Source: Gemmatimonadota bacterium
GTDB lineage: Bacteria; Gemmatimonadota; Gemmatimonadetes; Gemmatimonadales; Gemmatimonadaceae
Assembly (NCBI GenBank): GCA_021413975.1
Contig: JAIOPJ010000016.1
Location: forward strand, 248,001-312,000
Length of the DNA stretch: 64,000 bases
Direction: 5' to 3'
Each line of letters opens with the position of its first letter. Positions within the stretch are counted from its first letter, which is position 1. A model generated the notes under the pieces. That model was given only the letters and a program-made list of their open reading frames with translations, searched no databases and was not told where the DNA came from. The translations under genes and the position numbers were made by a program. Below, piece by piece: positions 1 through 64,000 of this stretch.

Positions 1-37
1 GGAGTGGGACGGGGTTCTGGCGCTTCGGCTTTCTCAT
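1..37 (-). CDS. Possible start of a further operon gene (partial)
   Basis: An ATG at 37-35 overlaps the TGA of the pseudo-protease gene (36-34) in an ATGA junction, the same arrangement used at many gene boundaries in this window. The frame stays open to the window edge and would begin MRKPKRQNPVPL. Only 12 codons are visible, so no function can be given; chance overlap is quite possible. Confidence 0.25.
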   Translation of the reverse strand, partial: MRKPKRQNPVPL

Positions 38-1737
38 GGCGGGTTCACCGGGATCGTGATGCTGATGCTTCCGTTGCCCCCCCCTCCGCCTCCGCCACCG
101 GTCGAGCCGCCACCGCCGCCGCCACCGAGCGCGGCGGCAGCACCTGCGCCGCCGATGACGGCGAACCAGACCCACTTCGGGACGCCGCCCTTCTTGACGG
201 TGGCCGGCGGCGGGCCGCCGAGCGGCGCAGAGGCGACGGTGCGGAGCGGTACGGCGATGCGGATCGTCTCACCGGCCCGGATCACCACTTCCTGCACCTT
301 GGCGGTCACGCCCGGCGCGCTGGTCTCGAGTCGATAGCGACCGATCGGGCCGCTGAAGTTGAACGGCGCGGGGCCGGTCGCCCCAGACGTGATCGCCGCC
401 CAGTGCCAACGCTCGAGTCCGATGAGCCGCACCGAGGCGCCCGGCAGGTCCGCCGTCACCGCGAGCGCCCCGAAGCTGTGGTTCTCTCTACGCGCGACCT
501 CGTTCACCGCGAGCGTCTGCTGTGCGGCGATGTTCCGCCGCGCGATGTCGAAGAGCGCGGCCGCGTTGGGGGCGGGGATGGCGCCGGTGCCGCCGGTCCA
601 GATGCCACTGAGGCGGCCGACGTAGTCGACGACCGGTGAGCCGGGAACGCCCTGCGCCACGGTCTCGCTCAGCTTGAGCGCGCCCAGCGGTCGCTGCGTC
701 CACTCGTCCACGGCGGCTCGTGCGTCGGACGGTGTACGGCACTGCGCGAGCCCCACGCCCCAGACCGATTGCCCGTCGACGATCTGCGAGGAGACCGGCA
801 TCGAATCGGTGCGCGCGGAGGGCAGGTAGATGACGGCGAGGTTGCTCGTCGCGTCGTAGGCGGCGACGCGCAGGTCGCCGGCCACCGCGGCGCCACCGAT
901 CGTGGCGGTGAGGTTGTCACCGCCGCGGATGGCCGCGTAGCTCGTGAGCACGAGGCGTCCACTCGTCACGGCGCCCGCGGCGCACGAGGGCGCCGGTGTG
1001 CCGAAGCGCGAGACCGAGAGGGCCGCGGTGCTGCGGTACACGGTCTGGCGGGCCGCCTCGCTGATCGTGCCCGACACGACCGCCGACGACGTGAGCTGGA
1101 ATGACAGCGTGAGCGTGACACCCGGCAGGACCTCGCGCGAGATGCGCGCCGGGAGGAATCCGGAGGCCGAGACCTGGATCTCGAACGTGCCGGGGGCGAG
1201 CGTGAGGCCCGGGCCGGCGATGAGCTGGCCGACCGGCGTGCCGCCCTCGCTCAGCACCGTCACGTTGAGCGGCACCGACATCGGCGACGGGTCGAGCCTG
1301 AGCGTCCCCTGCGTGGCCGAGCTTCCGCGCGAGGGCCACTGCCAGACCATGCGCGCGATGTCGTCCGAGGAACTCCGCGCGCCGACCTTCGTTCGCGCCT
1401 CGCGCAGGATGCCGACGACGCCGGCCAGGAAGTTCACCGAGTCGATCCGCATCTGCGGATTGATCCGCATGCCCCAGCGCGCCCAGGTGCGCGCGTCGGT
1501 CTCGTTGCCGTTCTCGAAGAGCACCTGGCTCAGCAGGTGCAGACTGCGCACCCAACTCGAGTCTGGCGCGCCGAGGGCCGGATCAAGCGCCGCGCGCGCG
1601 AGGTCGAGTGCGCGGGCGGTCTCGAAGTTGTCGTAGGCCGACGAGGCCTGTTGGAGCAGGGCGGCGCGAGACCCCTGTGCTCGAACCGGGGCGGCAGCCA
1701 AAAGCAGGAGCGCGAGGACCGGCAGGATTCGACGCAT
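34..1737 (-). CDS. Secreted trypsin/HtrA-like pseudo-protease with PEGA-like and Gly-rich tail
   Basis: A 567-residue exported protein. Residues 1-20 are a signal peptide ending VRAQG. Residues about 20-130 look like a helical repeat segment, and 145-215 resemble a PEGA-like beta domain. Residues 235-400 align with the HtrA/trypsin fold, but the catalytic residues appear lost: the TNAHVV-type histidine block reads TSYAAI (265-270), the aspartate block reads SNLAV (Asn299), and GNSGGP reads GVPGSP (363-368, Pro in place of Ser). A C-terminal membrane segment (about 523-542) is followed by two glycine runs. Its ATG overlaps the kinase stop by one base (TGATG), so the two are probably translated together. 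I infer a ligand-binding or scaffold role. Confidence 0.7.
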   Translation of the reverse strand: MRRILPVLALLLLAAAPVRAQGSRAALLQQASSAYDNFETARALDLARAALDPALGAPDSSWVRSLHLLSQVLFENGNETDARTWARWGMRINPQMRIDSVNFLAGVVGILREARTKVGARSSSDDIARMVWQWPSRGSSATQGTLRLDPSPMSVPLNVTVLSEGGTPVGQLIAGPGLTLAPGTFEIQVSASGFLPARISREVLPGVTLTLSFQLTSSAVVSGTISEAARQTVYRSTAALSVSRFGTPAPSCAAGAVTSGRLVLTSYAAIRGGDNLTATIGGAAVAGDLRVAAYDATSNLAVIYLPSARTDSMPVSSQIVDGQSVWGVGLAQCRTPSDARAAVDEWTQRPLGALKLSETVAQGVPGSPVVDYVGRLSGIWTGGTGAIPAPNAAALFDIARRNIAAQQTLAVNEVARRENHSFGALAVTADLPGASVRLIGLERWHWAAITSGATGPAPFNFSGPIGRYRLETSAPGVTAKVQEVVIRAGETIRIAVPLRTVASAPLGGPPPATVKKGGVPKWVWFAVIGGAGAAAALGGGGGGGSTGGGGGGGGNGSISITIPVNPP

Positions 1738-3596
1738 CAGGGTCGGGGTTCGAGGGTGAGGCGCAGAGGGGTCGTGACGCCCGCCTTGATCTCAACGGTC
1801 GTTCTCAGCGTGGTGAAGCCATCCTTCCGCACCACGACGACATGAGTGCCGTCGGAGAGGGAGGTCTGGTAGTTCTTCTTCTCTCCGATCTCCCTGCCAT
1901 CGATCTCGACCAGTCCCGGCGCGGAGAGCACGAGCTGCAGCGTGCCCATCTGGGCCGAAGGCGCCGGCGGAGTGGCCGCAGGCGCCGCGGTCACGGGGGC
2001 CGGCGCCGGCGTGGTCGCCGGCTCCTGCCGCGCCGGTGACGTGACGGGCGACGTGACGGGCGCGGACGACGGGGAACGCGCGGGCGGACGCGAGCCGACG
2101 GTGCTCGGCGAGCCCGCGGGGCTCTTCGGCTTCGTCTCCGGTGCCTTGGTCGCCGGGGCGCTCGTCTCGGGTGGCTTCGTCTCGGCCGCCACCACCGGCG
2201 GCGGCACCGACGCACCCGCTCCCGCCGTGCTGTCCGGCTTCGGCTCCACCGGCGCGGGTGGAGTGGCCACGAGGCCCGGCGCGGTGCCGTTCTCCGTCGC
2301 GGGCGTGGTCGCCGGCCCCTTGCTCATCTGCCACGCGGCGATACCGCCACCCGCGACGACCACGAGCGCGATGCCGGCGAAGAGTCCCGCTCTGGACTTT
2401 GCCACCGGCGCAGGGGCGCTGGCGGTCGCCGGCTTCGCCCGGGACGCACCCGGGTTCGACGAGGCCACGACCGTCTTGTCGTTGTTCCCCGTCACCGGCT
2501 TGGCCGCGACCGTGCGGGCCTTGCCCGTGTTCGACGCCGGCGCCGATCCGAGCGACGGCTTGGTCGCCGGGGCGCGGCTCTTCCGCACCTCGGAGGAGTC
2601 CATGACCACGGTCGCGCCGCTGGGGCGCGTGACCGTCTTCGGCACGAACGCGGGATCCTTCATCGACTGGATGAAGTCATGCACGCTCGCGAACCGCTCG
2701 TCCCCCTTCTTGGAGAGCGCGCGCGCCACCGCGTCCGAGACGTGCTGCGGGATCTCCGTCATGTCGTCGTGCAGGAGCGGCGCCTCGAACATGCAGTGCT
2801 TGTGCAGGATGTCGATCGCCGAGTCGCCGTCGAACGGCACGTGGCCGGCGAGCATGCGGTACGCCATGACCCCGACCGAGTACTGGTCGGAGGCGCCGCT
2901 CACGGTCTTGCCCATGCCCTGCTCGGGGCTCATGAAGTAGGGCGTGCCGATCACCGAGTCGGTCGCGGTGAGTTTGCCCTCGGTCAGGGCCTTCGCGATG
3001 CCGAAGTCGGTGACGATCACGCGATTCCGGTTGTCGAGCATCACGTTCGCGGGCTTGATGTCGCGATGGATGACGTGGTGGTCGTGCGCGTAGTCCAGGG
3101 CGTCGGCGACCTGCTCGAGGATGTCGATCGTCTCGTCGAGCGGGAAGGCGCCACGCTCGCGCAGCAGGTCCTCGAGCGACTTCCCCTCGAGGTACTTCAT
3201 GGCGTACCAGAAGATCTTGCCGCTGTTGCCGATGCGGTAGATCGGGATGATGTTCGGATGATCGAGCGCGGCGGCCGTCTTCGCCTCGCGCTTGAACCGC
3301 TCGACGCCATGACCGAAGGTCAGCTCCGGCGGCAGCACCTTTAGCGCGACCTTGCGCGAGAGCTGCGTCTCGGTCGCGAGATAGACCACGGCCATGCCGC
3401 CGCGGCCGAGCATGCGACCCACCACGTACTCGCCCTTGGTGTCCTCCCTGAGGAGCGACTCCATGTGAAGGAACGAGGACTGATCCAGCGACGCCGTCGC
3501 CGCGGCCTGCCCCTCCGCGTCCGACACGAGGGAACCGCAGCTGTGGCAGAAACGAGCCTCGTCCGCGACGGGCGAGCTGCAGTGCGCGCAGATCAT
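1737..3596 (-). CDS. Zinc-ribbon Ser/Thr protein kinase with membrane anchor and PEGA domain
   Basis: A 619-residue membrane Ser/Thr kinase of the PknB family. A zinc ribbon (C3, C6, C17, C20) comes first. The kinase domain (about 57-312) has the glycine loop GRGGMA near 64-69, Lys86 in VALK, HRDIKPAN with catalytic Asp179, DFG at 197-199 and an SPE activation-segment end near 222-224. A long Ala/Pro/Thr linker flanks one membrane helix (about 402-421), and the last 75 residues form a PEGA domain, probably outside the membrane. The ATG at 3596 starts directly at the zinc ribbon; upstream sequence in the same frame looks non-coding. It is followed without a gap by the exported pseudo-protease, a possible partner. 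Confidence 0.9.
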   Translation of the reverse strand: MICAHCSSPVADEARFCHSCGSLVSDAEGQAAATASLDQSSFLHMESLLREDTKGEYVVGRMLGRGGMAVVYLATETQLSRKVALKVLPPELTFGHGVERFKREAKTAAALDHPNIIPIYRIGNSGKIFWYAMKYLEGKSLEDLLRERGAFPLDETIDILEQVADALDYAHDHHVIHRDIKPANVMLDNRNRVIVTDFGIAKALTEGKLTATDSVIGTPYFMSPEQGMGKTVSGASDQYSVGVMAYRMLAGHVPFDGDSAIDILHKHCMFEAPLLHDDMTEIPQHVSDAVARALSKKGDERFASVHDFIQSMKDPAFVPKTVTRPSGATVVMDSSEVRKSRAPATKPSLGSAPASNTGKARTVAAKPVTGNNDKTVVASSNPGASRAKPATASAPAPVAKSRAGLFAGIALVVVAGGGIAAWQMSKGPATTPATENGTAPGLVATPPAPVEPKPDSTAGAGASVPPPVVAAETKPPETSAPATKAPETKPKSPAGSPSTVGSRPPARSPSSAPVTSPVTSPARQEPATTPAPAPVTAAPAATPPAPSAQMGTLQLVLSAPGLVEIDGREIGEKKNYQTSLSDGTHVVVVRKDGFTTLRTTVEIKAGVTTPLRLTLEPRP

Positions 3597-4055
3597 TCCG
3601 GTACCGGCCCTTAAAGGTTGTGCGGCGAACCGGACCGAATATCCGTCCTGTCGCTGGCGTTGGCAATGGGGCACCGGCTGGGGCACCCCACGCTTATAAC
3701 AGAAGAAACGGAGAGAGAATCGTGCCACGCCGTCCGGCCCGGGTCGGCGCAGGGCATAAGCCCAACGGAGACAGACGGTTGGGCGTGGTCGCGCGCAACC
3801 GTCACGGGTCCGCATCCACCCCCGCCGTCCGTCACGCGATCCGCGTGTCTCAGCGCACGAGCAGGAGGCGTCCGTCGAGGTCCCTGTGGGCCCGGTCGTT
3901 GCGCGGTGACAGCGGTCGGAGGGCCCGGTGAGGCGTGCCCGCCTCAGTATCGGCGGGTGAGGCGGCCGCCTGAGCGCCCGTCTTGCGCCGCCCCATGGCC
4001 GGAGGTTGGTTCCCGCGACCCCGCGCCACACCACTTCACCGCGGTCCCGCCCCTC
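3597..4055. other. Intergenic region between divergent kinase and permease genes
   Basis: About 460 bases without a convincing gene. Open frames cross it, but their translations are Arg/Pro-rich and look non-coding. A TATAAC box lies at 3695-3700 on the plus strand with no good -35 partner. A small inverted repeat, CCCGCC (3938-3943) with GGCGGG (3952-3957), flanks an 8-nt loop and could form a hairpin in the permease leader. I saw no tRNA-like fold. Confidence 0.5.
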
Positions 4056-5537
4056 TTGTCGTCTCGCCCCGCCCTCGCCCGCGATCTCGGCCTCCTCGGC
4101 CTCGCCGCCACCGGCATCTGTTCGATGATCGGTGCGTCGATCAACGTCGTGCCGATCATGATCCAGCGGAACGTGCCCGGCATCGGCCCCTGGGTGCTGC
4201 CGGCCTTCGCGTTCGCGGCGGTGCCCGCGCTGCTGGCCGCGCTCGCGTACGCGATGCTGGCCGGCGCGATGCCGCGCGCCGGCGGGAGCTACCTGTACGC
4301 GAGCCGGGCGCTCACTCCCTACCTCGGCTTCGTCGCGTCATTCAGCCAGTGGTTCGGGCTCTGCATCGCCATCGGCGTGGTCTCGTACGTGATCCCGCCG
4401 TTCCTCCGCGACGTGGCGCTCGCGTCGGGATTCGATGGGCTCGCCGCCGCGCTCGATCAGGGCCCGATCCGACTCGGCGTCGCCCTCGCGCTGCTCTGGG
4501 GGTTCGTCGGCGTGAACCTCCGCGGGCTCGGCGCCTACCAGCGGACCCTCATCCCGCTCATGACGCTCATGTTCCTCGCCGGGGGGATCGTGATCGCCGT
4601 CGCGCTCTTCTTCGACCGGCAGGACTACGTGGCGGCGTTGTACGCCAAGCAGAACCTCGTGCTGCCGCCGGAGCCCGCCGCCCCATTCGACCTGCGCACC
4701 TTCCTCTCGGCGTCGGCGGTGCTCTTCTCGAGCTTCATCGGCTTCGACGCCATCGCGCAGGCCGGCGGCGAGGCGCGCAACCCGGCGCGCGACCTGCCGC
4801 GGGCGATCGGCATCGCCGTGCTCTCGGTGGCGGCGTTCTACTTCGCCTTCGCCGGCGCCGTCTACAAGGTCGTGCCCTGGTGGTACATCGCGAGTGAATC
4901 GGCGACGCGCGACCTCACGGCCCCGGGCCTCCTCGGTCTCCTCCTCTCGCCGGGGTGGACGGTGCTCATCGTCGCCGGCGCGGCGATCGCGCTCACCAAC
5001 GACCTGCCGGCGATGATCCTCGCGGTCTCGCGGCTCATGTTCGCCTGGGCCGAGGATGGGATCTTCCCGGCGCGGATGTCCGTCGTCCATCCGGTCCGCC
5101 GCACCCCGGGCGCGGCGATCATCGCGAGCGGCGCGATGGCGACCGTCGGAGTGATCGGCAGCCATCTCGCCGGGGATTTCTTCCTCGGCGTCGACCTGCT
5201 CGTGGTCTCGATGCTGGTGAACTTCCTCCTCATGTGCGCGTCGGTGCTCGCCCTGCCGCGAACCAATCCCGCGCTGGCCGCCGGCCTGAGCGTGTTCGCG
5301 GACCCGCGCAAGCGCACGGCCGTCGCGGTCGCGGGGCTCGTGCTGCTGGGGCTCTTCCTGGCGGTGCACGTGTGGAAGGACCTCACCGCTCCGGCCGCGG
5401 CCTGGTACTTCCGCTCCACACCGGTCTGGGGTCTGGTCATGGTCGTCGGGTCGCTGATCTACCGTCGCGAGGTCGCCGCCCTGAAGCGCTCCGGGGTCTC
5501 CCTGCGCGAACGCTTCTCCGTCCTCCCGCCCGAATGA
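4056..5537 (+). CDS. APC-superfamily amino acid permease
   Basis: About 493 residues and roughly 12 hydrophobic segments. The first helix carries GLAATGICSMIGASINVVPI, the unwound glycine-rich segment typical of amino acid/polyamine antiporters, and YAMLAGAMPRAGGSYLYASR corresponds to the conserved APC helix 2 region. The conserved FIGFDAIAQAGGEARNPARD lies mid-protein. It is predicted to import or exchange amino acids across the inner membrane. The start is uncertain: there is no ATG close to the first helix, and I chose the TTG at 4056, about ten residues before it. A start further upstream would add implausible low-complexity sequence. The gene ends 28 bases before the reductase-Rid fusion and may be co-transcribed with it. 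Confidence 0.85.
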   Translation: MSSRPALARDLGLLGLAATGICSMIGASINVVPIMIQRNVPGIGPWVLPAFAFAAVPALLAALAYAMLAGAMPRAGGSYLYASRALTPYLGFVASFSQWFGLCIAIGVVSYVIPPFLRDVALASGFDGLAAALDQGPIRLGVALALLWGFVGVNLRGLGAYQRTLIPLMTLMFLAGGIVIAVALFFDRQDYVAALYAKQNLVLPPEPAAPFDLRTFLSASAVLFSSFIGFDAIAQAGGEARNPARDLPRAIGIAVLSVAAFYFAFAGAVYKVVPWWYIASESATRDLTAPGLLGLLLSPGWTVLIVAGAAIALTNDLPAMILAVSRLMFAWAEDGIFPARMSVVHPVRRTPGAAIIASGAMATVGVIGSHLAGDFFLGVDLLVVSMLVNFLLMCASVLALPRTNPALAAGLSVFADPRKRTAVAVAGLVLLGLFLAVHVWKDLTAPAAAWYFRSTPVWGLVMVVGSLIYRREVAALKRSGVSLRERFSVLPPE

Positions 5538-5565
5538 TGACCGACCACGCGTGGGAGGCGGGCCG

Positions 5566-7062
5566 ATGAGCGGCGTCGAACGGATCGAACTCGCACGTGG
5601 CTTCTCGATCGCCCGTGTGCTCACGGGCCTCTGGCAGATGGCGGATCAGGAACGCGACGGACGCGCCTTCGACGCGGCCGCGGCCGCAGCGGCCATGCGA
5701 CCATACGCGGACGCCGGGTTCACGACGTTCGACATGGCCGATCACTATGGCTCCGCCGAGGAGGTCGCCGGGCGTTTCCGCGCCACCGCGGGATCGCCGC
5801 GCGTGGAACTGCTCACCAAGTGGGTGCCGTCACCGGGACCGATCACGCGCGACGACGTTCGCACCGCGGTGGAGCGCGCGTGCACACGGATGCGGTCCGA
5901 ACGGATCGACCTGCTCCAGTTCCATGCGTGGAGCTATGCCGATCCCGCCTGGATCGACGCGCTCCTCTGGCTCGACGAGCTGCGGCAGGAAGGACTGATC
6001 GCGCATCTCGGACTCACCAACACCGACACCGCGCACCTGCGGCTCGCCGTCGAGAGCGGCATCCCGATCGTCAGCAACCAGGTCTCCTACTCGCTGCTCG
6101 ACCGACGCGCCGCCGGCGCGATGTCGGCGTATTGCGCCGCGAAGGGGATCGGCATCCTGGCCTTCGGTACGCTCGCCGGAGGATTCCTCACCGAGCGTTG
6201 GCTCGGCCGGCCCGAACCCGACTGGGAGGAGCTCGAGACCTGGTCGCAGATGAAGTACGGCCGCTTCGTGCGCGCCGCGGGCGGGTGGGATGCGCTGCAG
6301 CGGCTGCTCCGCGCGATGCAGCTGGTGGCCGCGAAGCATGCGTGTTCGGTGGCCAACGTCGCCTGCCGCGCGATGCTCGACGCGCCGGCGGTCGCGGGCG
6401 TGATCGTCGGCGCCCGGCTCGGTGAGCGGGCGCACGTCGACGACAACGCGCGCCTCTCGGGTTTGCGGCTCGATGCCGAGGACCGCGCGCGCCTTGCCGA
6501 GGCGACCGATGCGCTCACGCCGATCCCCGGCGACTGTGGCGACGAATACCGCAAGCCGCCGTTCCTCACCGCGAGCGGCGACCTGAGCCATCATGTCGCG
6601 GGCTTCCCCGCGCCCTACGCGGTGCGCGAGGCGGCCGACGGCAGCACCCGTGTGCTGAGCGGCACCACGTGGGAGACGCTGTACGGGTATTCGCGCGCCG
6701 TGCGCGTCGGCGACCGCATCCTCGTCTCCGGCACGACGGCGTCCCATGGAGACCGTCCCATGGGCGGCCGAGATGCGGCGGCGCAGGCGCACCATGTGAT
6801 CGACAAGATCGAGGGAGCGATCCGGTCGCTCGGCGGTCGGCTCGAGGACGTGGTGCGGACGCGCGTCTATGTGCCCGACGCGGGCGACTGGGAGGCCGTC
6901 GCCCGTGCCCATGGTGAGCGATTCGCCGGGATCCAGCCGGCCAACACGCTCGTGCGCGCCGGACTCGTGGGCGACGAGTACCTGGTGGAGATCGAAGCGG
7001 AGGCGGTGGTGCGCGCCGCCGCCGCTCCCCTTCCACGCCAGGACGACGCGGGCCCGACCTAG
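5566..7062 (+). CDS. Aldo-keto reductase fused to a Rid (YjgF/RidA) domain
   Basis: A 498-residue two-domain protein. Residues 8-330 form an aldo/keto reductase barrel with the full catalytic tetrad visible: Asp56 and Tyr61 in FDMADHYGS, Lys85 in LLTKW and His120 in LLQFHAW. Residues about 360-485 form a Rid-family domain (RILVSGTTA, VVRTRVYV, YLVEIEAEAVV). The arginine that RidA enzymes use for imine hydrolysis (in P-x-RS) is replaced here: the segment reads QPANTLV. The Rid part therefore resembles the Arg-lacking Rid subfamilies and may only bind ligand. GGAGG just before the ATG at 5566 supports this start over the GTG at 5551. The substrate is unknown. Confidence 0.88.
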   Translation: MSGVERIELARGFSIARVLTGLWQMADQERDGRAFDAAAAAAAMRPYADAGFTTFDMADHYGSAEEVAGRFRATAGSPRVELLTKWVPSPGPITRDDVRTAVERACTRMRSERIDLLQFHAWSYADPAWIDALLWLDELRQEGLIAHLGLTNTDTAHLRLAVESGIPIVSNQVSYSLLDRRAAGAMSAYCAAKGIGILAFGTLAGGFLTERWLGRPEPDWEELETWSQMKYGRFVRAAGGWDALQRLLRAMQLVAAKHACSVANVACRAMLDAPAVAGVIVGARLGERAHVDDNARLSGLRLDAEDRARLAEATDALTPIPGDCGDEYRKPPFLTASGDLSHHVAGFPAPYAVREAADGSTRVLSGTTWETLYGYSRAVRVGDRILVSGTTASHGDRPMGGRDAAAQAHHVIDKIEGAIRSLGGRLEDVVRTRVYVPDAGDWEAVARAHGERFAGIQPANTLVRAGLVGDEYLVEIEAEAVVRAAAAPLPRQDDAGPT

Positions 7063-9329
7063 CGACCCACGAGCGCCTGGTACACGAGGGCCGGGAACTT
7101 CATCCGCACGTCCGCACTGCTCGGCACGAGCTGCAGCATGAGCACCATCACCAGTCGTTCCGACGGATCGACCTGGTAGACGGTGGCGTAGGCGCCGCCC
7201 CACGAGAAGGTGCCGACCGAGTTGAATCCGTTCGCGCCGAGCCGGTCGGTGGTCGCGAAGCCGAGTCCGAAGCCGTTCCCGTCGGCGGAGTAGCGCGTGC
7301 CGATCTGATTGGTGCGCATGAGCTCGACGCTGCGCGGCGAGAGGATGCGCGTGCCGCCGAACGCCCCGCCGAGCCGCAGCGTCTCCAGGAATCGCGCGTA
7401 GTCCCGCGCGGTGGAGGTGAGGCCCGCGCCGCCGGCGAAGCTCCGGCGCGGGCCGTCGACGTAGTGGCCCTGGCCGCGCTGTCCGGTGTCGGCGCGCACC
7501 GCATGACCCGCGGAGTCGCTGCGGTAGACCACGGCGAGTCGTGCCGCCTTCTCGCGTGGCACGAAGAAGTCGGTGTCGGTCATCCCGAGCGGGCCGGTGA
7601 TGCGAGAGGCGATGAAGCGATCGAGCGGCAGGCCGCTCGCGCGCTCCACCACGCAGCCGAGGATGTCGGTGTTGTACCCGTACACGAACATCTCGCCGGG
7701 CTGCGCGACGAAGGGCAGGGTGCCGAGCCGGTCCATGGTGGTGCAGATCGGCTCGTCCTTGTCGGCGGTGTACCAGCCGAAGCCGGCGGCGGGTCCGAGC
7801 CCGGCCGCACGGTACCGCGCGGCCACGTGGGCCTCGGTGCCGTACGAGATCCCCGCCGTGTGCGTGAGCAGGTCGAAGATCGTGATCCGCCGGCGCGCCG
7901 GCGTGAGCGTGCGTCCGGTGTCCGCGCGCGACGCGACGGTGGTGTTCGCGAAACCCGGCAACCAGCGCGACACGGGATCCGTGAGCGCGATGCGTCCTTC
8001 CTCGACGAGCATGAGGATGGCGCTGCTCGTGATCGCCTTGGTCTGCGACGCGATGCGGAAGATCGCGTCGCTCCGCATCGGGTCGCGGGCCTCGCGGTCC
8101 CGCCACCCGACGGCCTTCTCGTGGACGACCACGCCGTCGCGCATCACGAGCGCCACCGCGCCGGCGATCCACTGCGAGTCGACGCTCAGCTGCAGGTAGG
8201 AGTCCAGACGCGCGAGGCGCGACTGGTCGAAGGCCGCGCGGGCGTCGAGTTCCTCGAGCGTGAAGCGCGCGCTGATGATGTACGGCTCCTCGCCCGCCGT
8301 CCAATGGCCGTAGGTCGTGGCGACGAAGGTGCCATCGTCGAGGACCTCCAGTCCGGTGTACGCCGAATCCCAGGAGTCGGCGTTGTCCTTGAGGCGCGCG
8401 CGATACCGGCCCGGCGTGCCGCGCACGAGGTCGTCGTACGTGCCGACCCACGCGACCCAGTCGCCCTTGGTCGCGCTCCCGTCGGCCATGTCGCGGAAGG
8501 TGACCACGAGCCGGCCGTCGCGCGCGTACTTCGCGGTGTGCCGGTCGCCCGTGAGTTCCGGCGCCAGCGCGCGGGGCGGAGTCCAACTGCGACCCTCGTC
8601 CGACGTGAAGATCACTTGCGAGGGGGCCTGACGGCGGTTCTCACGCAGCATGAGCGCGACGGTGCGCCCGTCGGGCGAGCGGATGGCGCCGGGTTCGCAG
8701 AGATGCTCCTTCGTCCCGCGCCAGATCTCCCGCGGAGTGCCCCAGGTCCGCCCGCCGTCGCGGGAGCGCACCTGGAAGAGCCGGAAGGTGCCGTCGGCAC
8801 GGCCACCGGCCGCGAAGTAGCGGCCGTCGTCGTGGAAGAAGGCGAGCAAGGACCCGTCGTGCATCGGGACGATCGACCCCATCACGACGATGCCGCCCCA
8901 GTCCCCGACCTTGGCGAGCGGCGTCCAGGTGCGTCCTTCGTCCTCGCTCGACGCGAGTCGTGCGGGGTTGAGGCCGGAGAACATCAGCAGCCGCCATCTG
9001 CCGGCCGTGGTGTCCGGGACCCGGAAGATCGTCGGCACCTCCTGTGACGTCGCCCAGTTCGCCGGGACGCTCAGGCGTTCGCTCCAGGTGCGGCCGCCGT
9101 CCTCGGAACGCTTGAGGACGATCGCGCCCTTGCCGTGCCCCTTGGGATAGGTCGCGAGCAGGGTGCGCCCGTCGCCCAGGAGCGTCGTGGTCACGTGGCC
9201 GAGGTACTGACCGGCCTCACGGTCCACGATCACCTGACGGGCGCTCTCTCGGTCGAGGTCGATGAGCGGGATGCGTTGCGCGCCGAGCGGCGCTGCGGCG
9301 AGCGCGAGGAGGATCGCGAGTCTCTTCAT
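7059..9329 (-). CDS. Secreted sialidase-like (BNR) / beta-lactamase-family serine hydrolase fusion
   Basis: A 756-residue exported fusion. A signal peptide (1-18, ending LGAQ) leads to a six-bladed sialidase-type propeller (about 25-360) with four Asp boxes: SEDGGRTW (75), SEDEGRTW (128), SRDGGRTW (189) and TSDEGRSW (242). Residues about 370-756 are a class C beta-lactamase/EstB-type serine hydrolase with the SxxK nucleophile S428-QT-K431, a Tyr motif near 550 (VYGYNTD) and a C-terminal FSWGGAY segment in the KTG-box region. It probably acts on sugar conjugates or esters in the periplasm or outside the cell. Its stop overlaps the convergent reductase-Rid gene in a shared CTAG. Confidence 0.85.
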   Translation of the reverse strand: MKRLAILLALAAAPLGAQRIPLIDLDRESARQVIVDREAGQYLGHVTTTLLGDGRTLLATYPKGHGKGAIVLKRSEDGGRTWSERLSVPANWATSQEVPTIFRVPDTTAGRWRLLMFSGLNPARLASSEDEGRTWTPLAKVGDWGGIVVMGSIVPMHDGSLLAFFHDDGRYFAAGGRADGTFRLFQVRSRDGGRTWGTPREIWRGTKEHLCEPGAIRSPDGRTVALMLRENRRQAPSQVIFTSDEGRSWTPPRALAPELTGDRHTAKYARDGRLVVTFRDMADGSATKGDWVAWVGTYDDLVRGTPGRYRARLKDNADSWDSAYTGLEVLDDGTFVATTYGHWTAGEEPYIISARFTLEELDARAAFDQSRLARLDSYLQLSVDSQWIAGAVALVMRDGVVVHEKAVGWRDREARDPMRSDAIFRIASQTKAITSSAILMLVEEGRIALTDPVSRWLPGFANTTVASRADTGRTLTPARRRITIFDLLTHTAGISYGTEAHVAARYRAAGLGPAAGFGWYTADKDEPICTTMDRLGTLPFVAQPGEMFVYGYNTDILGCVVERASGLPLDRFIASRITGPLGMTDTDFFVPREKAARLAVVYRSDSAGHAVRADTGQRGQGHYVDGPRRSFAGGAGLTSTARDYARFLETLRLGGAFGGTRILSPRSVELMRTNQIGTRYSADGNGFGLGFATTDRLGANGFNSVGTFSWGGAYATVYQVDPSERLVMVLMLQLVPSSADVRMKFPALVYQALVGR

Positions 9330-9441
9330 GTCGTTGAACTTCGGACGCCGATGGCCCGGCGTCCAGCGCGCCCGCGTGCGCTCTTACCTCGTCGCGCGGC
9401 CCGCGATACGTTCTCGGCGTTCCTCCCCACCCGAGGCTCCG

Positions 9442-12400
9442 ATGCGAATCATCTCCCGCCGCTCGCTGGCCGCGATCCTGCTGATCGCCGCCGCCTTCCC
9501 GCTCCGCGCGCAGACCCCTGCCGTGACCGCGCGCCCCGCCGCCGACCAATGGAAGTCGCTCCATTGGCGCAACATCGGCCCGGAGGGCAATCGGTTCGCC
9601 ACCGCCGTCGGCGTCGTGGGCGATCCGCTGACGTACTTCGTCGGATCGGCGTCGGGCGGCGTCTGGAAGACCACCGATGGCGGCGTGAACTGGAAGCCCA
9701 CCTTCGATGCGCAGCCGGTGCAGTCGATCGGGTCGCTCGCGGTGGCGCGCTCGGACCGCAACGTCGTCTGGGCCGGGACCGGCGAGGCGCACATCCGCTC
9801 GCACATCTCGGTGGGGCAGGGCATCTACCGCAGTACGGACGGCGGAGAGAGCTGGGAACTGAAAGGACTGGAGAAGACGGCGCGCATCGCGCGGATCGTC
9901 ATCCACCCCACCAACCCCGACATCGTGATGGCGTGCGCGCTCGGGCATGCCTACGGGCCGCAGCAGGAGCGCGGCGTCTTCCGGACGACCGACGGCGGCA
10001 CCACCTGGACGCGCGTGCTCTTCGTGGACGAGAACACGGGCTGCTCCGACCTCGCGATGGATCCGTCCAACCCGCGCGTGCTCTTCGCCGGGATGTGGCA
10101 GATCGAGATCCATACGTGGGGACGCACGAGCGGCGGCCCGGGGAGCGGCCTCTTCACGTCGCGCGACGGCGGCGTCACCTGGACGCGGCTCCGCGGCAAC
10201 GGTCTGCCGACCAAGCCGGTCGGCAAGGTCGCGCTCGCGATCGCGAACTCCAACTCGCAGCGCGTCTACGTCATGATCGAGACCGGCGACGGCGTGCCGA
10301 ATGCCGGCGAGGAGACGGAGAGCGGCCAGCTCTGGCGCTCGGACGACGGCGGCAGGCAGTGGACGCTGGTGAGCCGCGACCGCAATGCGATGGGACGCGC
10401 GCACTACTACTCGCGCGTGGCCGTCGCGACCGACGACGAGGACGAGCTCTACTTCCTCACGGCGAGCTACAGCAAGTCGATCGACGGCGGACGCACGATC
10501 GTGGTGCAGCAGCGCAATCAGGCTCCGGGCGGGGACCATCACGACATCTGGATCGACCCCACCAACGCCGACCGGCAGATCGTCGCGCACGACCAGGGCC
10601 TCTCGATCACGCAGAACCGCGGGCGCACCTGGTTCCGCCAGCGGCTGAGCAACGCGCAGATCTACCACGTGACCGTCGACAACAACATCCCGTACAACGT
10701 GCTCGGCAACAAGCAGGACGAACCCACCTACCGCGGGCCGAGCAACTCACGGCTCGGCGGTGGACGGATCGTGCGCGGGATGTGGCATGCGGTCGGGGGC
10801 GGCGAGAGCGGCTGGGCGACCCCCGATCCGGTGGATCCCAACATCATCTGGTCGAGCGCATCGGGCTCGGGGATGGTGGGCGGCATCATCGTGCGCTACG
10901 AGGAGGACCGTCGGATGTTCCGCTCGGTGGAGGTGTGGCCGCAGCAGAGCAACGGGCCTGCCGAGGGCGTGAGGTACCGGTTCGTGTGGGATGCGCCGCT
11001 GCTGATCTCGCCCCACGACCACAACACCGTCTACACCGGGAGCCAGCACCTCCACCGCACCCGCGACGGCGGTCAGAGCTGGCAGGTGATCAGCCCGGAC
11101 CTCACGCTCAACGACCGCTCCAAGATGGGGAGTTCGGGCGGCCTCACCGCCGACAACATCGGCGTGGAGTACGCGGGCGTGGTGTACGGGATCGCCGAGT
11201 CGCCCGTCGTGAAGGGGATGATCTGGGTGGGCACGAACGACGGACTCGTGCAGCTCACGCGTGACGACGGCAAGACCTGGACGAACCTCACGGCGAACCT
11301 GCCGAACCTCCCGGCGTGGGGTTCGGTGCGCAGCATCGCGGCCTCCAAGTACGATGCCGCGACCGCGTATCTCACCGTGGACTTCCATCAGGTCAACAAT
11401 CGCGATCCGTTCGTCTACCGCACGACCGACTACGGCAGGACGTGGAAGGCCATCACGAGCGGATTGCCGCGCAACAACCTCAGCTACGCGAAGGTGATCA
11501 TCGAGGATCCCAGGCGGCGCGGGATGCTCTACCTCGGTCTCGAGAACGGGATCTACCTCTCGTATGACGCGGGCGACAGCTGGATGCCGCTCCAGAACGA
11601 TCTCCCGGCGGCGCCGGTGTCCGGGATCCAGGTGCAGGAGCACTTCAACGACCTGGTGATCAGCACCTACGGTCGCGGCTTCTGGATCATGGACGACATC
11701 GGGCCGTTGCAGCAGATGACGCCCGAGGTCATGAACAGCGCCGCGCACCTGTTCGACCTGCGCGCGGCCTACCGGTTCCGCAACATCACGTCCCCGTCGA
11801 CCACCTACGACGACCCGACGACCGGCGAGGACCCGCGCTACGGCGCGTCGATCAACTACTGGCTCAAGGCGCCGGCGGCGCAGGCGCCGCGGATCACGAT
11901 CGCCGATGCGCAGGGCAAGGTCGTGCGCACTTTGACCGGCCCCAACAACGCGGGCATCAACCGGGTGCAGTGGGACCTGCGCGACGAGCCCAGCATGGCG
12001 GTGCGGCTGCGCACGAGTCCGATGTACGCGCCCTACATCACGATGGGACCGGAAGGGCGCGAGGCGCCGGGGACGTCGCAGGTGTCGGTGCTCATGCCCC
12101 CGGGGACGTACACGGTGAGGTTCAGCGCCGGCGGTGTGGAGCAGAGTCGGCCGCTCGAGGTGCGCAAGGATCCGAACAGCGGCGGGACCGAGGGCGACAT
12201 CGTGGAGCAGACGCGGGTCGCGAACGCGATCCGTGACGACCTGAATCGCGCGGCGGTCGCGGTGCATCGCATGGAAGCGGTGCGCGTGCAACTCGCCGCG
12301 CTCAAGGGCTCGGTCCCGGACGCCGACGTGGCACGCGCGGTCGCGGCGCTCTCGGACAAGCTCGTCGCGCTCGAGCTCGAGCTCGTCGACCTCCGGCAGA

Positions 12401-12657
12401 CGGGGACCGGTCAGGACGGGGTGCGGTTCGGCAGCAAGCTGATCTCCAAGCTGGGCTACCTGGCGGGGGGGCTCACCAACGGCGACTTCCGTCCGACGGA
12501 CCAGCAGGTGGAGGTGCAGGGCATCCTGAACGGCCAGCTCAAGCAGCACCTGACCGCGCTCGAATCGCTGCTCGGCAGCGATCTCAACGCGCTCAACGCA
12601 CTGCTGCGGCAGAAGAACGTGCCGAACGTGGTGGGCGGGCCGGCGATCGTGCCCTGA
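9442..12657 (+). CDS. Exported VPS10/sortilin-like BNR beta-propeller protein
   Basis: About 1071 residues. A signal peptide (MRIISRRSLAAILLIAAAF, cleavage near LRAQ) is followed by two large propellers built from repeated xDGGxxW Asp boxes (TDGGVNW, TDGGESW, TDGGTTW, RDGGVTW, DDGGRQW and more). The C-terminal 300 residues hold an Ig-like beta segment (LKAPAAQAPRITIADAQGK) and a helical tail. Proteins of this architecture are often annotated as sortilin-like or glycosyl-hydrolase-like; no enzyme residue is evident, so binding or scaffolding is equally likely. GAGG six bases before the ATG at 9442 supports the start. A strong terminator follows at 12681. Confidence 0.85.
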   Translation: MRIISRRSLAAILLIAAAFPLRAQTPAVTARPAADQWKSLHWRNIGPEGNRFATAVGVVGDPLTYFVGSASGGVWKTTDGGVNWKPTFDAQPVQSIGSLAVARSDRNVVWAGTGEAHIRSHISVGQGIYRSTDGGESWELKGLEKTARIARIVIHPTNPDIVMACALGHAYGPQQERGVFRTTDGGTTWTRVLFVDENTGCSDLAMDPSNPRVLFAGMWQIEIHTWGRTSGGPGSGLFTSRDGGVTWTRLRGNGLPTKPVGKVALAIANSNSQRVYVMIETGDGVPNAGEETESGQLWRSDDGGRQWTLVSRDRNAMGRAHYYSRVAVATDDEDELYFLTASYSKSIDGGRTIVVQQRNQAPGGDHHDIWIDPTNADRQIVAHDQGLSITQNRGRTWFRQRLSNAQIYHVTVDNNIPYNVLGNKQDEPTYRGPSNSRLGGGRIVRGMWHAVGGGESGWATPDPVDPNIIWSSASGSGMVGGIIVRYEEDRRMFRSVEVWPQQSNGPAEGVRYRFVWDAPLLISPHDHNTVYTGSQHLHRTRDGGQSWQVISPDLTLNDRSKMGSSGGLTADNIGVEYAGVVYGIAESPVVKGMIWVGTNDGLVQLTRDDGKTWTNLTANLPNLPAWGSVRSIAASKYDAATAYLTVDFHQVNNRDPFVYRTTDYGRTWKAITSGLPRNNLSYAKVIIEDPRRRGMLYLGLENGIYLSYDAGDSWMPLQNDLPAAPVSGIQVQEHFNDLVISTYGRGFWIMDDIGPLQQMTPEVMNSAAHLFDLRAAYRFRNITSPSTTYDDPTTGEDPRYGASINYWLKAPAAQAPRITIADAQGKVVRTLTGPNNAGINRVQWDLRDEPSMAVRLRTSPMYAPYITMGPEGREAPGTSQVSVLMPPGTYTVRFSAGGVEQSRPLEVRKDPNSGGTEGDIVEQTRVANAIRDDLNRAAVAVHRMEAVRVQLAALKGSVPDADVARAVAALSDKLVALELELVDLRQTGTGQDGVRFGSKLISKLGYLAGGLTNGDFRPTDQQVEVQGILNGQLKQHLTALESLLGSDLNALNALLRQKNVPNVVGGPAIVP

Positions 12658-12680
12658 CGGGGCACGCAGCGCCGTGCGTC

Positions 12681-12714
12681 GGCCGGGGCGACGGGGGGAT
12701 CCGTCGCCCCGGCC
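12681..12714 (+). terminator. Strong intrinsic-type terminator after the VPS10-like gene
   Basis: A perfect 14-bp inverted repeat (12681-12694 with 12701-12714) flanks a 6-nt loop and is followed by a T-containing stretch (ctcttcgcttt). It lies 23 bases after the stop of the propeller gene and before the promoter of the next operon. Confidence 0.75.
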
Positions 12715-12721
12715 CTCTTCG

Positions 12722-12768
12722 CTTTGAAACGCAAAGTACTTGACACAATCGCCGCCAAGCGTTATCGT
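12722..12768 (+). promoter_or_regulatory. Sigma-70-like promoter with overlapping inverted repeat
   Basis: TTGACA (12740-12745) and TATCGT (12763-12768) are spaced by 17 bases, a close match to a housekeeping promoter. The expected transcription start falls at or next to the ATG at 12775, so the mRNA would be leaderless. Just upstream lies CTTTG (12722-12726), five bases, CAAAG (12732-12736), an inverted repeat that could be the operator of the winged-helix regulator encoded by the second gene. Confidence 0.6.
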
Positions 12769-12774
12769 CACCCC

Positions 12775-13410
12775 ATGGCCGCCCCACTCCGCGATCCGCC
12801 GGCGCTCCACGACCGCGCGCTCCAGGACCTCTCCTTCATCCGTCGCACGATGGAGGGCGCCTCCTCGTTCACCGACGTGCCCGGGTGGGGACTCGTCGCC
12901 GTGGGCGTCTCGGCGATCGGGGCCGCCGCGCTCGCCTCGCGCCAGCCGACCGCGGCCGCGTGGATCGGCGTCTGGCTCGTCGAAGCGGTCGTCGGCGTCG
13001 CCATCGGCGGGGGCGCCATGTGGCGGAAGATCCGGCGCAATGCCTCGCGGGTCCCGGGCGGTCCGCTGCTCAGCGTGCCCGCACGCAAGTTCCTCTTCGG
13101 CTTCTGGCCGGCGATCCTCGCCGGTGCCGTCATCACGTTCGCGCTGATCGATCCGGGCACCATCATGCTCGCGTCCGGCGAAGTGCCGCGGGCACTGCCG
13201 GGGCTCTGGCTGCTGCTCTTCGGCGTGGGGGTCCTCACGGCGGGGGCCTTCTCGGTGCGCGCGGTCCCGCTCATGGGTGGTGCGTTCATGCTGCTCGGCG
13301 CGGTCGCGCTCCTCTTCCGCGGACTCTCCGGGGACCTCCTGCTCGGACTCGGGTTCGGCCTCCTGCAGATCGGCTTCGGATTCTGGATCGCCCGGAGGCA
13401 CGGTGGCTAA
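12775..13410 (+). CDS. Multi-pass membrane protein of unknown function, paired with winged-helix regulator
   Basis: A 211-residue protein. After a soluble N-terminus (about 40 residues, LHDRALQDLSFIRRTMEGAS) it has two hydrophobic hairpins: two helices near 45-90 and four near 110-205. The RRTMEGASSFTDVPGWG motif before the first helix resembles other small membrane proteins that travel with winged-helix regulators, but I cannot assign a function. The start is set by the ATG six bases after the -10 box; no Shine-Dalgarno is visible. Its stop codon lies inside the regulator gene (8-nt overlap), so the two form one operon. Confidence 0.7.
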   Translation: MAAPLRDPPALHDRALQDLSFIRRTMEGASSFTDVPGWGLVAVGVSAIGAAALASRQPTAAAWIGVWLVEAVVGVAIGGGAMWRKIRRNASRVPGGPLLSVPARKFLFGFWPAILAGAVITFALIDPGTIMLASGEVPRALPGLWLLLFGVGVLTAGAFSVRAVPLMGGAFMLLGAVALLFRGLSGDLLLGLGFGLLQIGFGFWIARRHGG

Positions 13411-13786
13411 GCGCAACGTGGCAACGTCGCCGAAGTCCGCGCGTGCGGCCGAAGCCGGCACGCCGCTCAAGTCCATGGACGGCGACGCCTCCGCGCCGCT
13501 CTCGCTCGACCGCGTGATCCACGAGCGCGTCCGGCTCGCGATCGTGAGCACGCTCGCCGTGCACGAGATGCTGACGTTCAACGAGATCAAGACGATGCTC
13601 GAGACGACGGACGGCAATCTGTCGGTGCACGCGCGCAAGCTCGAGGACGCGGGGTACGTGGCATGCAAGAAGGGCTATGAGGGGCGGGTGCCGCGCACGG
13701 AGTATCGGATCACGGCGTCGGGCCGCCGGGCGTTGGAGCGCTACCTGTCTCACATGGAAGCGTTGATCCGGCGGGTGGGAGGCTGA
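13403..13786 (+). CDS. Winged-helix DNA-binding regulator (HTH_34 type)
   Basis: A 127-residue regulator. Residues about 35-120 carry a winged helix: VRLAIVSTLAVHEMLTFNEI (helices 1-2), TTDGNLSVHARKLEDAGYVA (recognition helix) and a wing with RVPRTEYRITASG, the MarR/ArsR-like pattern of PF13601. I chose the GTG at 13403: GGAGG sits four bases upstream, and the protein would otherwise begin with a Ser/Gly-rich run that reads as shadow sequence. It overlaps the membrane protein gene by 8 nt and likely regulates its own operon through the repeat at 12722-12736. Confidence 0.85.
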   Translation: MAKRNVATSPKSARAAEAGTPLKSMDGDASAPLSLDRVIHERVRLAIVSTLAVHEMLTFNEIKTMLETTDGNLSVHARKLEDAGYVACKKGYEGRVPRTEYRITASGRRALERYLSHMEALIRRVGG

Positions 13787-13890
13787 GCGGGGCGCGGGGC
13801 GCGGCGAGTCACCGTCGCGCGGAGGTCGAGTGCAGGGAGGTCGAGTGAACGGTGGTCGGGTCAACAGGTCAGGTGGCAGAGCAGCGATCC

Positions 13891-13910
13891 GGCGCCCGCG
13901 GGCGCCCTTT
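13891..13910 (+). terminator. Candidate terminator after the winged-helix regulator gene
   Basis: GGCGCC (13891-13896) and GGCGCC (13901-13906) form a 6-bp palindromic stem with loop CGCG, followed by C-TTT-CTC. It lies between the regulator gene and the prenyltransferase gene. A short direct repeat (GGAGGTCGAGTG at 13821 and 13836) occurs just upstream. Confidence 0.4.
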
Positions 13911-13927
13911 CTCGGGAGTCGCACTTT

Positions 13928-14614
13928 ATGAAGCAAAGCACTTCGCTCGTCCCGCAGCACGTCGCGATCATCATGGACGGCAATGGACGATGGGCCGAGC
14001 GCAAGGGACGGCCGCGCTGGATGGGTCATGTGGCCGGCGCCCGCGTCGTGAAGGACGTCGTCGCGCACTGCGCCCGCGCCGGCGTGGAGCAGCTCACGCT
14101 CTACGCCTTCTCGTCGGACAACTGGAACCGGCCGGTCGAGGAGGTCGCCGGGTTGCTCGAGCTCTTCGAGAGCCACTTCCGCACGCAGGCGGAGCCGCTC
14201 GAACAGAAGGGGATCCGGCTCTCCGTCATCGGCCAGCGCACGCGACTGCCGCTGGCGCTGCGCCAGGTGATCAGCGACGTCGAGGCGCGAACGGCCGCCG
14301 GCCGCCGGATGCACCTGCGCGTGGCGCTCGACTACTCGTCGCGCGCGGCGATCCAGGGGGCATTGCCGGCGCAGCAGGCCGTGCGGGGGTTGGCGCGTGG
14401 CACGACGATCCTCCCGCCGGTCGACCTGCTGGTGCGGACCGGGGGCGAGCGGAGACTCTCCGACTTCCTGCTCTGGGAGTGCGCGTACGCCGAACTCCTC
14501 TTCCTCGATGTCCTGTGGCCCGACGTCACCGGGGCGGTGCTCGATGCCGCGTTCGAGGACTTCGCCCGTCGTGAACGCCGGTACGGCCACGTGCCGCAGC
14601 GCGTGAGCGCCTGA
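13928..14614 (+). CDS. uppS: Short isoprenyl (undecaprenyl) diphosphate synthase
   Basis: A 228-residue cis-prenyltransferase. The family signature HVAIIMDGNGRWA holds the catalytic Asp17; MGHVAGA, FSSDNWNRP and RTGGERRLSDFLLWECAYAEL follow in the normal order. UppS chains isopentenyl units onto farnesyl diphosphate to make the lipid carrier for cell-wall sugars. The region between DYSSR (135-139) and RTGGE (170-174) is about 15 residues shorter than in E. coli UppS, which could change chain length. It is not next to cdsA or dxr, the usual partners, so it may be a second copy with another product. GGGAG lies nine bases before the ATG. Confidence 0.88.
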   Translation: MKQSTSLVPQHVAIIMDGNGRWAERKGRPRWMGHVAGARVVKDVVAHCARAGVEQLTLYAFSSDNWNRPVEEVAGLLELFESHFRTQAEPLEQKGIRLSVIGQRTRLPLALRQVISDVEARTAAGRRMHLRVALDYSSRAAIQGALPAQQAVRGLARGTTILPPVDLLVRTGGERRLSDFLLWECAYAELLFLDVLWPDVTGAVLDAAFEDFARRERRYGHVPQRVSA

Positions 14615-16095
14615 TGCGGACCCGTGCCCGGCAGATCCTCCTCGCCGCGCTCCTCCTGGGCGTGGTCGGCGACCAACTGTTGCGCGGCGGGATGCCGCGG
14701 CTGGGGTTCGCCCTGCTCGTGCTACTCGGCATCGGTTGCGTGATCTTCATCGGGGGACGCGGCGACGGCGAGCGGTCGTTCATCCTGCTCGGTGTCGGCG
14801 TCGCCGCCCTCGGGCTCGTGGTGCGCGACTCCGAGATGCTCTTCGCGGTGGACATGGCCTCCGTGCTGTGCATGGGGGCGCTCGCGGTCTGGCACGGGAG
14901 CGGTCGGCGCCTCTCCCAGCTCGCACTCTTCGATCCGCCACGCGCGGCGTTCCTCGCCACGCTCACGGCGGTGATCGCGGCGCCGCAGGTGCTGCGGGGC
15001 TCCGCCCCCGAGACGGACGGCGCCGCCGCGCGCGCGACGCGGTGGCGCGCGCTCGCGATCGGCACGGTGCTCGCGGTGCCGCCGCTCTTCATCGTCGCGT
15101 CGTTGCTCGGCTCGGCCGACGTGTTCTTCGCGCGCTTCCTTCAGTTCTTCGCCGACGGGGTCGACGTCCTGTTCAGCAACGGGCTGCAGCAGGTCGTGAC
15201 GATCGCGGTGCTCGCGTGGCTCGCCACCGGGTGGATGCAGGGGACGCTCGGCGGGCCCACCGGCGCCGGCGTGCCGGAGGTGCGCTCGCCGTCGATCGCG
15301 TTCACGAGCGTGAGCGTGGCGCTCTACGGGCTCGTGGTGCTGCTCGCGCTCTTCCTCGGGACGCAGGCGCGCGTGCTCTTCGGCGGCGCGGCCTATCTGG
15401 ACGCGACGGCGGGGCTCACGGTCGCCGAGTACGCGCGCTCCGGCTTCTTCCAACTCGTGATCGCCGGCGGCGTCGTCATCGGCACGCTGCTCCTCGCCGA
15501 CTGGCTCACGGAGGGGCGCGAGGACGATCGCCGCTACCGCGCCGTCGGCACCGTCCTCGTGCTGCTCGTCGCGGCGCTCCTGGGCTCCGCGGTCGCACGG
15601 ATGTGGCTCTACGTGCGCAACTACGGACTCTCGACCGACCGCGCGTTCGCGATCGCGCAGATGGGGTGGGTGTTCGCCGCGCTCGGCGTGTTCGCGGCGA
15701 CCGTGCTGCGCGGGCGACGTAGCAGGTTCGTGCCATCGTTGCTCGTGGCCACCGTCGCGTGGGTAGCGCTGCTCAATGCGGCGAATCCGGAGGCGATCGT
15801 GGTCCGCGTGAACGCGGCCCGCGCGGCGTCCGGTGATCCCGGCCACGGCCGGCGGTTCGACGTGGCCTATCACGCGCATCTCTCGGCGGACGCGCTTCCG
15901 GCGCTGCTCGCCGCCGCGCCGTCGCTCCCGCCCGCGGTCTGCGAGGCGGTCGGCGTGGCGGTGATGGCGGAGTGGGAGCGCGTCGCCGCGAACCGACGGG
16001 GCAAGGCGGATTGGCGCGGACTCGACCTCCCGCTCGCGCGCGCGCTCGCGTGGCGCGAACGCCGCGCGTTGCCCGCGTGCGGAGGACGGGGTTAA
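14614..16095 (+). CDS. DUF4173/DUF4153-type polytopic membrane protein
   Basis: A 493-residue integral membrane protein with about ten hydrophobic helices over residues 1-385 and a short soluble C-terminal part rich in Arg and Trp. The segment GGAAYLDATAGLTVAEYARSGF and the later YVRNYGLSTDRAFA match the conserved core of the DUF4173 family. The molecular role of that family is unknown. Its ATG overlaps the uppS stop by one base (TGATG), so it is probably made with the prenyltransferase, which fits an envelope role. Confidence 0.8.
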   Translation: MRTRARQILLAALLLGVVGDQLLRGGMPRLGFALLVLLGIGCVIFIGGRGDGERSFILLGVGVAALGLVVRDSEMLFAVDMASVLCMGALAVWHGSGRRLSQLALFDPPRAAFLATLTAVIAAPQVLRGSAPETDGAAARATRWRALAIGTVLAVPPLFIVASLLGSADVFFARFLQFFADGVDVLFSNGLQQVVTIAVLAWLATGWMQGTLGGPTGAGVPEVRSPSIAFTSVSVALYGLVVLLALFLGTQARVLFGGAAYLDATAGLTVAEYARSGFFQLVIAGGVVIGTLLLADWLTEGREDDRRYRAVGTVLVLLVAALLGSAVARMWLYVRNYGLSTDRAFAIAQMGWVFAALGVFAATVLRGRRSRFVPSLLVATVAWVALLNAANPEAIVVRVNAARAASGDPGHGRRFDVAYHAHLSADALPALLAAAPSLPPAVCEAVGVAVMAEWERVAANRRGKADWRGLDLPLARALAWRERRALPACGGRG

Positions 16096-16104
16096 GCTCC
16101 ACGG

Positions 16105-16713
16105 GTGACGGGCATCCGCGAGTTCCTCCCGCTCGATCCGTTCGGCCGACGGCGCCTCAAGGTGGCGTTCGTCGGCACGCACGGGGTGGGGAAGACGACG
16201 CTCTGCTTCGACCTCGCGTCGCAGCTGAAGCGGCTCGATCTCGGCGTGGACATCGTGAAGGAGGTCGCGCGCCGCTGCCCGCTGCCGATCAACGAGGAGA
16301 CGACCCTCGACGCGCAGGCCTGGATCCTCCACACGCAGGTCGCCGAGGAGATCGCGGCGGCGGCGATGAACGAGGTCGTGATCTGCGATCGGTCGGTGCT
16401 CGACAACTACGCGTATCTGGTGGTGCGGGCGGGACGCCGGCCGTCGCTCGACGCGCTCGTCGAGGACTGGATCGGCGGCTACGACGCGTTGTTCAAGGTG
16501 CCGGTGACCGCCGCACCGTCCTTCGACGGGCAGCGGGCGGTGAGCCCGGCGTTCCAGATCGAGGTGGACAACACCATCGACCGGCTGATCGAGGCGTTCC
16601 ACGTGGACGTCGTGCGGCTCGATCCGGCGGACCGGGACGGTTGGATCGCGGCGGTCGTCGAGTCGCTGCGCCTGCCGGAGCGGGCACCTCAAGCCGACCT
16701 CTTCGAGCGATGA
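16105..16713 (+). CDS. P-loop nucleoside/nucleotide kinase-like ATPase (AAA_28)
   Basis: A 202-residue P-loop protein. Walker A is GTHGVGKTT near residues 24-32; EVVICDRSVLDNYAYL corresponds to the DR(S)xxD motif of deoxynucleoside-kinase-like and NadR-like ATPases. This arrangement fits the AAA_28 family, which contains small-molecule kinases; the substrate is unknown. A GTG start ten bases after the membrane-protein stop is the only reasonable start before Walker A. There is no Shine-Dalgarno, but TAAGCT (16093-16098) lies six bases before the GTG and could be a -10 box of a leaderless transcript. Confidence 0.75.
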   Translation: MTGIREFLPLDPFGRRRLKVAFVGTHGVGKTTLCFDLASQLKRLDLGVDIVKEVARRCPLPINEETTLDAQAWILHTQVAEEIAAAAMNEVVICDRSVLDNYAYLVVRAGRRPSLDALVEDWIGGYDALFKVPVTAAPSFDGQRAVSPAFQIEVDNTIDRLIEAFHVDVVRLDPADRDGWIAAVVESLRLPERAPQADLFER

Positions 16714-16748
16714 GCGCTGGCCCGCTGGCCGAGGCCGCCGGAAACGAC

Positions 16749-16754
16749 TAGTCT
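16749..16754 (+). promoter_or_regulatory. Candidate -10 box for a leaderless histidine kinase mRNA
   Basis: TAGTCT lies seven bases before the ATG at 16762 and no Shine-Dalgarno is present. The spacing would put the transcript start at the start codon. No good -35 box is visible. Confidence 0.35.
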
Positions 16755-16761
16755 CCGGCCG

Positions 16762-19581
16762 ATGCAGCCCGCGACGACAGCCCCCCGAGGCGCGATCACC
16801 GGTCGCGAGTTCGAGCGACGATTCCGTTGGCTCGTCTCGCTGGCCTGGAACATCCCGCCGGTCTTCGGGCTGTCCATGATCATCCTGATCGGGACGCTCA
16901 CCCCCCGGCAGGTCTACGGCATCCTGATCACGCCGCTCGAGCCGGCGTACATCATCGGCTGGTTCGTCTTCTCGCTCTGGTTCCTGCCGCGCGCCCTGCG
17001 ACCGGTCGGCGCCTGGCTCGACGCGCGGCCGGGCGCCGACGTCGTGGCCGCCGAAGCCGCGATCCGCCGCTTCCCGCGTCTCTTCTGGACCACGTTCCTG
17101 GTCTATCTCGTGCTCGCGCCGGCCTCGGTGATCATCGCGGCCGAGCGCTACACGGACTTCATCTCGACCCCGGTGGACTGGTTCCGCATCGAGCTGGTGG
17201 CGTTGATCGTCTCGATCATCGTCGGCCTGCCGATCTTCTTCACGATGCTCGACCTGTTCGGGCTCGCGCTCGGGTCGCACCGGCTCTCCCGGCCGATCAT
17301 CACCGTGCGCACGAAGGTCTTCCTCGTAGGCGCGCTCATCCCGCTGCTGATCGACACGATGCTGGTGCAGTACTACTGGACGCGCACCGGCTACTTCTCG
17401 GCGGAGACGTTCGGCGTCTGGTTCATGCTCGAGGTCCTGGCGATCGGCGGCAGCATCGTCTTCGCGCAGAGCTTCGGCCAGTCGCTCGCGCCGCTGCAGT
17501 CGCTCTCCGGTGGCGCGAGTCCGCTCACGGAGCAGGAGATCGCAGGGCTGTGGGCGATGTCCACCGACGAACTCGGGGTGCTCACGGGCGCCTATCGTCG
17601 CGTGCTGGAGGACCTGCGCGCGCAGACGGGCAAGGTGCGCACGCTCATGGACGCGACGGAGGAGGGGATCTACGGCACCGACCTGGAGGGCAACTGCACG
17701 TTCATCAATGCGGCCGCCCTGCGCATCCTCGGGTACGGTGACGAACGCGAGGTGCTGGGGCGCAACCTCCACGCGCTGATCCACCACACGCGTCCCGACG
17801 GCAGTCCGTACCCGGCGGCCGAGTGTCGGGTGCGACTCGCGGTCCGTGCGGGATCGACGTTCCATACCGACGATGAGCTCCAATGGCGCGCCGACGGCAC
17901 CAGCGTCCCGGTCGAGACGTGGGCCCGGCCGATCTTCCACGACGGCGTCGTCGCGGGGTCGGTCGTCTCGTTCGTGGACGTGACCAAGCGAAAGGAGGCC
18001 GAGGCCGCGCTGTCGCATGAACAGCTCGCCCTCCGTGAGAGCGAACGGCGCTATCGGGCGCTCGTGACCGCGGTGCCCGGCGCGGTCTACACGTTCCGGC
18101 TCGACGCGTTCGGACGGCATTCGTGGCTCTTCGTGAGCGAGGGCATCGTCGGGTTGACCGGCTTCCCGCCGAAAGCCCTGCTCGACGATCCGGATTTCGC
18201 GTTCCGACAGGTGCCGCCGGAGGCGCTACCCGCGCTCCAGCGTTCGATCGCCGACTCGGCCGCGCGGCTCACACCCTGGGTCTTCGACCTGCCGATCCGC
18301 CATGCGAACGGGGAGGACCGGTGGCTCGGGGGCCGTTCGCAGCCGTTCCGCGAGGCGGACGGTTCGACGGTGTGGCACGGGGTGCTCGTGGACGACACCG
18401 AACGGGTGCGGGCCGCCGAGTCGCGGCGGTCGCTCGAGGCGCAGTTGCGGCAGTCGCAGAAGATGGACGCGCTGGGGAATCTCGCCGGCGGGATCGCGCA
18501 CGACTTCAACAACCTGCTCACCATCATCTCCGGGAGCGCGGAGGAGATCGGGGACTCGATCGCGGAAGGGCACGCGCTGCGCCCGGTCGTGGAGGACCTC
18601 CAGGTGGCCGGGGAGCGCGCGGCGGCGCTCACGCGCCAGATCCTCTCGTTCAGTCGGCGTCAGCCGCAGCAACGGGTGCCGCTCGACCTCAGCACGATCG
18701 TTTCATCGATGCGTCCGCTCCTCGACCGGCTCGTGCTCACCGACATCGCGATCGTCTTGAATCGCGCGGCGGCGCCGGTGCGCGTCGAGGCGGACCCGGC
18801 GCAACTGGAGCAGGTGATCCTCAACCTCGCCGTCAACGCGCGCGACGCGATGCCCGACGGCGGGACGCTGACCCTCGAGACCGCGATGGTGCGCGCCACC
18901 GACCTCGACGAGCCGGATCGCGCCGGCCTCGGCCCGGGGCGGTACGGGATGCTCACGGTGCGGGACACCGGCGTCGGCATGCCGGACGCGGTACGCGACC
19001 GGCTGTTCGAGCCGTTCTTCACCACCAAGGAAGCGGGCAAGGGGACCGGGCTCGGCCTCGCGATCGTCTACGGCATCGTGTCGCAGGGGGGAGGGCGCAT
19101 CCTCGTGGACAGCACGCCCGGTGCCGGAGCGTCGTTCCGCGTGCTCCTTCCGGAGAGCATCGCGATCGCGATCGCGCCGGGCTCGGCGGATGCGCTCCCG
19201 CGCGGGACGGAGACGGTCCTGCTCGTCGACGACGAACCGGCGATCCGCGACCTCACCCGTCGCATCCTCGAGTCGCTGGGGTATGCGGTCCACGTGGCGT
19301 CGGGGGGCGACGAGGCGTTCGCCTGGCTCTCCCGTCATGACGGCGAAGTGGACCTCATCCTCTCGGACGTCATGATGCCGGGCGGCGGCGGCCGGCAACT
19401 CGCGGAACGCGCGCGCGCCCGCCGGCCGGGCCTGCGCGTGCTCTTCATGTCGGGCTTCGCGACCGATCTCGGCCTGCAGGAACTGCTCGATCGCGGGACG
19501 GCGCACTTCCTGAGCAAGCCCTTCGCGCGCGCCGACCTCGCGAAGAAGGTCCGTGCCGTGCTCGACGAGGCTCCCGTCTAA
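16762..19581 (+). CDS. Hybrid sensor histidine kinase (membrane sensor, two PAS, HisKA, HATPase, REC)
   Basis: A 939-residue hybrid kinase. Six membrane helices (about 25-240) form the sensor region. Two PAS domains follow (about 293-410 and 428-550). The HisKA motif [11 protein letters not shown] places the phosphorylated His at 580, and the ATPase has the N box ([10 protein letters not shown]), DTGVGM and GTGLGLAI. A receiver domain (about 818-935) has Asp869 in [10 protein letters not shown] and a conserved Lys in LSKPF. Signal sensed at or through the membrane would be passed by phosphorelay to a partner not encoded next door. No response regulator gene is adjacent, so the target is unknown. 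Confidence 0.92.
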
Positions 19582-19666
19582 CCCGTAGTCGTTCACTGTG
19601 TGCGTCCCCGCGCCCGGCCGGATCGCCGGGTTCGGGAGTCCGTCAACCGTCCGACCAGAGGTAACG

Positions 19667-20137
19667 ATGTCCTCCGCTCCCGTGATCACTTCCGCAGGCC
19701 TCCTCAATCACTGGCAGGCGCACCGTCGCCTCACGCGCCGGGTGATCGAGGCCTTCCCGGCCGACCAGTTGAACTCGTTCTCCCTGGGCGGGATGCGCTC
19801 CTTCGGTGCGCAGGTGCTCGAAATGCTGTCGATGCCGATCCCCACCATGGTCGGCATCACGACCGGGAAGTGGGAGGTCTCGTTCGACCGCGGCACCCAG
19901 CCCAAGGCCGAGTTGCTCGCGCGCTGGGATGCGCAGACCAGGGAGATCGACGCGATCTGGCCGAAGGTGCGCCCCGAGGCGTGGCAGGAGACGATGGATG
20001 CCTTCGGCTACTTCCAGGGCCCCGCGATCGACATCCTGCTCTATGTGATCGACAACGAGGTGCATCACCGCGCCCAGGGGTACGTCTACCTGCGCGCGCT
20101 CGGCGTCGAGCCGCCCCCCTTCCACGTCCGGGACTGA
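19667..20137 (+). CDS. DinB-family putative metal-dependent protein
   Basis: A 156-residue four-helix DinB-type protein. HWQAHRRLTRRVIEAFP gives the first helix and NEVHHRAQGYVYLRALG the last, the latter carrying the His pair typical of the metal site. Members include bacillithiol/mycothiol-linked transferases and many of unknown role. AGAGG five bases before the ATG at 19667 fixes the start. The stop is followed after two bases by the aminotransferase ATG, so the two form an operon. Confidence 0.85.
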   Translation: MSSAPVITSAGLLNHWQAHRRLTRRVIEAFPADQLNSFSLGGMRSFGAQVLEMLSMPIPTMVGITTGKWEVSFDRGTQPKAELLARWDAQTREIDAIWPKVRPEAWQETMDAFGYFQGPAIDILLYVIDNEVHHRAQGYVYLRALGVEPPPFHVRD

Positions 20138-20139
20138 CC

Positions 20140-21396
20140 ATGCACAAGCGCGAGTTCCTCCGCACGCTCGGGGGCGGGGCCCTCGGTCTCCTGATCACGC
20201 CGGAGCTCGCGGCACGCATGGCGCGTGTCACGCCGCAGGCCCTCGCGCGCGACGAGCCCTTCTGGGACGCCATCCGCGCGAGCTATCGCCTGCCCACCGA
20301 GTACATCAATCTCGAGAGCGGGTACTACTCGATGCAGGCGCAACCGGTGCTCGAAGCGTTCATCGGCCATGTGCGGATGCTGAATCTCGAGGCGGCGCAC
20401 TACATGCGCACGGTGATGGGGCCGAACAAGTCGCGCGTGCAGGCCCGCCTCGCGGCGATGGCCGGCTGCGGGGCCGACGAGTTGATCATCACGCGCAACA
20501 CCACCGAGTCGCTCGACACCGTGATCAGCGGCTTCGACTGGAAGCCCGGGGACGAGGCGGTGTACGCCTCGCACGACTACGGCGCGATGATCGACCAGTT
20601 CAAGTTGCAGGCGAAGCGGTACGGGATGGTGAACAAGGTGGTGAACGTCCCGCTGCATCCGAGGAGCGACGAAGAGGTCGTGCAGGTCTACGCCGACGCG
20701 ATCACGCCACGGACGCGCCTGCTGATGGTCTGCCACGTGGTGAACCTCACGGGCCAGGTGCTCCCGGTGCGGAAGGTGGCCGAGATGGCGCACGCCCGTG
20801 GCGTCGCGGTCATGGTCGACGGCGCGCATGCGTTCGCCCAGCTCGACTTCCGCATCCCCGACACCGGCGCCGACTTCTACGGCGCCTCGTTGCACAAATG
20901 GCTGGGTGTCCCGCTCGGTGCGGGCATCCTCTATGTGAGGAAGGACCGGATCGCGAAGCTCTGGCCGCTCTACGGCGACGAGGGGTTCGCGGACGATGAC
21001 ATCCGCAAGCTCAACCACACCGGGACCGTCCCGTGCCACACCGACCTCGGGATCGAGGACGCGATCGCGTTCCACGAACGGATCGGCACGGCGCGCAAGC
21101 AGGAACGGTTGCGCTGGCTGCAGCAGTACTGGACTTCGCGCGCGCGCGCGGTGCCGCGCGTGGTGCTCAACACGCCGAGCGATCCGGCGCGGAGCTGCGC
21201 GATCGCCAACGTGGCCATCGAGGGGGTGGCGCCCGCGGCGCTCGCCAAGCGGCTCATGGAGGAGCACCGGATCTTCACGGTCGCGATCGACCGGCGCGAG
21301 GCGGGGATCGCGGGGGTGCGGGTCACGCCGCACCTGTTCACCTCCACGGCGGAGCTCGATGCGCTGGTGGCGGCGCTCCGCGAGATCGCGGGATAG
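20140..21396 (+). CDS. Exported class V (isopenicillin-N-epimerase-like) PLP aminotransferase
   Basis: A 418-residue fold-type I PLP enzyme. The class V core is clear: ITRNTTESLD for phosphate binding, VDGAHAF with the Asp contacting the pyridine nitrogen, and SLHKWLG with the Schiff-base Lys. The N-terminus MHKREFLRTLGGGALGLLI looks like a Tat signal with a KR pair in place of RR, which would send a folded cofactor enzyme to the periplasm. Class V members include cysteine desulfurases and epimerases; the chemistry here cannot be told. It starts two bases after the DinB gene ends. Confidence 0.85.
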   Translation: MHKREFLRTLGGGALGLLITPELAARMARVTPQALARDEPFWDAIRASYRLPTEYINLESGYYSMQAQPVLEAFIGHVRMLNLEAAHYMRTVMGPNKSRVQARLAAMAGCGADELIITRNTTESLDTVISGFDWKPGDEAVYASHDYGAMIDQFKLQAKRYGMVNKVVNVPLHPRSDEEVVQVYADAITPRTRLLMVCHVVNLTGQVLPVRKVAEMAHARGVAVMVDGAHAFAQLDFRIPDTGADFYGASLHKWLGVPLGAGILYVRKDRIAKLWPLYGDEGFADDDIRKLNHTGTVPCHTDLGIEDAIAFHERIGTARKQERLRWLQQYWTSRARAVPRVVLNTPSDPARSCAIANVAIEGVAPAALAKRLMEEHRIFTVAIDRREAGIAGVRVTPHLFTSTAELDALVAALREIAG

Positions 21397-21400
21397 CGCG

Positions 21401-21423
21401 TCCGCCGCCGCGTGGACGGCGGA
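21401..21423. terminator. Small hairpin between convergent genes
   Basis: TCCGCCG (21401-21407) pairs with CGGCGGA (21417-21423) across a 9-nt loop. It lies in the 33-base gap between the aminotransferase gene and the convergent lipoprotein gene and could end both transcripts. There is no T run. Confidence 0.4.
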
Positions 21424-21429
21424 ACGGAC

Positions 21430-22953
21430 TCAGCGAACGAAGGTCAGCCAGCCGCCTTCGTTCGCGATCACCAGCGTCCTGCCGTCCGCCGCGAACGCCA
21501 TGCGACGCGGCGTGCCACCGGTGATGCTGCGGACGACGTTCAGCGTCTGCACGGTCAGGACATCGGTGACGGAGGCCTGCGGACGCGTGACGTAGAGCTC
21601 GATGCCGTCGAGCGTGATCGCGACGTCGAATGCGCCGGCAAGGGTGGCGATCGTGGTGGTCGCGACGAGCGTCGAGGCGTCGACGACCTGCAGGCCATTC
21701 GTCTCGTTGGCCACGTAGATGGTCGCGCCGTTCGCGCTGACGGCCATGCCCTGCATCTGTCCGCCCAGGTTCACCGAGCGCGTCACCGCGAACGTCGAGA
21801 GCGAGATCTCGTGCAGCTGTCCGCCATAGGTGCTCGCGTAGAGCAGTCCGCGCGCCTCGTTCAGCGCGAGCCCGTTGATCACCCCGCCGGGGCTGATCGT
21901 CGTCCTGGCGTCATTGACGGTGCTGATGCGGTGGACGTCGCCGGTGGAGTTGCTCACATAGACATGCGCTCCGTCGCTCGAGGCGCGGATGCGATACGGC
22001 TCGCCGATCGAGCCGATCGTGCGAAGCACGGCATTCGTCGACCGGTCGACCACGCTCAGGACGCCTCCGGGGACGTTCACCGCGTACGCGACCGTCCCCG
22101 AAGGCAGGAACGCGATGTCATAGGCGGGGGTCACGAGGGTGGTGGCGGTGGTGCTCGTGGTCGACGGGAGGTCGAATCGCGTGACGTCGGCGACGTCGAC
22201 GCGGACGGCATAGAGGGTGCCCTGCGGCGCGATCGCGACGGAATACGGTCGGCTGGAGAGCGTCGAGTTCACCACGTTCGTGCCCAGCGGGCGAGTGCCG
22301 ACGGTGACGATCGCGACGGCGGATCGCGCGCCGAAGGTGGCGGAGATGGTCGTGCTCCCGTAGTCGACCGCCGTCACGAGGCCCGTCGACGAGACGCGCG
22401 CGATCGCCGTGTCCTGCGAGGTGAACGTGGCCGCGACCGCGCTCCCGGTGGCGTTCCCGAACGCGTCTGACGCGTTCACGGTCAGTTGGCGCGTCTGCAG
22501 CGGGGAGAGCGACAGTGCGGCCGGTGTCACGCTCAGTGCGACGGTCGCTCCCGGTTGCGCCGTGCCGGAGAAGGTCACGCGCGCGCCGGAGGTCGAGTTC
22601 ACGATCGCCGCCGAGACCTCCTGCGGACCGGCCTTCCGACCGTAGCGCCAGGAGGTCGACGCGGCGATGCCGTCCGGTCCGGTGGTGACGTCGCCCCCCG
22701 CCACCGCGCCGTTTCCGCGCGTGACGACGAAGAGCACGCGCGCGCCCGCCACGGGTTCCCCGGCGGAGTCGGTCGCGCGAACCGAAGGCGGCGTGGGCAC
22801 ATCGCTGTTGACGACGAGCGTCGGGGGTGTTCCCCCCGAGTAGAGCGACAGCGTGACGGCCGTCGCAGGCACGGTCACGACCTTCTCCTCGCAGGCCGCG
22901 AGTCCGAGGACGGCAATGAGCGCCGCCGCCGAGGTCCGAGCGAAGAGGGGCAT
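21430..22953 (-). CDS. Lipoprotein with Big-type Ig domains and YVTN-like beta-propeller
   Basis: A 507-residue lipoprotein. The signal ends in the lipobox LGLAAC. Residues about 25-230 hold two Ig-like segments, the second of the BIG2 type (LSLSPLQTRQLTVNASDAFG, STGLVTAVDYGSTTISATFG). Residues 235-505 form a propeller of YVTN-like repeats (ASSDGAHVYVSNSTGDVHRI, VSANGATIYVANETNGLQVV). It is probably a surface or periplasmic binding or adhesion protein. Its ATG overlaps the stop of the preceding small lipoprotein gene by one base. Confidence 0.82.
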   Translation of the reverse strand: MPLFARTSAAALIAVLGLAACEEKVVTVPATAVTLSLYSGGTPPTLVVNSDVPTPPSVRATDSAGEPVAGARVLFVVTRGNGAVAGGDVTTGPDGIAASTSWRYGRKAGPQEVSAAIVNSTSGARVTFSGTAQPGATVALSVTPAALSLSPLQTRQLTVNASDAFGNATGSAVAATFTSQDTAIARVSSTGLVTAVDYGSTTISATFGARSAVAIVTVGTRPLGTNVVNSTLSSRPYSVAIAPQGTLYAVRVDVADVTRFDLPSTTSTTATTLVTPAYDIAFLPSGTVAYAVNVPGGVLSVVDRSTNAVLRTIGSIGEPYRIRASSDGAHVYVSNSTGDVHRISTVNDARTTISPGGVINGLALNEARGLLYASTYGGQLHEISLSTFAVTRSVNLGGQMQGMAVSANGATIYVANETNGLQVVDASTLVATTTIATLAGAFDVAITLDGIELYVTRPQASVTDVLTVQTLNVVRSITGGTPRRMAFAADGRTLVIANEGGWLTFVR

Positions 22954-23336
22954 CAGGATGCGGGGAGGATGACGACGTTGCGCGTGACCGATCGCGTGCC
23001 GAGCGTCGCCTTGATCTCGACGGTCGCGACGGATCCGGGAAGCGCGACCACCTCGAAGCGTCCGAACCCGAGCGGGGTCAGCAACGAGGTGGTGGACGAG
23101 CTCCAGGCCGCGGTGTAGCCGGTGGTGACCGGCTCGGTGACGAGTTGGAAGAACGCCTGCTGGCCCACCATCTCGAGCGTGTCGCGCCCGCCCACGAGCG
23201 TGAGTTCGATGACGGCGCCGGGATCGTGCGGGTTGGCGCGGGCGAACGGTCCGTCGAGGCACGCCCCGGACGCGAGCACGAGTGCGGCCACGGCGAGCGA
23301 TCGCAGGCCTCGTCCGAGTGGGTGACGGGTCGACAC
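22953..23336 (-). CDS. Small lipoprotein of unknown function
   Basis: A 127-residue protein. A signal sequence ends in lipobox LASGAC; the mature part is a single beta-rich domain (IELTLVGGRDTLEMVGQQAF, VEIKATLGTRSVTRNVVIL) like a half Ig/BIG module. No family is recognised. It lies between the signal-peptide protein at 23349-24764 (12-base gap) and the propeller lipoprotein (TGATG junction), and may form an envelope complex with them. Confidence 0.7.
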   Translation of the reverse strand: MSTRHPLGRGLRSLAVAALVLASGACLDGPFARANPHDPGAVIELTLVGGRDTLEMVGQQAFFQLVTEPVTTGYTAAWSSSTTSLLTPLGFGRFEVVALPGSVATVEIKATLGTRSVTRNVVILPAS

Positions 23337-23348
23337 GTGCCGGCGCTC

Positions 23349-24764
23349 CTAGAACAGGGTGAGGGCGACACCGACGCGTCCCGGTCCCGAGGCCGGGACG
23401 ACGTTCGCCGTGCTCACGCGAGCGCGATAGTCCTGCACTCTCGCCAGCCGTCGGGTCAGGCGGAACTCGGTCCAGGTTGCCTCGGCGAGCGACGCGCCCC
23501 AGAGCGCCGCGCCGACCGCCACGAACCGTCGCCCGTCCAGGCGTCGCGACTCCGCGCGATCGTAGAGCCGCTCCGCCAGTCGTGCGGTCGCCGCCGGGTC
23601 GAGGCCGTCGACGGCCAGGTACTCCGCGTGAAGCGCCTTGGCGTCGGCGTTCGCGGATCGCGCCGCGAACAGCGAGCCGGCGACCGCGCCGAGCACGAGC
23701 GCACCGATCGCCTTCCGTGTCGTCCCTCGCGTCTGGCCGAGTCCAGGGACGACCGTCGCTTGCAGGAGGGTGCGCACCATCGATGCGCGGCAACGGTCGG
23801 CGGGCCTTCTCACCGCGGACACGATCTCACGCGCGGCCACCGGGAACCCCTCGCCGAGCGTGAGGCAGGGCTCGTCGTGAACGGCTCGACCGAGGACCGC
23901 TCTCGCCGCGGCGAGATCGCCGGCCGTGCTGAGGTTCACGCCGACCGCCACGCGTGCGTCGAGCCCGCGGCCGGCACCCTGGTCCGGTCGAGCGAGCAGA
24001 TCGAGTAGCCGTCGGTTCTCGGCCGCGGTTCGCGCGGTCAATCGCGCCGAGCGATCGGACAGCATCTGCTCCCACGCTTCCTGCAGCGCTGTCCATGGCA
24101 CTCGGATCCGATGAGCGGTCGACGAGTCGGCGATGGTGATCTCGATCTCCATGTCGGAGACGCGGCCGTCGGCGGCCGGGGCGAGACTGTCGATCGGCAC
24201 CGAAACCCGGACCATGTCACCGTCGATCGTGAGGAGGCCCCGCGCCGTGATGCGTGACGTCGGCATGCGCTCGATCCCCGAAGGCAGGATCGACGACGAC
24301 CCGCGAAGGACCCTCACCGCCGTGATCGCCGTGCCGTACGGATAGGCGACGTCCGTCGTCACGCGGAAACCCCGCGCCAGCGCGGTCGCACGCAGGTCGT
24401 CGCCCGTCCCGCACCCCACCGCGTTCGGACTCGTGCGGGTCACGAGCAGCGTCAGCCGATCGCCGTCGTCACCGTCGGATCCTCCCCAATCCCAGAGGCG
24501 TGATCGGATGACGGCCACACTGTCCTCGGCGCGCAGGACGGTCACCTTGCGGCACGCGCCGAAGTAGCGGCTCATGCGAACGGAGTCGTCCAGCGCCGCG
24601 GCGCTCGTCCGCGTGAGGAACAGCACGTCGAACCGACTGTCACGGACCACCACGGGCAGTGGCCGAGGAGTCGCGGCGCGAGCACCCTGTGCGGCGGCAA
24701 GGCCAGGGGCGGTCGCGAGCAGAACGACGACGTGCAGCAGGCGGATCGCGAAGGGGCGCATCAT
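23349..24764 (-). CDS. Exported protein with C-terminal membrane helix pair, function unknown
   Basis: About 471 residues with a cleavable signal (cleavage near AAAQ). The middle part (40-330) is a soluble region of unknown fold with a Cys pair (FGACRK, GCGTGDD). Residues near 345-385 (VVPGLGQTRGTTRKAIGALV) form a glycine-rich turn and helix pair reminiscent of DUF5683-type outer-envelope proteins, which is only a resemblance. Two adjacent ATGs (24764 and 24761) compete and neither has a Shine-Dalgarno. It is the first gene of a three-gene envelope operon. Confidence 0.65.
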   Translation of the reverse strand: MMRPFAIRLLHVVVLLATAPGLAAAQGARAATPRPLPVVVRDSRFDVLFLTRTSAAALDDSVRMSRYFGACRKVTVLRAEDSVAVIRSRLWDWGGSDGDDGDRLTLLVTRTSPNAVGCGTGDDLRATALARGFRVTTDVAYPYGTAITAVRVLRGSSSILPSGIERMPTSRITARGLLTIDGDMVRVSVPIDSLAPAADGRVSDMEIEITIADSSTAHRIRVPWTALQEAWEQMLSDRSARLTARTAAENRRLLDLLARPDQGAGRGLDARVAVGVNLSTAGDLAAARAVLGRAVHDEPCLTLGEGFPVAAREIVSAVRRPADRCRASMVRTLLQATVVPGLGQTRGTTRKAIGALVLGAVAGSLFAARSANADAKALHAEYLAVDGLDPAATARLAERLYDRAESRRLDGRRFVAVGAALWGASLAEATWTEFRLTRRLARVQDYRARVSTANVVPASGPGRVGVALTLF

Positions 24765-24885
24765 GCAGGGGTAGGTGCCGCTGGGTGACGCAGACGTGCC
24801 GTCCAACGGACACGCCGGGGCGTCGGGTGCGACGGTGCGGAGGTTCCTTTCGACGCTCGGGTCGCTCTCGGTCCGGTGGACTAAC

Positions 24886-25371
24886 CTAGGGCAGGCTTCG
24901 CTCCATGTAAACGTCCGCGTCAGAATGCGGTGGGGTCACGGGCGAGGGCCGGTGCGAGAAGCCGAGCGATTCATACACGCGCACGGCCGCGCGGAGCCCC
25001 GAGTTGGACCAGAGCGTGACCTTGGGCGCCCGGCGTTCCCGCGCGAGATCGATCACGGCGGCGCAGAGCCGGCGCCCGATCCCGCGACCCTGCGCCGCCG
25101 GCGTCACCGCGACCTTCGTCAGGTACATCGAACCGTCGGACGCGGGGACCACGCAGGCGCAGCCGACCACCGCGTCGTCGATGAGCGCGCAGAAGATCTC
25201 GCCGCCCTTCGCGATCACCTCGGCCGCCGGATCGCGGAAGAAGGCCTCGTCGATGTCCTTCACCTCGAAGTGACCGACGATCCACTCCTGGTTGAGCCGC
25301 GACACATCCGGCCCGAACCGCGGCTGGAAGCGCTCGATGCGGACCGGGTCCGCGGCGTCGGTGCGACTCAG
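24886..25371 (-). CDS. GNAT N-acetyltransferase with unresolved start codon
   Basis: About 161 residues of a clear GNAT fold: first strand VRIERFQP, RLNQEWI helix, YLTKVAVTPAAQGRGIGRRL (the acetyl-CoA loop QGRGIG) and RVYESLGF at the end. The first strand must be translated, yet no ATG, GTG or TTG lies between it and the upstream acyl-CoA dehydrogenase stop. The only in-frame candidate is a CTG at 25371 overlapping that stop (CTGA). A GTG near 25304 would remove the first strand. The enzyme could start at CTG by coupling, or the sequence could hold an error. The substrate is unknown. Confidence 0.72.
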   Translation of the reverse strand: MSRTDAADPVRIERFQPRFGPDVSRLNQEWIVGHFEVKDIDEAFFRDPAAEVIAKGGEIFCALIDDAVVGCACVVPASDGSMYLTKVAVTPAAQGRGIGRRLCAAVIDLARERRAPKVTLWSNSGLRAAVRVYESLGFSHRPSPVTPPHSDADVYMERSLP

Positions 25372-27185
25372 AACCAGGCGTCCTGCATCTCGAACGCCGC
25401 GGCGTCGTTCCGCAGCAGCAGTTCGGCGTCGGCGATGTTCTTCGGCAGTTCGAATCCGAAGTAGAAGCGCGCGGCCTGCACCTTGCCCCGGTAGAAGTCC
25501 GCGTCGTCGCCCGAGGCCCCGGCGCCCAGTACCCGCGTCGCGATGGTCGCCTGCCGCAACCAGAGCCAGGCGAAGACGGTCCTGGAGACGAGCTCGAGAT
25601 ACGTGCTCGCGTTCGAGAGTCCGCGTGCCGGATCGGCCTGCATGGCCCCGACGAGACTCGAGGTCACGGCGGTCATCCGTTCGGTGGCCGCCTTGAGTTC
25701 GTGCGCCAGCGATGCGAGCGACGGCTGCGACGCGACCGAGGCCTCGGCGGTGGCCTCGACGACGGCCTGCATGATGCTCCCCGCCAGCGCAGCGTACGCG
25801 GCACCCTTCTGCTGCGTGACCTTGCGGCCGAGCAGGTCGAGCGCCTGGATCGCGTTCGTCCCCTCGTGGATCTGGTTCAGGCGGTTGTCGCGATACAGTT
25901 GCTCCACGTCGTACTCGCGCGCGTATCCGTACCCGCCGAGCACCTGGATGGCATTGGAGATCCCGTCCTGACAGGTCGCCGATGGCCAGGCCTTGGCGAT
26001 CGGCGTCAATACCTCGAGCAAGAGGGTGGCCCGATCCCGGTCGGCGGCATCGGGCGCCGTGTGCTGTTCGTCGACGAGGCGCGAACAGGCGAGCACGAGC
26101 GCCAACGAGCCTTCGGCTGCGCACTTCTGCTGCAGCAGCATGCGGCGCACGTCCGCGTGCTCGATGATCGCGACCGGCGGCCGCTTGGGATCCTTCTCGC
26201 CGGGGAGCCGGCCCTGCCGGCGCGTGCGCGCGTAGTCGAGCGAGTAGCGGAAGGCCGCGTACCCCATCGCGGTGGCGGCCCGGCCCACGCCGATGCGCGC
26301 CTCGTTCATCATGTGGAACATGCACGCGAGGCCATGGTTCGCTTCGCCGATGAGATGGCCGACGCAGGGGCCGCGCTCACCGAAGTTGAGGAGCGTCGAC
26401 GTCGTGCCGCGCCAGCCCATCTTATGGATGAGGCCGGCGGTGGTGACGTTGTTGCTAGCGCCGACCGAACCGTCGGCATTCGCCTGCTTCTTGGGCACGA
26501 TGAAGAGCGAGATGCCCTTGGTCCCCTCCGGCGCTCCCGCGATGCGCGCGAGCACGAGATGGACGATGTTCGCCGTGAGCTCGTGATCACCGGCGGAGAT
26601 CCAGATCTTGGTCCCGTCGATGTGGTAGGTGCCGTCCGCCGCCGGCGTCGCGCGGGTGCGGAGGTCCGAGAGCGACGACCCGGCGTCGGGCTCGGTGAGC
26701 GCCATGGTCCCCGACCAGCGACCGGCGAGCATCGGCGGGAGCCAGAACGCCTTCTGCGCCTCGCTGCCGAACTCCGCGATCAGGTTCGACGCGCCGGCCG
26801 TGAGCATCGGATAGCTCGCCGACCCGATGTTGGCCGCCTCGAGGAACGAGATCGCGGCTCCGGCGATCACGTGGGGCAGCTGCATGCCGCCGCGGGACTC
26901 GTCGTGCGTGCTCGCGATGAGTCCCGACTCGGCCACCGCGTCCCATCCCTGCTTGAGGCCCGGTGTGGTGACCACCACACCATTCACCAGCTGGGGCTCG
27001 TCCTGGTCGTTGTGCTTCCGGAACGGCGCATAGTGCTCGTCGGCCACGCCGCGCGCGGTATCGAGCACGGCGTCGTAGACCTCGCGTCCCTGCCCGGCGT
27101 AGCGCGGACGGCTCGCGAGCGCGTCGACGTCGAGGAGTTCATAGAGCAGGAAGTCGAGGTCGCGAGATTCGATCTGGAGCGTCAT
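25368..27185 (-). CDS. Acyl-CoA dehydrogenase, long form (DmdC/FadE-like with C-terminal extension)
   Basis: A 605-residue flavoenzyme. The FAD/acyl-CoA core includes MALTEPDAGSSLSDLRTRA, WISAGDHELT, the QVLGGYGYAREYDVEQLYRD segment and the catalytic Glu441 in NQIHEGTNAIQ. The 150-residue extension after the core is typical of the methylthiopropanoyl-CoA and long-chain acyl-CoA dehydrogenase branch. It would oxidise acyl-CoA to enoyl-CoA. GAGGA five to six bases before the ATG supports the start. RidA lies 61 bases upstream and GNAT overlaps its stop, suggesting one transcript. Confidence 0.9.
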   Translation of the reverse strand: MTLQIESRDLDFLLYELLDVDALASRPRYAGQGREVYDAVLDTARGVADEHYAPFRKHNDQDEPQLVNGVVVTTPGLKQGWDAVAESGLIASTHDESRGGMQLPHVIAGAAISFLEAANIGSASYPMLTAGASNLIAEFGSEAQKAFWLPPMLAGRWSGTMALTEPDAGSSLSDLRTRATPAADGTYHIDGTKIWISAGDHELTANIVHLVLARIAGAPEGTKGISLFIVPKKQANADGSVGASNNVTTAGLIHKMGWRGTTSTLLNFGERGPCVGHLIGEANHGLACMFHMMNEARIGVGRAATAMGYAAFRYSLDYARTRRQGRLPGEKDPKRPPVAIIEHADVRRMLLQQKCAAEGSLALVLACSRLVDEQHTAPDAADRDRATLLLEVLTPIAKAWPSATCQDGISNAIQVLGGYGYAREYDVEQLYRDNRLNQIHEGTNAIQALDLLGRKVTQQKGAAYAALAGSIMQAVVEATAEASVASQPSLASLAHELKAATERMTAVTSSLVGAMQADPARGLSNASTYLELVSRTVFAWLWLRQATIATRVLGAGASGDDADFYRGKVQAARFYFGFELPKNIADAELLLRNDAAAFEMQDAWF

Positions 27186-27246
27186 GGGATCCTCGATCGG
27201 GTTGGCGGCGCGGCGGGCGACGGCGCTGCGTCGACGGCCGGCGCCG

Positions 27247-27633
27247 TCAGGGCACGTACGCGATGCAATCGATCTCCACGCGGAGCCCCTCGCCGGGGAG
27301 CGCCGCCGCCTGGATCGTCGTGCGTGCCGGCCGATGCTCGCCGAACATCCGCTGGTAGACGCCGTTCATCTGCTCGAACTCCTTCATGTCGAGCAGGAAG
27401 ACGCCGCAGCGGAGGACGTGCTGCAGGTCCGAGCCTCCCGCCTGCAGGATGGTGCGCAGGTTCTTGAGGCACTGCTCGGTCTGCGCGGCGGCGTCGGTGC
27501 CGGCGAGCTTGCCGGTCGCCGGATCGGTCGCGCCCTGGCCGGACACGAAGATGAGGCGCTCGAACCCCATGCCCGGCGAGTAGGGACCGACGGGGCGGGG
27601 GAGGTTGGCGGCCTGGATCGGACGATGCGACAT
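27247..27633 (-). CDS. ridA: RidA-family 2-iminopropanoate/enamine deaminase
   Basis: A 128-residue RidA. Residues known to be needed in this family are present: the Arg in HRPARTTIQ and the Glu in LRVEIDCIAYV. It would hydrolyse reactive imines and enamines released by PLP enzymes. A plausible start is the ATG at 27633 (MSHRPIQAANLPRPVGPYS), the usual RidA N-terminus. It heads the acyl-CoA dehydrogenase/GNAT group. It is intact at the Arg, unlike the Rid domain fused to the reductase at 5566-7062. Confidence 0.92.
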   Translation of the reverse strand: MSHRPIQAANLPRPVGPYSPGMGFERLIFVSGQGATDPATGKLAGTDAAAQTEQCLKNLRTILQAGGSDLQHVLRCGVFLLDMKEFEQMNGVYQRMFGEHRPARTTIQAAALPGEGLRVEIDCIAYVP

Positions 27634-27738
27634 GGCGCGGCGGGATGAGGTGAGGGGTTCCCTCAATCTCGCGCGGATGCAGGCCCGATGGAATGGTGGC
27701 GGCCCGGCCCGGTCGGCGTGGCTCAGCCGATGCGTGCG

Positions 27739-27770
27739 CCGGAGGGGCCGAAGGAACGCGGCCCCTCCGG
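27739..27770 (-). terminator. Terminator after mscL
   Basis: CCGGAGGGGCC (27739-27749) pairs with GGCCCCTCCGG (27760-27770), an 11-bp perfect stem with a 10-nt loop, 12 bases beyond the mscL stop. There is no T run, as is common for hairpins in this GC-rich genome. Confidence 0.6.
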
Positions 27771-27781
27771 GCGCCACATGG

Positions 27782-28069
27782 TCACTTCTTGGAGACGGAC
27801 TCTTCCTTGAGCACCTTCTTGGCGAACAGGAAGACGATGAACGCGACCACGACGAAGTTGATCAGCGCCGCGAGCACGAGGCCGACCTGGAAGGGGCCCA
27901 CCACGAGCTGCTGCCAGTCGCCGCTCGGAAGCACCATGCCGATCACCGGCATCAGCAGCCCGTCGACGATCGACTTCACGAGCTCGCCGGCCTTGGAGCC
28001 GATGATCACGCCGATCGCGAGGCCGATCACGCCATATTCCTTCAGGAACTTCATGAACTCGCCTTTCAT
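27782..28069 (-). CDS. mscL: Miniature large-conductance mechanosensitive channel (MscL)
   Basis: A 95-residue MscL. FMKFLKEYGVIGLAIGVIIG gives the N-terminal helix and TM1, MPVIGMVLP follows the pore helix, and VLAALINFVVVAFIVFLF is TM2. Full MscL proteins usually have about 130-150 residues; here the periplasmic loop is cut down and the C-terminal bundle is a short KKVLKEE tail. It would open under membrane tension to release solutes. GGAGA upstream of the ATG at 28069 supports the start. Confidence 0.85.
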   Translation of the reverse strand: MKGEFMKFLKEYGVIGLAIGVIIGSKAGELVKSIVDGLLMPVIGMVLPSGDWQQLVVGPFQVGLVLAALINFVVVAFIVFLFAKKVLKEESVSKK

Positions 28070-28276
28070 TTCCGTCTCCAGGTGGGGGTCGACGCGGCGG
28101 AGGGGCTCCGCCACGGCGACAATCTGACGCCCATCCGACCTCTGTGCCAGTTGGGCGGGACGGACCGGTCGGTCCGGTGCAGCACCACGGAAACGCTGCG
28201 GAGTCGCGGCGGCCGCCGAGGGGCGCTAGACTCGACGTCGGCCCGGTCGGCCACACCCTCTTCACCACAGTCTCGT

Positions 28277-28876
28277 ATGCTCCTCGCCGACGGCTATCAC
28301 GACGTTCCCCCGGGGAAGGTCGCAGCGGTGGTCACCTATCTGGAGATGCACGAGTGCCCTCCGCGGCGCGCCGAGCGGGACGACGCACCGTGGTCGCTGC
28401 GGCGCATCGCGCGCCCGGCACTCGAGTGGTACCGCGGGATCCATCGCCGGGTGGGAACGGAGTGGCTCTGGTCATCGAGGCTGGAATCCTCCGACGAGGA
28501 CCTCGGTGCGATCCTCGGCGATGCGCGCATCGAATTCCACGCCCTCGTGCGCGAGGGACGCGACGAGGGGCTGCTGGAACTCGACTTCCGGGAACCGGGC
28601 GCGTGCGAGCTCGCGTTCTTCGGGCTCGCTCCGGAGCTGATCGGGCAGGGGGCAGGGCGCTGGCTCATGAACCGCGCGATCGAGCGCGCCTGGGCGCGCC
28701 CGATCGCCCGTCTCTGGCTGCACACCTGCACCCTCGACGCGCCCGGGGCGCTGACGTTCTATCGGCGATCGGGGTTCACGCCCTACGCCCTCGGTGTCGA
28801 GGTCTACGACGATCCCCGCGTCACCGGCGTCCTGCCGCGCGACGCCGCGCGGCAGGTGCCGATCATCGAGCGCTAG
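28277..28876 (+). CDS. GNAT-family N-acetyltransferase
   Basis: A 199-residue GNAT protein that opens LLADGYHDVPPGKVAAVVTY. Its core has LELDFREPGACELAFFGLAP and the acetyl-CoA loop LIGQGAGRWLMNRAIERAWA, then FYRRSGFTPYALG. The substrate is unknown. The ATG at 28277 has no ribosome site; a TAGACT box lies 45 bases upstream. It is convergent with the DinB gene that follows (18-base gap). Confidence 0.82.
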   Translation: MLLADGYHDVPPGKVAAVVTYLEMHECPPRRAERDDAPWSLRRIARPALEWYRGIHRRVGTEWLWSSRLESSDEDLGAILGDARIEFHALVREGRDEGLLELDFREPGACELAFFGLAPELIGQGAGRWLMNRAIERAWARPIARLWLHTCTLDAPGALTFYRRSGFTPYALGVEVYDDPRVTGVLPRDAARQVPIIER

Positions 28877-28894
28877 CGGTGTCGCGCCGCCGGA

Positions 28895-29431
28895 TCACCG
28901 GCTCCAGGGCGGCGTGACGCCGTTGGAACGCGCGTACGCGATCATCTGGCCGAGATGCTCGTGGAGATGGGTGACCGTCATGACCATCGCCCGCTGACGG
29001 CTCCAGTTCTGTCCGAACATGTTGATCATCTCGCCGACGTTGGCGTCGGTGGTGAGGGCCATCGCCTGGTGCAGGTGCGTGAACGACGCCTGCAGCTCGG
29101 CGACGATCTGCGCCTTGGTGAGCGCGCGCTTCTCGAAGGTGGCGGCCGTCGCGAAGTCGCTCGTGATCCCGGAGGACGCCGGCGCCGGCTTGCCCATGGA
29201 GATCGGGATCAGGTAGTTGTCGGAGGCCACGTGGAGATAGACCTCGCCGACCGAGCGCACGCCGGCGGCCGGTCGCCACGAGAGACTGCTCTCGGGCATC
29301 GCGTTCGCAAGGTCGATCATCTTCTTCTGCACCTCGTTGACATCACGGTGCATCTCGCTCATGAGGCCTTGGCCGGCGACAGGGGCGGCGACGGCGAACG
29401 AGAGGGCGAGCGCGAGCAGGGGACGACGCAT
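28895..29431 (-). CDS. Exported DinB-family protein
   Basis: A 178-residue DinB four-helix protein with a signal peptide (cleavage after PVAGQ). Likely metal ligands are His in VYLHVASDN and the THLHEHLGQ pair. The exported form is common in soil and freshwater lineages that carry many DinB paralogues. Its role is unknown; DinB folds include metal-dependent thiol transferases. GGAG lies nine bases before the ATG at 29431. Confidence 0.85.
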   Translation of the reverse strand: MRRPLLALALSFAVAAPVAGQGLMSEMHRDVNEVQKKMIDLANAMPESSLSWRPAAGVRSVGEVYLHVASDNYLIPISMGKPAPASSGITSDFATAATFEKRALTKAQIVAELQASFTHLHQAMALTTDANVGEMINMFGQNWSRQRAMVMTVTHLHEHLGQMIAYARSNGVTPPWSR

Positions 29432-29645
29432 GGGGGCTCCGGGTGAGATGGATCGCACGGGGTTCTGGGACGGTCGGCGACGCATACGATAATCACCGGA
29501 CCCGCCGAAGGTTCCCGGCGACCGGTGCGGGGGTGCCTCCGCGGCAGGGACGGGCGAAGGCGCACCATCCGGCCGGGCGGTGCGTTCGGTAACTTGCCGG
29601 AGCCCTGCCGCCACCAGACACCCCCGGATCGGAGACGCCCAGGAG

Positions 29646-30557
<912 letters not shown>

Positions 30558-30561
30558 TCGT

Positions 30562-30999
30562 TCAGCGCGGGGCGGCCGGCCCCCGGACCCGGGCGAAGAC
30601 GGCGCCCGCAGCGGCGCCCATCGCGACACCGGCGGCCGTCGTCGCGAGCATCGCGTTCAGGGGCGCGCCTCTCCACATGAGGGCGAAGACCAGTCCGCCG
30701 ACGAGGGCGCACGTGAGCACGGCCCTGAGCGGCGGCACGCGGCGCGGATCGCCACCCGAGAGGCGGACGGCCACGACGATCAGCAACTCGACCAGGTAAG
30801 CCACGGGCAGGCCGATCACGGCGAACCAGTAGCTCGCGAGTCCGGCCCCGCTGATCAACTCCGCCCACGTGAGCGACTGCGCGGCGTGCACGCTCGAGAT
30901 GAGCGTGAGCACCGGGACCGTGACGAGCGGCGCCAGCAGGTACGCGACTCCGAGTCGGCTCGGCGACGCGCGCTCAGCCGCGGTGCTGGTCAGGACCAT
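30562..30999 (-). CDS. Small membrane protein of unknown function
   Basis: A 145-residue protein with four hydrophobic helices (about 18-38, 50-78, 90-108 and 112-132). No family is recognised. Its ATG lies four bases after the stop of the MshEN-like protein gene, so they are probably an operon. It ends four bases from the convergent YedI gene. Confidence 0.65.
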   Translation of the reverse strand: MVLTSTAAERASPSRLGVAYLLAPLVTVPVLTLISSVHAAQSLTWAELISGAGLASYWFAVIGLPVAYLVELLIVVAVRLSGGDPRRVPPLRAVLTCALVGGLVFALMWRGAPLNAMLATTAAGVAMGAAAGAVFARVRGPAAPR

Positions 31000-31003
31000 G
31001 GGA

Positions 31004-32398
31004 TCAGCTCGCGGGTGGCTCGGGCAACGGCGACGTGGGCGTGGTCACCCGCGACGAGAAGGCGCGGTACCACCAGTCGATCGCGCCTCGGATGGCCGTA
31101 GGAGCGGCGATCTCGAACTCGATCATGCGCTGGGTGGCCGCGCCGAGCGCGGCCCGCGTCTCGGCGTTGGTCGGGTCGGCGCACGCGATCACGATGGTCG
31201 AGGCGTCCGCCCGCACCGGGCAGACGAGGAGCTGGCGCGCGATCTCCTCCTTGAGCAGCCCCACGGCCGACGCCTCGAGTTCATCGAGCCGCGCCACCTG
31301 CAACCGGAAGGTCGTCGCGACGTGCAAGGCGAGTTCGTCCACGCTCAGGTCGTTGGCGCGCGCGATGCCCGTCCACAGGTCCTCGCTCGTGTACGCCTGC
31401 CGCAGTTTGCGCGGGTCCGCGTGCGAGAGACCGAAGCGATCGGCCACCAGCGAGAGCCAGTGTTGCGCAGCGCGCTCGGCGATCGCATTGACCGCCGGGG
31501 AGTAGGGGGTCGCTGCTTCCTCCGGCTCGGTGACCTCGATCGGCGGGCGGGTCTCGTCGTCGAGGTTGAGGCGGAAGTTCGGTCGCACGGCCTCGCGCCG
31601 CTCGGCGCGGACCGGCACCGAGGTCTCGAGGACGAACTCCGCGACCGGTCCCTTGATGGTCGTCTTCGTGACGGTCGGGCGCGCGGACGCGGTCTCCTCG
31701 ATGGGTCTGGCGGACGGCAACTCCTCGATGGGTCTGGCGGATGGCGCCTCGACGAGCGGCGCGCGATCGTCGGGCACCGGTCCCGCGCGCTTCGGGAGCG
31801 GTCGCGCACCGGTCACTGGCTCGCGGATCGCCGGCATGCCGGCGTGGGGCGTCGCGCGCACGGCGTCGGGCGGCTGCGCCGGTCGCCCGTTCACGGCCGC
31901 GTCGCGCAGGACGCGGACGGCCGCGTGGTTGAGGGCGATGTCGCCCACCGACTTGCCGGAGTCGACCCGGCTGACCCCCACGACCGGGATGAACTTGCCG
32001 GCGGTGTGCAGGAAGTCGCTCAGCCGCTGGCGGTTCGCGATCGCGAGATCCCCGCGGATGCGCGCGTCGTTGGTGAGCGTGATCTCGATCGCCCGGAGCG
32101 CGACGTTCCCGGCCTGCACGGAGTGCACCGGGACGTCGCCATCGACGCCGTACGCATACATGACGTGGTCCGCCTGCAGCACCGCGTGACTGACGGTCTC
32201 CTCGATAGGGACCAGCCAGGTCGCCCCCACGAGATTCACCCAGCCGCCCTTTCGCGTGCCGAGATACGGCGCGAGCGCCTGACCGTCATTGAGGAAGATC
32301 CCCCCCTCGACCTCGGCCCCGTCACGCAGGACCAGATGCACCTTGCGAGGCTTGGACTGCAGGGCACGCGGGGGGGGCTGGGTGGGCGTCGGTGGCAT
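31004..32398 (-). CDS. Cytoplasmic protein with two DUF6812-like repeats and a MshEN/GspE-N-like domain
   Basis: A 464-residue protein. Residues 18-80 and 120-180 look like two copies of a small beta domain (VHLVLRDGAEVEGGIFLN; EITLTNDARIRGDLAI). A proline-rich linker (170-300) holds the SARPIEE repeat. Residues 310-445 (AYTSEDLWTGIARANDLSVD, CPVRADASTIVIACADPT) resemble the N-terminal domain of type II secretion and pilus ATPases, a c-di-GMP binding fold in MshE. No ATPase domain follows. A regulatory or surface-assembly role is an inference. Confidence 0.6.
   Translation of the reverse strand: MPPTPTQPPPRALQSKPRKVHLVLRDGAEVEGGIFLNDGQALAPYLGTRKGGWVNLVGATWLVPIEETVSHAVLQADHVMYAYGVDGDVPVHSVQAGNVALRAIEITLTNDARIRGDLAIANRQRLSDFLHTAGKFIPVVGVSRVDSGKSVGDIALNHAAVRVLRDAAVNGRPAQPPDAVRATPHAGMPAIREPVTGARPLPKRAGPVPDDRAPLVEAPSARPIEELPSARPIEETASARPTVTKTTIKGPVAEFVLETSVPVRAERREAVRPNFRLNLDDETRPPIEVTEPEEAATPYSPAVNAIAERAAQHWLSLVADRFGLSHADPRKLRQAYTSEDLWTGIARANDLSVDELALHVATTFRLQVARLDELEASAVGLLKEEIARQLLVCPVRADASTIVIACADPTNAETRAALGAATQRMIEFEIAAPTAIRGAIDWWYRAFSSRVTTPTSPLPEPPAS
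31694..31747 (+). repeat. Two-copy 27-bp in-frame direct repeat
   Basis: Units at 31694-31720 and 31721-31747 share their first 20 bases. They encode the nine-residue SARPIEE-type repeat in the linker of the MshEN-like protein. A third, degenerate copy (SARPTVTKT) follows in the protein. Confidence 0.7.
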
Positions 32399-32653
32399 GC
32401 GCGTTCGGTCGGCGAGCGGCGGCGGCGAGGGGCAGGGTTCGGACCAGCCTGAACCTCGTGGATGTCCCGCGGTTCGGCAACGGGGCTAGTCCCTTCGAGT
32501 GAGCGGCGCCCCCAAGTTCGGGCGATGGTGGCGCCCGAGGCCCGAGTGAGTATTCAGAGTGCACCCAGTGGTCCACCCCCCGCATTCCTTGACTTCATGG
32601 TCCGACCGGACCTGTCAGGCCACAGCGAGGCGATGGACGTCCGGAGTCACCCC

Positions 32654-32917
32654 ATGTCGACCACCACGAAAGGCATCCTGGCGCTGCTCCGCGACCTCAT
32701 GGAGCATCAGCCCAAGGCCGTCACTGCTCCGCGCCCGGAGAAGGGTACGCGCCCCGGTGCCACGAAGACCCCATCGCCCGCGACCCGGACCTACGATCAC
32801 GCGACCGAGGCGGGGGATACGCATTGGTACAGCGCGATCGGCTCGCCCCTTCTCGCCGAGCGACTCCCCGTGCTTCGCGCCGAAATGGAGCTTGCGCGGT
32901 TCGTGAGTCGGACCTGA
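32654..32917 (+). CDS. Possible small protein of unknown function
   Basis: An 87-residue open frame (MSTTTKGILALLRDLMEHQP at the start, ERLPVLRAEMELARFVSRT at the end). GGAG lies seven bases before the ATG, and codon use is normal for this genome. No family is recognised. Without it, 32399-33013 would be a 615-base gap with no other feature. Confidence 0.45.
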   Translation: MSTTTKGILALLRDLMEHQPKAVTAPRPEKGTRPGATKTPSPATRTYDHATEAGDTHWYSAIGSPLLAERLPVLRAEMELARFVSRT

Positions 32918-33000
32918 TCCTCCCCCCCCCGCGGACGGTTCCGGCGCCGGAGTGCGGCACGGTGCCGTCGGGGGAGATGGTGCCGCCCGCTCGTCAAACA

Positions 33001-33006
33001 TATTTT
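33001..33006 (+). promoter_or_regulatory. Candidate -10 box for a leaderless M48 protease mRNA
   Basis: TATTTT lies seven bases before the ATG at 33014, in an AT-rich patch that stands out from its surroundings. No Shine-Dalgarno is present and no strong -35 box is visible. Confidence 0.4.
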
Positions 33007-33013
33007 CCTTCTC

Positions 33014-34471
33014 ATGAACAAGATCACTCGCGGTCTCGCCCTTTCGGGCCTCGTCCTCGCGGTCGGCTGTGCCCTCAACCCGGTCACCGGTCGGCGCGAA
33101 CTCGCGCTCGTGTCCGAGTCGCAGGAGATCGCCATGGGGCGCGAGGGGGCGGCCTCGGTGGTCGCCAGCATCGGTCTCCTTCCCGACAGCGGCGTGCAGA
33201 GTTGGGTCAGCGGGATGGGCCTGGCGCTCGCCGCCAAGAGCGAACGCCCCCGGCTCCCGTGGGAGTTCAGGGTCGTCGACGATGCCGCAGTGAATGCCTT
33301 CGCACTGCCCGGCGGGTTCATCTTCGTCACCCGCGGGCTCCTCACGCAGCTCACCAACGAGGCGGAGCTCGCCTCGGTGCTCGGGCATGAGATCGGTCAT
33401 GTGACGGCGCGCCACAGCGTCCAGCAGATCAGCCGCCAACAGCTCGCCTCGCTCGGCCTCGGGATCGGGTCGGCGATCTCCCCGACGATCGAGAAGTACG
33501 GCCAGGTGGCGGGTGCCGGGCTCGGGTTGCTCTTCCTCAAGTACGGACGTGACGACGAGACGCAGTCCGACAAGCTCGGCTTCGGCTACGCCCTCGGCAG
33601 CGGGTGGGACACGCGCGAGATGGCGAACGTCTTCCGGATGTTCCAGTTGAGCTCGGAGATCGCGGGCGGGGGTCGTCTTCCGGAGTGGCAGTCGTCGCAT
33701 CCTGACCCCGGGAATCGGGTCGCGGTCGTCGAACGCATGGTCGGTGCCACGACGCAGGGTTTCGCCAACACCCGCGTGGGCGGCCCCGAGTTCGTGCGAC
33801 GGCTCGACGGCATGGTGTACGGCGAGAACCCGCGCCTCGGGTTCTTCCAAGGCGCGCTGTTCGTGCATCCGGACCTCGCGTTCACGCTCCGTTTCCCCGA
33901 CGGCTGGAAGACGCAGAACGCGAGCGACGCCGTGACGGCGGTCAGCGCGGCGCAGGATGCGATGATGGAGTTCCGCGCGGCGCAGGGCACCTCGGCGCAG
34001 GCCGCGCAGGCGTTCTTCGGGCAGGAGGGTCTCACGGCGGGCGCGCAGACGCGGGTGACGGTCCACGGGAACGCGGCCCTGCGCGGCGAATTCACGGCGA
34101 AGGCGGAAGGCGGCGCCGAGGTGCGCGGCGTGGCGATGTTCGTGGAGTTCGGCGGCGCGACCTGGCGCATGACCGCCTACACGCCGTCGGCCCAGTTCGC
34201 GACCTACGCCCCGATGTTCGACCGCAGCTTCGCGAGCTTCGCGCGGCTCACCGACGCGGCCGCGCTCGCCGTGCAGCCCTGGCGCATCAAGCTCACGCCC
34301 GCACCGCGGGCGATGACGCTGCAGCAGTTCAACGCGCAGCTTCCGTCGAGCATCCCGATCGCCGAGCTGGCGATGATCAACGGGGTGGAGGCCCAGGCTC
34401 CCCTCGCCGCGGGTCGGGTGATCAAGCGCGTGCTCGGCGCTCCGCTGCCGAAGGCGGTCGTCGCGCCCTAG
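33014..34471 (+). CDS. M48-family metalloprotease lipoprotein
   Basis: A 485-residue lipoprotein protease of the BepA/LoiP type. A lipobox ends at Cys19 (LAVGC). The zinc site is complete: HEIGH at 125-129 and Glu182 in DETQSDKLG. A DPGNRVAVVERM segment follows the active-site domain, and a C-terminal part of about 250 residues (LAFTLRFPDGWKT, EFGGATWRMTAYTP) has no named fold that I recognise. Such proteins check outer-membrane assembly in the periplasm. The stop overlaps that of the convergent TetR gene in a shared CTAG. Confidence 0.9.
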   Translation: MNKITRGLALSGLVLAVGCALNPVTGRRELALVSESQEIAMGREGAASVVASIGLLPDSGVQSWVSGMGLALAAKSERPRLPWEFRVVDDAAVNAFALPGGFIFVTRGLLTQLTNEAELASVLGHEIGHVTARHSVQQISRQQLASLGLGIGSAISPTIEKYGQVAGAGLGLLFLKYGRDDETQSDKLGFGYALGSGWDTREMANVFRMFQLSSEIAGGGRLPEWQSSHPDPGNRVAVVERMVGATTQGFANTRVGGPEFVRRLDGMVYGENPRLGFFQGALFVHPDLAFTLRFPDGWKTQNASDAVTAVSAAQDAMMEFRAAQGTSAQAAQAFFGQEGLTAGAQTRVTVHGNAALRGEFTAKAEGGAEVRGVAMFVEFGGATWRMTAYTPSAQFATYAPMFDRSFASFARLTDAAALAVQPWRIKLTPAPRAMTLQQFNAQLPSSIPIAELAMINGVEAQAPLAAGRVIKRVLGAPLPKAVVAP

Positions 34472-35142
34472 AGCGCGATCGTCTTGAAGACCAGTTCGGT
34501 CAGGAACTGCGTCGTCGAGGCGTCTGCCTGCGCGTGCGTCACCTCGGTCAGCCGGGGCAGGTGCTCCGCGAAGTACTTCTGCATGTGCGAGCTCTCCATC
34601 ACCGTCGAGACGAGCGCCAGCGGGTAGCGGTAGGTGGGGTTCACGGCGGCGACCATGTCCGCCACCGTGCGGCAGAGCCGCTTGTAGCTCAGGAACAGGC
34701 CCTCGCGGTTCTCCACGTCGACGTCACGGTGCAGGTATGCCTTGGGGGAATCGGCGACCACCACGCGGTAGAGCGCGGCCTCGTCGATGCGCGGCAGGGT
34801 CTCGTCGGCGACGATCGGGCGCGTCAACTCGGCCAGGGCGAGTCGCAGCCGTTGCTCGGAGGGCACGACATTCACCGTCGCGAGCAGCACCCGGTACTCC
34901 ATCCAACTCCAGTACCAGGCCGTGAGGTAGAGCAGCAGGCGCTGCTTGTTCCTGAAGTAGCGGTAGACGGAGGGTTCGGTGGTCCCGATCCGGTCGGCGA
35001 GCTTGCGGAACGTGAACGCCTCGTAGCCCATCTCGTCGAGCATCAGGATCGCGTGCTCGACGATCGACTGCCCCAGCTCCGTGGACGTGGGGTCCTTGAG
35101 GTGCAGTCTCCCGTCCACCTGGAGCCGGACCGAATCGGTCAC
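34468..35142 (-). CDS. TetR/AcrR-type transcriptional regulator
   Basis: A 224-residue regulator. Its helix-turn-helix (about 25-70) reads ILMLDEMGYEAFTFRKLADR then IGTTEPSVYRYFRNKQRLLL; the rest is a helical ligand-binding part. A GTG start overlaps the carbonic anhydrase stop (GTGA), so it is translated with the sulP-carbonic anhydrase genes. The tandem palindromes at 37331-37368 before sulP are the likely operator, making this a self-limiting regulator of the operon. The ligand is unknown. Confidence 0.88.
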   Translation of the reverse strand: MTDSVRLQVDGRLHLKDPTSTELGQSIVEHAILMLDEMGYEAFTFRKLADRIGTTEPSVYRYFRNKQRLLLYLTAWYWSWMEYRVLLATVNVVPSEQRLRLALAELTRPIVADETLPRIDEAALYRVVVADSPKAYLHRDVDVENREGLFLSYKRLCRTVADMVAAVNPTYRYPLALVSTVMESSHMQKYFAEHLPRLTEVTHAQADASTTQFLTELVFKTIAL

Positions 35143-35786
35143 GCCGCACCCATGAGCATGCGGGAGTCGTAGAAGTCCACCGCGCCGGACTCCACGTCGT
35201 ACATGCCGCCGACGATCGCGATCTCGGAGCTCGCGACCATCTGCGCGAGCAAAGGGCTGCGCTCCATCACCTGCCTCTTCACGAGCAGGACGTTCAACTC
35301 GGCCACGCGCTCCACGAACGCGGGGTTGTTCGAGTCGCGGTCGGTGAAGGTCTCGGTCTCGAGCGCGATCGCGGCGTCGATCTTCTGCAGGAGCGTGGTG
35401 AGGTTGCCGAGCTTCACGCCATCGCAGGCTCCCTTGATCGCGCCGCAGCGTGAATGGCCGAGGACCACGATCGCCTTGGCTCCGGCCACCTTGCAGGCGA
35501 ACTCCATGCTCCCGAGGATGTCGTCGTTGAGCACGTTGCCGGCGACCCGGCAGCTGAAGACGTCGCCCAGCCCCTGGTCGAAGATCAGTTCGGCAGAGGT
35601 GCGCGAGTCGATGCAGCTGAGGATGATGGCGAGCGGGTGTTGACCGTCGCTCGTCTCGTTGACCTGCTGCAGGAGGTTCCGGTTGGACTTGAGGTTGTTG
35701 ACGAAGCGCTCATTCCCCTTGCGCAGGACCTCGATCGCGGCGACCGGGGTGAGGGAGTCGCGCATGGCCTTGGTCAGGGTTCTCAC
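35139..35786 (-). CDS. Beta-class carbonic anhydrase
   Basis: A 215-residue beta-carbonic anhydrase. The zinc ligands are visible in SCIDSRTSAE (Cys, with Asp and Arg) and GHSRCGAI (His and Cys). It interconverts CO2 and bicarbonate. The GTG at 35786 opens VRTLTKAMRDSLTP, matching the usual N-terminus of this family, and overlaps the sulP stop by four bases (GTGA). An ATG at 35765 is the alternative. It is between the SulP transporter and the TetR gene, so it probably works on imported or exported bicarbonate. Confidence 0.93.
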   Translation of the reverse strand: MRTLTKAMRDSLTPVAAIEVLRKGNERFVNNLKSNRNLLQQVNETSDGQHPLAIILSCIDSRTSAELIFDQGLGDVFSCRVAGNVLNDDILGSMEFACKVAGAKAIVVLGHSRCGAIKGACDGVKLGNLTTLLQKIDAAIALETETFTDRDSNNPAFVERVAELNVLLVKRQVMERSPLLAQMVASSEIAIVGGMYDVESGAVDFYDSRMLMGAA

Positions 35787-37312
35787 GGTGTGCTCGGGTC
35801 GAGGATGGTGCCGTGGAACTCCACGGCGACGCCGCGCGCGGGCGCGGAGGAGCGGAATTCGCGGAGGATCTCCCGGACGTCGAAGTCGATGACCTTGGAC
35901 TGGGTCGCGTCGATCACCACGCGCGAGTGGGCGGGGACGAGGGCGAGCTGCTCGAGGATGCGGCCCTTGTTGAGGAATGACACCTCCTCCGCGAGCTTGA
36001 TGCGATAGTCGTCGGTGTCGGGCGCGTGCTGGGCGACGGTGAACGGGTTGCGCAGGTTGTGGTGCAGCACGATCGCCACGCCGACCGCCATGCCGATGCC
36101 GATCCCGCGCAGCAGGTCGGTCGCCAGGATGCCCGCCACCGTGGCGATGAACGGCGCGAACTGTTCCCACCCGTGCCGGTACATCTGCGCGAAGAGCGCC
36201 GGCTTGGCCAGCTTGTAGCCGACCACGAAGAGGATCGCCGCGAGCGTCGCCAGCGGGATCATGTTGAGCACCTGCGGGATCGCCGCCACGCACAGCAGGA
36301 TGAACACGCCGTGGAGGATCGCCGAGAGCTTGGTCCGTCCGCCGAAGGTGATGTTCGCCGAACTGCGCACGATGACCTGCGTGACCGGCAGGCCGCCGAT
36401 CAGCCCGGAGACGATGTTGCCGAGGCCCTGCGCCTTGAGTTCGCGATTGGTCGGCGTGATGCGCCTCTCCGGGTCGAGCCGGTCGGTCGCCTCGACGCAG
36501 AGGAGGGTCTCGATGCTCGCGATGATCGCGAGGACCGCCGCGATCACGTACACCTCGCGGTTCGCGAGGGCCGAGAAGTCCGGGGTGGAGAACTGGGCGA
36601 GGAAGCCGGCGATGCTCCCCGCGAGCGGGATCTCCACCAGCTGATGCTCACCCAGCGACCACGGCAGGGCACCGGCGGCCATCAGACGACTGAGCACGAT
36701 CCCCGTCGCCACCGCGGCCAGCGGCCCGGGTACGAGGCGGAAGAGCTTCGATCGCGGCGCGAGCCAGGCATCCCACGCCACGAGCAGGGCGAGCGAGACC
36801 GTCGTGACCAGGAGCGCGGCCGGCGTGACCCGCTGGAGCAGGTGCAGGAACGTGCTTCCGCCGCTCTCGATCAGCGCGTCGCCCGGGGCGGGGACCGAGC
36901 CGAGCGCCTGCGGGATCTGCTTGATGATGATCAGCAGGCCGATGCCGGTGAGCATCCCCTTGATCACCGAGGACGGGAAGTAGTAGGCGATCCCGCCGAG
37001 GCCGATGAATCCCATCGCGAGCTGGAGCACGCCCGCGAGGACCACCGTGAGGAGGAACGCCTCCCACGAGCCGCCGAGCGTGGCGATCGCCGAGAGGACG
37101 ATCACGGCGAGGCCGGCGGCCGGCCCGCTCACGCCGAGCGGGGAGCCGCTGGCCGACCCCACCACGATGCCGCCCACCATCCCGGCGATCAGGCCGGCGA
37201 AGAGTGGCGCGCCCGACGCCAGGGCGATCCCGAGGCAGAGCGGGACGGCAACGAAGAAGACGACGATGCTTGCGGGGAGGTCGTGCTTCAGTTGCTTAAG
37301 GAGGTCGCGCAT
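35783..37312 (-). CDS. SulP-family anion (bicarbonate/sulfate) transporter with STAS domain
   Basis: A 509-residue transporter. About 12 hydrophobic segments span 15-405, with the SulP patterns ASGAPLFAGLIAGMVGG, GVSGPAAGLAVIV and FGGRTKLSAI. The last 90 residues are a STAS-like domain (SRVVIDATQSKVIDFDVREI). With carbonic anhydrase in the next gene, bicarbonate is the likely substrate, but sulfate cannot be excluded. It is the first gene of an operon with carbonic anhydrase and tetR; promoter and operator are at 37331-37379. Confidence 0.9.
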   Translation of the reverse strand: MRDLLKQLKHDLPASIVVFFVAVPLCLGIALASGAPLFAGLIAGMVGGIVVGSASGSPLGVSGPAAGLAVIVLSAIATLGGSWEAFLLTVVLAGVLQLAMGFIGLGGIAYYFPSSVIKGMLTGIGLLIIIKQIPQALGSVPAPGDALIESGGSTFLHLLQRVTPAALLVTTVSLALLVAWDAWLAPRSKLFRLVPGPLAAVATGIVLSRLMAAGALPWSLGEHQLVEIPLAGSIAGFLAQFSTPDFSALANREVYVIAAVLAIIASIETLLCVEATDRLDPERRITPTNRELKAQGLGNIVSGLIGGLPVTQVIVRSSANITFGGRTKLSAILHGVFILLCVAAIPQVLNMIPLATLAAILFVVGYKLAKPALFAQMYRHGWEQFAPFIATVAGILATDLLRGIGIGMAVGVAIVLHHNLRNPFTVAQHAPDTDDYRIKLAEEVSFLNKGRILEQLALVPAHSRVVIDATQSKVIDFDVREILREFRSSAPARGVAVEFHGTILDPSTP

Positions 37313-37330
37313 CGGGTATCAGAAGGAAAG

Positions 37331-37379
37331 ATAGTAATACTATTGCAATGGATAGTAACACTAGTATCGTAGGCGTCAA
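37331..37379 (-). promoter_or_regulatory. sulP promoter with tandem palindromic operators
   Basis: An AT-rich patch in this GC-rich genome. ATAGTAATACTAT (37331-37343) is a perfect palindrome about a single base. The second site, GATAGTAACACTAGTATC (37351-37368), is imperfect. They share ATAGTAAyACTA exactly 21 bp apart, two helical turns. Read on the minus strand, TTGACG (37379-37374) and TACTAT (37357-37352) form a promoter with 16-bp spacing whose -10 box lies in the second site. A repressor bound there would block sulP; the TetR protein at 34468-35142 is the obvious candidate. Confidence 0.65.
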
Positions 37380-37477
37380 GGGCAGCCTTCGGACCCTGCC
37401 AGCGACAGCCGCGGCTTCTGTCCGCTACGATTCGTCGCAAGCGCCTCGGCTGCGCGACCGAGATTCCCTGAGAGAGC

Positions 37478-38461
37478 ATGCGCCCCTGGCTGAGCATCCT
37501 GATCCCGGTCTTCGACGTCGAGCCGTACCTGGCTCCGTGCTTGTCGTCCGTGCTGGCGCAACGACTCGACGGTGTGGAGATCATCGCGGTCGACGATCGC
37601 TCGACCGATGGTTCGCTCGCGCTGCTCGAAGCAGCGGCGGCCAGGAGCCCGCATCCGATCCGCGTGGTCCGGCATGAGGTGAACCGAGGGATCAGTGCAG
37701 TCCGGAACACGGCGCTCGAAGCGGCCACGGGCAGGTACATCTGGTTCCTCGACTCCGATGATGCGTTGACCGAGGGTGCCGTCGCACGACTGCGCGCGGT
37801 GGTGGATTCGCACTCGCCCGATCTCGTCCTGTGCGACTTCGAGAAATGGGTCACGGCCTCTCAGACGGCCGAGGGTGGCGGGGCCCTCGGACCGAGGATC
37901 GCGTCGTTCGATGGGCCGCCGAACATGCGGCTCACCGATGCCGAGTCGCTGTTCGCCGGTCTCTACGCGGAAGGACGGCTCCACGCGTGGTCGAAGATCG
38001 CCCGCCGTGAGATCTGGTCGACCGACCTGCGCTTCCCGGAGGGCCGCTACTTCGAGGACATGGCCACCACGCCTCGGCTGGCGCTGCGCGCGCGAAGCTA
38101 CGTGTACGTCCCCGAGGTCTGGGTGAGGTACCGGCAGCGCGCCGGCAGCATCCTGAGCGTGCCGAGTCTCCGGAAGATCGGCGACATGGCGGTGGGGGTC
38201 GCCGGCGTCCTCGACGCCTGGCTGGGGGCGCATCCCGACATGGATCCGCGGACCCGGTTCCTCTTCACCAGGTACTGCGTCAGGATCCTGGGCTTCACCA
38301 TGAAGGACCTGCGGACACTCGGGGAGGCCACCGAGGAGCGGGTCGCGCATTACCGACGCCTCTTCTACGCGAACACGTGCCTCACGCGCGCATCGCTCGT
38401 GGCGCAGTACCTGCGCTACGGCAACATCCTGCGGCTCGTCCGCCACTGGCGGTACCTCTAG
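37478..38461 (+). CDS. Family 2 glycosyltransferase
   Basis: A 327-residue GT-A enzyme. LSILIPVFDVEPYLAPCL opens the nucleotide-binding fold, EIIAVDDRSTDGSL follows, and IWFLDSDDAL carries the metal-binding DxD. The N-terminal 220 residues are the transferase domain; the C-terminal part ends in basic HWRYL. It is likely to add a sugar to a surface polymer, but donor and acceptor are unknown. GAGAG precedes the ATG. No other glycan gene is next to it on this strand. A long hairpin overlaps its last codons. Confidence 0.85.
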   Translation: MRPWLSILIPVFDVEPYLAPCLSSVLAQRLDGVEIIAVDDRSTDGSLALLEAAAARSPHPIRVVRHEVNRGISAVRNTALEAATGRYIWFLDSDDALTEGAVARLRAVVDSHSPDLVLCDFEKWVTASQTAEGGGALGPRIASFDGPPNMRLTDAESLFAGLYAEGRLHAWSKIARREIWSTDLRFPEGRYFEDMATTPRLALRARSYVYVPEVWVRYRQRAGSILSVPSLRKIGDMAVGVAGVLDAWLGAHPDMDPRTRFLFTRYCVRILGFTMKDLRTLGEATEERVAHYRRLFYANTCLTRASLVAQYLRYGNILRLVRHWRYL

Positions 38462-38485
38462 AGGTGCCTCTAGAGGTACCGCCAG
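38446..38485. terminator. Long bidirectional hairpin overlapping the GT2 stop
   Basis: A perfect 19-bp inverted repeat (38446-38464 with 38467-38485) with only a 2-nt loop. It includes the last codons and the TAG (38459-38461) of the GT2 gene. Each arm contains the 10-bp palindrome CCTCTAGAGG, so a cruciform or two smaller hairpins are also possible. It separates two convergent genes and lacks a T run. Confidence 0.65.
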
Positions 38486-38537
38486 CGGTCCGTCGGGCCC
38501 GCGTCTCCCGCGGCATCGGCGGTGCGGGTCGCCCCGT

Positions 38538-40022
38538 CTAGTCCACCGGCGCCCAATGGTGCACGGGCTCGTCGCTGTCGTAGCGCGCGGAGTACTCCGC
38601 GACGAGTCGTGCGAGGGCATCGCGGCGCGGGAGCTGCCTGCGCAGCGTCCGCAGCGCGCTCCGCTGCCACCGCGCCCCCGTCCGGCCGTTCTGCAACCGA
38701 CCGGAGATCACGCCGAGCAGTCGGCCCCGCTCCTCGGCTTCCACGCCGATCGACGCGAGCCCGCTGTCCGCGAGCGGAAGCAGTGCCTCGGCCAGCGCGC
38801 GCACCGGTCGCTCCCGGGGGGAGGTGCCGACGCCATCCGGCCAGAGCATCACGGCGTCCATGCCGTCGCGCGCGGCACGGTAGAAGCTCATCTCGGTCAT
38901 CAGGAAGGGACAGCCGAGCATGAAGCCGTCGATCGCGTCGCGGATGCCGAGCGTGAGGCCCACGAGCAGCGCCGCGTTCGCCATCATGTCGGTGATCGTC
39001 GGGCCGCTCGGCAACGTGCGGAACTCGATGCGGAGGTGGCCACCCTCGGACGGGTCGTAGATCGGGCGGTTCCAGCGCCAGATGGTGCCCTGGTGCAATC
39101 GCAGTTCGGCGAGCCGCGGGGCGCGCGCATCCGGGTGGTCGGGTGGCCCGTCGTCGCAGACGGGGAAGAGCGGCTGGTGCAGCCGCACGCCTTCGGCGAA
39201 GAGCTCCGGCGCCCCGCGCCGGACCCAGCCGTGGCCGAACGCGACCCGCGACGGGCGACGCCAGACGAGGTCGTCGGCCGGGCGGGCCTCCACGCTCTGC
39301 TTGAAGACCGCGATGCGGGTCTCGTCCCACAGCAGGTGGTCGAGGAAGACCGGGGAGTTGCCGGCGAGCGCCACGGCGATCGGCGTCGCGAGTTGCGCGG
39401 CGTTGTACGTATCGGCGAAGCGCTCGGCGCTCACGCGCAGGTGGATCTGGCACGACGTGTTGGCGCCTTCGAGCATGACCCCGTCGTACTGCATCGCCAG
39501 CGGTTCCTCGCCGTGGATCGCGACGCGCGCCGGTCCGCCGCGGAGACGGCCCACCTGCCGCTCGAGGGCACGGTAGCGCGCGACGTCGGTCATGGCGTCG
39601 CGCGTGACGTCCTCGGGCAGCACCGACGGGAGGATGCCGACCGGCAACAGGCGTGCTCCATGCAGGGCAGCGGCCGCCCGCGTGCCGGCGGTGAGCAACT
39701 CGCGCATCTCGTCGCCGAGCGCGGTGAACGGCCGCCCCGCGGCCGGCACCGGCGTGAGATTGAACTCGACGTTGAACCGCGCGATCTCGACCGTGGCGCG
39801 AGGGTCGTTCAGTTCCCGCAGGACGTCGGTGTTGCAGGGGCAGGGCCGCTGGTCCGCGCCGACGATCGGCACCTCGAGCTCGGCCCCGAGGGTCGCGGGG
39901 CCCTCGCCGAAGCCGGGCTCGTCGCAGATCCTGCTGAGGTGGGCCACCTGATCGACGAGGCGCCCGGCGAACCGGGCCTGATCGTCCTCGCTGAACGTGT
40001 CCTGCGTGATCGCGATCGCCAC
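38538..40022 (-). CDS. Glutamate-cysteine-ligase-like carboxylate-amine ligase
   Basis: A 494-residue GCS-family enzyme. TLGAELEVPIVG gives the ATP/metal glutamates, EIARFNVEFNLTP the substrate strand, GANTSCQIHLRVSAE the core, and HLRIEFRTLPSGPTITDMMA the late part. The fold condenses a gamma-carboxylate, typically of glutamate, with an amine. The usual product would be gamma-glutamylcysteine, but no glutathione synthetase is adjacent and context points to another amide. A GTG start follows GGAG by seven bases. It is the last of eleven genes that run from 52127. Confidence 0.82.
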   Translation of the reverse strand: MAIAITQDTFSEDDQARFAGRLVDQVAHLSRICDEPGFGEGPATLGAELEVPIVGADQRPCPCNTDVLRELNDPRATVEIARFNVEFNLTPVPAAGRPFTALGDEMRELLTAGTRAAAALHGARLLPVGILPSVLPEDVTRDAMTDVARYRALERQVGRLRGGPARVAIHGEEPLAMQYDGVMLEGANTSCQIHLRVSAERFADTYNAAQLATPIAVALAGNSPVFLDHLLWDETRIAVFKQSVEARPADDLVWRRPSRVAFGHGWVRRGAPELFAEGVRLHQPLFPVCDDGPPDHPDARAPRLAELRLHQGTIWRWNRPIYDPSEGGHLRIEFRTLPSGPTITDMMANAALLVGLTLGIRDAIDGFMLGCPFLMTEMSFYRAARDGMDAVMLWPDGVGTSPRERPVRALAEALLPLADSGLASIGVEAEERGRLLGVISGRLQNGRTGARWQRSALRTLRRQLPRRDALARLVAEYSARYDSDEPVHHWAPVD

Positions 40023-40038
40023 CGTCCCACTCCGTCGT

Positions 40039-40812
40039 CTAGGCGCGCGCGCGCCGCCAGGCAGATGACGCGTCCACGAACTCCTTGAACAGGTGGCGCG
40101 TGTGCGGATCCGTCAGTTCGAACACCTCGGGGTGCCATTGCACGCCAACGATGAACGCGTCGGCATCGTCGAGCTCGACGGCTTCCACGAGCCCATCGGG
40201 CGCGACCGCCGTGGCCACGAGGCCGCGGCCGATCGTCTTGAGACCCTGATGGTGCATGGAGTTCACGCCGATGCGTTCGACCTCGATCGCATGCCGCAGG
40301 CGCGAGCCCTTGGCGATCGTGACCTCGTGCGCGATGTGGTCGCGCTCGAAGCCGAAGGTGGGGAAGTAGTCGTGCTTCATCGCGGTGGTGCACTGGTGCT
40401 CGAGGTCCTGCCAGAGCGTGCCCCCCTGCGCGACGTTGAGCACCTGCGCGCCGCGGCAGAGTCCGAGGAACGGCTTCTTGTCCTCGATCGCCCAACGGGC
40501 CAGCATGAGTTCGGTGCGATCGCGCGCGGGGTCGAGATTGCCGAGCCGGGGATGGGGTTCCTCGCCGTACGTCGCCGGGTCCATGTCCACACCGCCGGGC
40601 ACGAGCACGCCGTCCACGCGCTCGTAGAGCTCGCGCAGCGTGTCCTCGTCGTCGTCGAGCAGGGGCACGAGCGCGGGCACCGCCCCCACGAGCGTGACCG
40701 CGTGGTAGTAGCGCTGGTTCATCACCACCGACTGCGGCAGACCGGCGGGGATGCCGTCGATCGACTGCAGGGTCTGCATGGTGACGGCGATGAGCGGGCG
40801 GTAGCGGGCCAT
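40039..40812 (-). CDS. Peptidase C26 / PuuD-like gamma-glutamyl hydrolase
   Basis: A 257-residue class I glutamine-amidotransferase-like hydrolase. The nucleophile is the Cys in FLGLCRGAQVLN and the His-Glu of VGVQWHPEVFEL completes the triad. PuuD-type enzymes split gamma-glutamyl amides, for example gamma-glutamyl-GABA. It starts at an ATG 116 bases after the YbdK gene and ends 16 bases before the GCS-like gene, so a ligase and a hydrolase of gamma-glutamyl bonds sit side by side. Confidence 0.88.
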   Translation of the reverse strand: MARYRPLIAVTMQTLQSIDGIPAGLPQSVVMNQRYYHAVTLVGAVPALVPLLDDDEDTLRELYERVDGVLVPGGVDMDPATYGEEPHPRLGNLDPARDRTELMLARWAIEDKKPFLGLCRGAQVLNVAQGGTLWQDLEHQCTTAMKHDYFPTFGFERDHIAHEVTIAKGSRLRHAIEVERIGVNSMHHQGLKTIGRGLVATAVAPDGLVEAVELDDADAFIVGVQWHPEVFELTDPHTRHLFKEFVDASSAWRRARA

Positions 40813-40864
40813 GCGGCGTGTGTGGGCTGAGGTCGGCCGGGCTCGTGCGGAGCGCCGGAGCAGT

Positions 40865-40875
40865 GATACAGTATC
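40865..40875. promoter_or_regulatory. Short palindrome in the longest gap of the ligase operon
   Basis: GATAC-A-GTATC lies in the 116-base gap between the YbdK and C26 genes, the largest gap in this operon. On the minus strand it gives TACTGT, a possible -10 box for an internal promoter about 50 bases before the C26 start. Confidence 0.3.
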
Positions 40876-40928
40876 GGTCCGGCCTGCCGGTCGCGCAGGT
40901 CGGGGAACCGCTGATGCGGGGTGGGGGA

Positions 40929-42041
40929 CTACAGAACCCCTTCCTCGGTCTCGCGGATGAGGTGGTCGACGACCGCCTTCATGTCACCGCCGGACTCGTC
41001 GAAGACCTTCAGTTGGCGATCGGCGCTCGATCCCTCGTCGAGGATGCGGAAGGCGTACTCGACCTCCTTGCGCGTGCCGAGCTCGTCGAGCACGTCGCCG
41101 AGGAACCACTCGATGAACTCGCGGATGAGCTCCCGCGCCGGCTGTTCGGTGCGCTTGCCGAAGTCGATCAACTTGCCGTCGAGCCCGTAGCGCACCGCGC
41201 GCCACTTGTTCTCGTCGATCAGGTCCGACGGATACACGCGGAAGGTGATGTTGTCGCGGCGCATCTTCCAGAGCTTGTGGACGAGCGCCTGGAGGATCGC
41301 CGCGATGCAGACGGCCTCGTCGACGCGCGTGCAGACGTCGCAGATGCGGAACTCGAGGGTCGGGTACAGGTGGTGCGGGCGGACGTCCCACCAGATCTTG
41401 GAGCCGTCGGGGATGCAGCCCGTCTCGACGAGCGTGTCGGAGTAGTTCTTGAAGTCCGCCCAGCTGGCGAGCGGGCGGGGCACGCCACTGCGCGGGAAGG
41501 CGCGGAAGATCACCGATCGGTACGACTTGAGCCCGGTGCGGCGCCCGATCCAGAACGGCGACGAGGTCGAGAGGCAGAGGATGTGCGGCAGGAAGTACCG
41601 CGCGACGTTGCACACGTCGATCATCAGCTCGCGGTCCTCGATCCCGATGTGCACGTGGGTCCCGAAGATCAGGAGCTGCTCGGCGAGCTGCGCCATGGCC
41701 TCCTTCGTGCCCACGTAGCGGTCGAGCGCCGTGATCGGCTGGTCCTTCCAGTGCGAGAACGGATGCGTGCCGGCGGCCGCGATCTTGAGGTCGCGCTTGG
41801 CCGCGAGCTCCATGAGGCCACCGCGCAGCATGACGAGCTGCGCCCGCACCTCGGCCGGCGTCTGGCAGACGGTCGTGCCCACCTCGACGATCGACTGGTG
41901 CAGCTCGGGCTTCACCTGGCGCAGGACCATGTGGTCCGACTCGAGGATCTCCGAGATGTACGCCTTCAGTTCACGCGTCCTGGGGTCGATGATCTGGTAC
42001 TCCTCTTCGACACCGATCGTCAGCGTTGGGCGTTTCAGCAT
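40929..42041 (-). CDS. YbdK-type carboxylate-amine ligase
   Basis: A 370-residue member of the GCS2/YbdK family. [15 protein letters not shown] provides the glutamates for ATP and metal, followed by [25 protein letters not shown] and [16 protein letters not shown]. Family members show weak glutamate-cysteine ligase activity in vitro, and their true substrates are unknown. The ATG at 42041 opens directly at the first strand. Bases 42042-42066 separate it from the circularly permuted ATP-grasp gene. Confidence 0.9.
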
Positions 42042-42066
42042 GGCGGCACGCGAGTAGGGGTGGGAC

Positions 42067-43449
42067 TCAGGGACGGCGATCGACGAGGAAGGTCGGCGTC
42101 TGGCTGCCGCCGCCCGCGGTGACGTTGAGCAACTCGGCCGTGGAGAGCCGCGAGAGCGCACCCTCCACCCAGCGGCCGTCGATCACGTACGGAGCGGTGT
42201 CCACCTGGCGCTCGATGAGCGCGAGCGCGCCGCCCTCGATCGACGGATACACCTCACGGGGGATCGAGACGCGCTGCTGGACGATGGTCGGCGTGCTCAC
42301 CGCGGTCGCGAGTGCGGCGTTCCAGGTCGTCGCGTCGACCGTCCAGCCGAGGACGATCCCGTGGCCGCCGTACGCATCGCTCGGCTTGATCACGAGCCGG
42401 TCGCGGTTCCCGGCGCACCAGGGCAGCAGGTCCACCTCGGGTCCATCGGGCCCGCGCGTCCTGCGGGCCTCGACGACGCGCGTCCACGGGATGTGCGCGC
42501 GGATCGCCGCGTGCATCGCCGTGTCGAACCACGAGGCGTTGCGTTCATCGCTCAGCACGGCCAGCGAGGTCTTCTTGTGCAGGAGCTTGCCGCGGGGTCC
42601 GTTCACCATGAGCACGGCACCGGCGCGCATCGCCTGCAGGACCGGCGTGTCGATGCCGGCGCGCGTGACGAGCTCCTCGAACAGCACGCGCTTGTAGACG
42701 ACGTCCACCGGCGCACCGTGCAGGCGCAGCACGCCGCCGGCGAACTCGCATTCGCGCGGATCGCCGATCTCGCAGGGGATGCCGCGGGCGCGGAACTGCG
42801 CCTGGGCGAGCCGGAACTCGCTCTGCGTCGGCACCTCCGGCCAGTCGAGGATCGCCACGCGTGGCACCGAGCGCACCCCGCGGAAGCGCTCCCAGGCGTC
42901 GAGCAGCGGACGGATGGTGCCGGCGCCGGCGGGCAGGGGGCGCAGCCACCAGTCGCGCGCCATCACACGCGTGATCGGCAACTGCTCGAATGCCGCGGCG
43001 ATCGCATCGTTGTAGAAGGGCCCCGCGGGGGTCTCGCCGTTGTACTCGGTGACCGAGAACCCCTGACCATCCGGCGACGCGAAGGTGTCGAGCCGGCCGA
43101 GCGGTTCGTAGGGCGCGTCCGCGTGCTGTGCGGCCGAAGCGACGAAGAGCGACTCCTCCCACTCCTCGAGCAGGAACTGTGCGCGCGCGGCCGGATCGGC
43201 CACGGCGCGGGCCTTGGCGGCCCGGAACGCGGAGAGCAACGCCGACGCCTGCGTGCGATATCGGTCCCATTCGTCGGGGGCGAAGAGGCGTGGGCGCAGC
43301 ACGGTGCAGAGGGGCCGCCCGCCGAACACGACGTCCTGCCGCTTGAGGTCGTCCGCCAACTGCGCCCACGACGCCTGAGCGAGTCCCGCGTCGGCCGTGA
43401 GGCGCTCGTGCCACGCCGCAGCCGCCTGCGCGGCGACGGTGGTGCTCAC
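42067..43449 (-). CDS. Circularly permuted ATP-grasp ligase
   Basis: A 460-residue protein of the circularly permuted ATP-grasp class. [14 protein letters not shown] (135-148) is followed by [11 protein letters not shown] (250-260), [20 protein letters not shown] (283-302) and [17 protein letters not shown] (353-369), the order seen when the ATP-grasp halves are swapped. No C-terminal alpha-E domain is present. It should join a carboxylate to an amine using ATP, with unknown partners. A GTG start overlaps the preceding RimK-like stop (GTGA), so the two ligases are translated together. Confidence 0.78.
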
Positions 43450-44396
43450 GCGCGACTCGCCTTGAACATCGCCGCCCAGCCGAGCGCCTCGGCCTGCTTG
43501 CGCGGGTCGTTCGCGAGCGCGATCGACAGGTCGGCCATGTGGCTCACCACCCACTGGAAGTACCCGGGGGTGAGCGAGTTGATGTCGAAGTCGGGCGCGG
43601 GATTCATGAAGTCGATCGCATAGGGCACGCCATCCTTGACCGCGAACTCGATCGAGTTCATGTCGTAGCCGAGCGCCTTCACGATGGTGCGGCAGTCCTT
43701 CGTGACGCGTTCCCGGAGCTTGGGCCCCATGTACTCGTTGTCGACGATGTAGGCCCGCGCGCGCGGGTCGTAGCGGATCGGGAGGACCTCGTCCTGGCCG
43801 AGGCAGATGCACCGCACGAAGTGATCGAAGTCGATGAACTCCTGCAGGATCATCGTGAGGAGGCCGCTCTCGTTGTAATGCTCGATGAGCTCCGCCTTGC
43901 TGCGGCAGATGTAGACCTCCTTCCAGCCACCGCCATGCGCGTCCTTGAGCACGCAGGGGAGGCCGACGTACTCGAGGATGCCGTCCCAGTCGAGCGGGTA
44001 TTGCAGGTTGCGCAACGATTCGCTCGGCACGATGCCGGGGACGTAGTCCTTGTTGGGCAGGAGCACCGTGCGCGGCGAGACCACGCCGAGCTTGGTGATG
44101 AGCGACGCGCCGAAGAACTTGTCGTCGGCGGTCCACATGAACGGATTGTTGATGACGGTGCGCCCCTGGAGCACCGCGTGCTTCAGGTACGACCGGTAGG
44201 TCGGCACCTCATGCGAGATGCGGTCGATGAGGACGTCGTACGGGACGGGGCCGTCGTGGTGCGTGCCACCGATGGTGGCGAACTCGGCCGTGACGCCCGC
44301 GTCGCGGCCGTTCACCTCGTCGATGAATGCCGGCGGGAAGGACCATTCGCGGCCCACCACGAGGCCGATCCGCTTCTGCTGCGTGCGCTTCGTCAT
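43446..44396 (-). CDS. RimK-like ATP-grasp ligase
   Basis: A 316-residue ATP-grasp protein. After an N-terminal pre-ATP-grasp domain (IGLVVGREWSFPPAFIDEVN), GLPCVLKDAHGGGWKEVYI gives the glycine-rich loop, MILQEFIDFDHFVRCI the adenine-side strand, and YAIDFMNPAPDFDINSL the metal-binding site. It would activate a carboxylate as an acyl phosphate and pass it to an amine. It begins 20 bases after the esterase gene and is coupled by GTGA to the permuted ATP-grasp gene. Confidence 0.85.
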   Translation of the reverse strand: MTKRTQQKRIGLVVGREWSFPPAFIDEVNGRDAGVTAEFATIGGTHHDGPVPYDVLIDRISHEVPTYRSYLKHAVLQGRTVINNPFMWTADDKFFGASLITKLGVVSPRTVLLPNKDYVPGIVPSESLRNLQYPLDWDGILEYVGLPCVLKDAHGGGWKEVYICRSKAELIEHYNESGLLTMILQEFIDFDHFVRCICLGQDEVLPIRYDPRARAYIVDNEYMGPKLRERVTKDCRTIVKALGYDMNSIEFAVKDGVPYAIDFMNPAPDFDINSLTPGYFQWVVSHMADLSIALANDPRKQAEALGWAAMFKASRA

Positions 44397-44416
44397 GTCT
44401 GCCTCGCTCCCGGGGC

Positions 44417-45148
44417 TCAGTCGTGTCCGTCGACGTACAGCGTGATCATGTCTTCCCACCAGGGCCAATCGTGCGCGAAGCCGTCCCAGCCGCGCAGGGC
44501 ATTGCCGATCCCCTTCTTCCAGAGCCGGCCGGAGAACTCCTGATTGTCGCCCCAGGCCGGATCGCCCTTGCCGCAGGCGATGATGATGTCCATCCGCTGC
44601 ATCGCCTCGATCCGGTGCGCTTCCCATTCGTTCTGCACGAAGTCGAAGGGGTTGCACTTGTACACGAGCTCATCCGAGGCGCCGTCGGTCATGCCGCGGA
44701 TGTCATAGCGGCCGCTCATGCCGATCACGCGATTCACCATCTGCGGATTACGGAGCGCGAAGCACATCGCATGGTAGGCGCCGAAGCTCGCGCCGGCCGC
44801 GATCACGAACGGATGCGAGTTCACGTGCGCGGTGAAGGGGAGCAACTCGTCGCGCAGGTAGGCGTCATAGCGCAGGTGACGCCAGGCCCGTTCGTGCACC
44901 GGGATGCTCTTGTCGTACCAGCTCTGGTCGTGGTTCTGGTCGAGCGTGAAGAGCGTGAGCCAGCCGCGCTCGATCTTCTCGCGCAGCACGTCGGGCATGT
45001 AGCGGTTGGGCCACTCGTTGTGATCGCCCATGGTCGTGGGGAACGCGAGCAGGCGCGCGCCTCCGTGCCCGAACCAGCGCACATGCATGCGACGGCCGGC
45101 GGCGGGGGAGTCCCAGCTGTGGTGATGTCCCTTGACCCGCGTGCTCAT
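44417..45148 (-). CDS. Esterase-family alpha/beta hydrolase (first of a pair)
   Basis: A 243-residue hydrolase. VIAAGASFGAYHAMCFALRN carries the GxSxG nucleophile elbow; an Asp in IIIACGKGDPAWG and the late HDWPWWEDM histidine are the likely triad partners. It has no signal peptide. It resembles esterase D/PHB depolymerase-like enzymes and could release or transfer an acyl or peptidyl group. Its ATG overlaps the stop of the second esterase gene by four bases (ATGA). Confidence 0.8.
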   Translation of the reverse strand: MSTRVKGHHHSWDSPAAGRRMHVRWFGHGGARLLAFPTTMGDHNEWPNRYMPDVLREKIERGWLTLFTLDQNHDQSWYDKSIPVHERAWRHLRYDAYLRDELLPFTAHVNSHPFVIAAGASFGAYHAMCFALRNPQMVNRVIGMSGRYDIRGMTDGASDELVYKCNPFDFVQNEWEAHRIEAMQRMDIIIACGKGDPAWGDNQEFSGRLWKKGIGNALRGWDGFAHDWPWWEDMITLYVDGHD

Positions 45149-45942
45149 GCCGGCTCCTCCAGGAGGAAGGGCAGGGCGCGCTTGAGCCGCCGTCCCCAGG
45201 CGGATTCGTGGTGCTGCCCGGTCCTCTGTTCCATGTAGTGCAATGTGCGCCCCGGTTCGTAGCCCTTGTCGCGCAGGAGGTCCCGCATGCGCCGCGCGTT
45301 GCGCAACGTGCCCGTTCCTTCCCTGCCGCCCACGTCCAGGAAGATCCGTCCCGGCACCGCGGACGCCGCCGCAACGTAGTCGAAGATCGCGCCGCCGGCG
45401 AACCAGAGGGCCGGGCTCTGCACGGACGCGCGGCCGAACACCTCGGGGAAGCGGAAGAACGCGTACAGCGAGATCAGGCCGCCGAGGCTCGCGCCGCCGA
45501 TCACGGTGTGCTCGCGACCCCCCAGCGTGCGGTAGTCGGCGTCGATGCGCGGCTTCACCGTGCGGATCAGGAACTGCAGGTACCGTTCGCCGGCCCCGCC
45601 GCCGACCTTGGGGTCGATGAACGGGCTGTACTCGTCCACCCGGCGCTCGTTCGCGTTCGCGACGCCGACCAGGATCGCCTCGTATCCGAGCCGGGCGGCG
45701 GCATCGGCCGCCGTGTCGGCACCCCACGACCCCGCGAACGAGAGCCGCGGGTCGAAGAGGTTCTGGCCGTCGTGCAGATAGACCACCGGGAACTGCCCGC
45801 CCTCGTCGTACGAAGGCGGCAGGAACACGAAGACATCGCGCCGGTTGCCCAGCTCGGGCGACCAGACCCCCGGGAGGCGCACATGCCGCCCGGGACGGGC
45901 GCGCCGTCGCGGGAAGCGTGCGAGGGAGAGGCCGGCTTCCAC
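45145..45942 (-). CDS. Enterochelin-esterase-like alpha/beta hydrolase (second of a pair)
   Basis: A 265-residue hydrolase. FLPPSYDEGGQFPVVYLHDG is the typical N-terminal part, VIGGASLGGLISLYAFFRFP the nucleophile elbow, and HHESAWGRRL supplies the late His. Enterochelin esterase-like enzymes cut ester-linked conjugates. A GTG start follows the ATP-grasp stop after four bases. An internal GTG (at VRLPGVW) could be the real start, and would leave the fold whole. Confidence 0.82.
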   Translation of the reverse strand: MEAGLSLARFPRRRARPGRHVRLPGVWSPELGNRRDVFVFLPPSYDEGGQFPVVYLHDGQNLFDPRLSFAGSWGADTAADAAARLGYEAILVGVANANERRVDEYSPFIDPKVGGGAGERYLQFLIRTVKPRIDADYRTLGGREHTVIGGASLGGLISLYAFFRFPEVFGRASVQSPALWFAGGAIFDYVAAASAVPGRIFLDVGGREGTGTLRNARRMRDLLRDKGYEPGRTLHYMEQRTGQHHESAWGRRLKRALPFLLEEPA

Positions 45943-45946
45943 TCCT

Positions 45947-47164
45947 TCAGTCCGCGAACAGGCGGAGGTCGGTCCCGAAGTCGTCGGCGATCCGGCAGGC
46001 GGTGTCCCAGTCGGGGTGACGGATCACGACGTAGCCGTCGGAGATCAGGGTCTGCACCCAGTCGCGCCGCGGCGCGCCGACCGGGAGCAGGTCCACCAGG
46101 ATCACGTGCTCGCCGTGACGCTCCATGAGTTGCGCGAGGCCCTCGATCCGCGAGATGCGCCCCTGGCCCTGGGCGCGCTTGAAGATGTTGATCGCGTTGT
46201 ACGCACGCGGCCTGTTCGCGGTGAACGTGCCCTTCAGTTCCGCCTCGGCATACCCCGTGAAGACGTCGATGTCGGCGGTGAAGTTCATGAGGTCCACGGT
46301 GTTGGCACCGGGCGGGCGCGCGGCGATCTCGCTGAAGACCGCCTCGCCCGACGGCGTGAGGAACCACTCCATGTGCGTGAAGCCGGTCTTGAAGCCCATC
46401 ACCTTGAGCACCTCGCGCCCGAGCGTGATGCCCGGCTGGAGGTGCGGCTGGCTCAGATCGCGCACGGCCAACGTCTGCGGTGACACCCACTCGTTGCTGC
46501 GCGAGATCAGCGGCTTCGGGCGATAGTAGCCCATGTTCTCGTAGAGCACCCGGCCGTCGGCGCAGATGGTGTCGTAGTGGTACTCCTCGCCGATGATGAA
46601 CTCCTCGACGTTCACCTCGGCCACATGCCCCAAGCGCGCGATCGCCTGCTCGAGCTCCTGCGGCGTGTCCACGCGGAAGGTGTCCATCGACCCGGCGCCG
46701 TCGATCGGCTTGATGATCGCGGGGTAGCCCACCTTCTCCACGGCCGCCCGCACCTCGGCGGACGTGGCGGCGCGCGCGTGACGCGCCGTGCGCAGTCCCG
46801 CCGCCTGGATGACCTGCTTCATGATGTCCTTGTCGCGGAAGCGGTGCGCCATCTCCAGGTCGATCCCCGGGACGCCGAGCGCTTCGCGGATGCGCGCGGC
46901 GAGCACCACCGCAGGCTCCCAGAGGGCGACGACGCGATCGACCGTGCGGGCGCCCATGAACTTCGTGAGCGCGCCGACCACACCCATCTCGTCGCGCAGC
47001 GATGCGACCTGCAGGTACTCGGAGAGATGCTGCCGCGCGAGCTCGGGGAGCGCCGAGACCGGTTGGTCCCCCACGCCGATCACGTGCGCGCCATGCTCGG
47101 CGAGTCCGCGCACGAAGTGCGGCATCTCCGAGGGATAACCGGGGGCGATGAAGACGACGTTCAT
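45947..47164 (-). CDS. ATP-grasp ligase A (carnosine-synthase/CPSase-like)
   Basis: A 405-residue ATP-grasp enzyme. YPAIIKPIDGAGSMDTFRV (near 147-165) is the ATP loop, NVEEFIIGEEYHYDTI the next strand, and THMEWF with FSEIAARPPGAN (about 263-288) the metal and substrate end. The order is that of amino acid and dipeptide ligases related to carbamoyl-phosphate synthetase and carnosine synthase. It shares these blocks with the next upstream gene, and the two are probably old duplicates. It starts 19 bases after that gene. Confidence 0.87.
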   Translation of the reverse strand: MNVVFIAPGYPSEMPHFVRGLAEHGAHVIGVGDQPVSALPELARQHLSEYLQVASLRDEMGVVGALTKFMGARTVDRVVALWEPAVVLAARIREALGVPGIDLEMAHRFRDKDIMKQVIQAAGLRTARHARAATSAEVRAAVEKVGYPAIIKPIDGAGSMDTFRVDTPQELEQAIARLGHVAEVNVEEFIIGEEYHYDTICADGRVLYENMGYYRPKPLISRSNEWVSPQTLAVRDLSQPHLQPGITLGREVLKVMGFKTGFTHMEWFLTPSGEAVFSEIAARPPGANTVDLMNFTADIDVFTGYAEAELKGTFTANRPRAYNAINIFKRAQGQGRISRIEGLAQLMERHGEHVILVDLLPVGAPRRDWVQTLISDGYVVIRHPDWDTACRIADDFGTDLRLFAD

Positions 47165-47183
47165 GGTCAGGTCCGTTGAGGGG

Positions 47184-48407
47184 TCAGCCGAGTTCCACGT
47201 GGATGAGCGACACGATCCGTTCGAGGGCGTCGCTCACGACCGCCGTCTCGGGATGCCGCACGATGATGAAGCCTTCGCCTTCGTAACTCCCGGTCCGCCC
47301 CATGCCGATGGTGGGGAGGCGATGGTCGCACACCATCGCGCCGAACTCGCGCGCGACCGTCTCGATCCCGTGCACGGCGCGCACCGTGCCCGTGCCCTGG
47401 CCCCGGAGGAAGGCGGCCCCCACGGCGTACTTCCGCACCGGCGGCCGGAACTCGCCGAAGATGACCGTGCGCGCCCATTCCTGCAGGAAATCGAAGTCGT
47501 TCGCCCGCGAGACGAGGGTCGTGATCTGGGCGCCCGGCGGGCGCGCCCCCACCTCCCCGATGGCCACGCTGCCGTCCTTGCGCCGGAACCACTCCATGTG
47601 CGTGAGGCCGGTCTGCATCCCGAGCGCGGACAACCCGCCGGCCGCCGCCCGCTTGATGTCGTCGAAGCGCGGGTCGTCGACCTCGCGCGGCAGCAGCACG
47701 CACCACTGGATCCACTGGTTGCGCACCACGTCGAGCGGTGTGGGACGGTAATGCGTGAGCGAATGCCAGACCGCCTCGCCCTCGATCGAGATCGTCTCGA
47801 GCGAATGCTCGCTGCCGACGATGAACTCCTCGAGCAGCGTGGGATGTTCCTCACCCGGCGGCGCGGCGCCCAGCGCGACGAGCAACTGCGCCTCGTTCTC
47901 GACGCGGAAGGTGCTCACCGATCCCGCGCCGTCGGGTGGCTTCACCACGAGCGGGTAGCCGATCCGCGCCGCGGCGGCGCGCCCCTCGTCGACCGAGCGC
48001 ACCAATGCATGCCGTGCGCAGGGGATCCCGGCCGAGCGGAGGATGTCCTTCATCCTCGCCTTGTCGCGGAACGCGCGCGTGGTCTCGGCGCTCATGCCGG
48101 GGACCCCGAGCATCTCGCGCGCCTCGGCGATCGGCACCTGCGCCTGCTCGAGCGAGCCCCACAACCGGTGGATCGGTTCGCCGACCATCGCCGAGAGCCC
48201 GCGCGCGGCCCGCTCGAGTTGCCCCGGGTCGAGCACTTCGTCCACGCGCCAGTGCGCCGTCAGGAGTCCCCTCAGGTAGTCGGGGGCCTCCTCCTGCCGC
48301 TGCTGGCCGATCACGCCGAGTCGCACGCCGGGCAGCGTGGCGATCGCCGCCATGGTGCGGCTCGCGGGATCGGAGAAGAAGGGCGCGACGAAGATCACGA
48401 ACGGCAT
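47184..48407 (-). CDS. ATP-grasp ligase B (paralogue of ligase A)
   Basis: A 407-residue ATP-grasp enzyme with the same block order as the gene downstream: YPLVVKPPDGAGSVSTFRV, TLLEEFIVGSEHSLETIS, LTHMEWF and IGEVGARPPGAQ. It differs in the N-terminal recognition domain (VIFVAPFFSDPASRTMAAIA). Two related ligases may add two residues in turn to a growing chain, or form a heteromer. It begins 22 bases after the GH57 gene. Confidence 0.87.
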   Translation of the reverse strand: MPFVIFVAPFFSDPASRTMAAIATLPGVRLGVIGQQRQEEAPDYLRGLLTAHWRVDEVLDPGQLERAARGLSAMVGEPIHRLWGSLEQAQVPIAEAREMLGVPGMSAETTRAFRDKARMKDILRSAGIPCARHALVRSVDEGRAAAARIGYPLVVKPPDGAGSVSTFRVENEAQLLVALGAAPPGEEHPTLLEEFIVGSEHSLETISIEGEAVWHSLTHYRPTPLDVVRNQWIQWCVLLPREVDDPRFDDIKRAAAGGLSALGMQTGLTHMEWFRRKDGSVAIGEVGARPPGAQITTLVSRANDFDFLQEWARTVIFGEFRPPVRKYAVGAAFLRGQGTGTVRAVHGIETVAREFGAMVCDHRLPTIGMGRTGSYEGEGFIIVRHPETAVVSDALERIVSLIHVELG

Positions 48408-48429
48408 GGCGCCTCCGCTGGTGTCGTGG

Positions 48430-50532
48430 TCATGACCAGGTCACCCACTCGGCCAGGAACTCCTCGGCGAAGCCGAGCCGGATGGCGAGGCCGGTGAACG
48501 GTCCGCGCGCCTCGGGCGCGAGGGCGCGCACGCGCCGCGCGAAGTGCGACTGCACCTCGTACGGCAGGTGATGGCCGCTCAGCTCGAGGAGGTCGACGAG
48601 ATCCGACGCACGCGCGACGTGGGCCGCCGCGTCGCGTTCGCCGATGCTGCGCACCTCCGCGTCGAGCTCCGCGACCGCCGAGTCGACGAGACCGGGCGCC
48701 CCGAGCGCCATCGCCGCGAGGCGGGTCTCGCCGAAGAGCCGCTGCGCGAGTTCGCGCTGCCGGGCCGCGCGCACGCCGTGCAGCACCGCCTCGCGCTCCC
48801 GCTCCGGGAAGTCCTGCAGCAGCACGGGCACCGTCCCTGCGAGGCGGCCGGCGTCCGCGGACTCGTCGAGGTCGGGACGCGGATGCACGAAGGCCTGCGC
48901 ATCGGCGACGCCCCGGCGCTGCACCGAGACGTCGAAGACGTGCTTGCGTCCGGTGCGCCGGTGCACGAGGAGCACGCGGGCCGCGTTCACGTCGACGTCG
49001 AACGCGCGGGTGTCCGGCTCCTTCCATCCGGGCACGAAGGCCTGCGCCGCCGCGAGTCCGCCGGCGACGCGCACGAGCGGCGAGACCGACGGCCAGATCT
49101 GCTGGGCCCAGATGTCCTCGCCGGTGCCGAGCGCGGGATCGTTGCTGAGCGCCTCCCGCAACGCGCGGCGGAGCGCGCGTTCCATGGCGTCGTCCCCGGC
49201 GAGTTCGATCGCGCGCGCCGCATAGCGCAGCGCCTGCGTCGTCATGCTGCGGCCGATGTCGTCATAGAACCAGGCGCTCGACGTGAACATGCGCAGCGCG
49301 TCGCGCATCATCTCGAGCAGCTCGCGCGCGCGGATCACCTGCACCGACGACAGGCCGGGAGCGAGCAGCGTCGCGACGAGCGCGTCACGCTCGGCCGCGG
49401 GCGCCGCGACCACGGCGCCGTACGCATCGCGCGCCGCCCATGGATCCAGGAACAGCGGCGTCGCCTCGGCGAGGTAGCGCTCGTGCAGGGCGTCGCGCAG
49501 GGATTCCAGGCCGCGCCGGAGGGGCTCGCGCCAGGATTGATCGGGGGCCTTGGCCGCGTCCTCGCGACACCCGCAGTCGGTGCGCCAGCGGCCCACGCCA
49601 TGCGGACAGCTCCACGAACTCGGTCCCACCAGCGCGATCGTCTCCGCGGGCGGATGCGCCGCCAGCACCTCGGCGAACGAGGAGAGCGCCACGTCGGGCG
49701 TCGCCTTGAGCTCCTGCACGACCCAGGCCAACGCCATCTCGCTGAAGCGGTGGTGATGCCCGAACGTCTCCCCGACGGTCGCCACCGTGATCACCTGCGG
49801 GGTCGTCTGCGCCTGCTGTCCCTCGAGCAGGTCGGCCTTCCAGACCCGCGCGTTGGCGAGCAACGGGCCGAAGGAGACGTTGTGCGAGCGCGTGCCGTCG
49901 TAGACGAAGATCGCGATCCCACGGCCGCCGGTCGTGACGTAGCGACCGGGCAGGCCATTCGCCGGCACGGTCCGCACCTGGTTCGGCGCGAGCACGGTGA
50001 ACCGGATCCCTTCCTGCGCGAGCACGTCCAGCGTCTCGTCATCGACGGCCGTCTCCGGCAGCCACATCCCCTCGGGCGCGCGGCCGAAGCGCCGGCGGAA
50101 GTCGGCGATGCCCCAGCGGACCTCGGTCACCTTGTCGCGGCGCGTCGCCAGCGGCAGGATCACGTGATGATACGGATGCGCGATCGCCGTGCCATGTCCC
50201 GTGCGCTGCACGGCCTGCCGGTCGCCGTCGAGCATGGCGCGGTAGGTCGTGGGCGCGTGGTGCTCCAGCCAGTCCAGGAGCGTCGGCGCGACGTTGAACG
50301 ACATGTGCGCCGTGAGGTTCACGATGCGCGCGATCTTCCCCTCGGGGTTCAGCACGCGCGCCGACACGACCGGGCGGTAGCACTCGCGCTCGATCCGCTC
50401 GTGGAAGTCATGCCACGGGGCGGCGCGCGGCGCGCGCGGGATCTCCTCGAGCCATGGGTCCTCGCGCGGAGGCTGGCAGAAATGGCCGTGGATGACGATG
50501 CGCCGGAGCGCCGGCGACGCGGAGTCGGTCAC
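48430..50532 (-). CDS. GH57-family glucan-active enzyme with DUF3536 domain
   Basis: About 700 residues. The N-terminal 300 residues are a GH57 (beta/alpha)7 barrel: VIHGHFCQPPREDPWLEE at the first strand, RRFGRAPEGMWLPETAVDDE with the probable nucleophile Glu, and TVGETFGHHHRFSEMALA. The rest is the DUF3536 helical and beta region. GH57 enzymes cut, transfer or branch alpha-glucans, so branching, trimming or a glucanotransferase step is possible. The GTG start overlaps the glgA-like stop (GTGA). It links the glucan enzymes to the ligase genes downstream. Confidence 0.85.
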   Translation of the reverse strand: MTDSASPALRRIVIHGHFCQPPREDPWLEEIPRAPRAAPWHDFHERIERECYRPVVSARVLNPEGKIARIVNLTAHMSFNVAPTLLDWLEHHAPTTYRAMLDGDRQAVQRTGHGTAIAHPYHHVILPLATRRDKVTEVRWGIADFRRRFGRAPEGMWLPETAVDDETLDVLAQEGIRFTVLAPNQVRTVPANGLPGRYVTTGGRGIAIFVYDGTRSHNVSFGPLLANARVWKADLLEGQQAQTTPQVITVATVGETFGHHHRFSEMALAWVVQELKATPDVALSSFAEVLAAHPPAETIALVGPSSWSCPHGVGRWRTDCGCREDAAKAPDQSWREPLRRGLESLRDALHERYLAEATPLFLDPWAARDAYGAVVAAPAAERDALVATLLAPGLSSVQVIRARELLEMMRDALRMFTSSAWFYDDIGRSMTTQALRYAARAIELAGDDAMERALRRALREALSNDPALGTGEDIWAQQIWPSVSPLVRVAGGLAAAQAFVPGWKEPDTRAFDVDVNAARVLLVHRRTGRKHVFDVSVQRRGVADAQAFVHPRPDLDESADAGRLAGTVPVLLQDFPEREREAVLHGVRAARQRELAQRLFGETRLAAMALGAPGLVDSAVAELDAEVRSIGERDAAAHVARASDLVDLLELSGHHLPYEVQSHFARRVRALAPEARGPFTGLAIRLGFAEEFLAEWVTWS

Positions 50533-52127
50533 GCGCCCCTCCGGGCGGCCGCGAAACGGTAGACGTCGCGGTACCGCGCCTCGGCGTGTTCCCACCCGAA
50601 GTCGCGCCCCATCGCCTCGCGCTGCATCCGGGCGAACGTCGCCGCGTCGCGGTAGGCCAGCACGGCGCGCGCCGTGCCGTGCAGGAAGTCGTCGGAGGTG
50701 TATTCGTCGAAGAGGAAGCCGGTGACCCCGTCCTCGATCGTGTCCGCGAGGCCGCCCACGCGCCGCGCGAGCGGCAGCGCGCCGTAGCGCTGCGCGCGCA
50801 TCTGGGTGAGGCCGCAGGGCTCGTACATGCTGGGCATCAGGCAGAGGTCGGCGCCCGCGAGGAGCCGGTGCTCGAGGCGATCGGTGAAGTTGAGCTGCAC
50901 GCCCAGCCGGTCCGGCGCGCGGCGCGCCAGGTCGAGCAGCGCGCGTTCGTACCGCTCCTCGCCCGCGCCGAGGAACACGAACTGCGCATCGAGCGTCAGG
51001 AAGCCCGAGCCGAAGATCAGGTCGAGGCCCTTCTGGTAGACCATGCGCGCGCTCATGCCCACGAGCGGCGTGCGCGCCCGCTTGGGAAGGCCGAAGAGGC
51101 GTTGCAGCGATGCCTTGCAGGCGGCCTTGCCGCTCAGGTCGTCGCGGGAGAAGCGCGCCGCGATCTGCGTGTCGGTCGCGGGATCCCACTCCTCCTGGTC
51201 GATCCCGTTCACGATCCCGATGAACCGGGCCCCGAGCTCGCGGAAGGCATCGTGCAGGCCGAAGCCGCCGGCCTCGGTGCGCAGCTCATCGGCGTGGGTC
51301 GGACTCACCGTCACCACCGCGTCGGCGAGCGACATCCCTCCCTTGAGGAGGTTCATGCGCCCGTACCACTCCAGGTGGTGCAGGGTGTAGAGCGACCAGG
51401 GCAGGCCGAGGTCGGCCATGGTCGCGGCCGGGTAGTGTCCCTGGAAGCCCGCGTTGTGCACGGAGAGCACGGCGCCCACGCGCGCGTACCGGGTGTCGTG
51501 CGCGAGCAGGCCGCGCAGATACACCGGCACGAGCGCCGCATGCCAGTCATGTGCATGCACCACGACCGGTCCGTCGCTGATGCGCGGCAGCGCCTCGATC
51601 ACGGCCAGCGAGAAGCAGGCATAGCGCCGGGCGTTGTCGCGGAACTCGCCTTGCGCGTCGCCGTAGATGCCGTCGCGGCCGAAGTAGGTCGGACTCGCGA
51701 CGAAGATGACCCGAGGGGAGGGCGGCCCGACGGGGCGCACGAGTTCGAGGAGCGTGACCTCCTCGGACCGTCCGCCGACGGGCACCTGGAGCGGCGGACC
51801 GAGCGGCGTCACGGGCGGCGCCTTGCGCGCGACATCGCCGTAGTAGGGCATGACGATCGTGACGTCGATGCCGGCCTTGGCCTGGAACCGCGCGAGCGTC
51901 CGCACCGCTTCGCCGAGGCCACCGGTGCGCGCGAACGGCGCCAGCTCGGCCGTCGCGTGCACCACCGAGATGGGCGCACCGGACGACGTCGCGAGCGCGA
52001 CCGCCGGCTGCGCACTCGCCTTCGAAGCCTTCGTTGGCGTCGGCTTCGTCGTCGATCGGTCGCGGGTGCGTCGGGTCATGCGGTCGGCGGAGGTCCGGGC
52101 GAGGCGCGCGCGCTGCTCGCGCCGCAT
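50529..52127 (-). CDS. glgA: Glycogen-synthase-like GT5 glycosyltransferase
   Basis: About 532 residues (or 516 from the internal ATG at 52079). Typical GT5 blocks are present: ELAPFARTGGLGEAVRTLAR, VVVHAHDWHAALVPVYL, LSVHNAGFQG, GIVNGIDQEEWDP and PSMYEPCGLTQMRAQRYG. Standard GlgA has KTGGL at the ADP-glucose site; here it reads RTGGL, so donor use may differ. It heads the eleven-gene minus-strand operon. Neither start has a ribosome site; a TAGATT box (52146-52141) lies 13 bases before the ATG at 52127. The first 50 residues are a basic, low-complexity tail. Confidence 0.85.
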   Translation of the reverse strand: MRREQRARLARTSADRMTRRTRDRSTTKPTPTKASKASAQPAVALATSSGAPISVVHATAELAPFARTGGLGEAVRTLARFQAKAGIDVTIVMPYYGDVARKAPPVTPLGPPLQVPVGGRSEEVTLLELVRPVGPPSPRVIFVASPTYFGRDGIYGDAQGEFRDNARRYACFSLAVIEALPRISDGPVVVHAHDWHAALVPVYLRGLLAHDTRYARVGAVLSVHNAGFQGHYPAATMADLGLPWSLYTLHHLEWYGRMNLLKGGMSLADAVVTVSPTHADELRTEAGGFGLHDAFRELGARFIGIVNGIDQEEWDPATDTQIAARFSRDDLSGKAACKASLQRLFGLPKRARTPLVGMSARMVYQKGLDLIFGSGFLTLDAQFVFLGAGEERYERALLDLARRAPDRLGVQLNFTDRLEHRLLAGADLCLMPSMYEPCGLTQMRAQRYGALPLARRVGGLADTIEDGVTGFLFDEYTSDDFLHGTARAVLAYRDAATFARMQREAMGRDFGWEHAEARYRDVYRFAAARRGA

Positions 52128-52287
52128 TCGAGTTCAGCGGAATCTAAAGGGGGCTCCGGCGTTCGGCGAATCGGCGTGTCGCGATGCCGAACGGGACTGC
52201 CGGTCGCTTCGTAAGGACAATTCCGACGGCCCCTGGATCGAGGGATCCTCCCCGTAAGGGCCGCCCGGCCTTAGACTCCTGCACCTC

Positions 52288-52860
52288 ATGAAGACTCCCC
52301 CGCGGATCCTGGTGGTGGCCGCCACCGCTCGCGAACTCGCGTCCCCGGATGGATGGCTCGCGCTGGAATGCGGCGTCGGCCCGGTTGAGGCAGGGGCCGC
52401 GACCGCCATGGCCATCGCCCGGCACCGCCCCACGATGATCCTCCATGTCGGGATCGCCGGCGCCCGGCGACGACTCGCCCTCCCGCCCGCCGCACTCGTG
52501 ATCGGCACCGCGACGCGGTACTCCGACCTCGGCGTTCCGGCCCTCTTCGCGCCCAGCACCGTCGCGGCCGATCCGGGCCTCCTCGCCGCGGCCGCGCGGG
52601 TGCTGCCCGAGGCACGACGGTTCGTCATCGGCACCAGCGCGCGCGTCGGTGGCGCGTCCGAGTGCGATGTGGAGGCCATGGAGGGATTCGCCGTGCTCCG
52701 CGCCGCCGAGCTCGCGGGCGTGCCGGCGATCGAGATCCGCGCCATCTCGAACGAGATCGAGGAGACCGATCGCGCCCGCTGGCACTTCGACGCCGCCTTC
52801 GCCGCGATCACGGCGGCCACGCCGTCGCTCGTGCGGGAGTTCGTGCGTTGCGCGAGCTGA
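52288..52860 (+). CDS. mqnB: Futalosine hydrolase (MqnB)
   Basis: A 190-residue nucleosidase of the MTAN/MqnB family. ILVVAATARELAS opens the fold, ILHVGIAGARRRL gives the phosphorylase-like strand, and ECDVEAMEGFAVLRAAELAG with AIEIRAISNEI the active-site end (Glu of MEGF, Asn-Glu). It hydrolyses futalosine in the alternative menaquinone pathway, supported by overlap with mqnD. It is shorter than most MqnB (usually about 220-230 residues) because the segment after AATARE is compact. TAGACT (52272-52277) ten bases before the ATG is a possible -10 box. Confidence 0.85.
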   Translation: MKTPPRILVVAATARELASPDGWLALECGVGPVEAGAATAMAIARHRPTMILHVGIAGARRRLALPPAALVIGTATRYSDLGVPALFAPSTVAADPGLLAAAARVLPEARRFVIGTSARVGGASECDVEAMEGFAVLRAAELAGVPAIEIRAISNEIEETDRARWHFDAAFAAITAATPSLVREFVRCAS

Positions 52861-53621
52861 CCTTCGGCTACTCGCCCTGTCCCAATGACACCTTCGCCTT
52901 CCACGCGTTGGCGCATGGGCTCGTCGACGCACCGTTCCGCGTGCGGTCGGTGCTGCTCGACATCGAGGAGCTCAACCGACGGGCGCACGACGGCGAGTTC
53001 CACCTGACCAAGCTGAGCGTCGGCGCCTTCGCCGGTGTCGGGGATCGCTACCGCCTGCTGCGCAGCGGTGCCGCGTTGGGGAAGGGGGTCGGGCCGCTCG
53101 TCGTCACGCGTACGCCGACGCCTTTCGCCGAGGCGGTGCGCGGCCGGATCGCGATCCCCGGGCGCGAGACCACCGCATTCAAGCTGCTCCGTCTCGCCGC
53201 GCCCGCCCTCGGCGAGATCGTGGAACTGCGCTATGACCGCATCCTGCGCGCCGTGGCGGCGGGCGAGGTCGACGCCGGGCTGATCATCCACGAGAGCCGC
53301 TTCACCTACACCGATCACGGATTGGTGAAGGCGATCGATCTCGGTGACTGGTGGGAGCGGGAGACCGGGCTCCCGGTGCCGCTGGCCGGGATCTGCGCGC
53401 GGGCCGACCTGGACGAGGCCACGCGCGCGGCCGCCGAGCGGGCGATCCGCGCGTCGGTGCAGTACGCGTTCGACCGTCCCGAGGCGAGCCGCGCATACGT
53501 GCGCGCCCACGCACAGGAGATGTCGGACGCGGTGTGCGATGCCCACATCGCGCTCTACGTCAACGCGTTCAGCCTCGACGTGGGTGAGGAAGGGCTGCGC
53601 GCGATCGCGCGGCTCGCCTGA
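52848..53621 (+). CDS. mqnD: 1,4-dihydroxy-6-naphthoate synthase (MqnD)
   Basis: A 257-residue MqnD. LTFGYSPCPNDTFAFHALAH is the family N-terminus, EFHLTKLSVGAFA and GKGVGPLVV follow, and HESRFTYTDHGL carries the late conserved block. MqnD converts cyclic dehypoxanthine futalosine to 1,4-dihydroxy-6-naphthoate. The TTG at 52848 is chosen because it places the start directly before LTFGYSP and GGGAG lies eight bases upstream; it overlaps mqnB by 13 bases. No mqnA, mqnC or mqnE is in the window. Confidence 0.9.
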   Translation: MRELTFGYSPCPNDTFAFHALAHGLVDAPFRVRSVLLDIEELNRRAHDGEFHLTKLSVGAFAGVGDRYRLLRSGAALGKGVGPLVVTRTPTPFAEAVRGRIAIPGRETTAFKLLRLAAPALGEIVELRYDRILRAVAAGEVDAGLIIHESRFTYTDHGLVKAIDLGDWWERETGLPVPLAGICARADLDEATRAAAERAIRASVQYAFDRPEASRAYVRAHAQEMSDAVCDAHIALYVNAFSLDVGEEGLRAIARLA

Positions 53622-53634
53622 CTCGTTCGCCGGC

Positions 53635-54912
53635 CTAGCGCACCCGGTACGCCCCGGTCGAGCGTCGTGCCGGCGGTGGCCCCGTGAGTGTGGTCCCCGG
53701 TCCGTAGGTACGCGCGCGCCCCGAGCGCTTCGCTTCGAGAAGGCGTTCGTCCGCCAGCATCAACAGTGCGTCCGGCTCCCCGAGGCCCGCCGCCAGCGGC
53801 GTCCGGTCGATGCCGCCATCGGTGGGAGCGCCGGCCACACCGGCGGAGAAGTTGAGCGCGATGGTCCGGCCGTCGGAGAGCACGAGCGGCGTGGCCGCGA
53901 GTTCGAGGCGGAGCGACTCGATGCGCATGAGCGCCGCCTCGGGGGGCGTTCCGGGCATGAGCACGACGAACTCCTCGCCGCCGTAGCGCGCCACGATGTC
54001 GGTGCGGCGCATGGTGTTCGCGAGGCGGTCGGCGAGCGCCCGGAGGGCCCGGTCGCCACGCGAGTGACCGTACGCGTCGTTGATCTCCTTGAAATGGTCG
54101 ATGTCGAGGATCGCGAGCGAGAGCGGCTGCCCGCTGCGCGACGCCGACTCGAGCGCGAGTTCGAGCGCGCGATCGAAGTGACCGCGGTTGAAGAGCCCGG
54201 TGAGGCGGTCGCGCGCCGCGAGGTAGAGCAGGCGCTGCGCCCGCTGGACCAGCGTCACCGAGAGCAGCGTGGCGATGCCGATCAGCAAGAGCCGCGTCGC
54301 CAGGTCGACCGGAAGGTAGGGACCGGCGTCGGCCACGAGCGACGGATCCCGGAGATCGTGGAGCATGCCGCCCGCCACCCACATCGCCCCGTACTGCACC
54401 GCCGCCAGCGCCCCGGCCGCGATGCAGATCCGCGCGTCGTAGCGCAGGCTCGTCGCCGTGATCGCGAGGAAGTACATCTCGAAGGTCACCTTCGAGTTGA
54501 GCGCCACCAGCGGCGAACTCACCAGGAAGAAGCTGAACAGCGCGGTGCTCACCATCGTCACGTCGAAGGCGCTCGAGGCGAAGCCGATCCAGAGACGCCA
54601 CTCCCGGCGGGAGACCAGCCGCCAGATCACCACCGAGATCAGCGCGGCCACCAGCGTGACGACGAATCCCGAGACGAACATCGGCACGTCGGGGTGCCGC
54701 ACGATGTTCCAGGTCGGGGCGATGAGCAGGAGCCCCATCGCGACCACCCGGACGCGCGCCACGACGCTCTCGCCCTCGATGCCGGCATCCGCGAGCGCGT
54801 CATCCGGACGCGCCCAAAGCGGCGGCGCCGCCCCCCCGGCCGTGTAGCTCGGGGTGGCGGCGCGCGGCCGTGTCTTCGGATCAGAAGCGCGGATTGGTCC
54901 GCCTCGGTGCAT
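53635..54912 (-). CDS. Membrane-anchored GGDEF diguanylate cyclase
   Basis: A 425-residue protein. About six membrane helices (55-240) are followed by a GGDEF domain (about 255-410) with DRLTGLFNRGHFD, LDIDHFKEINDAYGH and the active site RYGGEEFVVLMP. RRTD five residues before GGEEF matches the RxxD inhibitory site, so product feedback is likely. It would make c-di-GMP. The ATG at 54912 lies inside the preceding M28 gene (32-nt overlap); a later GTG is possible. Regulation probably follows the membrane sensor domain. Confidence 0.88.
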   Translation of the reverse strand: MHRGGPIRASDPKTRPRAATPSYTAGGAAPPLWARPDDALADAGIEGESVVARVRVVAMGLLLIAPTWNIVRHPDVPMFVSGFVVTLVAALISVVIWRLVSRREWRLWIGFASSAFDVTMVSTALFSFFLVSSPLVALNSKVTFEMYFLAITATSLRYDARICIAAGALAAVQYGAMWVAGGMLHDLRDPSLVADAGPYLPVDLATRLLLIGIATLLSVTLVQRAQRLLYLAARDRLTGLFNRGHFDRALELALESASRSGQPLSLAILDIDHFKEINDAYGHSRGDRALRALADRLANTMRRTDIVARYGGEEFVVLMPGTPPEAALMRIESLRLELAATPLVLSDGRTIALNFSAGVAGAPTDGGIDRTPLAAGLGEPDALLMLADERLLEAKRSGRARTYGPGTTLTGPPPARRSTGAYRVR

Positions 54913-56689
54913 TGCCGCAGTTCGCCGGCCAGTCCGCCGGCCAGGTGCCCGGCGACTTGGTGCGGTCGATGAAGGTCGGGTCCTCCGACGCGAGGTACGC
55001 CATCATCGCCGCGAGGGTCGCGTTGTGCCGGAGGTCGTCGAACACGACCTTGTCGTACGTGTCGCGATTGGTGTGCCAGGTGTAGCTGTTGTAGTTCCAG
55101 CCCACCGCGCCCATGCCGACCGACGGCGTCGCGTAGCAGGCGAAGACCGCGCCATCGGTGCCGCCCGGATTGCCGGTGGGCGTGTCCCGGAAGCTCCACG
55201 ACACCGCGTTCGCGCTCATGCTGTCGGTGTAGAAGCTCGGCAGCTTGGCGTACCAGTCGCGCAGGTGCGGTCCGATGTTCGTGAGGCCGGCGGCCGAGAG
55301 CGACTGCACCCGTCCGGTGCCGTTGTCCTGGTTGAAGAGCGCCTGCAGGCCGCGCATCACCTCGGGGTGATCGTTGGCGAAGGCGCGCGAGCCGTTCAGG
55401 CCCTGCTCCTCGCTCGCCCAGTGCCCGACGATGATCGTGCGCCGCGGGTTCGGATAGACCTTCTTGAGGATGCGCATCGCCTCCATCGCCATCAGCGTGC
55501 CGGTGCCGTTGTCGGTCGCGCCGGACGACCCGTCCCACGAGTCGAAGTGCGCCGAGAGGATCACGTACTCGTCCGGCTTCTCGCGTCCGCGGATCGTCGC
55601 GATCGTGTTGAAGGCGGGCACTTCGCCGAGCAGATCGGCGTCGGCATCGATGCGCACCATCGGCTTCTGGCCGTTCTCGGCGAGACGGTAGACGAGCGAG
55701 TAGTCCTCGCAGGTGAGCGTCATGGCCGGTGCGACGGTGTTGTACGTCTCGAAGATCTCGATCACGCCCCAGCCGCCGGTCCCCTGCGGTGCGGCGGGTG
55801 CGAGCGCCCGCATGGCCGCGGCGGCTCCGCCGCCGCTCATGTTGCCCGCGGGCGCCGCGGCCCCCGCTCCACCCGGCCCGCCCGGCCCGCGACCGCCACC
55901 GGGGAATCCACCGCCGGTTCCGAAGCCGCTGAGCTTGTTGCGCGACGTGATCATCCCGGCGACGCCGGCCTGCTCGAGCCGGAGCCCGAGGGTGCCGGTA
56001 CCGAGTCCCATCGAGCGCCCGGTGCCGCGGTAGAGTCGGGTGCTGTCACGGGTGTCGCTCGCCCACTCGGCCTGCATGGTGGTCACGAGCGAATCCATGC
56101 GCGCCTTCGACGCCGGCGTGGCGAATCGGAACCAATCCTCCGAGGGTCGGCAGGTGGGCCACGACGGCGAGAGGAGCACGATCTTCCCCCTCGCCTTCGG
56201 CAACCACTTGACGAACTCCGTGCTGTCCTTGAACCTCGGCAGCACGATCGCCTCGGCGGTGACGGCCTTGCCCTTGGTGCCCGGGCTCCACGCGAGCATC
56301 GTCCCCTCGAGCGAGCGCACGCGCGGCCCCACGAGGTCCACATGCGAGAGGCCGCGACGCCATCCGCGCCACGTGCCGTACGCGTCGCGCCGCGCCTCGA
56401 TGCCCCACGCCTTGTACTGGCTCACCACCCAGTCACTCGCCGAGGCGAATCCCGGGCTGCCGGTGAGCCGCGGACCGATCGAATCGAAGAGCACCTGCGC
56501 CAGCCGCTCGGTCATCGAGCTGTCCATGCCGACCGACCAGATCCGCTTGATGACGGGGTCGTCCGTGGGGAACGTCAGGGGGACGCGGCCGGAGACGGGC
56601 GCCGGGGCCGCTTGCTGCGCTTCGAGCACGAGGGCGGGGACGAGGAGCGCTCCGATGAGCGACGTGCGGACGAGGCGGGAGATGCGCAT
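54881..56689 (-). CDS. Exported M28-family zinc aminopeptidase
   Basis: A 602-residue secreted peptidase. A signal sequence (MRISRLVRTSLIGALLVPAL, cleavage near LEAQ) leads to a PA-type insert and the M28 domain: SAHFDSWDGSSGATDNGTG (His and bridging Asp), ASEEQGLNGS (Glu), FNQDNGTG (Asp) and a late His in WHTNRDTYD. A Gly/Pro/Ala-rich linker of about 50 residues lies in the insert. It would clip N-terminal residues from peptides. The ATG at 56689 opens the signal peptide. The GGDEF gene overlaps its 3' end. Confidence 0.9.
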   Translation of the reverse strand: MRISRLVRTSLIGALLVPALVLEAQQAAPAPVSGRVPLTFPTDDPVIKRIWSVGMDSSMTERLAQVLFDSIGPRLTGSPGFASASDWVVSQYKAWGIEARRDAYGTWRGWRRGLSHVDLVGPRVRSLEGTMLAWSPGTKGKAVTAEAIVLPRFKDSTEFVKWLPKARGKIVLLSPSWPTCRPSEDWFRFATPASKARMDSLVTTMQAEWASDTRDSTRLYRGTGRSMGLGTGTLGLRLEQAGVAGMITSRNKLSGFGTGGGFPGGGRGPGGPGGAGAAAPAGNMSGGGAAAAMRALAPAAPQGTGGWGVIEIFETYNTVAPAMTLTCEDYSLVYRLAENGQKPMVRIDADADLLGEVPAFNTIATIRGREKPDEYVILSAHFDSWDGSSGATDNGTGTLMAMEAMRILKKVYPNPRRTIIVGHWASEEQGLNGSRAFANDHPEVMRGLQALFNQDNGTGRVQSLSAAGLTNIGPHLRDWYAKLPSFYTDSMSANAVSWSFRDTPTGNPGGTDGAVFACYATPSVGMGAVGWNYNSYTWHTNRDTYDKVVFDDLRHNATLAAMMAYLASEDPTFIDRTKSPGTWPADWPANCGNAPRRTNPRF

Positions 56690-56859
56690 GGGGAAGTGGG
56701 CAGTTGGCGGGATGTGCGGCGCGCGCGGGACAGAAAGTCTACGGAGGAATCGCCGATCCCGCTGGCGGGAGGCGATCTGTGACGCGGCCATCCGACCAGC
56801 AGGTAGTTGCCGTGCAGCACGCGACCGCGCCCCGTCCATCTCCTGCAACAGGACCCCCC

Positions 56860-57543
56860 GTGTTCCTCAAGACCACCGTGTTGGCGGCCGCCGCCGTCCC
56901 CGTCTGGGCCCTCGGCTCGTTCTTCGCGCCCTCCCGCGGCCCGGCGTCCGCGCGCCTCGCCATCACGCTGGAGACCGTGCACGCCGCTGCGCTCACGACG
57001 CCGCGGTTCGCCGGTGATGCGCAGGACGAGCCGTTCTTCCTGCTCACCGAGGCAGGGTCCGGCGGGGCGCTCGGCAGCACGCCGTTCCCCGCCGACGCGC
57101 CTGTCTCGATCCGGCTCGATCAGGCGCTCGGGACGCGCCCGCTTCGCTCGCTGGCCCTCGAGGTCGGCGAGAGCGCGCGGATCGTGATCTCCGCGCTCGA
57201 GGGTCCGCGCGCATCGTCCGCCGACGAGGCGGCGGTCGCCACTGCGGCGGCCACGGTCCTCGCGCGGCCGACCGGCGAGCGCGGTGCCGCGCTCGCGACC
57301 GCACTCGGTCCGCTGACGTCGCGGGGCGCCCATCTCCTGGGTGCAGCGATCATCGTCGTCGCGAACGAGGACGGTGCGCTCTACTGGCGCTCGCTCGACT
57401 GCGTGGCGAACTGCAGCGTCCTCACCGCGCCGTCGAACGCCGCAGTCGCCACCAACGCCGGCGCACCCCACCAGGGCGTGCTCGAGCTCACGGGTGCGGG
57501 AGGGACGTACCACGTGAATCTCCTCGCTCGGAGAGTCCCGTAG
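56860..57543 (+). CDS. Exported protein of unknown function
   Basis: A 227-residue protein. A GTG start six bases after AGGA opens a signal-like helix (FLKTTVLAAAAVPVWALG). The mature part is beta-rich with short repeats (RLAITLETVHAA, SIRLDQALG) and one Cys pair (DCVANCSVL). No family is recognised. It is divergent from the M28 gene and convergent with the DUF1579-like gene (128-base gap, no clear terminator). Confidence 0.65.
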   Translation: MFLKTTVLAAAAVPVWALGSFFAPSRGPASARLAITLETVHAAALTTPRFAGDAQDEPFFLLTEAGSGGALGSTPFPADAPVSIRLDQALGTRPLRSLALEVGESARIVISALEGPRASSADEAAVATAAATVLARPTGERGAALATALGPLTSRGAHLLGAAIIVVANEDGALYWRSLDCVANCSVLTAPSNAAVATNAGAPHQGVLELTGAGGTYHVNLLARRVP

Positions 57544-57671
57544 CGCCACGACCTTCCCGGCGCGCCGTCAAAGGTGATCGATCATCAGGTGCCCCTCCAC
57601 GCCGGGAGGTCGTTCGCGGATCCGGCGAGGCGGAACGATGGGATGGCAGGGCAGGGAACCGGGCGCACTCA

Positions 57672-58130
57672 CTAGCGTGCTTTCGTACGCCGGTAGTGAT
57701 GCTCGGTGAAGCGTTTCCAGCCCTTCTTGTTCTTCGATTCGACGGCCCAGTGGAACCCGCCGTCGTCGGCCGGCCAGTAGACCATGCGCGCGACCCCGGC
57801 CGGCATCTGCGCTTCGAAGCCGATCGCCTCAGGGTGCACGTCCGTGACGTCGGTCTGCGCCCCCTCCGACCGCTTGCCGTCCGACGTGAACGACCAGAAG
57901 TGCACCGCGCCGTCGTCACCCGCTCCGATGATCGCGAGCTCCTCATAGGCCGCGCCCGGACCGAACTCCCAGCGCGCCTCGAGCAGCACCCGGGATCCGC
58001 CGAGGATCGGAGAGAGCGTCCGGTGACACGTCAACGGCCCCCTCGGCGACGAGGTCGCGGCCGACCACGTGCCCAGCAGCGGCTCGAGGAACCCGAGCTT
58101 CCCTCGGCCCTTCTTCCACACCTTCGGCAT
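57672..58130 (-). CDS. DUF1579-like small protein
   Basis: A 152-residue protein that may form a lipocalin-like barrel: FLEPLLGTWSAATSSPRGPL, VLLEARWEFGPGAAYEELAI, AVHFWSFTSDGKRSEGAQ and MVYWPADDGGFHWAVESK. This pattern resembles DUF1579/THAP4-type domains of unknown or heme-related function; the similarity is modest. It starts with a basic MPKVWKKGRGK and has no signal peptide. GAGGAG nine bases before the ATG supports the start. Confidence 0.65.
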   Translation of the reverse strand: MPKVWKKGRGKLGFLEPLLGTWSAATSSPRGPLTCHRTLSPILGGSRVLLEARWEFGPGAAYEELAIIGAGDDGAVHFWSFTSDGKRSEGAQTDVTDVHPEAIGFEAQMPAGVARMVYWPADDGGFHWAVESKNKKGWKRFTEHHYRRTKAR

Positions 58131-58179
58131 CTGTTGGCTCCTCGTGATGAGAGACGTGCCGCCCGCGGCATGACCGCGC

Positions 58180-59913
58180 TCAGCGTTCGCGCTCGTGCGT
58201 GATCCGCCCGTTGGAGACCGTCAGCAGGACATGGCCGCTCAACAGCTCCTGCGGCCGCCCCATCCGGAAGGGATCGACGTCGATCACCGTGAGGTCGGCC
58301 CGCTTCCCCACCGCGATCGTCCCGCCGCGGGCCTCGTCGAATCCGGCGAACGCGTTCCAGACGGTGTAGCCGCGCACCGCTTCCTCGGCGGTCATGCGTT
58401 GGGTCGGCGTGAATCCGTCGGCCGGTGCGCCCGTGGTGTCCTGACGCGTGATCGCCGAGTGCAGTCCATAGAACAGCTCCCAGCTCGATCCGGGCAGGTC
58501 GGACGAGAACGCGAGATGGGCTCCGCCTCGCCGCAGCGTCCGCCACGCATAGGCGCCCTCGGTGCGCGCCGGTCCGAGCCTCGCTTCCACCCATCCCTTG
58601 TCCTCCACGGCGTGCGGTGGCTGCATGCTCGCGATGATCCCGCTGCGCGCGAACCGCGGCATGTCCGCGGGCGAGATGACCTGCGCATGTTCGATCCGGT
58701 GCCGCGGCGGGCTCGCCGGAGGGGCGGCAGCGACCACCGAGTCGATGAAGTCGAGCGAGGCACGGTTGCCCGCGTCCCCGATCGCGTGGATCCCCACCTG
58801 GAATCCCGCCGCCATGGTCTGCGCGACCGAGGCGCGGTCGAATCCGTAGTTCGCGCCGCTCACCCCGCGGTGCCCCGGCCGATCCGCGTAATCCGCGAGC
58901 AGTTGCGCCCCGCGCGAGCCGAGTGCGCCGTCATAGTACGCCTTCACGGCGCGGATCACGAGCGAGCCGTTGGCGTGCGTGAACGGCCCTCGCGCGCGCC
59001 ACTCGCCGAGCAGCGCCGCGTTCCGACCGTCGAGCATGGCGTACACGCGCACCGGGAGCCGGTCCGCGTCGGCGAGACGCTCGAGGGACGCGACGACGTC
59101 CGCCGCGGTGCCGGCCTCGTGGACGCCGGTGAACCCCGACGCCGCCATCACACGGAGCGCGCGCACCACCTGTGAGTCGCGCTGCGCCGCGGTCGGCGCG
59201 GGGACCGCCCGGTCCAGCAGTTCGATCCCGCGATTGAGCACCAGCCCGGTGGGCTCGCCCCGCGCATCCCGGCGGATCTCGCCGCCGGTCGGCGCCACGG
59301 TCGCGCGGGTGATCCCCGCCTTCTCGAGCGCGAGAGCGTTCGCCCAGCCGGCGAAGCCGTGCAAGCCGCGCAGGAAGACGGGGTGATCCGGCACGCGTGC
59401 CGAGAGCGCGCGCTTGTCCGGATAGCGGTCGGCCCAAGCCCCCTCGTCCCATCCGAAGCCGATGATCCACTCACCCTTGGGCGTGCGGGCGGCGCGCTCC
59501 GCGACCTGCTCGATCGCGGCCTCCGGCGTCGCGATACCGGTGAGTTCGAGCCGTTCGAGCGACTGGCCGAGTTCGGCGGTGTGCGTATGCGCGTCGACGA
59601 AGCCGGGGAGGACCACGGCGCCGGCGAGATCGATGACGCGGGTGGTCGATCCCTGGAAACGCGCGCCGTCCGACGCGTTGCCGACGAACAGGATCGCGCC
59701 GTCGCGGATCGCGATCGTCGTGGCATCGGGATGCCAGCCGGAGGCGTCATGCGGCGCGTCGGTCGCGGGGGTGCCGTCCGTCGCCGGCTCCGACCAGGCG
59801 AGCGTGTAGACGCTCGCGTTCGTGAGCAGGAGATCGGCCCGAGGCGCCCGCCCGCAAGAGAGCGAACCGAGCAGGGCGAGGAAGAGTGTTCCCGTGCGCG
59901 GGGCGGATGGCAT
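58180..59913 (-). CDS. Amidohydrolase (YtcJ-like) lipoprotein
   Basis: A 577-residue amidohydrolase. A lipobox-like end (LLGSLSC) suggests a lipoprotein. The metal site includes DAHTH after VVLPGFV, VKAYYDGALGSRGA with the usual Lys region, GIHAIGDAGN, RIEHAQ and FSSDLPGS. YtcJ-type enzymes hydrolyse amides of unknown identity. The ATG at 59913 opens the signal peptide; no ribosome site is visible. The amidohydrolase is divergent from the TonB receptor (280-base gap). Confidence 0.87.
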   Translation of the reverse strand: MPSAPRTGTLFLALLGSLSCGRAPRADLLLTNASVYTLAWSEPATDGTPATDAPHDASGWHPDATTIAIRDGAILFVGNASDGARFQGSTTRVIDLAGAVVLPGFVDAHTHTAELGQSLERLELTGIATPEAAIEQVAERAARTPKGEWIIGFGWDEGAWADRYPDKRALSARVPDHPVFLRGLHGFAGWANALALEKAGITRATVAPTGGEIRRDARGEPTGLVLNRGIELLDRAVPAPTAAQRDSQVVRALRVMAASGFTGVHEAGTAADVVASLERLADADRLPVRVYAMLDGRNAALLGEWRARGPFTHANGSLVIRAVKAYYDGALGSRGAQLLADYADRPGHRGVSGANYGFDRASVAQTMAAGFQVGIHAIGDAGNRASLDFIDSVVAAAPPASPPRHRIEHAQVISPADMPRFARSGIIASMQPPHAVEDKGWVEARLGPARTEGAYAWRTLRRGGAHLAFSSDLPGSSWELFYGLHSAITRQDTTGAPADGFTPTQRMTAEEAVRGYTVWNAFAGFDEARGGTIAVGKRADLTVIDVDPFRMGRPQELLSGHVLLTVSNGRITHERER

Positions 59914-60193
59914 GATGAGCGCGGTGAGGGACGCGGATGTCGGAGGCCGGTGCAGGCGGCGGCCGTGGCTCGATGTCCGCACGGCGCCGACCCATACGTT
60001 ACCGCGAAGCGAGGCGCGCGCCACCCCGCATCGCCGGACCGCCCCCAACCGCCGGACCGGGGGCTTTCGCAATCCGAAAGTGAATGCCATGTTCTGCCTC
60101 GCTCCAGGCGCTGTCGGGGTTCGCCCGACTTCGCTCGATGGTCAGGGTGGACATCCATCGCGGTACCGTGCTCTTCGACAACCGGAGGTAGGG

Positions 60194-62971
60194 ATGCTCA
60201 GATCCGTTGTGCGTCGTGCAGTCGGAGTCCTCGTCACGTCGTTGCTGGTGACAGCGTTCGCGCGACCGCTCGCCGCGCAGACGGGTGGGTTGCAGGGCCG
60301 GGTCGCCGACAGCACCGGCGCCGTGGTCGTGGGGGCGCTGATCACGCTCGATCAGGCCGGCCTCCGCACCACCACGGATTCCCGCGGCCGGTACTCGCTC
60401 GCCGGCGTCCAGGCCGGTCGGCGGATCATGCAGATCCGCTCGCTCGGCTACGCCCCCGAGTCGCTGATCGTCAACGCGGTCGCGGGCCAGGTCATCACCG
60501 CCGACGTCCTCCTCCGGCGCTCGGCGTATCAGCTCATCCCGGTGCAGACCCTCGTCGGCTCGCGCGCCAAACACGCGGCGGCCGAGGAACTCGCGGTCCC
60601 GGTGGATGTCTATACGGTCGAGGAGCTCAAGCGGACGGGGTCGACGGAGACGACGCAGATCCTCGCCAGTCTCTCGCCGTCGGTGAACTTCCCCAAGCAG
60701 GCCGTGACCGATGCGACCGAGATCGTGCGGCCGTTCACGCTGCGCGGACTCTCGCCGGACCATTCACTCGTGCTGATCAACGGCCAGCGCCGGCACACCA
60801 CGTCGCTGCTCAACGTCTTCTCCAACGGTTCGGCGCCGGGCTCCAGCGGCGTCGACCTCAACGCCTTCCCGTCGAGCGCGATCGACCGGATCGAAGTGCT
60901 GCGTGACGGCGCCTCGACGCAGTACGGCTCCGACGCGATCGCGGGCGTGGTCAATCTCGTCCTCAAGGAAGGGCAGTTCACGCCCTTCATCAACACGAGC
61001 ACCGGCCAGTATCGTCCGGGCAAGGGATTCGCGAACGACGGCACCACGAACGACATCGGCGGCGGCGTGGGCCTCAAGCTCGGCCGCGGTTCGCTGAGCC
61101 TGTTCGGACAGTACATGAAGCGCGAGGCGACCAACCGCGCCTGCCCCGACGGCAGCTTCCCCGACCTCAACGGCGTGCGCGACTCGGTCGCCAATTGCCA
61201 GGTGATCATCAAGCGGACCGGCGTGCCGCAGCCCAACGTGCACTGGGGCGACGGGATCGAACGTGACATCCACACGTTCGCGAACATGCGTCTCCCGCTC
61301 AGCGCCGACGGTACGACTGAGCTCTATGCCTTCGGCGGCTACTCGGACCGGGACGGCACCGGCAACGGGTTCTTCCGCAAGCCGCAGAACAGCCGCAACT
61401 GGCCCCAGATCTATCCGCTCGGATTCCTGCCGGAGTTCCGGCCGAACGTGATCGACTACTCGGCGGCCGGCGGCATCCGCACCGACATCGGCGGCTGGGC
61501 GGCTGACATCGGCGCCAACTACGGCTACAACGGCTTCGACTTCAACCTCCGCAACACGCTCAACTCGTCACTCGGCCCGAGTCTCTCCACGCCGACGGCG
61601 CCGGGAGCCGATGGCGTGCTCGGTACGTCGGATGATCCGGGCATCCCGAACCAGACCTCGTTCTTCGCCGGCGCGCTGCGTCGCGGCGAGTTCAACCTCA
61701 GTGCGAACCTGTCGAAGGCGATGCAGATGGGCCTCGCCAACCCGGTGAACGTCGCGGTCGGCGTCGCCTTCCGCCGCGAGAACTACGAGGTCATCGCCGG
61801 TGAGCGCGCGTCGTGGATCCAGGGCTATCACCTGACGCGCGACAGCAGCAGCGTGGCGCAGGGTGGCTCCTCGGTCTTCCAGGGCTTCGCCCCGAGCGAC
61901 GCGAGCGAGAACAGCCGCACCAACTTCGGCGGCTACGTCGACCTCGAGACGAATCTCTCGCAGTCGGTGCTGGTGAACGCGGCCGGCCGGTTCGAGAGCT
62001 ACAGCGACTTCGGTCAGGCCTTCACCGGCAAGGCCGCGATGCGCTGGCAGCCCGACCGCAAGTTCGTGATGCGCGGCGCCATGAGCACGGGATTCCGTGC
62101 CCCCGGTCTGCAGCAGAGCTGGTACAGCCATACCACGACCGCGATCCAGAACGGCGTGCTCATCGAGGTCGGCAACTTCCCGGTGACCAACCGCGCCTCG
62201 CGCGTGTTCGGCGCCAAGCCGCTGCAGGAGGAGAAGTCGATCAACCTGAGCACCGGCTTCGCCTGGTCGCCGACGAACAACCTGAACCTCAACGTCGACA
62301 TCTACCACATCACCATCAAGGATCGCATCCTGCTCGGCGCGACCTTCGACGGCACGTCGGATCCGGTGGTGGCGGACATCCTGCTCGACTCGGGCTTCAC
62401 CTCGATCGCCGCGGTGCAGTTCCCGACCAACGCGCTCGACACCAAGTCCGACGGCATCGACGTCGTCGCGAACTATCGGATGCTCGCGGGGAACGGCACC
62501 TTCGACTTCTCGTTCGCCTTCAACTTCTCCAAGAACAAGATCACCCGCGTGAGCCCGCTCCCGGCGATCCTGCAGGGGACGGCGACGATCTACACGAGCG
62601 CGCTCGACATCGTCACGATCAACGCGATCGAACGCAATCGTCCCGATCGGCGGTCGTCGTTGACGACCAACTACTCGCTGGGCCGCTTCCATGCCATGGC
62701 ACGCGCGTCCGACTACGGCAGCTACGTGGACGGCAGTCTCGACGGACTCGAGACCTTCGGCGCCAAGATGCTGCTCGACGGTGAGCTGGGGTACCGCTTC
62801 CAGGCGGTCAACATCTCCTTCGGCGCGCGGAACCTGCTGAACATCTATCCCGACCAGGTCCAGGTGTCGGACAACACGAACAACGGGACGTTCATCTATC
62901 CCGGGGCATCGCCGTTCGGGTACAACGGGCGCTTCATCTACCTGCGCTCGGAGATCCTGCTCAACCGCTAG
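60194..62971 (+). CDS. TonB-dependent outer-membrane receptor with CarboxypepD-reg domain
   Basis: A 925-residue receptor. A signal peptide (cleavage after PLAAQ) is followed by a carboxypeptidase-regulatory-like domain (about 30-105, GRVADSTGAVVVGALITLD), a plug (about 120-230: FTLRGLSPDHSLVLINGQRR, RIEVLRDGASTQYGSDAIAG) and a long beta barrel to the end. It ends LRSEILLNR rather than the usual terminal Phe. It should import a large solute or iron complex using TonB energy. GGAGG five bases before the ATG at 60194 sets the start. A terminator lies at 62988. Confidence 0.92.
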   Translation: MLRSVVRRAVGVLVTSLLVTAFARPLAAQTGGLQGRVADSTGAVVVGALITLDQAGLRTTTDSRGRYSLAGVQAGRRIMQIRSLGYAPESLIVNAVAGQVITADVLLRRSAYQLIPVQTLVGSRAKHAAAEELAVPVDVYTVEELKRTGSTETTQILASLSPSVNFPKQAVTDATEIVRPFTLRGLSPDHSLVLINGQRRHTTSLLNVFSNGSAPGSSGVDLNAFPSSAIDRIEVLRDGASTQYGSDAIAGVVNLVLKEGQFTPFINTSTGQYRPGKGFANDGTTNDIGGGVGLKLGRGSLSLFGQYMKREATNRACPDGSFPDLNGVRDSVANCQVIIKRTGVPQPNVHWGDGIERDIHTFANMRLPLSADGTTELYAFGGYSDRDGTGNGFFRKPQNSRNWPQIYPLGFLPEFRPNVIDYSAAGGIRTDIGGWAADIGANYGYNGFDFNLRNTLNSSLGPSLSTPTAPGADGVLGTSDDPGIPNQTSFFAGALRRGEFNLSANLSKAMQMGLANPVNVAVGVAFRRENYEVIAGERASWIQGYHLTRDSSSVAQGGSSVFQGFAPSDASENSRTNFGGYVDLETNLSQSVLVNAAGRFESYSDFGQAFTGKAAMRWQPDRKFVMRGAMSTGFRAPGLQQSWYSHTTTAIQNGVLIEVGNFPVTNRASRVFGAKPLQEEKSINLSTGFAWSPTNNLNLNVDIYHITIKDRILLGATFDGTSDPVVADILLDSGFTSIAAVQFPTNALDTKSDGIDVVANYRMLAGNGTFDFSFAFNFSKNKITRVSPLPAILQGTATIYTSALDIVTINAIERNRPDRRSSLTTNYSLGRFHAMARASDYGSYVDGSLDGLETFGAKMLLDGELGYRFQAVNISFGARNLLNIYPDQVQVSDNTNNGTFIYPGASPFGYNGRFIYLRSEILLNR

Positions 62972-62987
62972 CCGTGGCAGCCGGTAC

Positions 62988-63023
62988 GAAGCGGGGCCCG
63001 GGCGCATGCCCGGGCCCCGCTTC
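62988..63023. terminator. Strong hairpin between TonB receptor and convergent peptidase
   Basis: GAAGCGGGGCCCGGGC (62988-63003) pairs with 63008-63023, a 16-bp perfect stem with a GCAT loop. It lies 17 bases after the receptor stop and 56 bases before the peptidase stop, so it can serve both. There is no T run. Confidence 0.7.
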
Positions 63024-63079
63024 CGTTCCGGCACCATGCGTCGCCGATCGCCGGCGCGCCGTCGTGGCGTGGAGCTGAT

Positions 63080-64000
63080 TCAGCGCTCGAGCTTGAACCC
63101 CGCGTCCACCGCCGGCCGCTTCGGTGCATTGGCCACGTACCATCCGGTGAGGTACATCCACTGCGCCATCCGCGTGAGCTTGGCGTAGTCGATCCGTTCG
63201 GGGAGGTCGCCCGCGGTGTGATAGTCGTCGTGCAGGTTGGTCGTGTACATCAAGGCCGGGATGCCCAGGCGCGCGTAGGGCAGGTGATCGCTCCGGAAGT
63301 ACCATCCTTCGGGGTGGGTCGGGCGGTCCCACAGCGTATCGACCACGAAGCGGCCCGTCTGGGCGTTGGCCTGCAGTGCCATCGTGACGAGTTCCGCCGA
63401 GACGCGATGCGGCGGTTGCACGCCGAGCAGGGCCGCCGTGTCGGGATTGTTCCGGCCGATCATGTCGCCGTTGAGCACGGTCACGATCTGCGCCAGCGGA
63501 ACCACCGGGTGCGCCGAGTGGTAGCGCGATCCCAGCAGGCCGCGCTCCTCGGCGCCGTGGTGGACGAAGAGCACGGAGCGCTTGGGGCGCTGCGCGACGA
63601 AGGCCCGTGCCGCCGCGAACTGCGCCACGCTCACTGACGCATTGTCGTCCGCGCCGGCGAGCACCGAATCGCCGGGGACGAGCAGGCGCACGCCATTGGC
63701 GTCCTGGTGCGAGCTGTAGAGCACGTACTCCTCGCGCAACACCGGGTCGGTGCCGCGCAGCCTGCCGATGACGTTCACCGACGGCACGTCGAACCGCTCG
63801 AGTCGGACCGAGAGCGCGACCTCGGGAGCCTGCTGCAGCGTCGCCGCCATCGCGGCACGCACCATGTACGCGGGTGTCGGGCCGACGCCGAGCCCCGGCA
63901 CGGGCGCCACACGATCGGATCCCCCCGCGGCGCGCGGCGTCGCGTGGTCCACGTCGTAGTCACCGCGTGCGCGCTGGACGGCGAGCGCGGCGAAGTCATC
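63080..64000 (-). CDS. M28-family zinc peptidase (partial, 5' end outside)
   Basis: The last 307 codons of an M28 peptidase; it runs past the window edge. YSSHQDANGVR, GADDNASVSVAQFAAARAF (bridging Asp), HHGAEERGLLGSRYHSAH (Glu) and VLNGDMIGRN (Asp) are the metal-site blocks, and NLHDDYHTAGDLPERIDY holds the last His. The order matches aminopeptidases such as those in the window at 54881, but the two are not close copies. The N-terminus and any signal are not seen. Confidence 0.88.
   Translation of the reverse strand, partial: DDFAALAVQRARGDYDVDHATPRAAGGSDRVAPVPGLGVGPTPAYMVRAAMAATLQQAPEVALSVRLERFDVPSVNVIGRLRGTDPVLREEYVLYSSHQDANGVRLLVPGDSVLAGADDNASVSVAQFAAARAFVAQRPKRSVLFVHHGAEERGLLGSRYHSAHPVVPLAQIVTVLNGDMIGRNNPDTAALLGVQPPHRVSAELVTMALQANAQTGRFVVDTLWDRPTHPEGWYFRSDHLPYARLGIPALMYTTNLHDDYHTAGDLPERIDYAKLTRMAQWMYLTGWYVANAPKRPAVDAGFKLER

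Follow-up and report, generated by a model that had tools for sequence, protein, structure and literature searches.

The window analysed here is the whole stretch of 64,000 nucleotides from a Gemmatimonadota bacterium. Eleven open reading frames (g1 to g11) lie on its minus strand only, from 52127 down to 38538 (Table 1), and their coordinates bear out the eleven-gene run described in a previous sequence-only reading. The intergenic gaps from g1 to g11 were, in order, -4, 22, 19, 4, -4, 20, -4, 25, 116 and 16 bases, which agrees with the earlier range of -4 to 25 with a single exception of 116. Four ATGA or GTGA overlaps had been claimed, but only three junctions with a 4-base overlap were counted: g1/g2 (GTGA), g5/g6 (ATGA) and g7/g8 (GTGA). 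GC3 was 0.90-0.95 across all 11 genes, and the GC content of the run was 0.703 compared to 0.700 and 0.701 in its flanks. A promoter and terminator scan of the run gave matches at chance level, and no sigma-70-type promoter-like match was found in the 116-base gap between g9 and g10. This gap falls at a module boundary; g10 and g11 form an independent pair at two other loci (L214 and L215).

Table 1. Features of the run, with positions in the window
Feature	Assignment	Length (aa)	Position	Strand	Basis or remark
g1	GT5 glycogen/starch-synthase-like glucosyltransferase	532	50529..52127	-	PF08323 E 1.3e-65
g2	GH57 + DUF3536	700	48430..50532	-	PF03065, PF12055; 4-base overlap with g1
g3	ATP-grasp ligase	407	47184..48407	-	PF02222/PF13535
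g4	ATP-grasp ligase, g3 paralogue	405	45947..47164	-	PF02222, PF18130
g5	alpha/beta-hydrolase, esterase family PF00756	265	45145..45942	-	PF00756 E 1e-29
g6	divergent PF00756 alpha/beta-hydrolase, core gene	243	44417..45148	-	PF00756 E 2.8e-8
g7	RimK/Ddl-fold ATP-grasp ligase, core gene	316	43446..44396	-	fold
g8	glutathione-synthetase/GspS-fold ATP-grasp ligase, core gene	460	42067..43449	-	model and profile
g9	YbdK-family carboxylate-amine ligase (GCS2)	370	40929..42041	-	NF010039, TIGR02050
g9-g10 gap	116 bases		40813..40928	-	coincides with module boundary
g10	class C26 gamma-glutamyl hydrolase (PuuD-like)	257	40039..40812	-	PF07722 E 6.2e-63, above cut-off
g11	remote GCS2-fold ligase	494	38538..40022	-	PF04107 E 0.0049, below cut-off

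The first two genes point to alpha-glucan metabolism. g1, whose length is counted from the first ATG and whose true start may be downstream, scored 221.9 bits against the starch-synthase catalytic domain (PF08323), above the cut-off of 22.7. The canonical GT5 donor-site motif is K-x-G-G-L, with a donor-site lysine. g1 carries ARTGGLG at this site and lacks that lysine; the Arg was kept in all 16 homologues with an ungapped alignment across the motif. g2 is probably a 4-alpha-glucanotransferase-type enzyme. The available text of one study gives HxHLP and ELF(Y)GHW as the fingerprints of GH57 glycogen branching enzymes, and HGHFY and ETYGHH as the motifs of PoGH57 (PMC11206854). By the motifs given there, g2, with HGHF and ETFGHH, does not match the branching-enzyme fingerprints and is PoGH57-like instead. 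g3 and g4 share 32% identity over 391 columns and were adjacent in all eight mapped g4 regions. A Lys and a Glu, putatively of catalytic type, were kept across the g3 alignment of 33 sequences.

The remaining genes encode hydrolases and amide ligases. In g5, the GASLG motif, Ser152 and His244 were kept in at least 97% of 59 sequences (homologues below 35% identity excluded), as were GASFG, Ser121 and His226 of g6 in at least 97% of 105 sequences; esterases were the closest solved chains to g6 in a profile comparison. The Pfam scan of g7 found no family, and its match to the RimK family TIGR00768 (E 2.4e-9, 37 bits) was under the curated cut-off of 143.4. The structural model of g7 (pLDDT 83.6) matched Ddl, RimK and ArgX. 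g8 likewise scored below the cut-off for PF14403, the circularly permuted ATP-grasp type 2 family (E 0.0015, 18 bits, cut-off 32). Foldseek matches of its model (mean pLDDT 90.1) were human GSS, 3n6x, E. coli GspS and Cp1B, chains with 11-18% identity to g8, and the g8 profile matched 3n6x at E 1.9e-9. g9 exceeded the curated cut-offs of both NF010039 (512 bits, cut-off 371) and TIGR02050 (283, cut-off 176) and matched YbdK (PDB 1r8g) at E 1.4e-41. g10 matched PuuD (6vtv) at E 1.5e-28, and its Cys119, His227 and Glu229 were kept in at least 97% of 75 sequences. BLASTP of g11 against g9 gave no significant similarity, and profile-profile comparison with hhalign aligned the two over 331 columns (E 1.4e-5, probability 80%). 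The gene annotations made earlier stand, but g7, g8 and g11 score under the curated cut-offs, and their assignment depends on comparing folds or profiles.

The core g6-g7-g8 recurs in Gemmatimonadota, Chloroflexota and Planctomycetota, and at least 543 relatives of g7 were confirmed in a genome contig collection. Removal of 14 duplicates from 140 loci left 126, of which 74 were full-flank loci and 52 were dropped since g7 was less than 6 kb from an end. Within 8 kb of g7, the 41 full-flank Gemmatimonadota loci of the main type contained g8 in 41 cases, g9 in 39, g10 in 38, g6 in 27 and g5 in 26. The 18 full-flank Chloroflexota loci contained g6 in 18, g8 in 17 and g9 in 4, and the three Planctomycetota loci g6 in 3, g8 in 2 and g9 in 2 (both phyla by record title). 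A gamma-glutamyl step would not belong to every locus, because those of Chloroflexota are mostly without g9. The core, to which Gemmatimonadota add g9 and g10, is a neighbourhood conserved across phyla, and its catalytic-type motifs are conserved too.

Among the loci examined, all eleven genes were found together only in the window and at one other locus (L072); L076 and L091 also have g1 to g10 collinear, and L073 has g5 to g11. Elsewhere the modules were found apart, and the g10-g11 pair occurred alone in two genomes (G156 and G135). g7 was present in 71 of 249 Gemmatimonadota genomes and g4 (E at most 1e-80) in 44, all 44 of which also have g7, even though g4 lies more than 170 kb from g7 in three of them (G019, G039 and G074). 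Close g11 homologues (at least 49% identity) were found in seven genomes, all with g7; the wider g11 family (E at most 1e-20) was found in 67, with g7 in 13. The mqnB-mqnA pair that flanks the run is kept in same-genus genomes (16 others listed, ten of them covered by the g7 search) and the other flanks differ; g1-g11 were absent from ten regions around mqnB-mqnA in those genomes. Co-occurrence counts and tests carry no correction for kinship; every count is inflated by relatedness, and fragmentation affects many of the genomes. Rare co-occurrence of homologues, named earlier as a refuting result, was not observed, and the view of the genes as a functionally linked set is supported. The earlier proposal of one system was supported as to functional linkage and not as to a single conserved eleven-gene operon, since the modules are separate elsewhere. 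The run consists of at least three modules: the glucan genes with g3-g4, g5 to g10, and g10-g11.

The core is tied to g3-g4 and the alpha-glucan genes by location and by presence and absence. g2 was found in 88 of the 249 Gemmatimonadota genomes, and 54 had both g2 and g7 (Fisher p 4.6e-17, with no kinship correction). Within these 54, g2 was at most 15 kb from g7 in 31, representing 13 genera. There were 34 genomes with g2 and without g7, and 17 of the 71 g7 genomes were without a g2 homologue at E 1e-30. Counting any of g1, g2, GlgP or the GH57 branching enzyme as a glucan gene, one was near g7 in 18 of 41 main-type and four of six distant-type Gemmatimonadota loci, and absent in 23 of the 41. 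The glucan genes near g7 were in co-directional, convergent and separate-block arrangements. The g3-g4 pair also closes alpha-glucan blocks besides its place in the ligase locus; in L212 and L213, GlgP, g1, the branching enzyme, g2, g3 and g4 form one block. None of the ten mqnA control regions had a glucan gene, but this control is weak because the listed same-genus genomes have no g2 at all.

Extra genes near g7 were clustered and the 25 largest clusters judged by eye; subtilase (x2) and GlgP (x13) were picked from clusters of which others were similar in size. Among Anaerolineae, g7 was found in 63 of 249 genomes and the subtilase family in 44, 41 of which have g7. The subtilase was at most 10 kb from g7 in 25 genomes, on the same strand in 24. 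Six of the 12 examined Anaerolineae subtilases beside g7 carry the glycogen-binding domain CBM48/AMPK1_CBM, and the other six are without CBM48. A further ATP-grasp gene (g12) was observed near the core in Anaerolineae, and a Pfam scan of three ORFs located between g9 and g12 there gave no match. The alpha-glucan connection proposed earlier gained support from other genera and from Chloroflexota; judged from sequence, the product may be either a decorated glucan or a gamma-glutamyl compound in free form.

The interpretation that we favor, with confidence that is about even, is that the run is a composite of three conserved modules of one pathway, which leads to a glutathione-like isopeptide and is coupled to the metabolism of alpha-glucan. 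The core would make a short glutathione-like isopeptide. g9, of YbdK type, would link an amine to the gamma-carboxyl group of glutamate or of a similar acid; to our knowledge, the natural reaction of YbdK itself has not been established. g8 (GSS/GspS fold) and g7 (RimK/Ddl fold) would add further residues via acyl phosphates, the C26 hydrolase g10 would remove or recycle gamma-glutamyl groups, and the hydrolases g5 and g6 would cut or transfer an ester. With less certainty, g3-g4 in Gemmatimonadaceae may connect the compound to an alpha-glucan that g1 makes and g2 remodels, and in Anaerolineae the subtilase, partly with a glycogen-binding domain, and g12 may fill this connecting role. If g3-g4, or the subtilase and g12, bridge to the glucan in this way, the isopeptide would therefore be stored with it, bound to it or attached to it. 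Covalent decoration of the glucan is possible.

One possible, though less probable, explanation is that g6 to g10 make a gamma-glutamyl isopeptide or pseudopeptide that stays free in solution, glutathione-like or a compatible solute, and that the glucan storage genes are mere neighbours. YbdK, the GSS-fold ligase and the C26 hydrolase are parts of a gamma-glutamyl pathway, and the conserved part in Planctomycetota and Chloroflexota is the core alone: no window-type glucan gene was near g7 in the 18 Chloroflexota and three Planctomycetota full-flank loci, and it was missing in 26 of 27 full-flank genome contig loci, the one exception being titled Gemmatimonadetes. However, the glucan genes are repeatedly near g7, across 13 genera and in several arrangements, the g3-g4 pair is common to glucan block and ligase locus, and some linked subtilases in another phylum carry CBM48. 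A second, rather doubtful explanation is a peptidyl alpha-glucan, in which a gamma-glutamyl-type isopeptide made by g7-g9 with g3/g4 would be attached by ester or amide to the g1/g2 glycogen, and the PF00756 and C26 hydrolases, in Chloroflexota also a subtilase that has a glycogen-binding domain, would transfer and remove it.

It is improbable that the ligases modify proteins, for example glycogen-bound proteins, by RimK-like tagging or tailing, with the subtilase and the C26 enzyme as removers. RimK adds glutamates to a protein, and the fold of g7 resembles RimK. g8 structurally resembles E. coli YgiC and YjfC, which the title of a reference cited in PMC12568646 describes as peptide-spermidine ligases. 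However, no conserved small protein partner appeared in the clustering of extra genes (ORFs of at least about 90 aa), and the g5 and g6 hydrolases and YbdK ligase seem better suited to small molecules. Chance abutment of several unrelated operons is disfavored and very improbable, since, despite the rarity of the complete set, the separation of its modules and a wider g11 family not tied to g7, g4 is nested within the g7 genomes though often unlinked, and the modules re-associate repeatedly in varied orders and strands.

By record title, the ligase pathway spans at least three phyla; its marker gene has at least 543 relatives, and no known product was found for the pathway. The recurring alpha-glucan link provides a concrete, testable idea, namely amino acids in purified glycogen from Gemmatimonadota or Anaerolineae. 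If this idea is true, not all bacterial glycogen is a plain glucan, and a peptidyl alpha-glucan in particular would store carbon and nitrogen in one polymer of a new kind. Should the idea prove false, the core would still represent a widespread, unassigned pathway with RimK-like and glutathione-synthetase-like ligases.

Several known identities were rejected by score. For glutathione biosynthesis, g9 reached 71 bits against the GshA equivalog TIGR02048 (cut-off 249) and g8 had no NCBIfam match; for the NAGGN pathway, g4 scored 21.8 bits against the ligase TIGR03103 (cut-off 569); and for cyanophycin synthesis, g3 scored 39.1 bits against TIGR02068 (cut-off 850). The Anbu/alpha-E/transglutaminase CP-ATP-grasp system is marked by neighbouring genes for Anbu protease, alpha-E and transglutaminase. 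These marker genes were absent from the 11 genes and six flanking genes in a Pfam scan. Anti-phage defence was rejected after PADLOC-DB gave only a weak Cas3b match to g4 (E 0.006) among the nine proteins g3 to g11. A mobile element was also rejected: g7 had no match in plasmids, none of 18 viral-contig pattern matches encodes a relative, and the GC content of the run equals that of its flanks.

No description of this set of genes was found among CC-licensed PMC papers, a scope outside which Iyer 2009 lies. Iyer and colleagues reportedly predicted amidoligase gene neighbourhoods in 2009. Those neighbourhoods are similar in mixing ATP-grasp, GCS2 and peptidase or hydrolase genes with a product that is not known; the glucan and CBM48 link of the present loci comes from this analysis. 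Glutathione and glutathionylspermidine biosynthesis shares with the run a GCS2-family ligase (g9, remotely g11), a GSS/GspS-fold ligase (g8) and a gamma-glutamyl-cleaving enzyme (g10) alongside, but the run adds a RimK-like ligase, PF00756 hydrolases and glucan genes. Stand-alone ATP-grasp ligases that make pseudodipeptides without an NRPS include the dapdiamide ligase DdaF, against which g4 scored 24 (cut-off 840 bits), and, in the available text of PMC12568646, Cp1B of the E-64 pathway, which was among the structural matches of g8. Both systems differ from the run in organism and partner genes. Bacterial glycogen operons, with GlgA, GlgP and GH57 enzymes (PoGH57 in the available text of PMC11206854), share g1 and g2, and relatives of the run also have GlgP and a GH57 branching enzyme. 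In contrast to these operons, the run has two ATP-grasp ligases and an amide-ligase core attached.

Mapped open reading frames confirmed the eleven-gene minus-strand run proposed in the sequence-only reading, from 52127 down to 38538, in a genome of 3.08 Mb and 56 contigs. From g1 to g11, the intergenic gaps are -4, 22, 19, 4, -4, 20, -4, 25, 116 and 16 bases; three 4-base overlaps were found among the ten junctions, not the four originally counted. The run is flanked on one side by a family-2 glycosyltransferase gene and on the other by a phosphorylase-superfamily gene, putatively mqnB by its position, and the menaquinone-biosynthesis gene mqnA, on the opposite strand. In another genome of the genus (L206, G087:C13), the intact mqnA-mqnB pair is accompanied by a fragmentary second copy approximately 5 kb away.

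Genes of the run in transcription order, with family assignments
Gene	Position	Strand	Assignment
g1	50529-52127	minus	GT5
g2		minus	GH57 + DUF3536
g3		minus	ATP-grasp
g4		minus	ATP-grasp
g5		minus	PF00756 hydrolase
g6		minus	PF00756 hydrolase
g7		minus	no Pfam family
g8		minus	permuted ATP-grasp, sub-threshold match only
g9		minus	YbdK, above curated cut-offs
g10		minus	C26, above cut-off
g11		minus	GCS2, sub-threshold match

The GCS2 relationship of g11 was supported by its hhalign match to g9 homologues (E 1.4e-5, probability 80%, 331 columns). Modelled with AlphaFold2 (mean pLDDT 83.6), g7 matches D-Ala-D-Ala ligase, RimK and ArgX. The g8 model (pLDDT 90.1) matches human and plant glutathione synthetase, E. 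coli GspS, YjfC, the E-64 ligase Cp1B and 3n6x, a putative glutathionylspermidine synthase also matched by sequence with a profile built from 28 g8 sequences (E 1.9e-9). The enzymes look competent. Conservation reaches at least 97% of the aligned sequences for the nucleophile Ser152 and its His in g5 (59 sequences), Ser121 and its His in g6 (105), and Cys119/His227/Glu229 in g10 (75). These alignments were made with stop-free homologues covering 85% of the query, which for g5 also had at least 35% identity.

The RimK-like ligase g7 was matched in 71 of 249 Gemmatimonadota genomes, including the window's own, and was absent from all ten other same-genus genomes listed. A distant type, with approximately 30-35% identity, accounts for 12 of the 71. 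The locus sample comprised 60 regions and 80 named loci, minus 14 duplicates, for a total of 126; 74 were full-flank loci, with 6 kb or more of sequence to each side of g7. Counting genes up to 8 kb from g7, the 41 main-type loci of Gemmatimonadota had g8 (41), g9 (39), g10 (38), g6 (27), g5 (26), g2 (15), g3 (11), g4 (11), g1 (9) and g11 (2). Only the window and L072 (G203), in which a GH57 branching enzyme lies between g1 and g2, had the complete set among the loci examined. Partial sets were g1 to g10 in L076 and L091 and g5 to g11 in L073.

Other arrangements showed how the set is divided. g3 adjoins g4 in all eight g4 regions mapped around unlinked g4 or g11 genes. In G040, G090 and G102, g3-g4 end a glucan block (g1-branching enzyme-g2-g3-g4) located some 9 to 63 kb along the same contig from g7; in L212 and L213, a glucan phosphorylase lies ahead of g1. 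g10-g11 form a separate pair in G156 and G135, and the 116-base gap in the window falls at the border of this module. g4 (E at most 1e-80) was found in 44 of the 249 genomes, all among the 71 with g7. Since g4 is more than 170 kb from g7 in G019, G039 and G074, this nesting does not stem from proximity, although kinship has a share in it. The tie to g7 genomes is looser for g11 than for g4: close homologues (at least 49% identity) occur in seven genomes, all with g7, and the wider family occurs in 67, 13 of them with g7.

The alpha-glucan connection suggested earlier gains support from recurrent glucan genes near g7. At least one of g1, g2, glucan phosphorylase and GH57 branching enzyme was present at 18 of 41 main-type and four of six distant-type Gemmatimonadota loci, and at one of 27 genome_contigs loci, which has a Gemmatimonadetes title. 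No glucan gene was seen in ten mqnA control regions from the same genus, a weak control because the same-genus genomes listed have no g2 at all. g2 was found in 88 of 249 genomes, 54 of them with g7 (Fisher p 4.6e-17, not corrected for kinship). In these 54, the two genes are at most 15 kb apart in 31 genomes labelled as 13 genera, farther apart on the same contig in three and on different contigs in 20; the arrangements include co-directional and convergent ones. Every frequency given here is raised by relatedness among the genomes, and fragmentation affects many of them. Counting against coupling, 17 genomes have g7 without a g2 homologue and 34 have g2 without g7. CBM48-bearing open frames of 779 and 1549 aa lie at G000:C7:323011-327950, about 11-16 kb past the window's right end, so this contig of the window's genome probably carries another glycogen locus.

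The genome_contigs scan confirmed at least 543 g7 relatives. By record title, the best 80 include Gemmatimonadota, Chloroflexota (Anaerolineae, Caldilineales, Ardenticatenia) and Planctomycetota (Gemmata, Isosphaera, Fimbriiglobus). Outside Gemmatimonadota, the core is g6-g7-g8, at times with g9. The 27 full-flank genome_contigs loci comprised 18 from Chloroflexota (g6 in 18, g8 in 17, g9 in four, g10 in two), three from Planctomycetota (g6 in three, g8 in two, g9 in two), five with Gemmatimonadota titles and one other. A window-type glucan gene was near the core in none of the 21 Chloroflexota and Planctomycetota loci, which also counts against coupling. L164 (CALQGY020000050.1) is titled Candidatus Kuenenia stuttgartiensis, probably wrongly, since it contains a 3-kb stretch of L054, a locus of G218, which belongs to the same family as the window's genome. 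In the Chloroflexota class searched, L234 (G385:C81:1-7706) has two tandem distant g7-like ligases (29-30% identity) adjoining g5-like and g6-like hydrolases.

In Anaerolineae, a subtilase gene adjoins g6-g7-g8 and shares their strand in 11 of 12 loci examined. CBM48/AMPK1_CBM, a glycogen-recognition domain, is present on six of these 12 subtilases, one of which also has PfkB; the half without CBM48 counts against glucan coupling. Among 249 Anaerolineae genomes, 44 have a member of the subtilase family at E 1e-40 or lower, 63 have g7 and 41 have both, and the subtilase is within 10 kb of g7 in 25 (same strand in 24). In 21 of the 44 genomes with the subtilase, a single unbroken alignment spans the CBM48 region; g7 is present in 19 of these and within 10 kb in nine. 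A three-domain protein, consisting of a PfkB sugar kinase, the subtilase and CBM48, is encoded at L220:8584-11205 (G380), on a contig other than that of g7. At 880-908 aa, subtilase-matching open frames in G258, G269, G272 and G311 are similar in length. Upstream of the subtilase, L224, L225 and L230 all encode a DUF2207 membrane protein. A further ATP-grasp gene, g12, comes after the core in L160, L162, L224, L229 and L230; in L231 it lies ahead of the core, on the opposite strand. g12 may take the role of g3-g4.

Alongside the conserved neighbourhood and motifs, nested distribution and recurrent glucan link observed here, a pathway can be proposed. g9 would form a gamma-glutamyl-type amide, which g8 and g7 would lengthen via acyl-phosphate intermediates, the established route for glutathione synthetase and RimK-fold enzymes. 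g10 would trim gamma-glutamyl groups, and g5 and g6 would act on an ester. The bridge to alpha-glucan would likely be the g3-g4 pair or, in Anaerolineae, the subtilase and g12. Chloroflexota core loci mostly lack g9 and g10, which counts against this scheme. We consider the case for an isopeptide pathway coupled to alpha-glucan metabolism evenly balanced. The isopeptide may be covalently attached to the glucan, be kept alongside it or be functionally unrelated to it; covalent decoration, the most far-reaching form of the coupled pathway, is unlikely. Overall, the observation is confirmed and the interpretation in the sequence-only reading is partly supported: the run belongs to a real, modular, uncharacterised ligase system recurrently tied to alpha-glucan genes, and is not one conserved eleven-gene operon.

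A full-text literature search found no description of this gene set; Iyer and colleagues reportedly surveyed amidoligases. The canonical glycogen-synthase motif is K-x-G-G-L, whereas g1 has R-T-G-G-L, with the Arg kept in 16 of 16 homologues aligned without gaps over the motif; this substitution may indicate a different sugar donor. A ligase with glutathione-synthetase architecture, whose sequence shows no detectable identity to any characterised ATP-grasp enzyme, can make pseudodipeptides in an NRPS-independent pathway (PMC12568646). g2 lacks the branching-enzyme fingerprints quoted in PMC11206854, and its motifs, HGHF and ETFGHH, resemble those of PoGH57, a DUF3536 protein for which that paper suggests 4-alpha-glucanotransferase activity.
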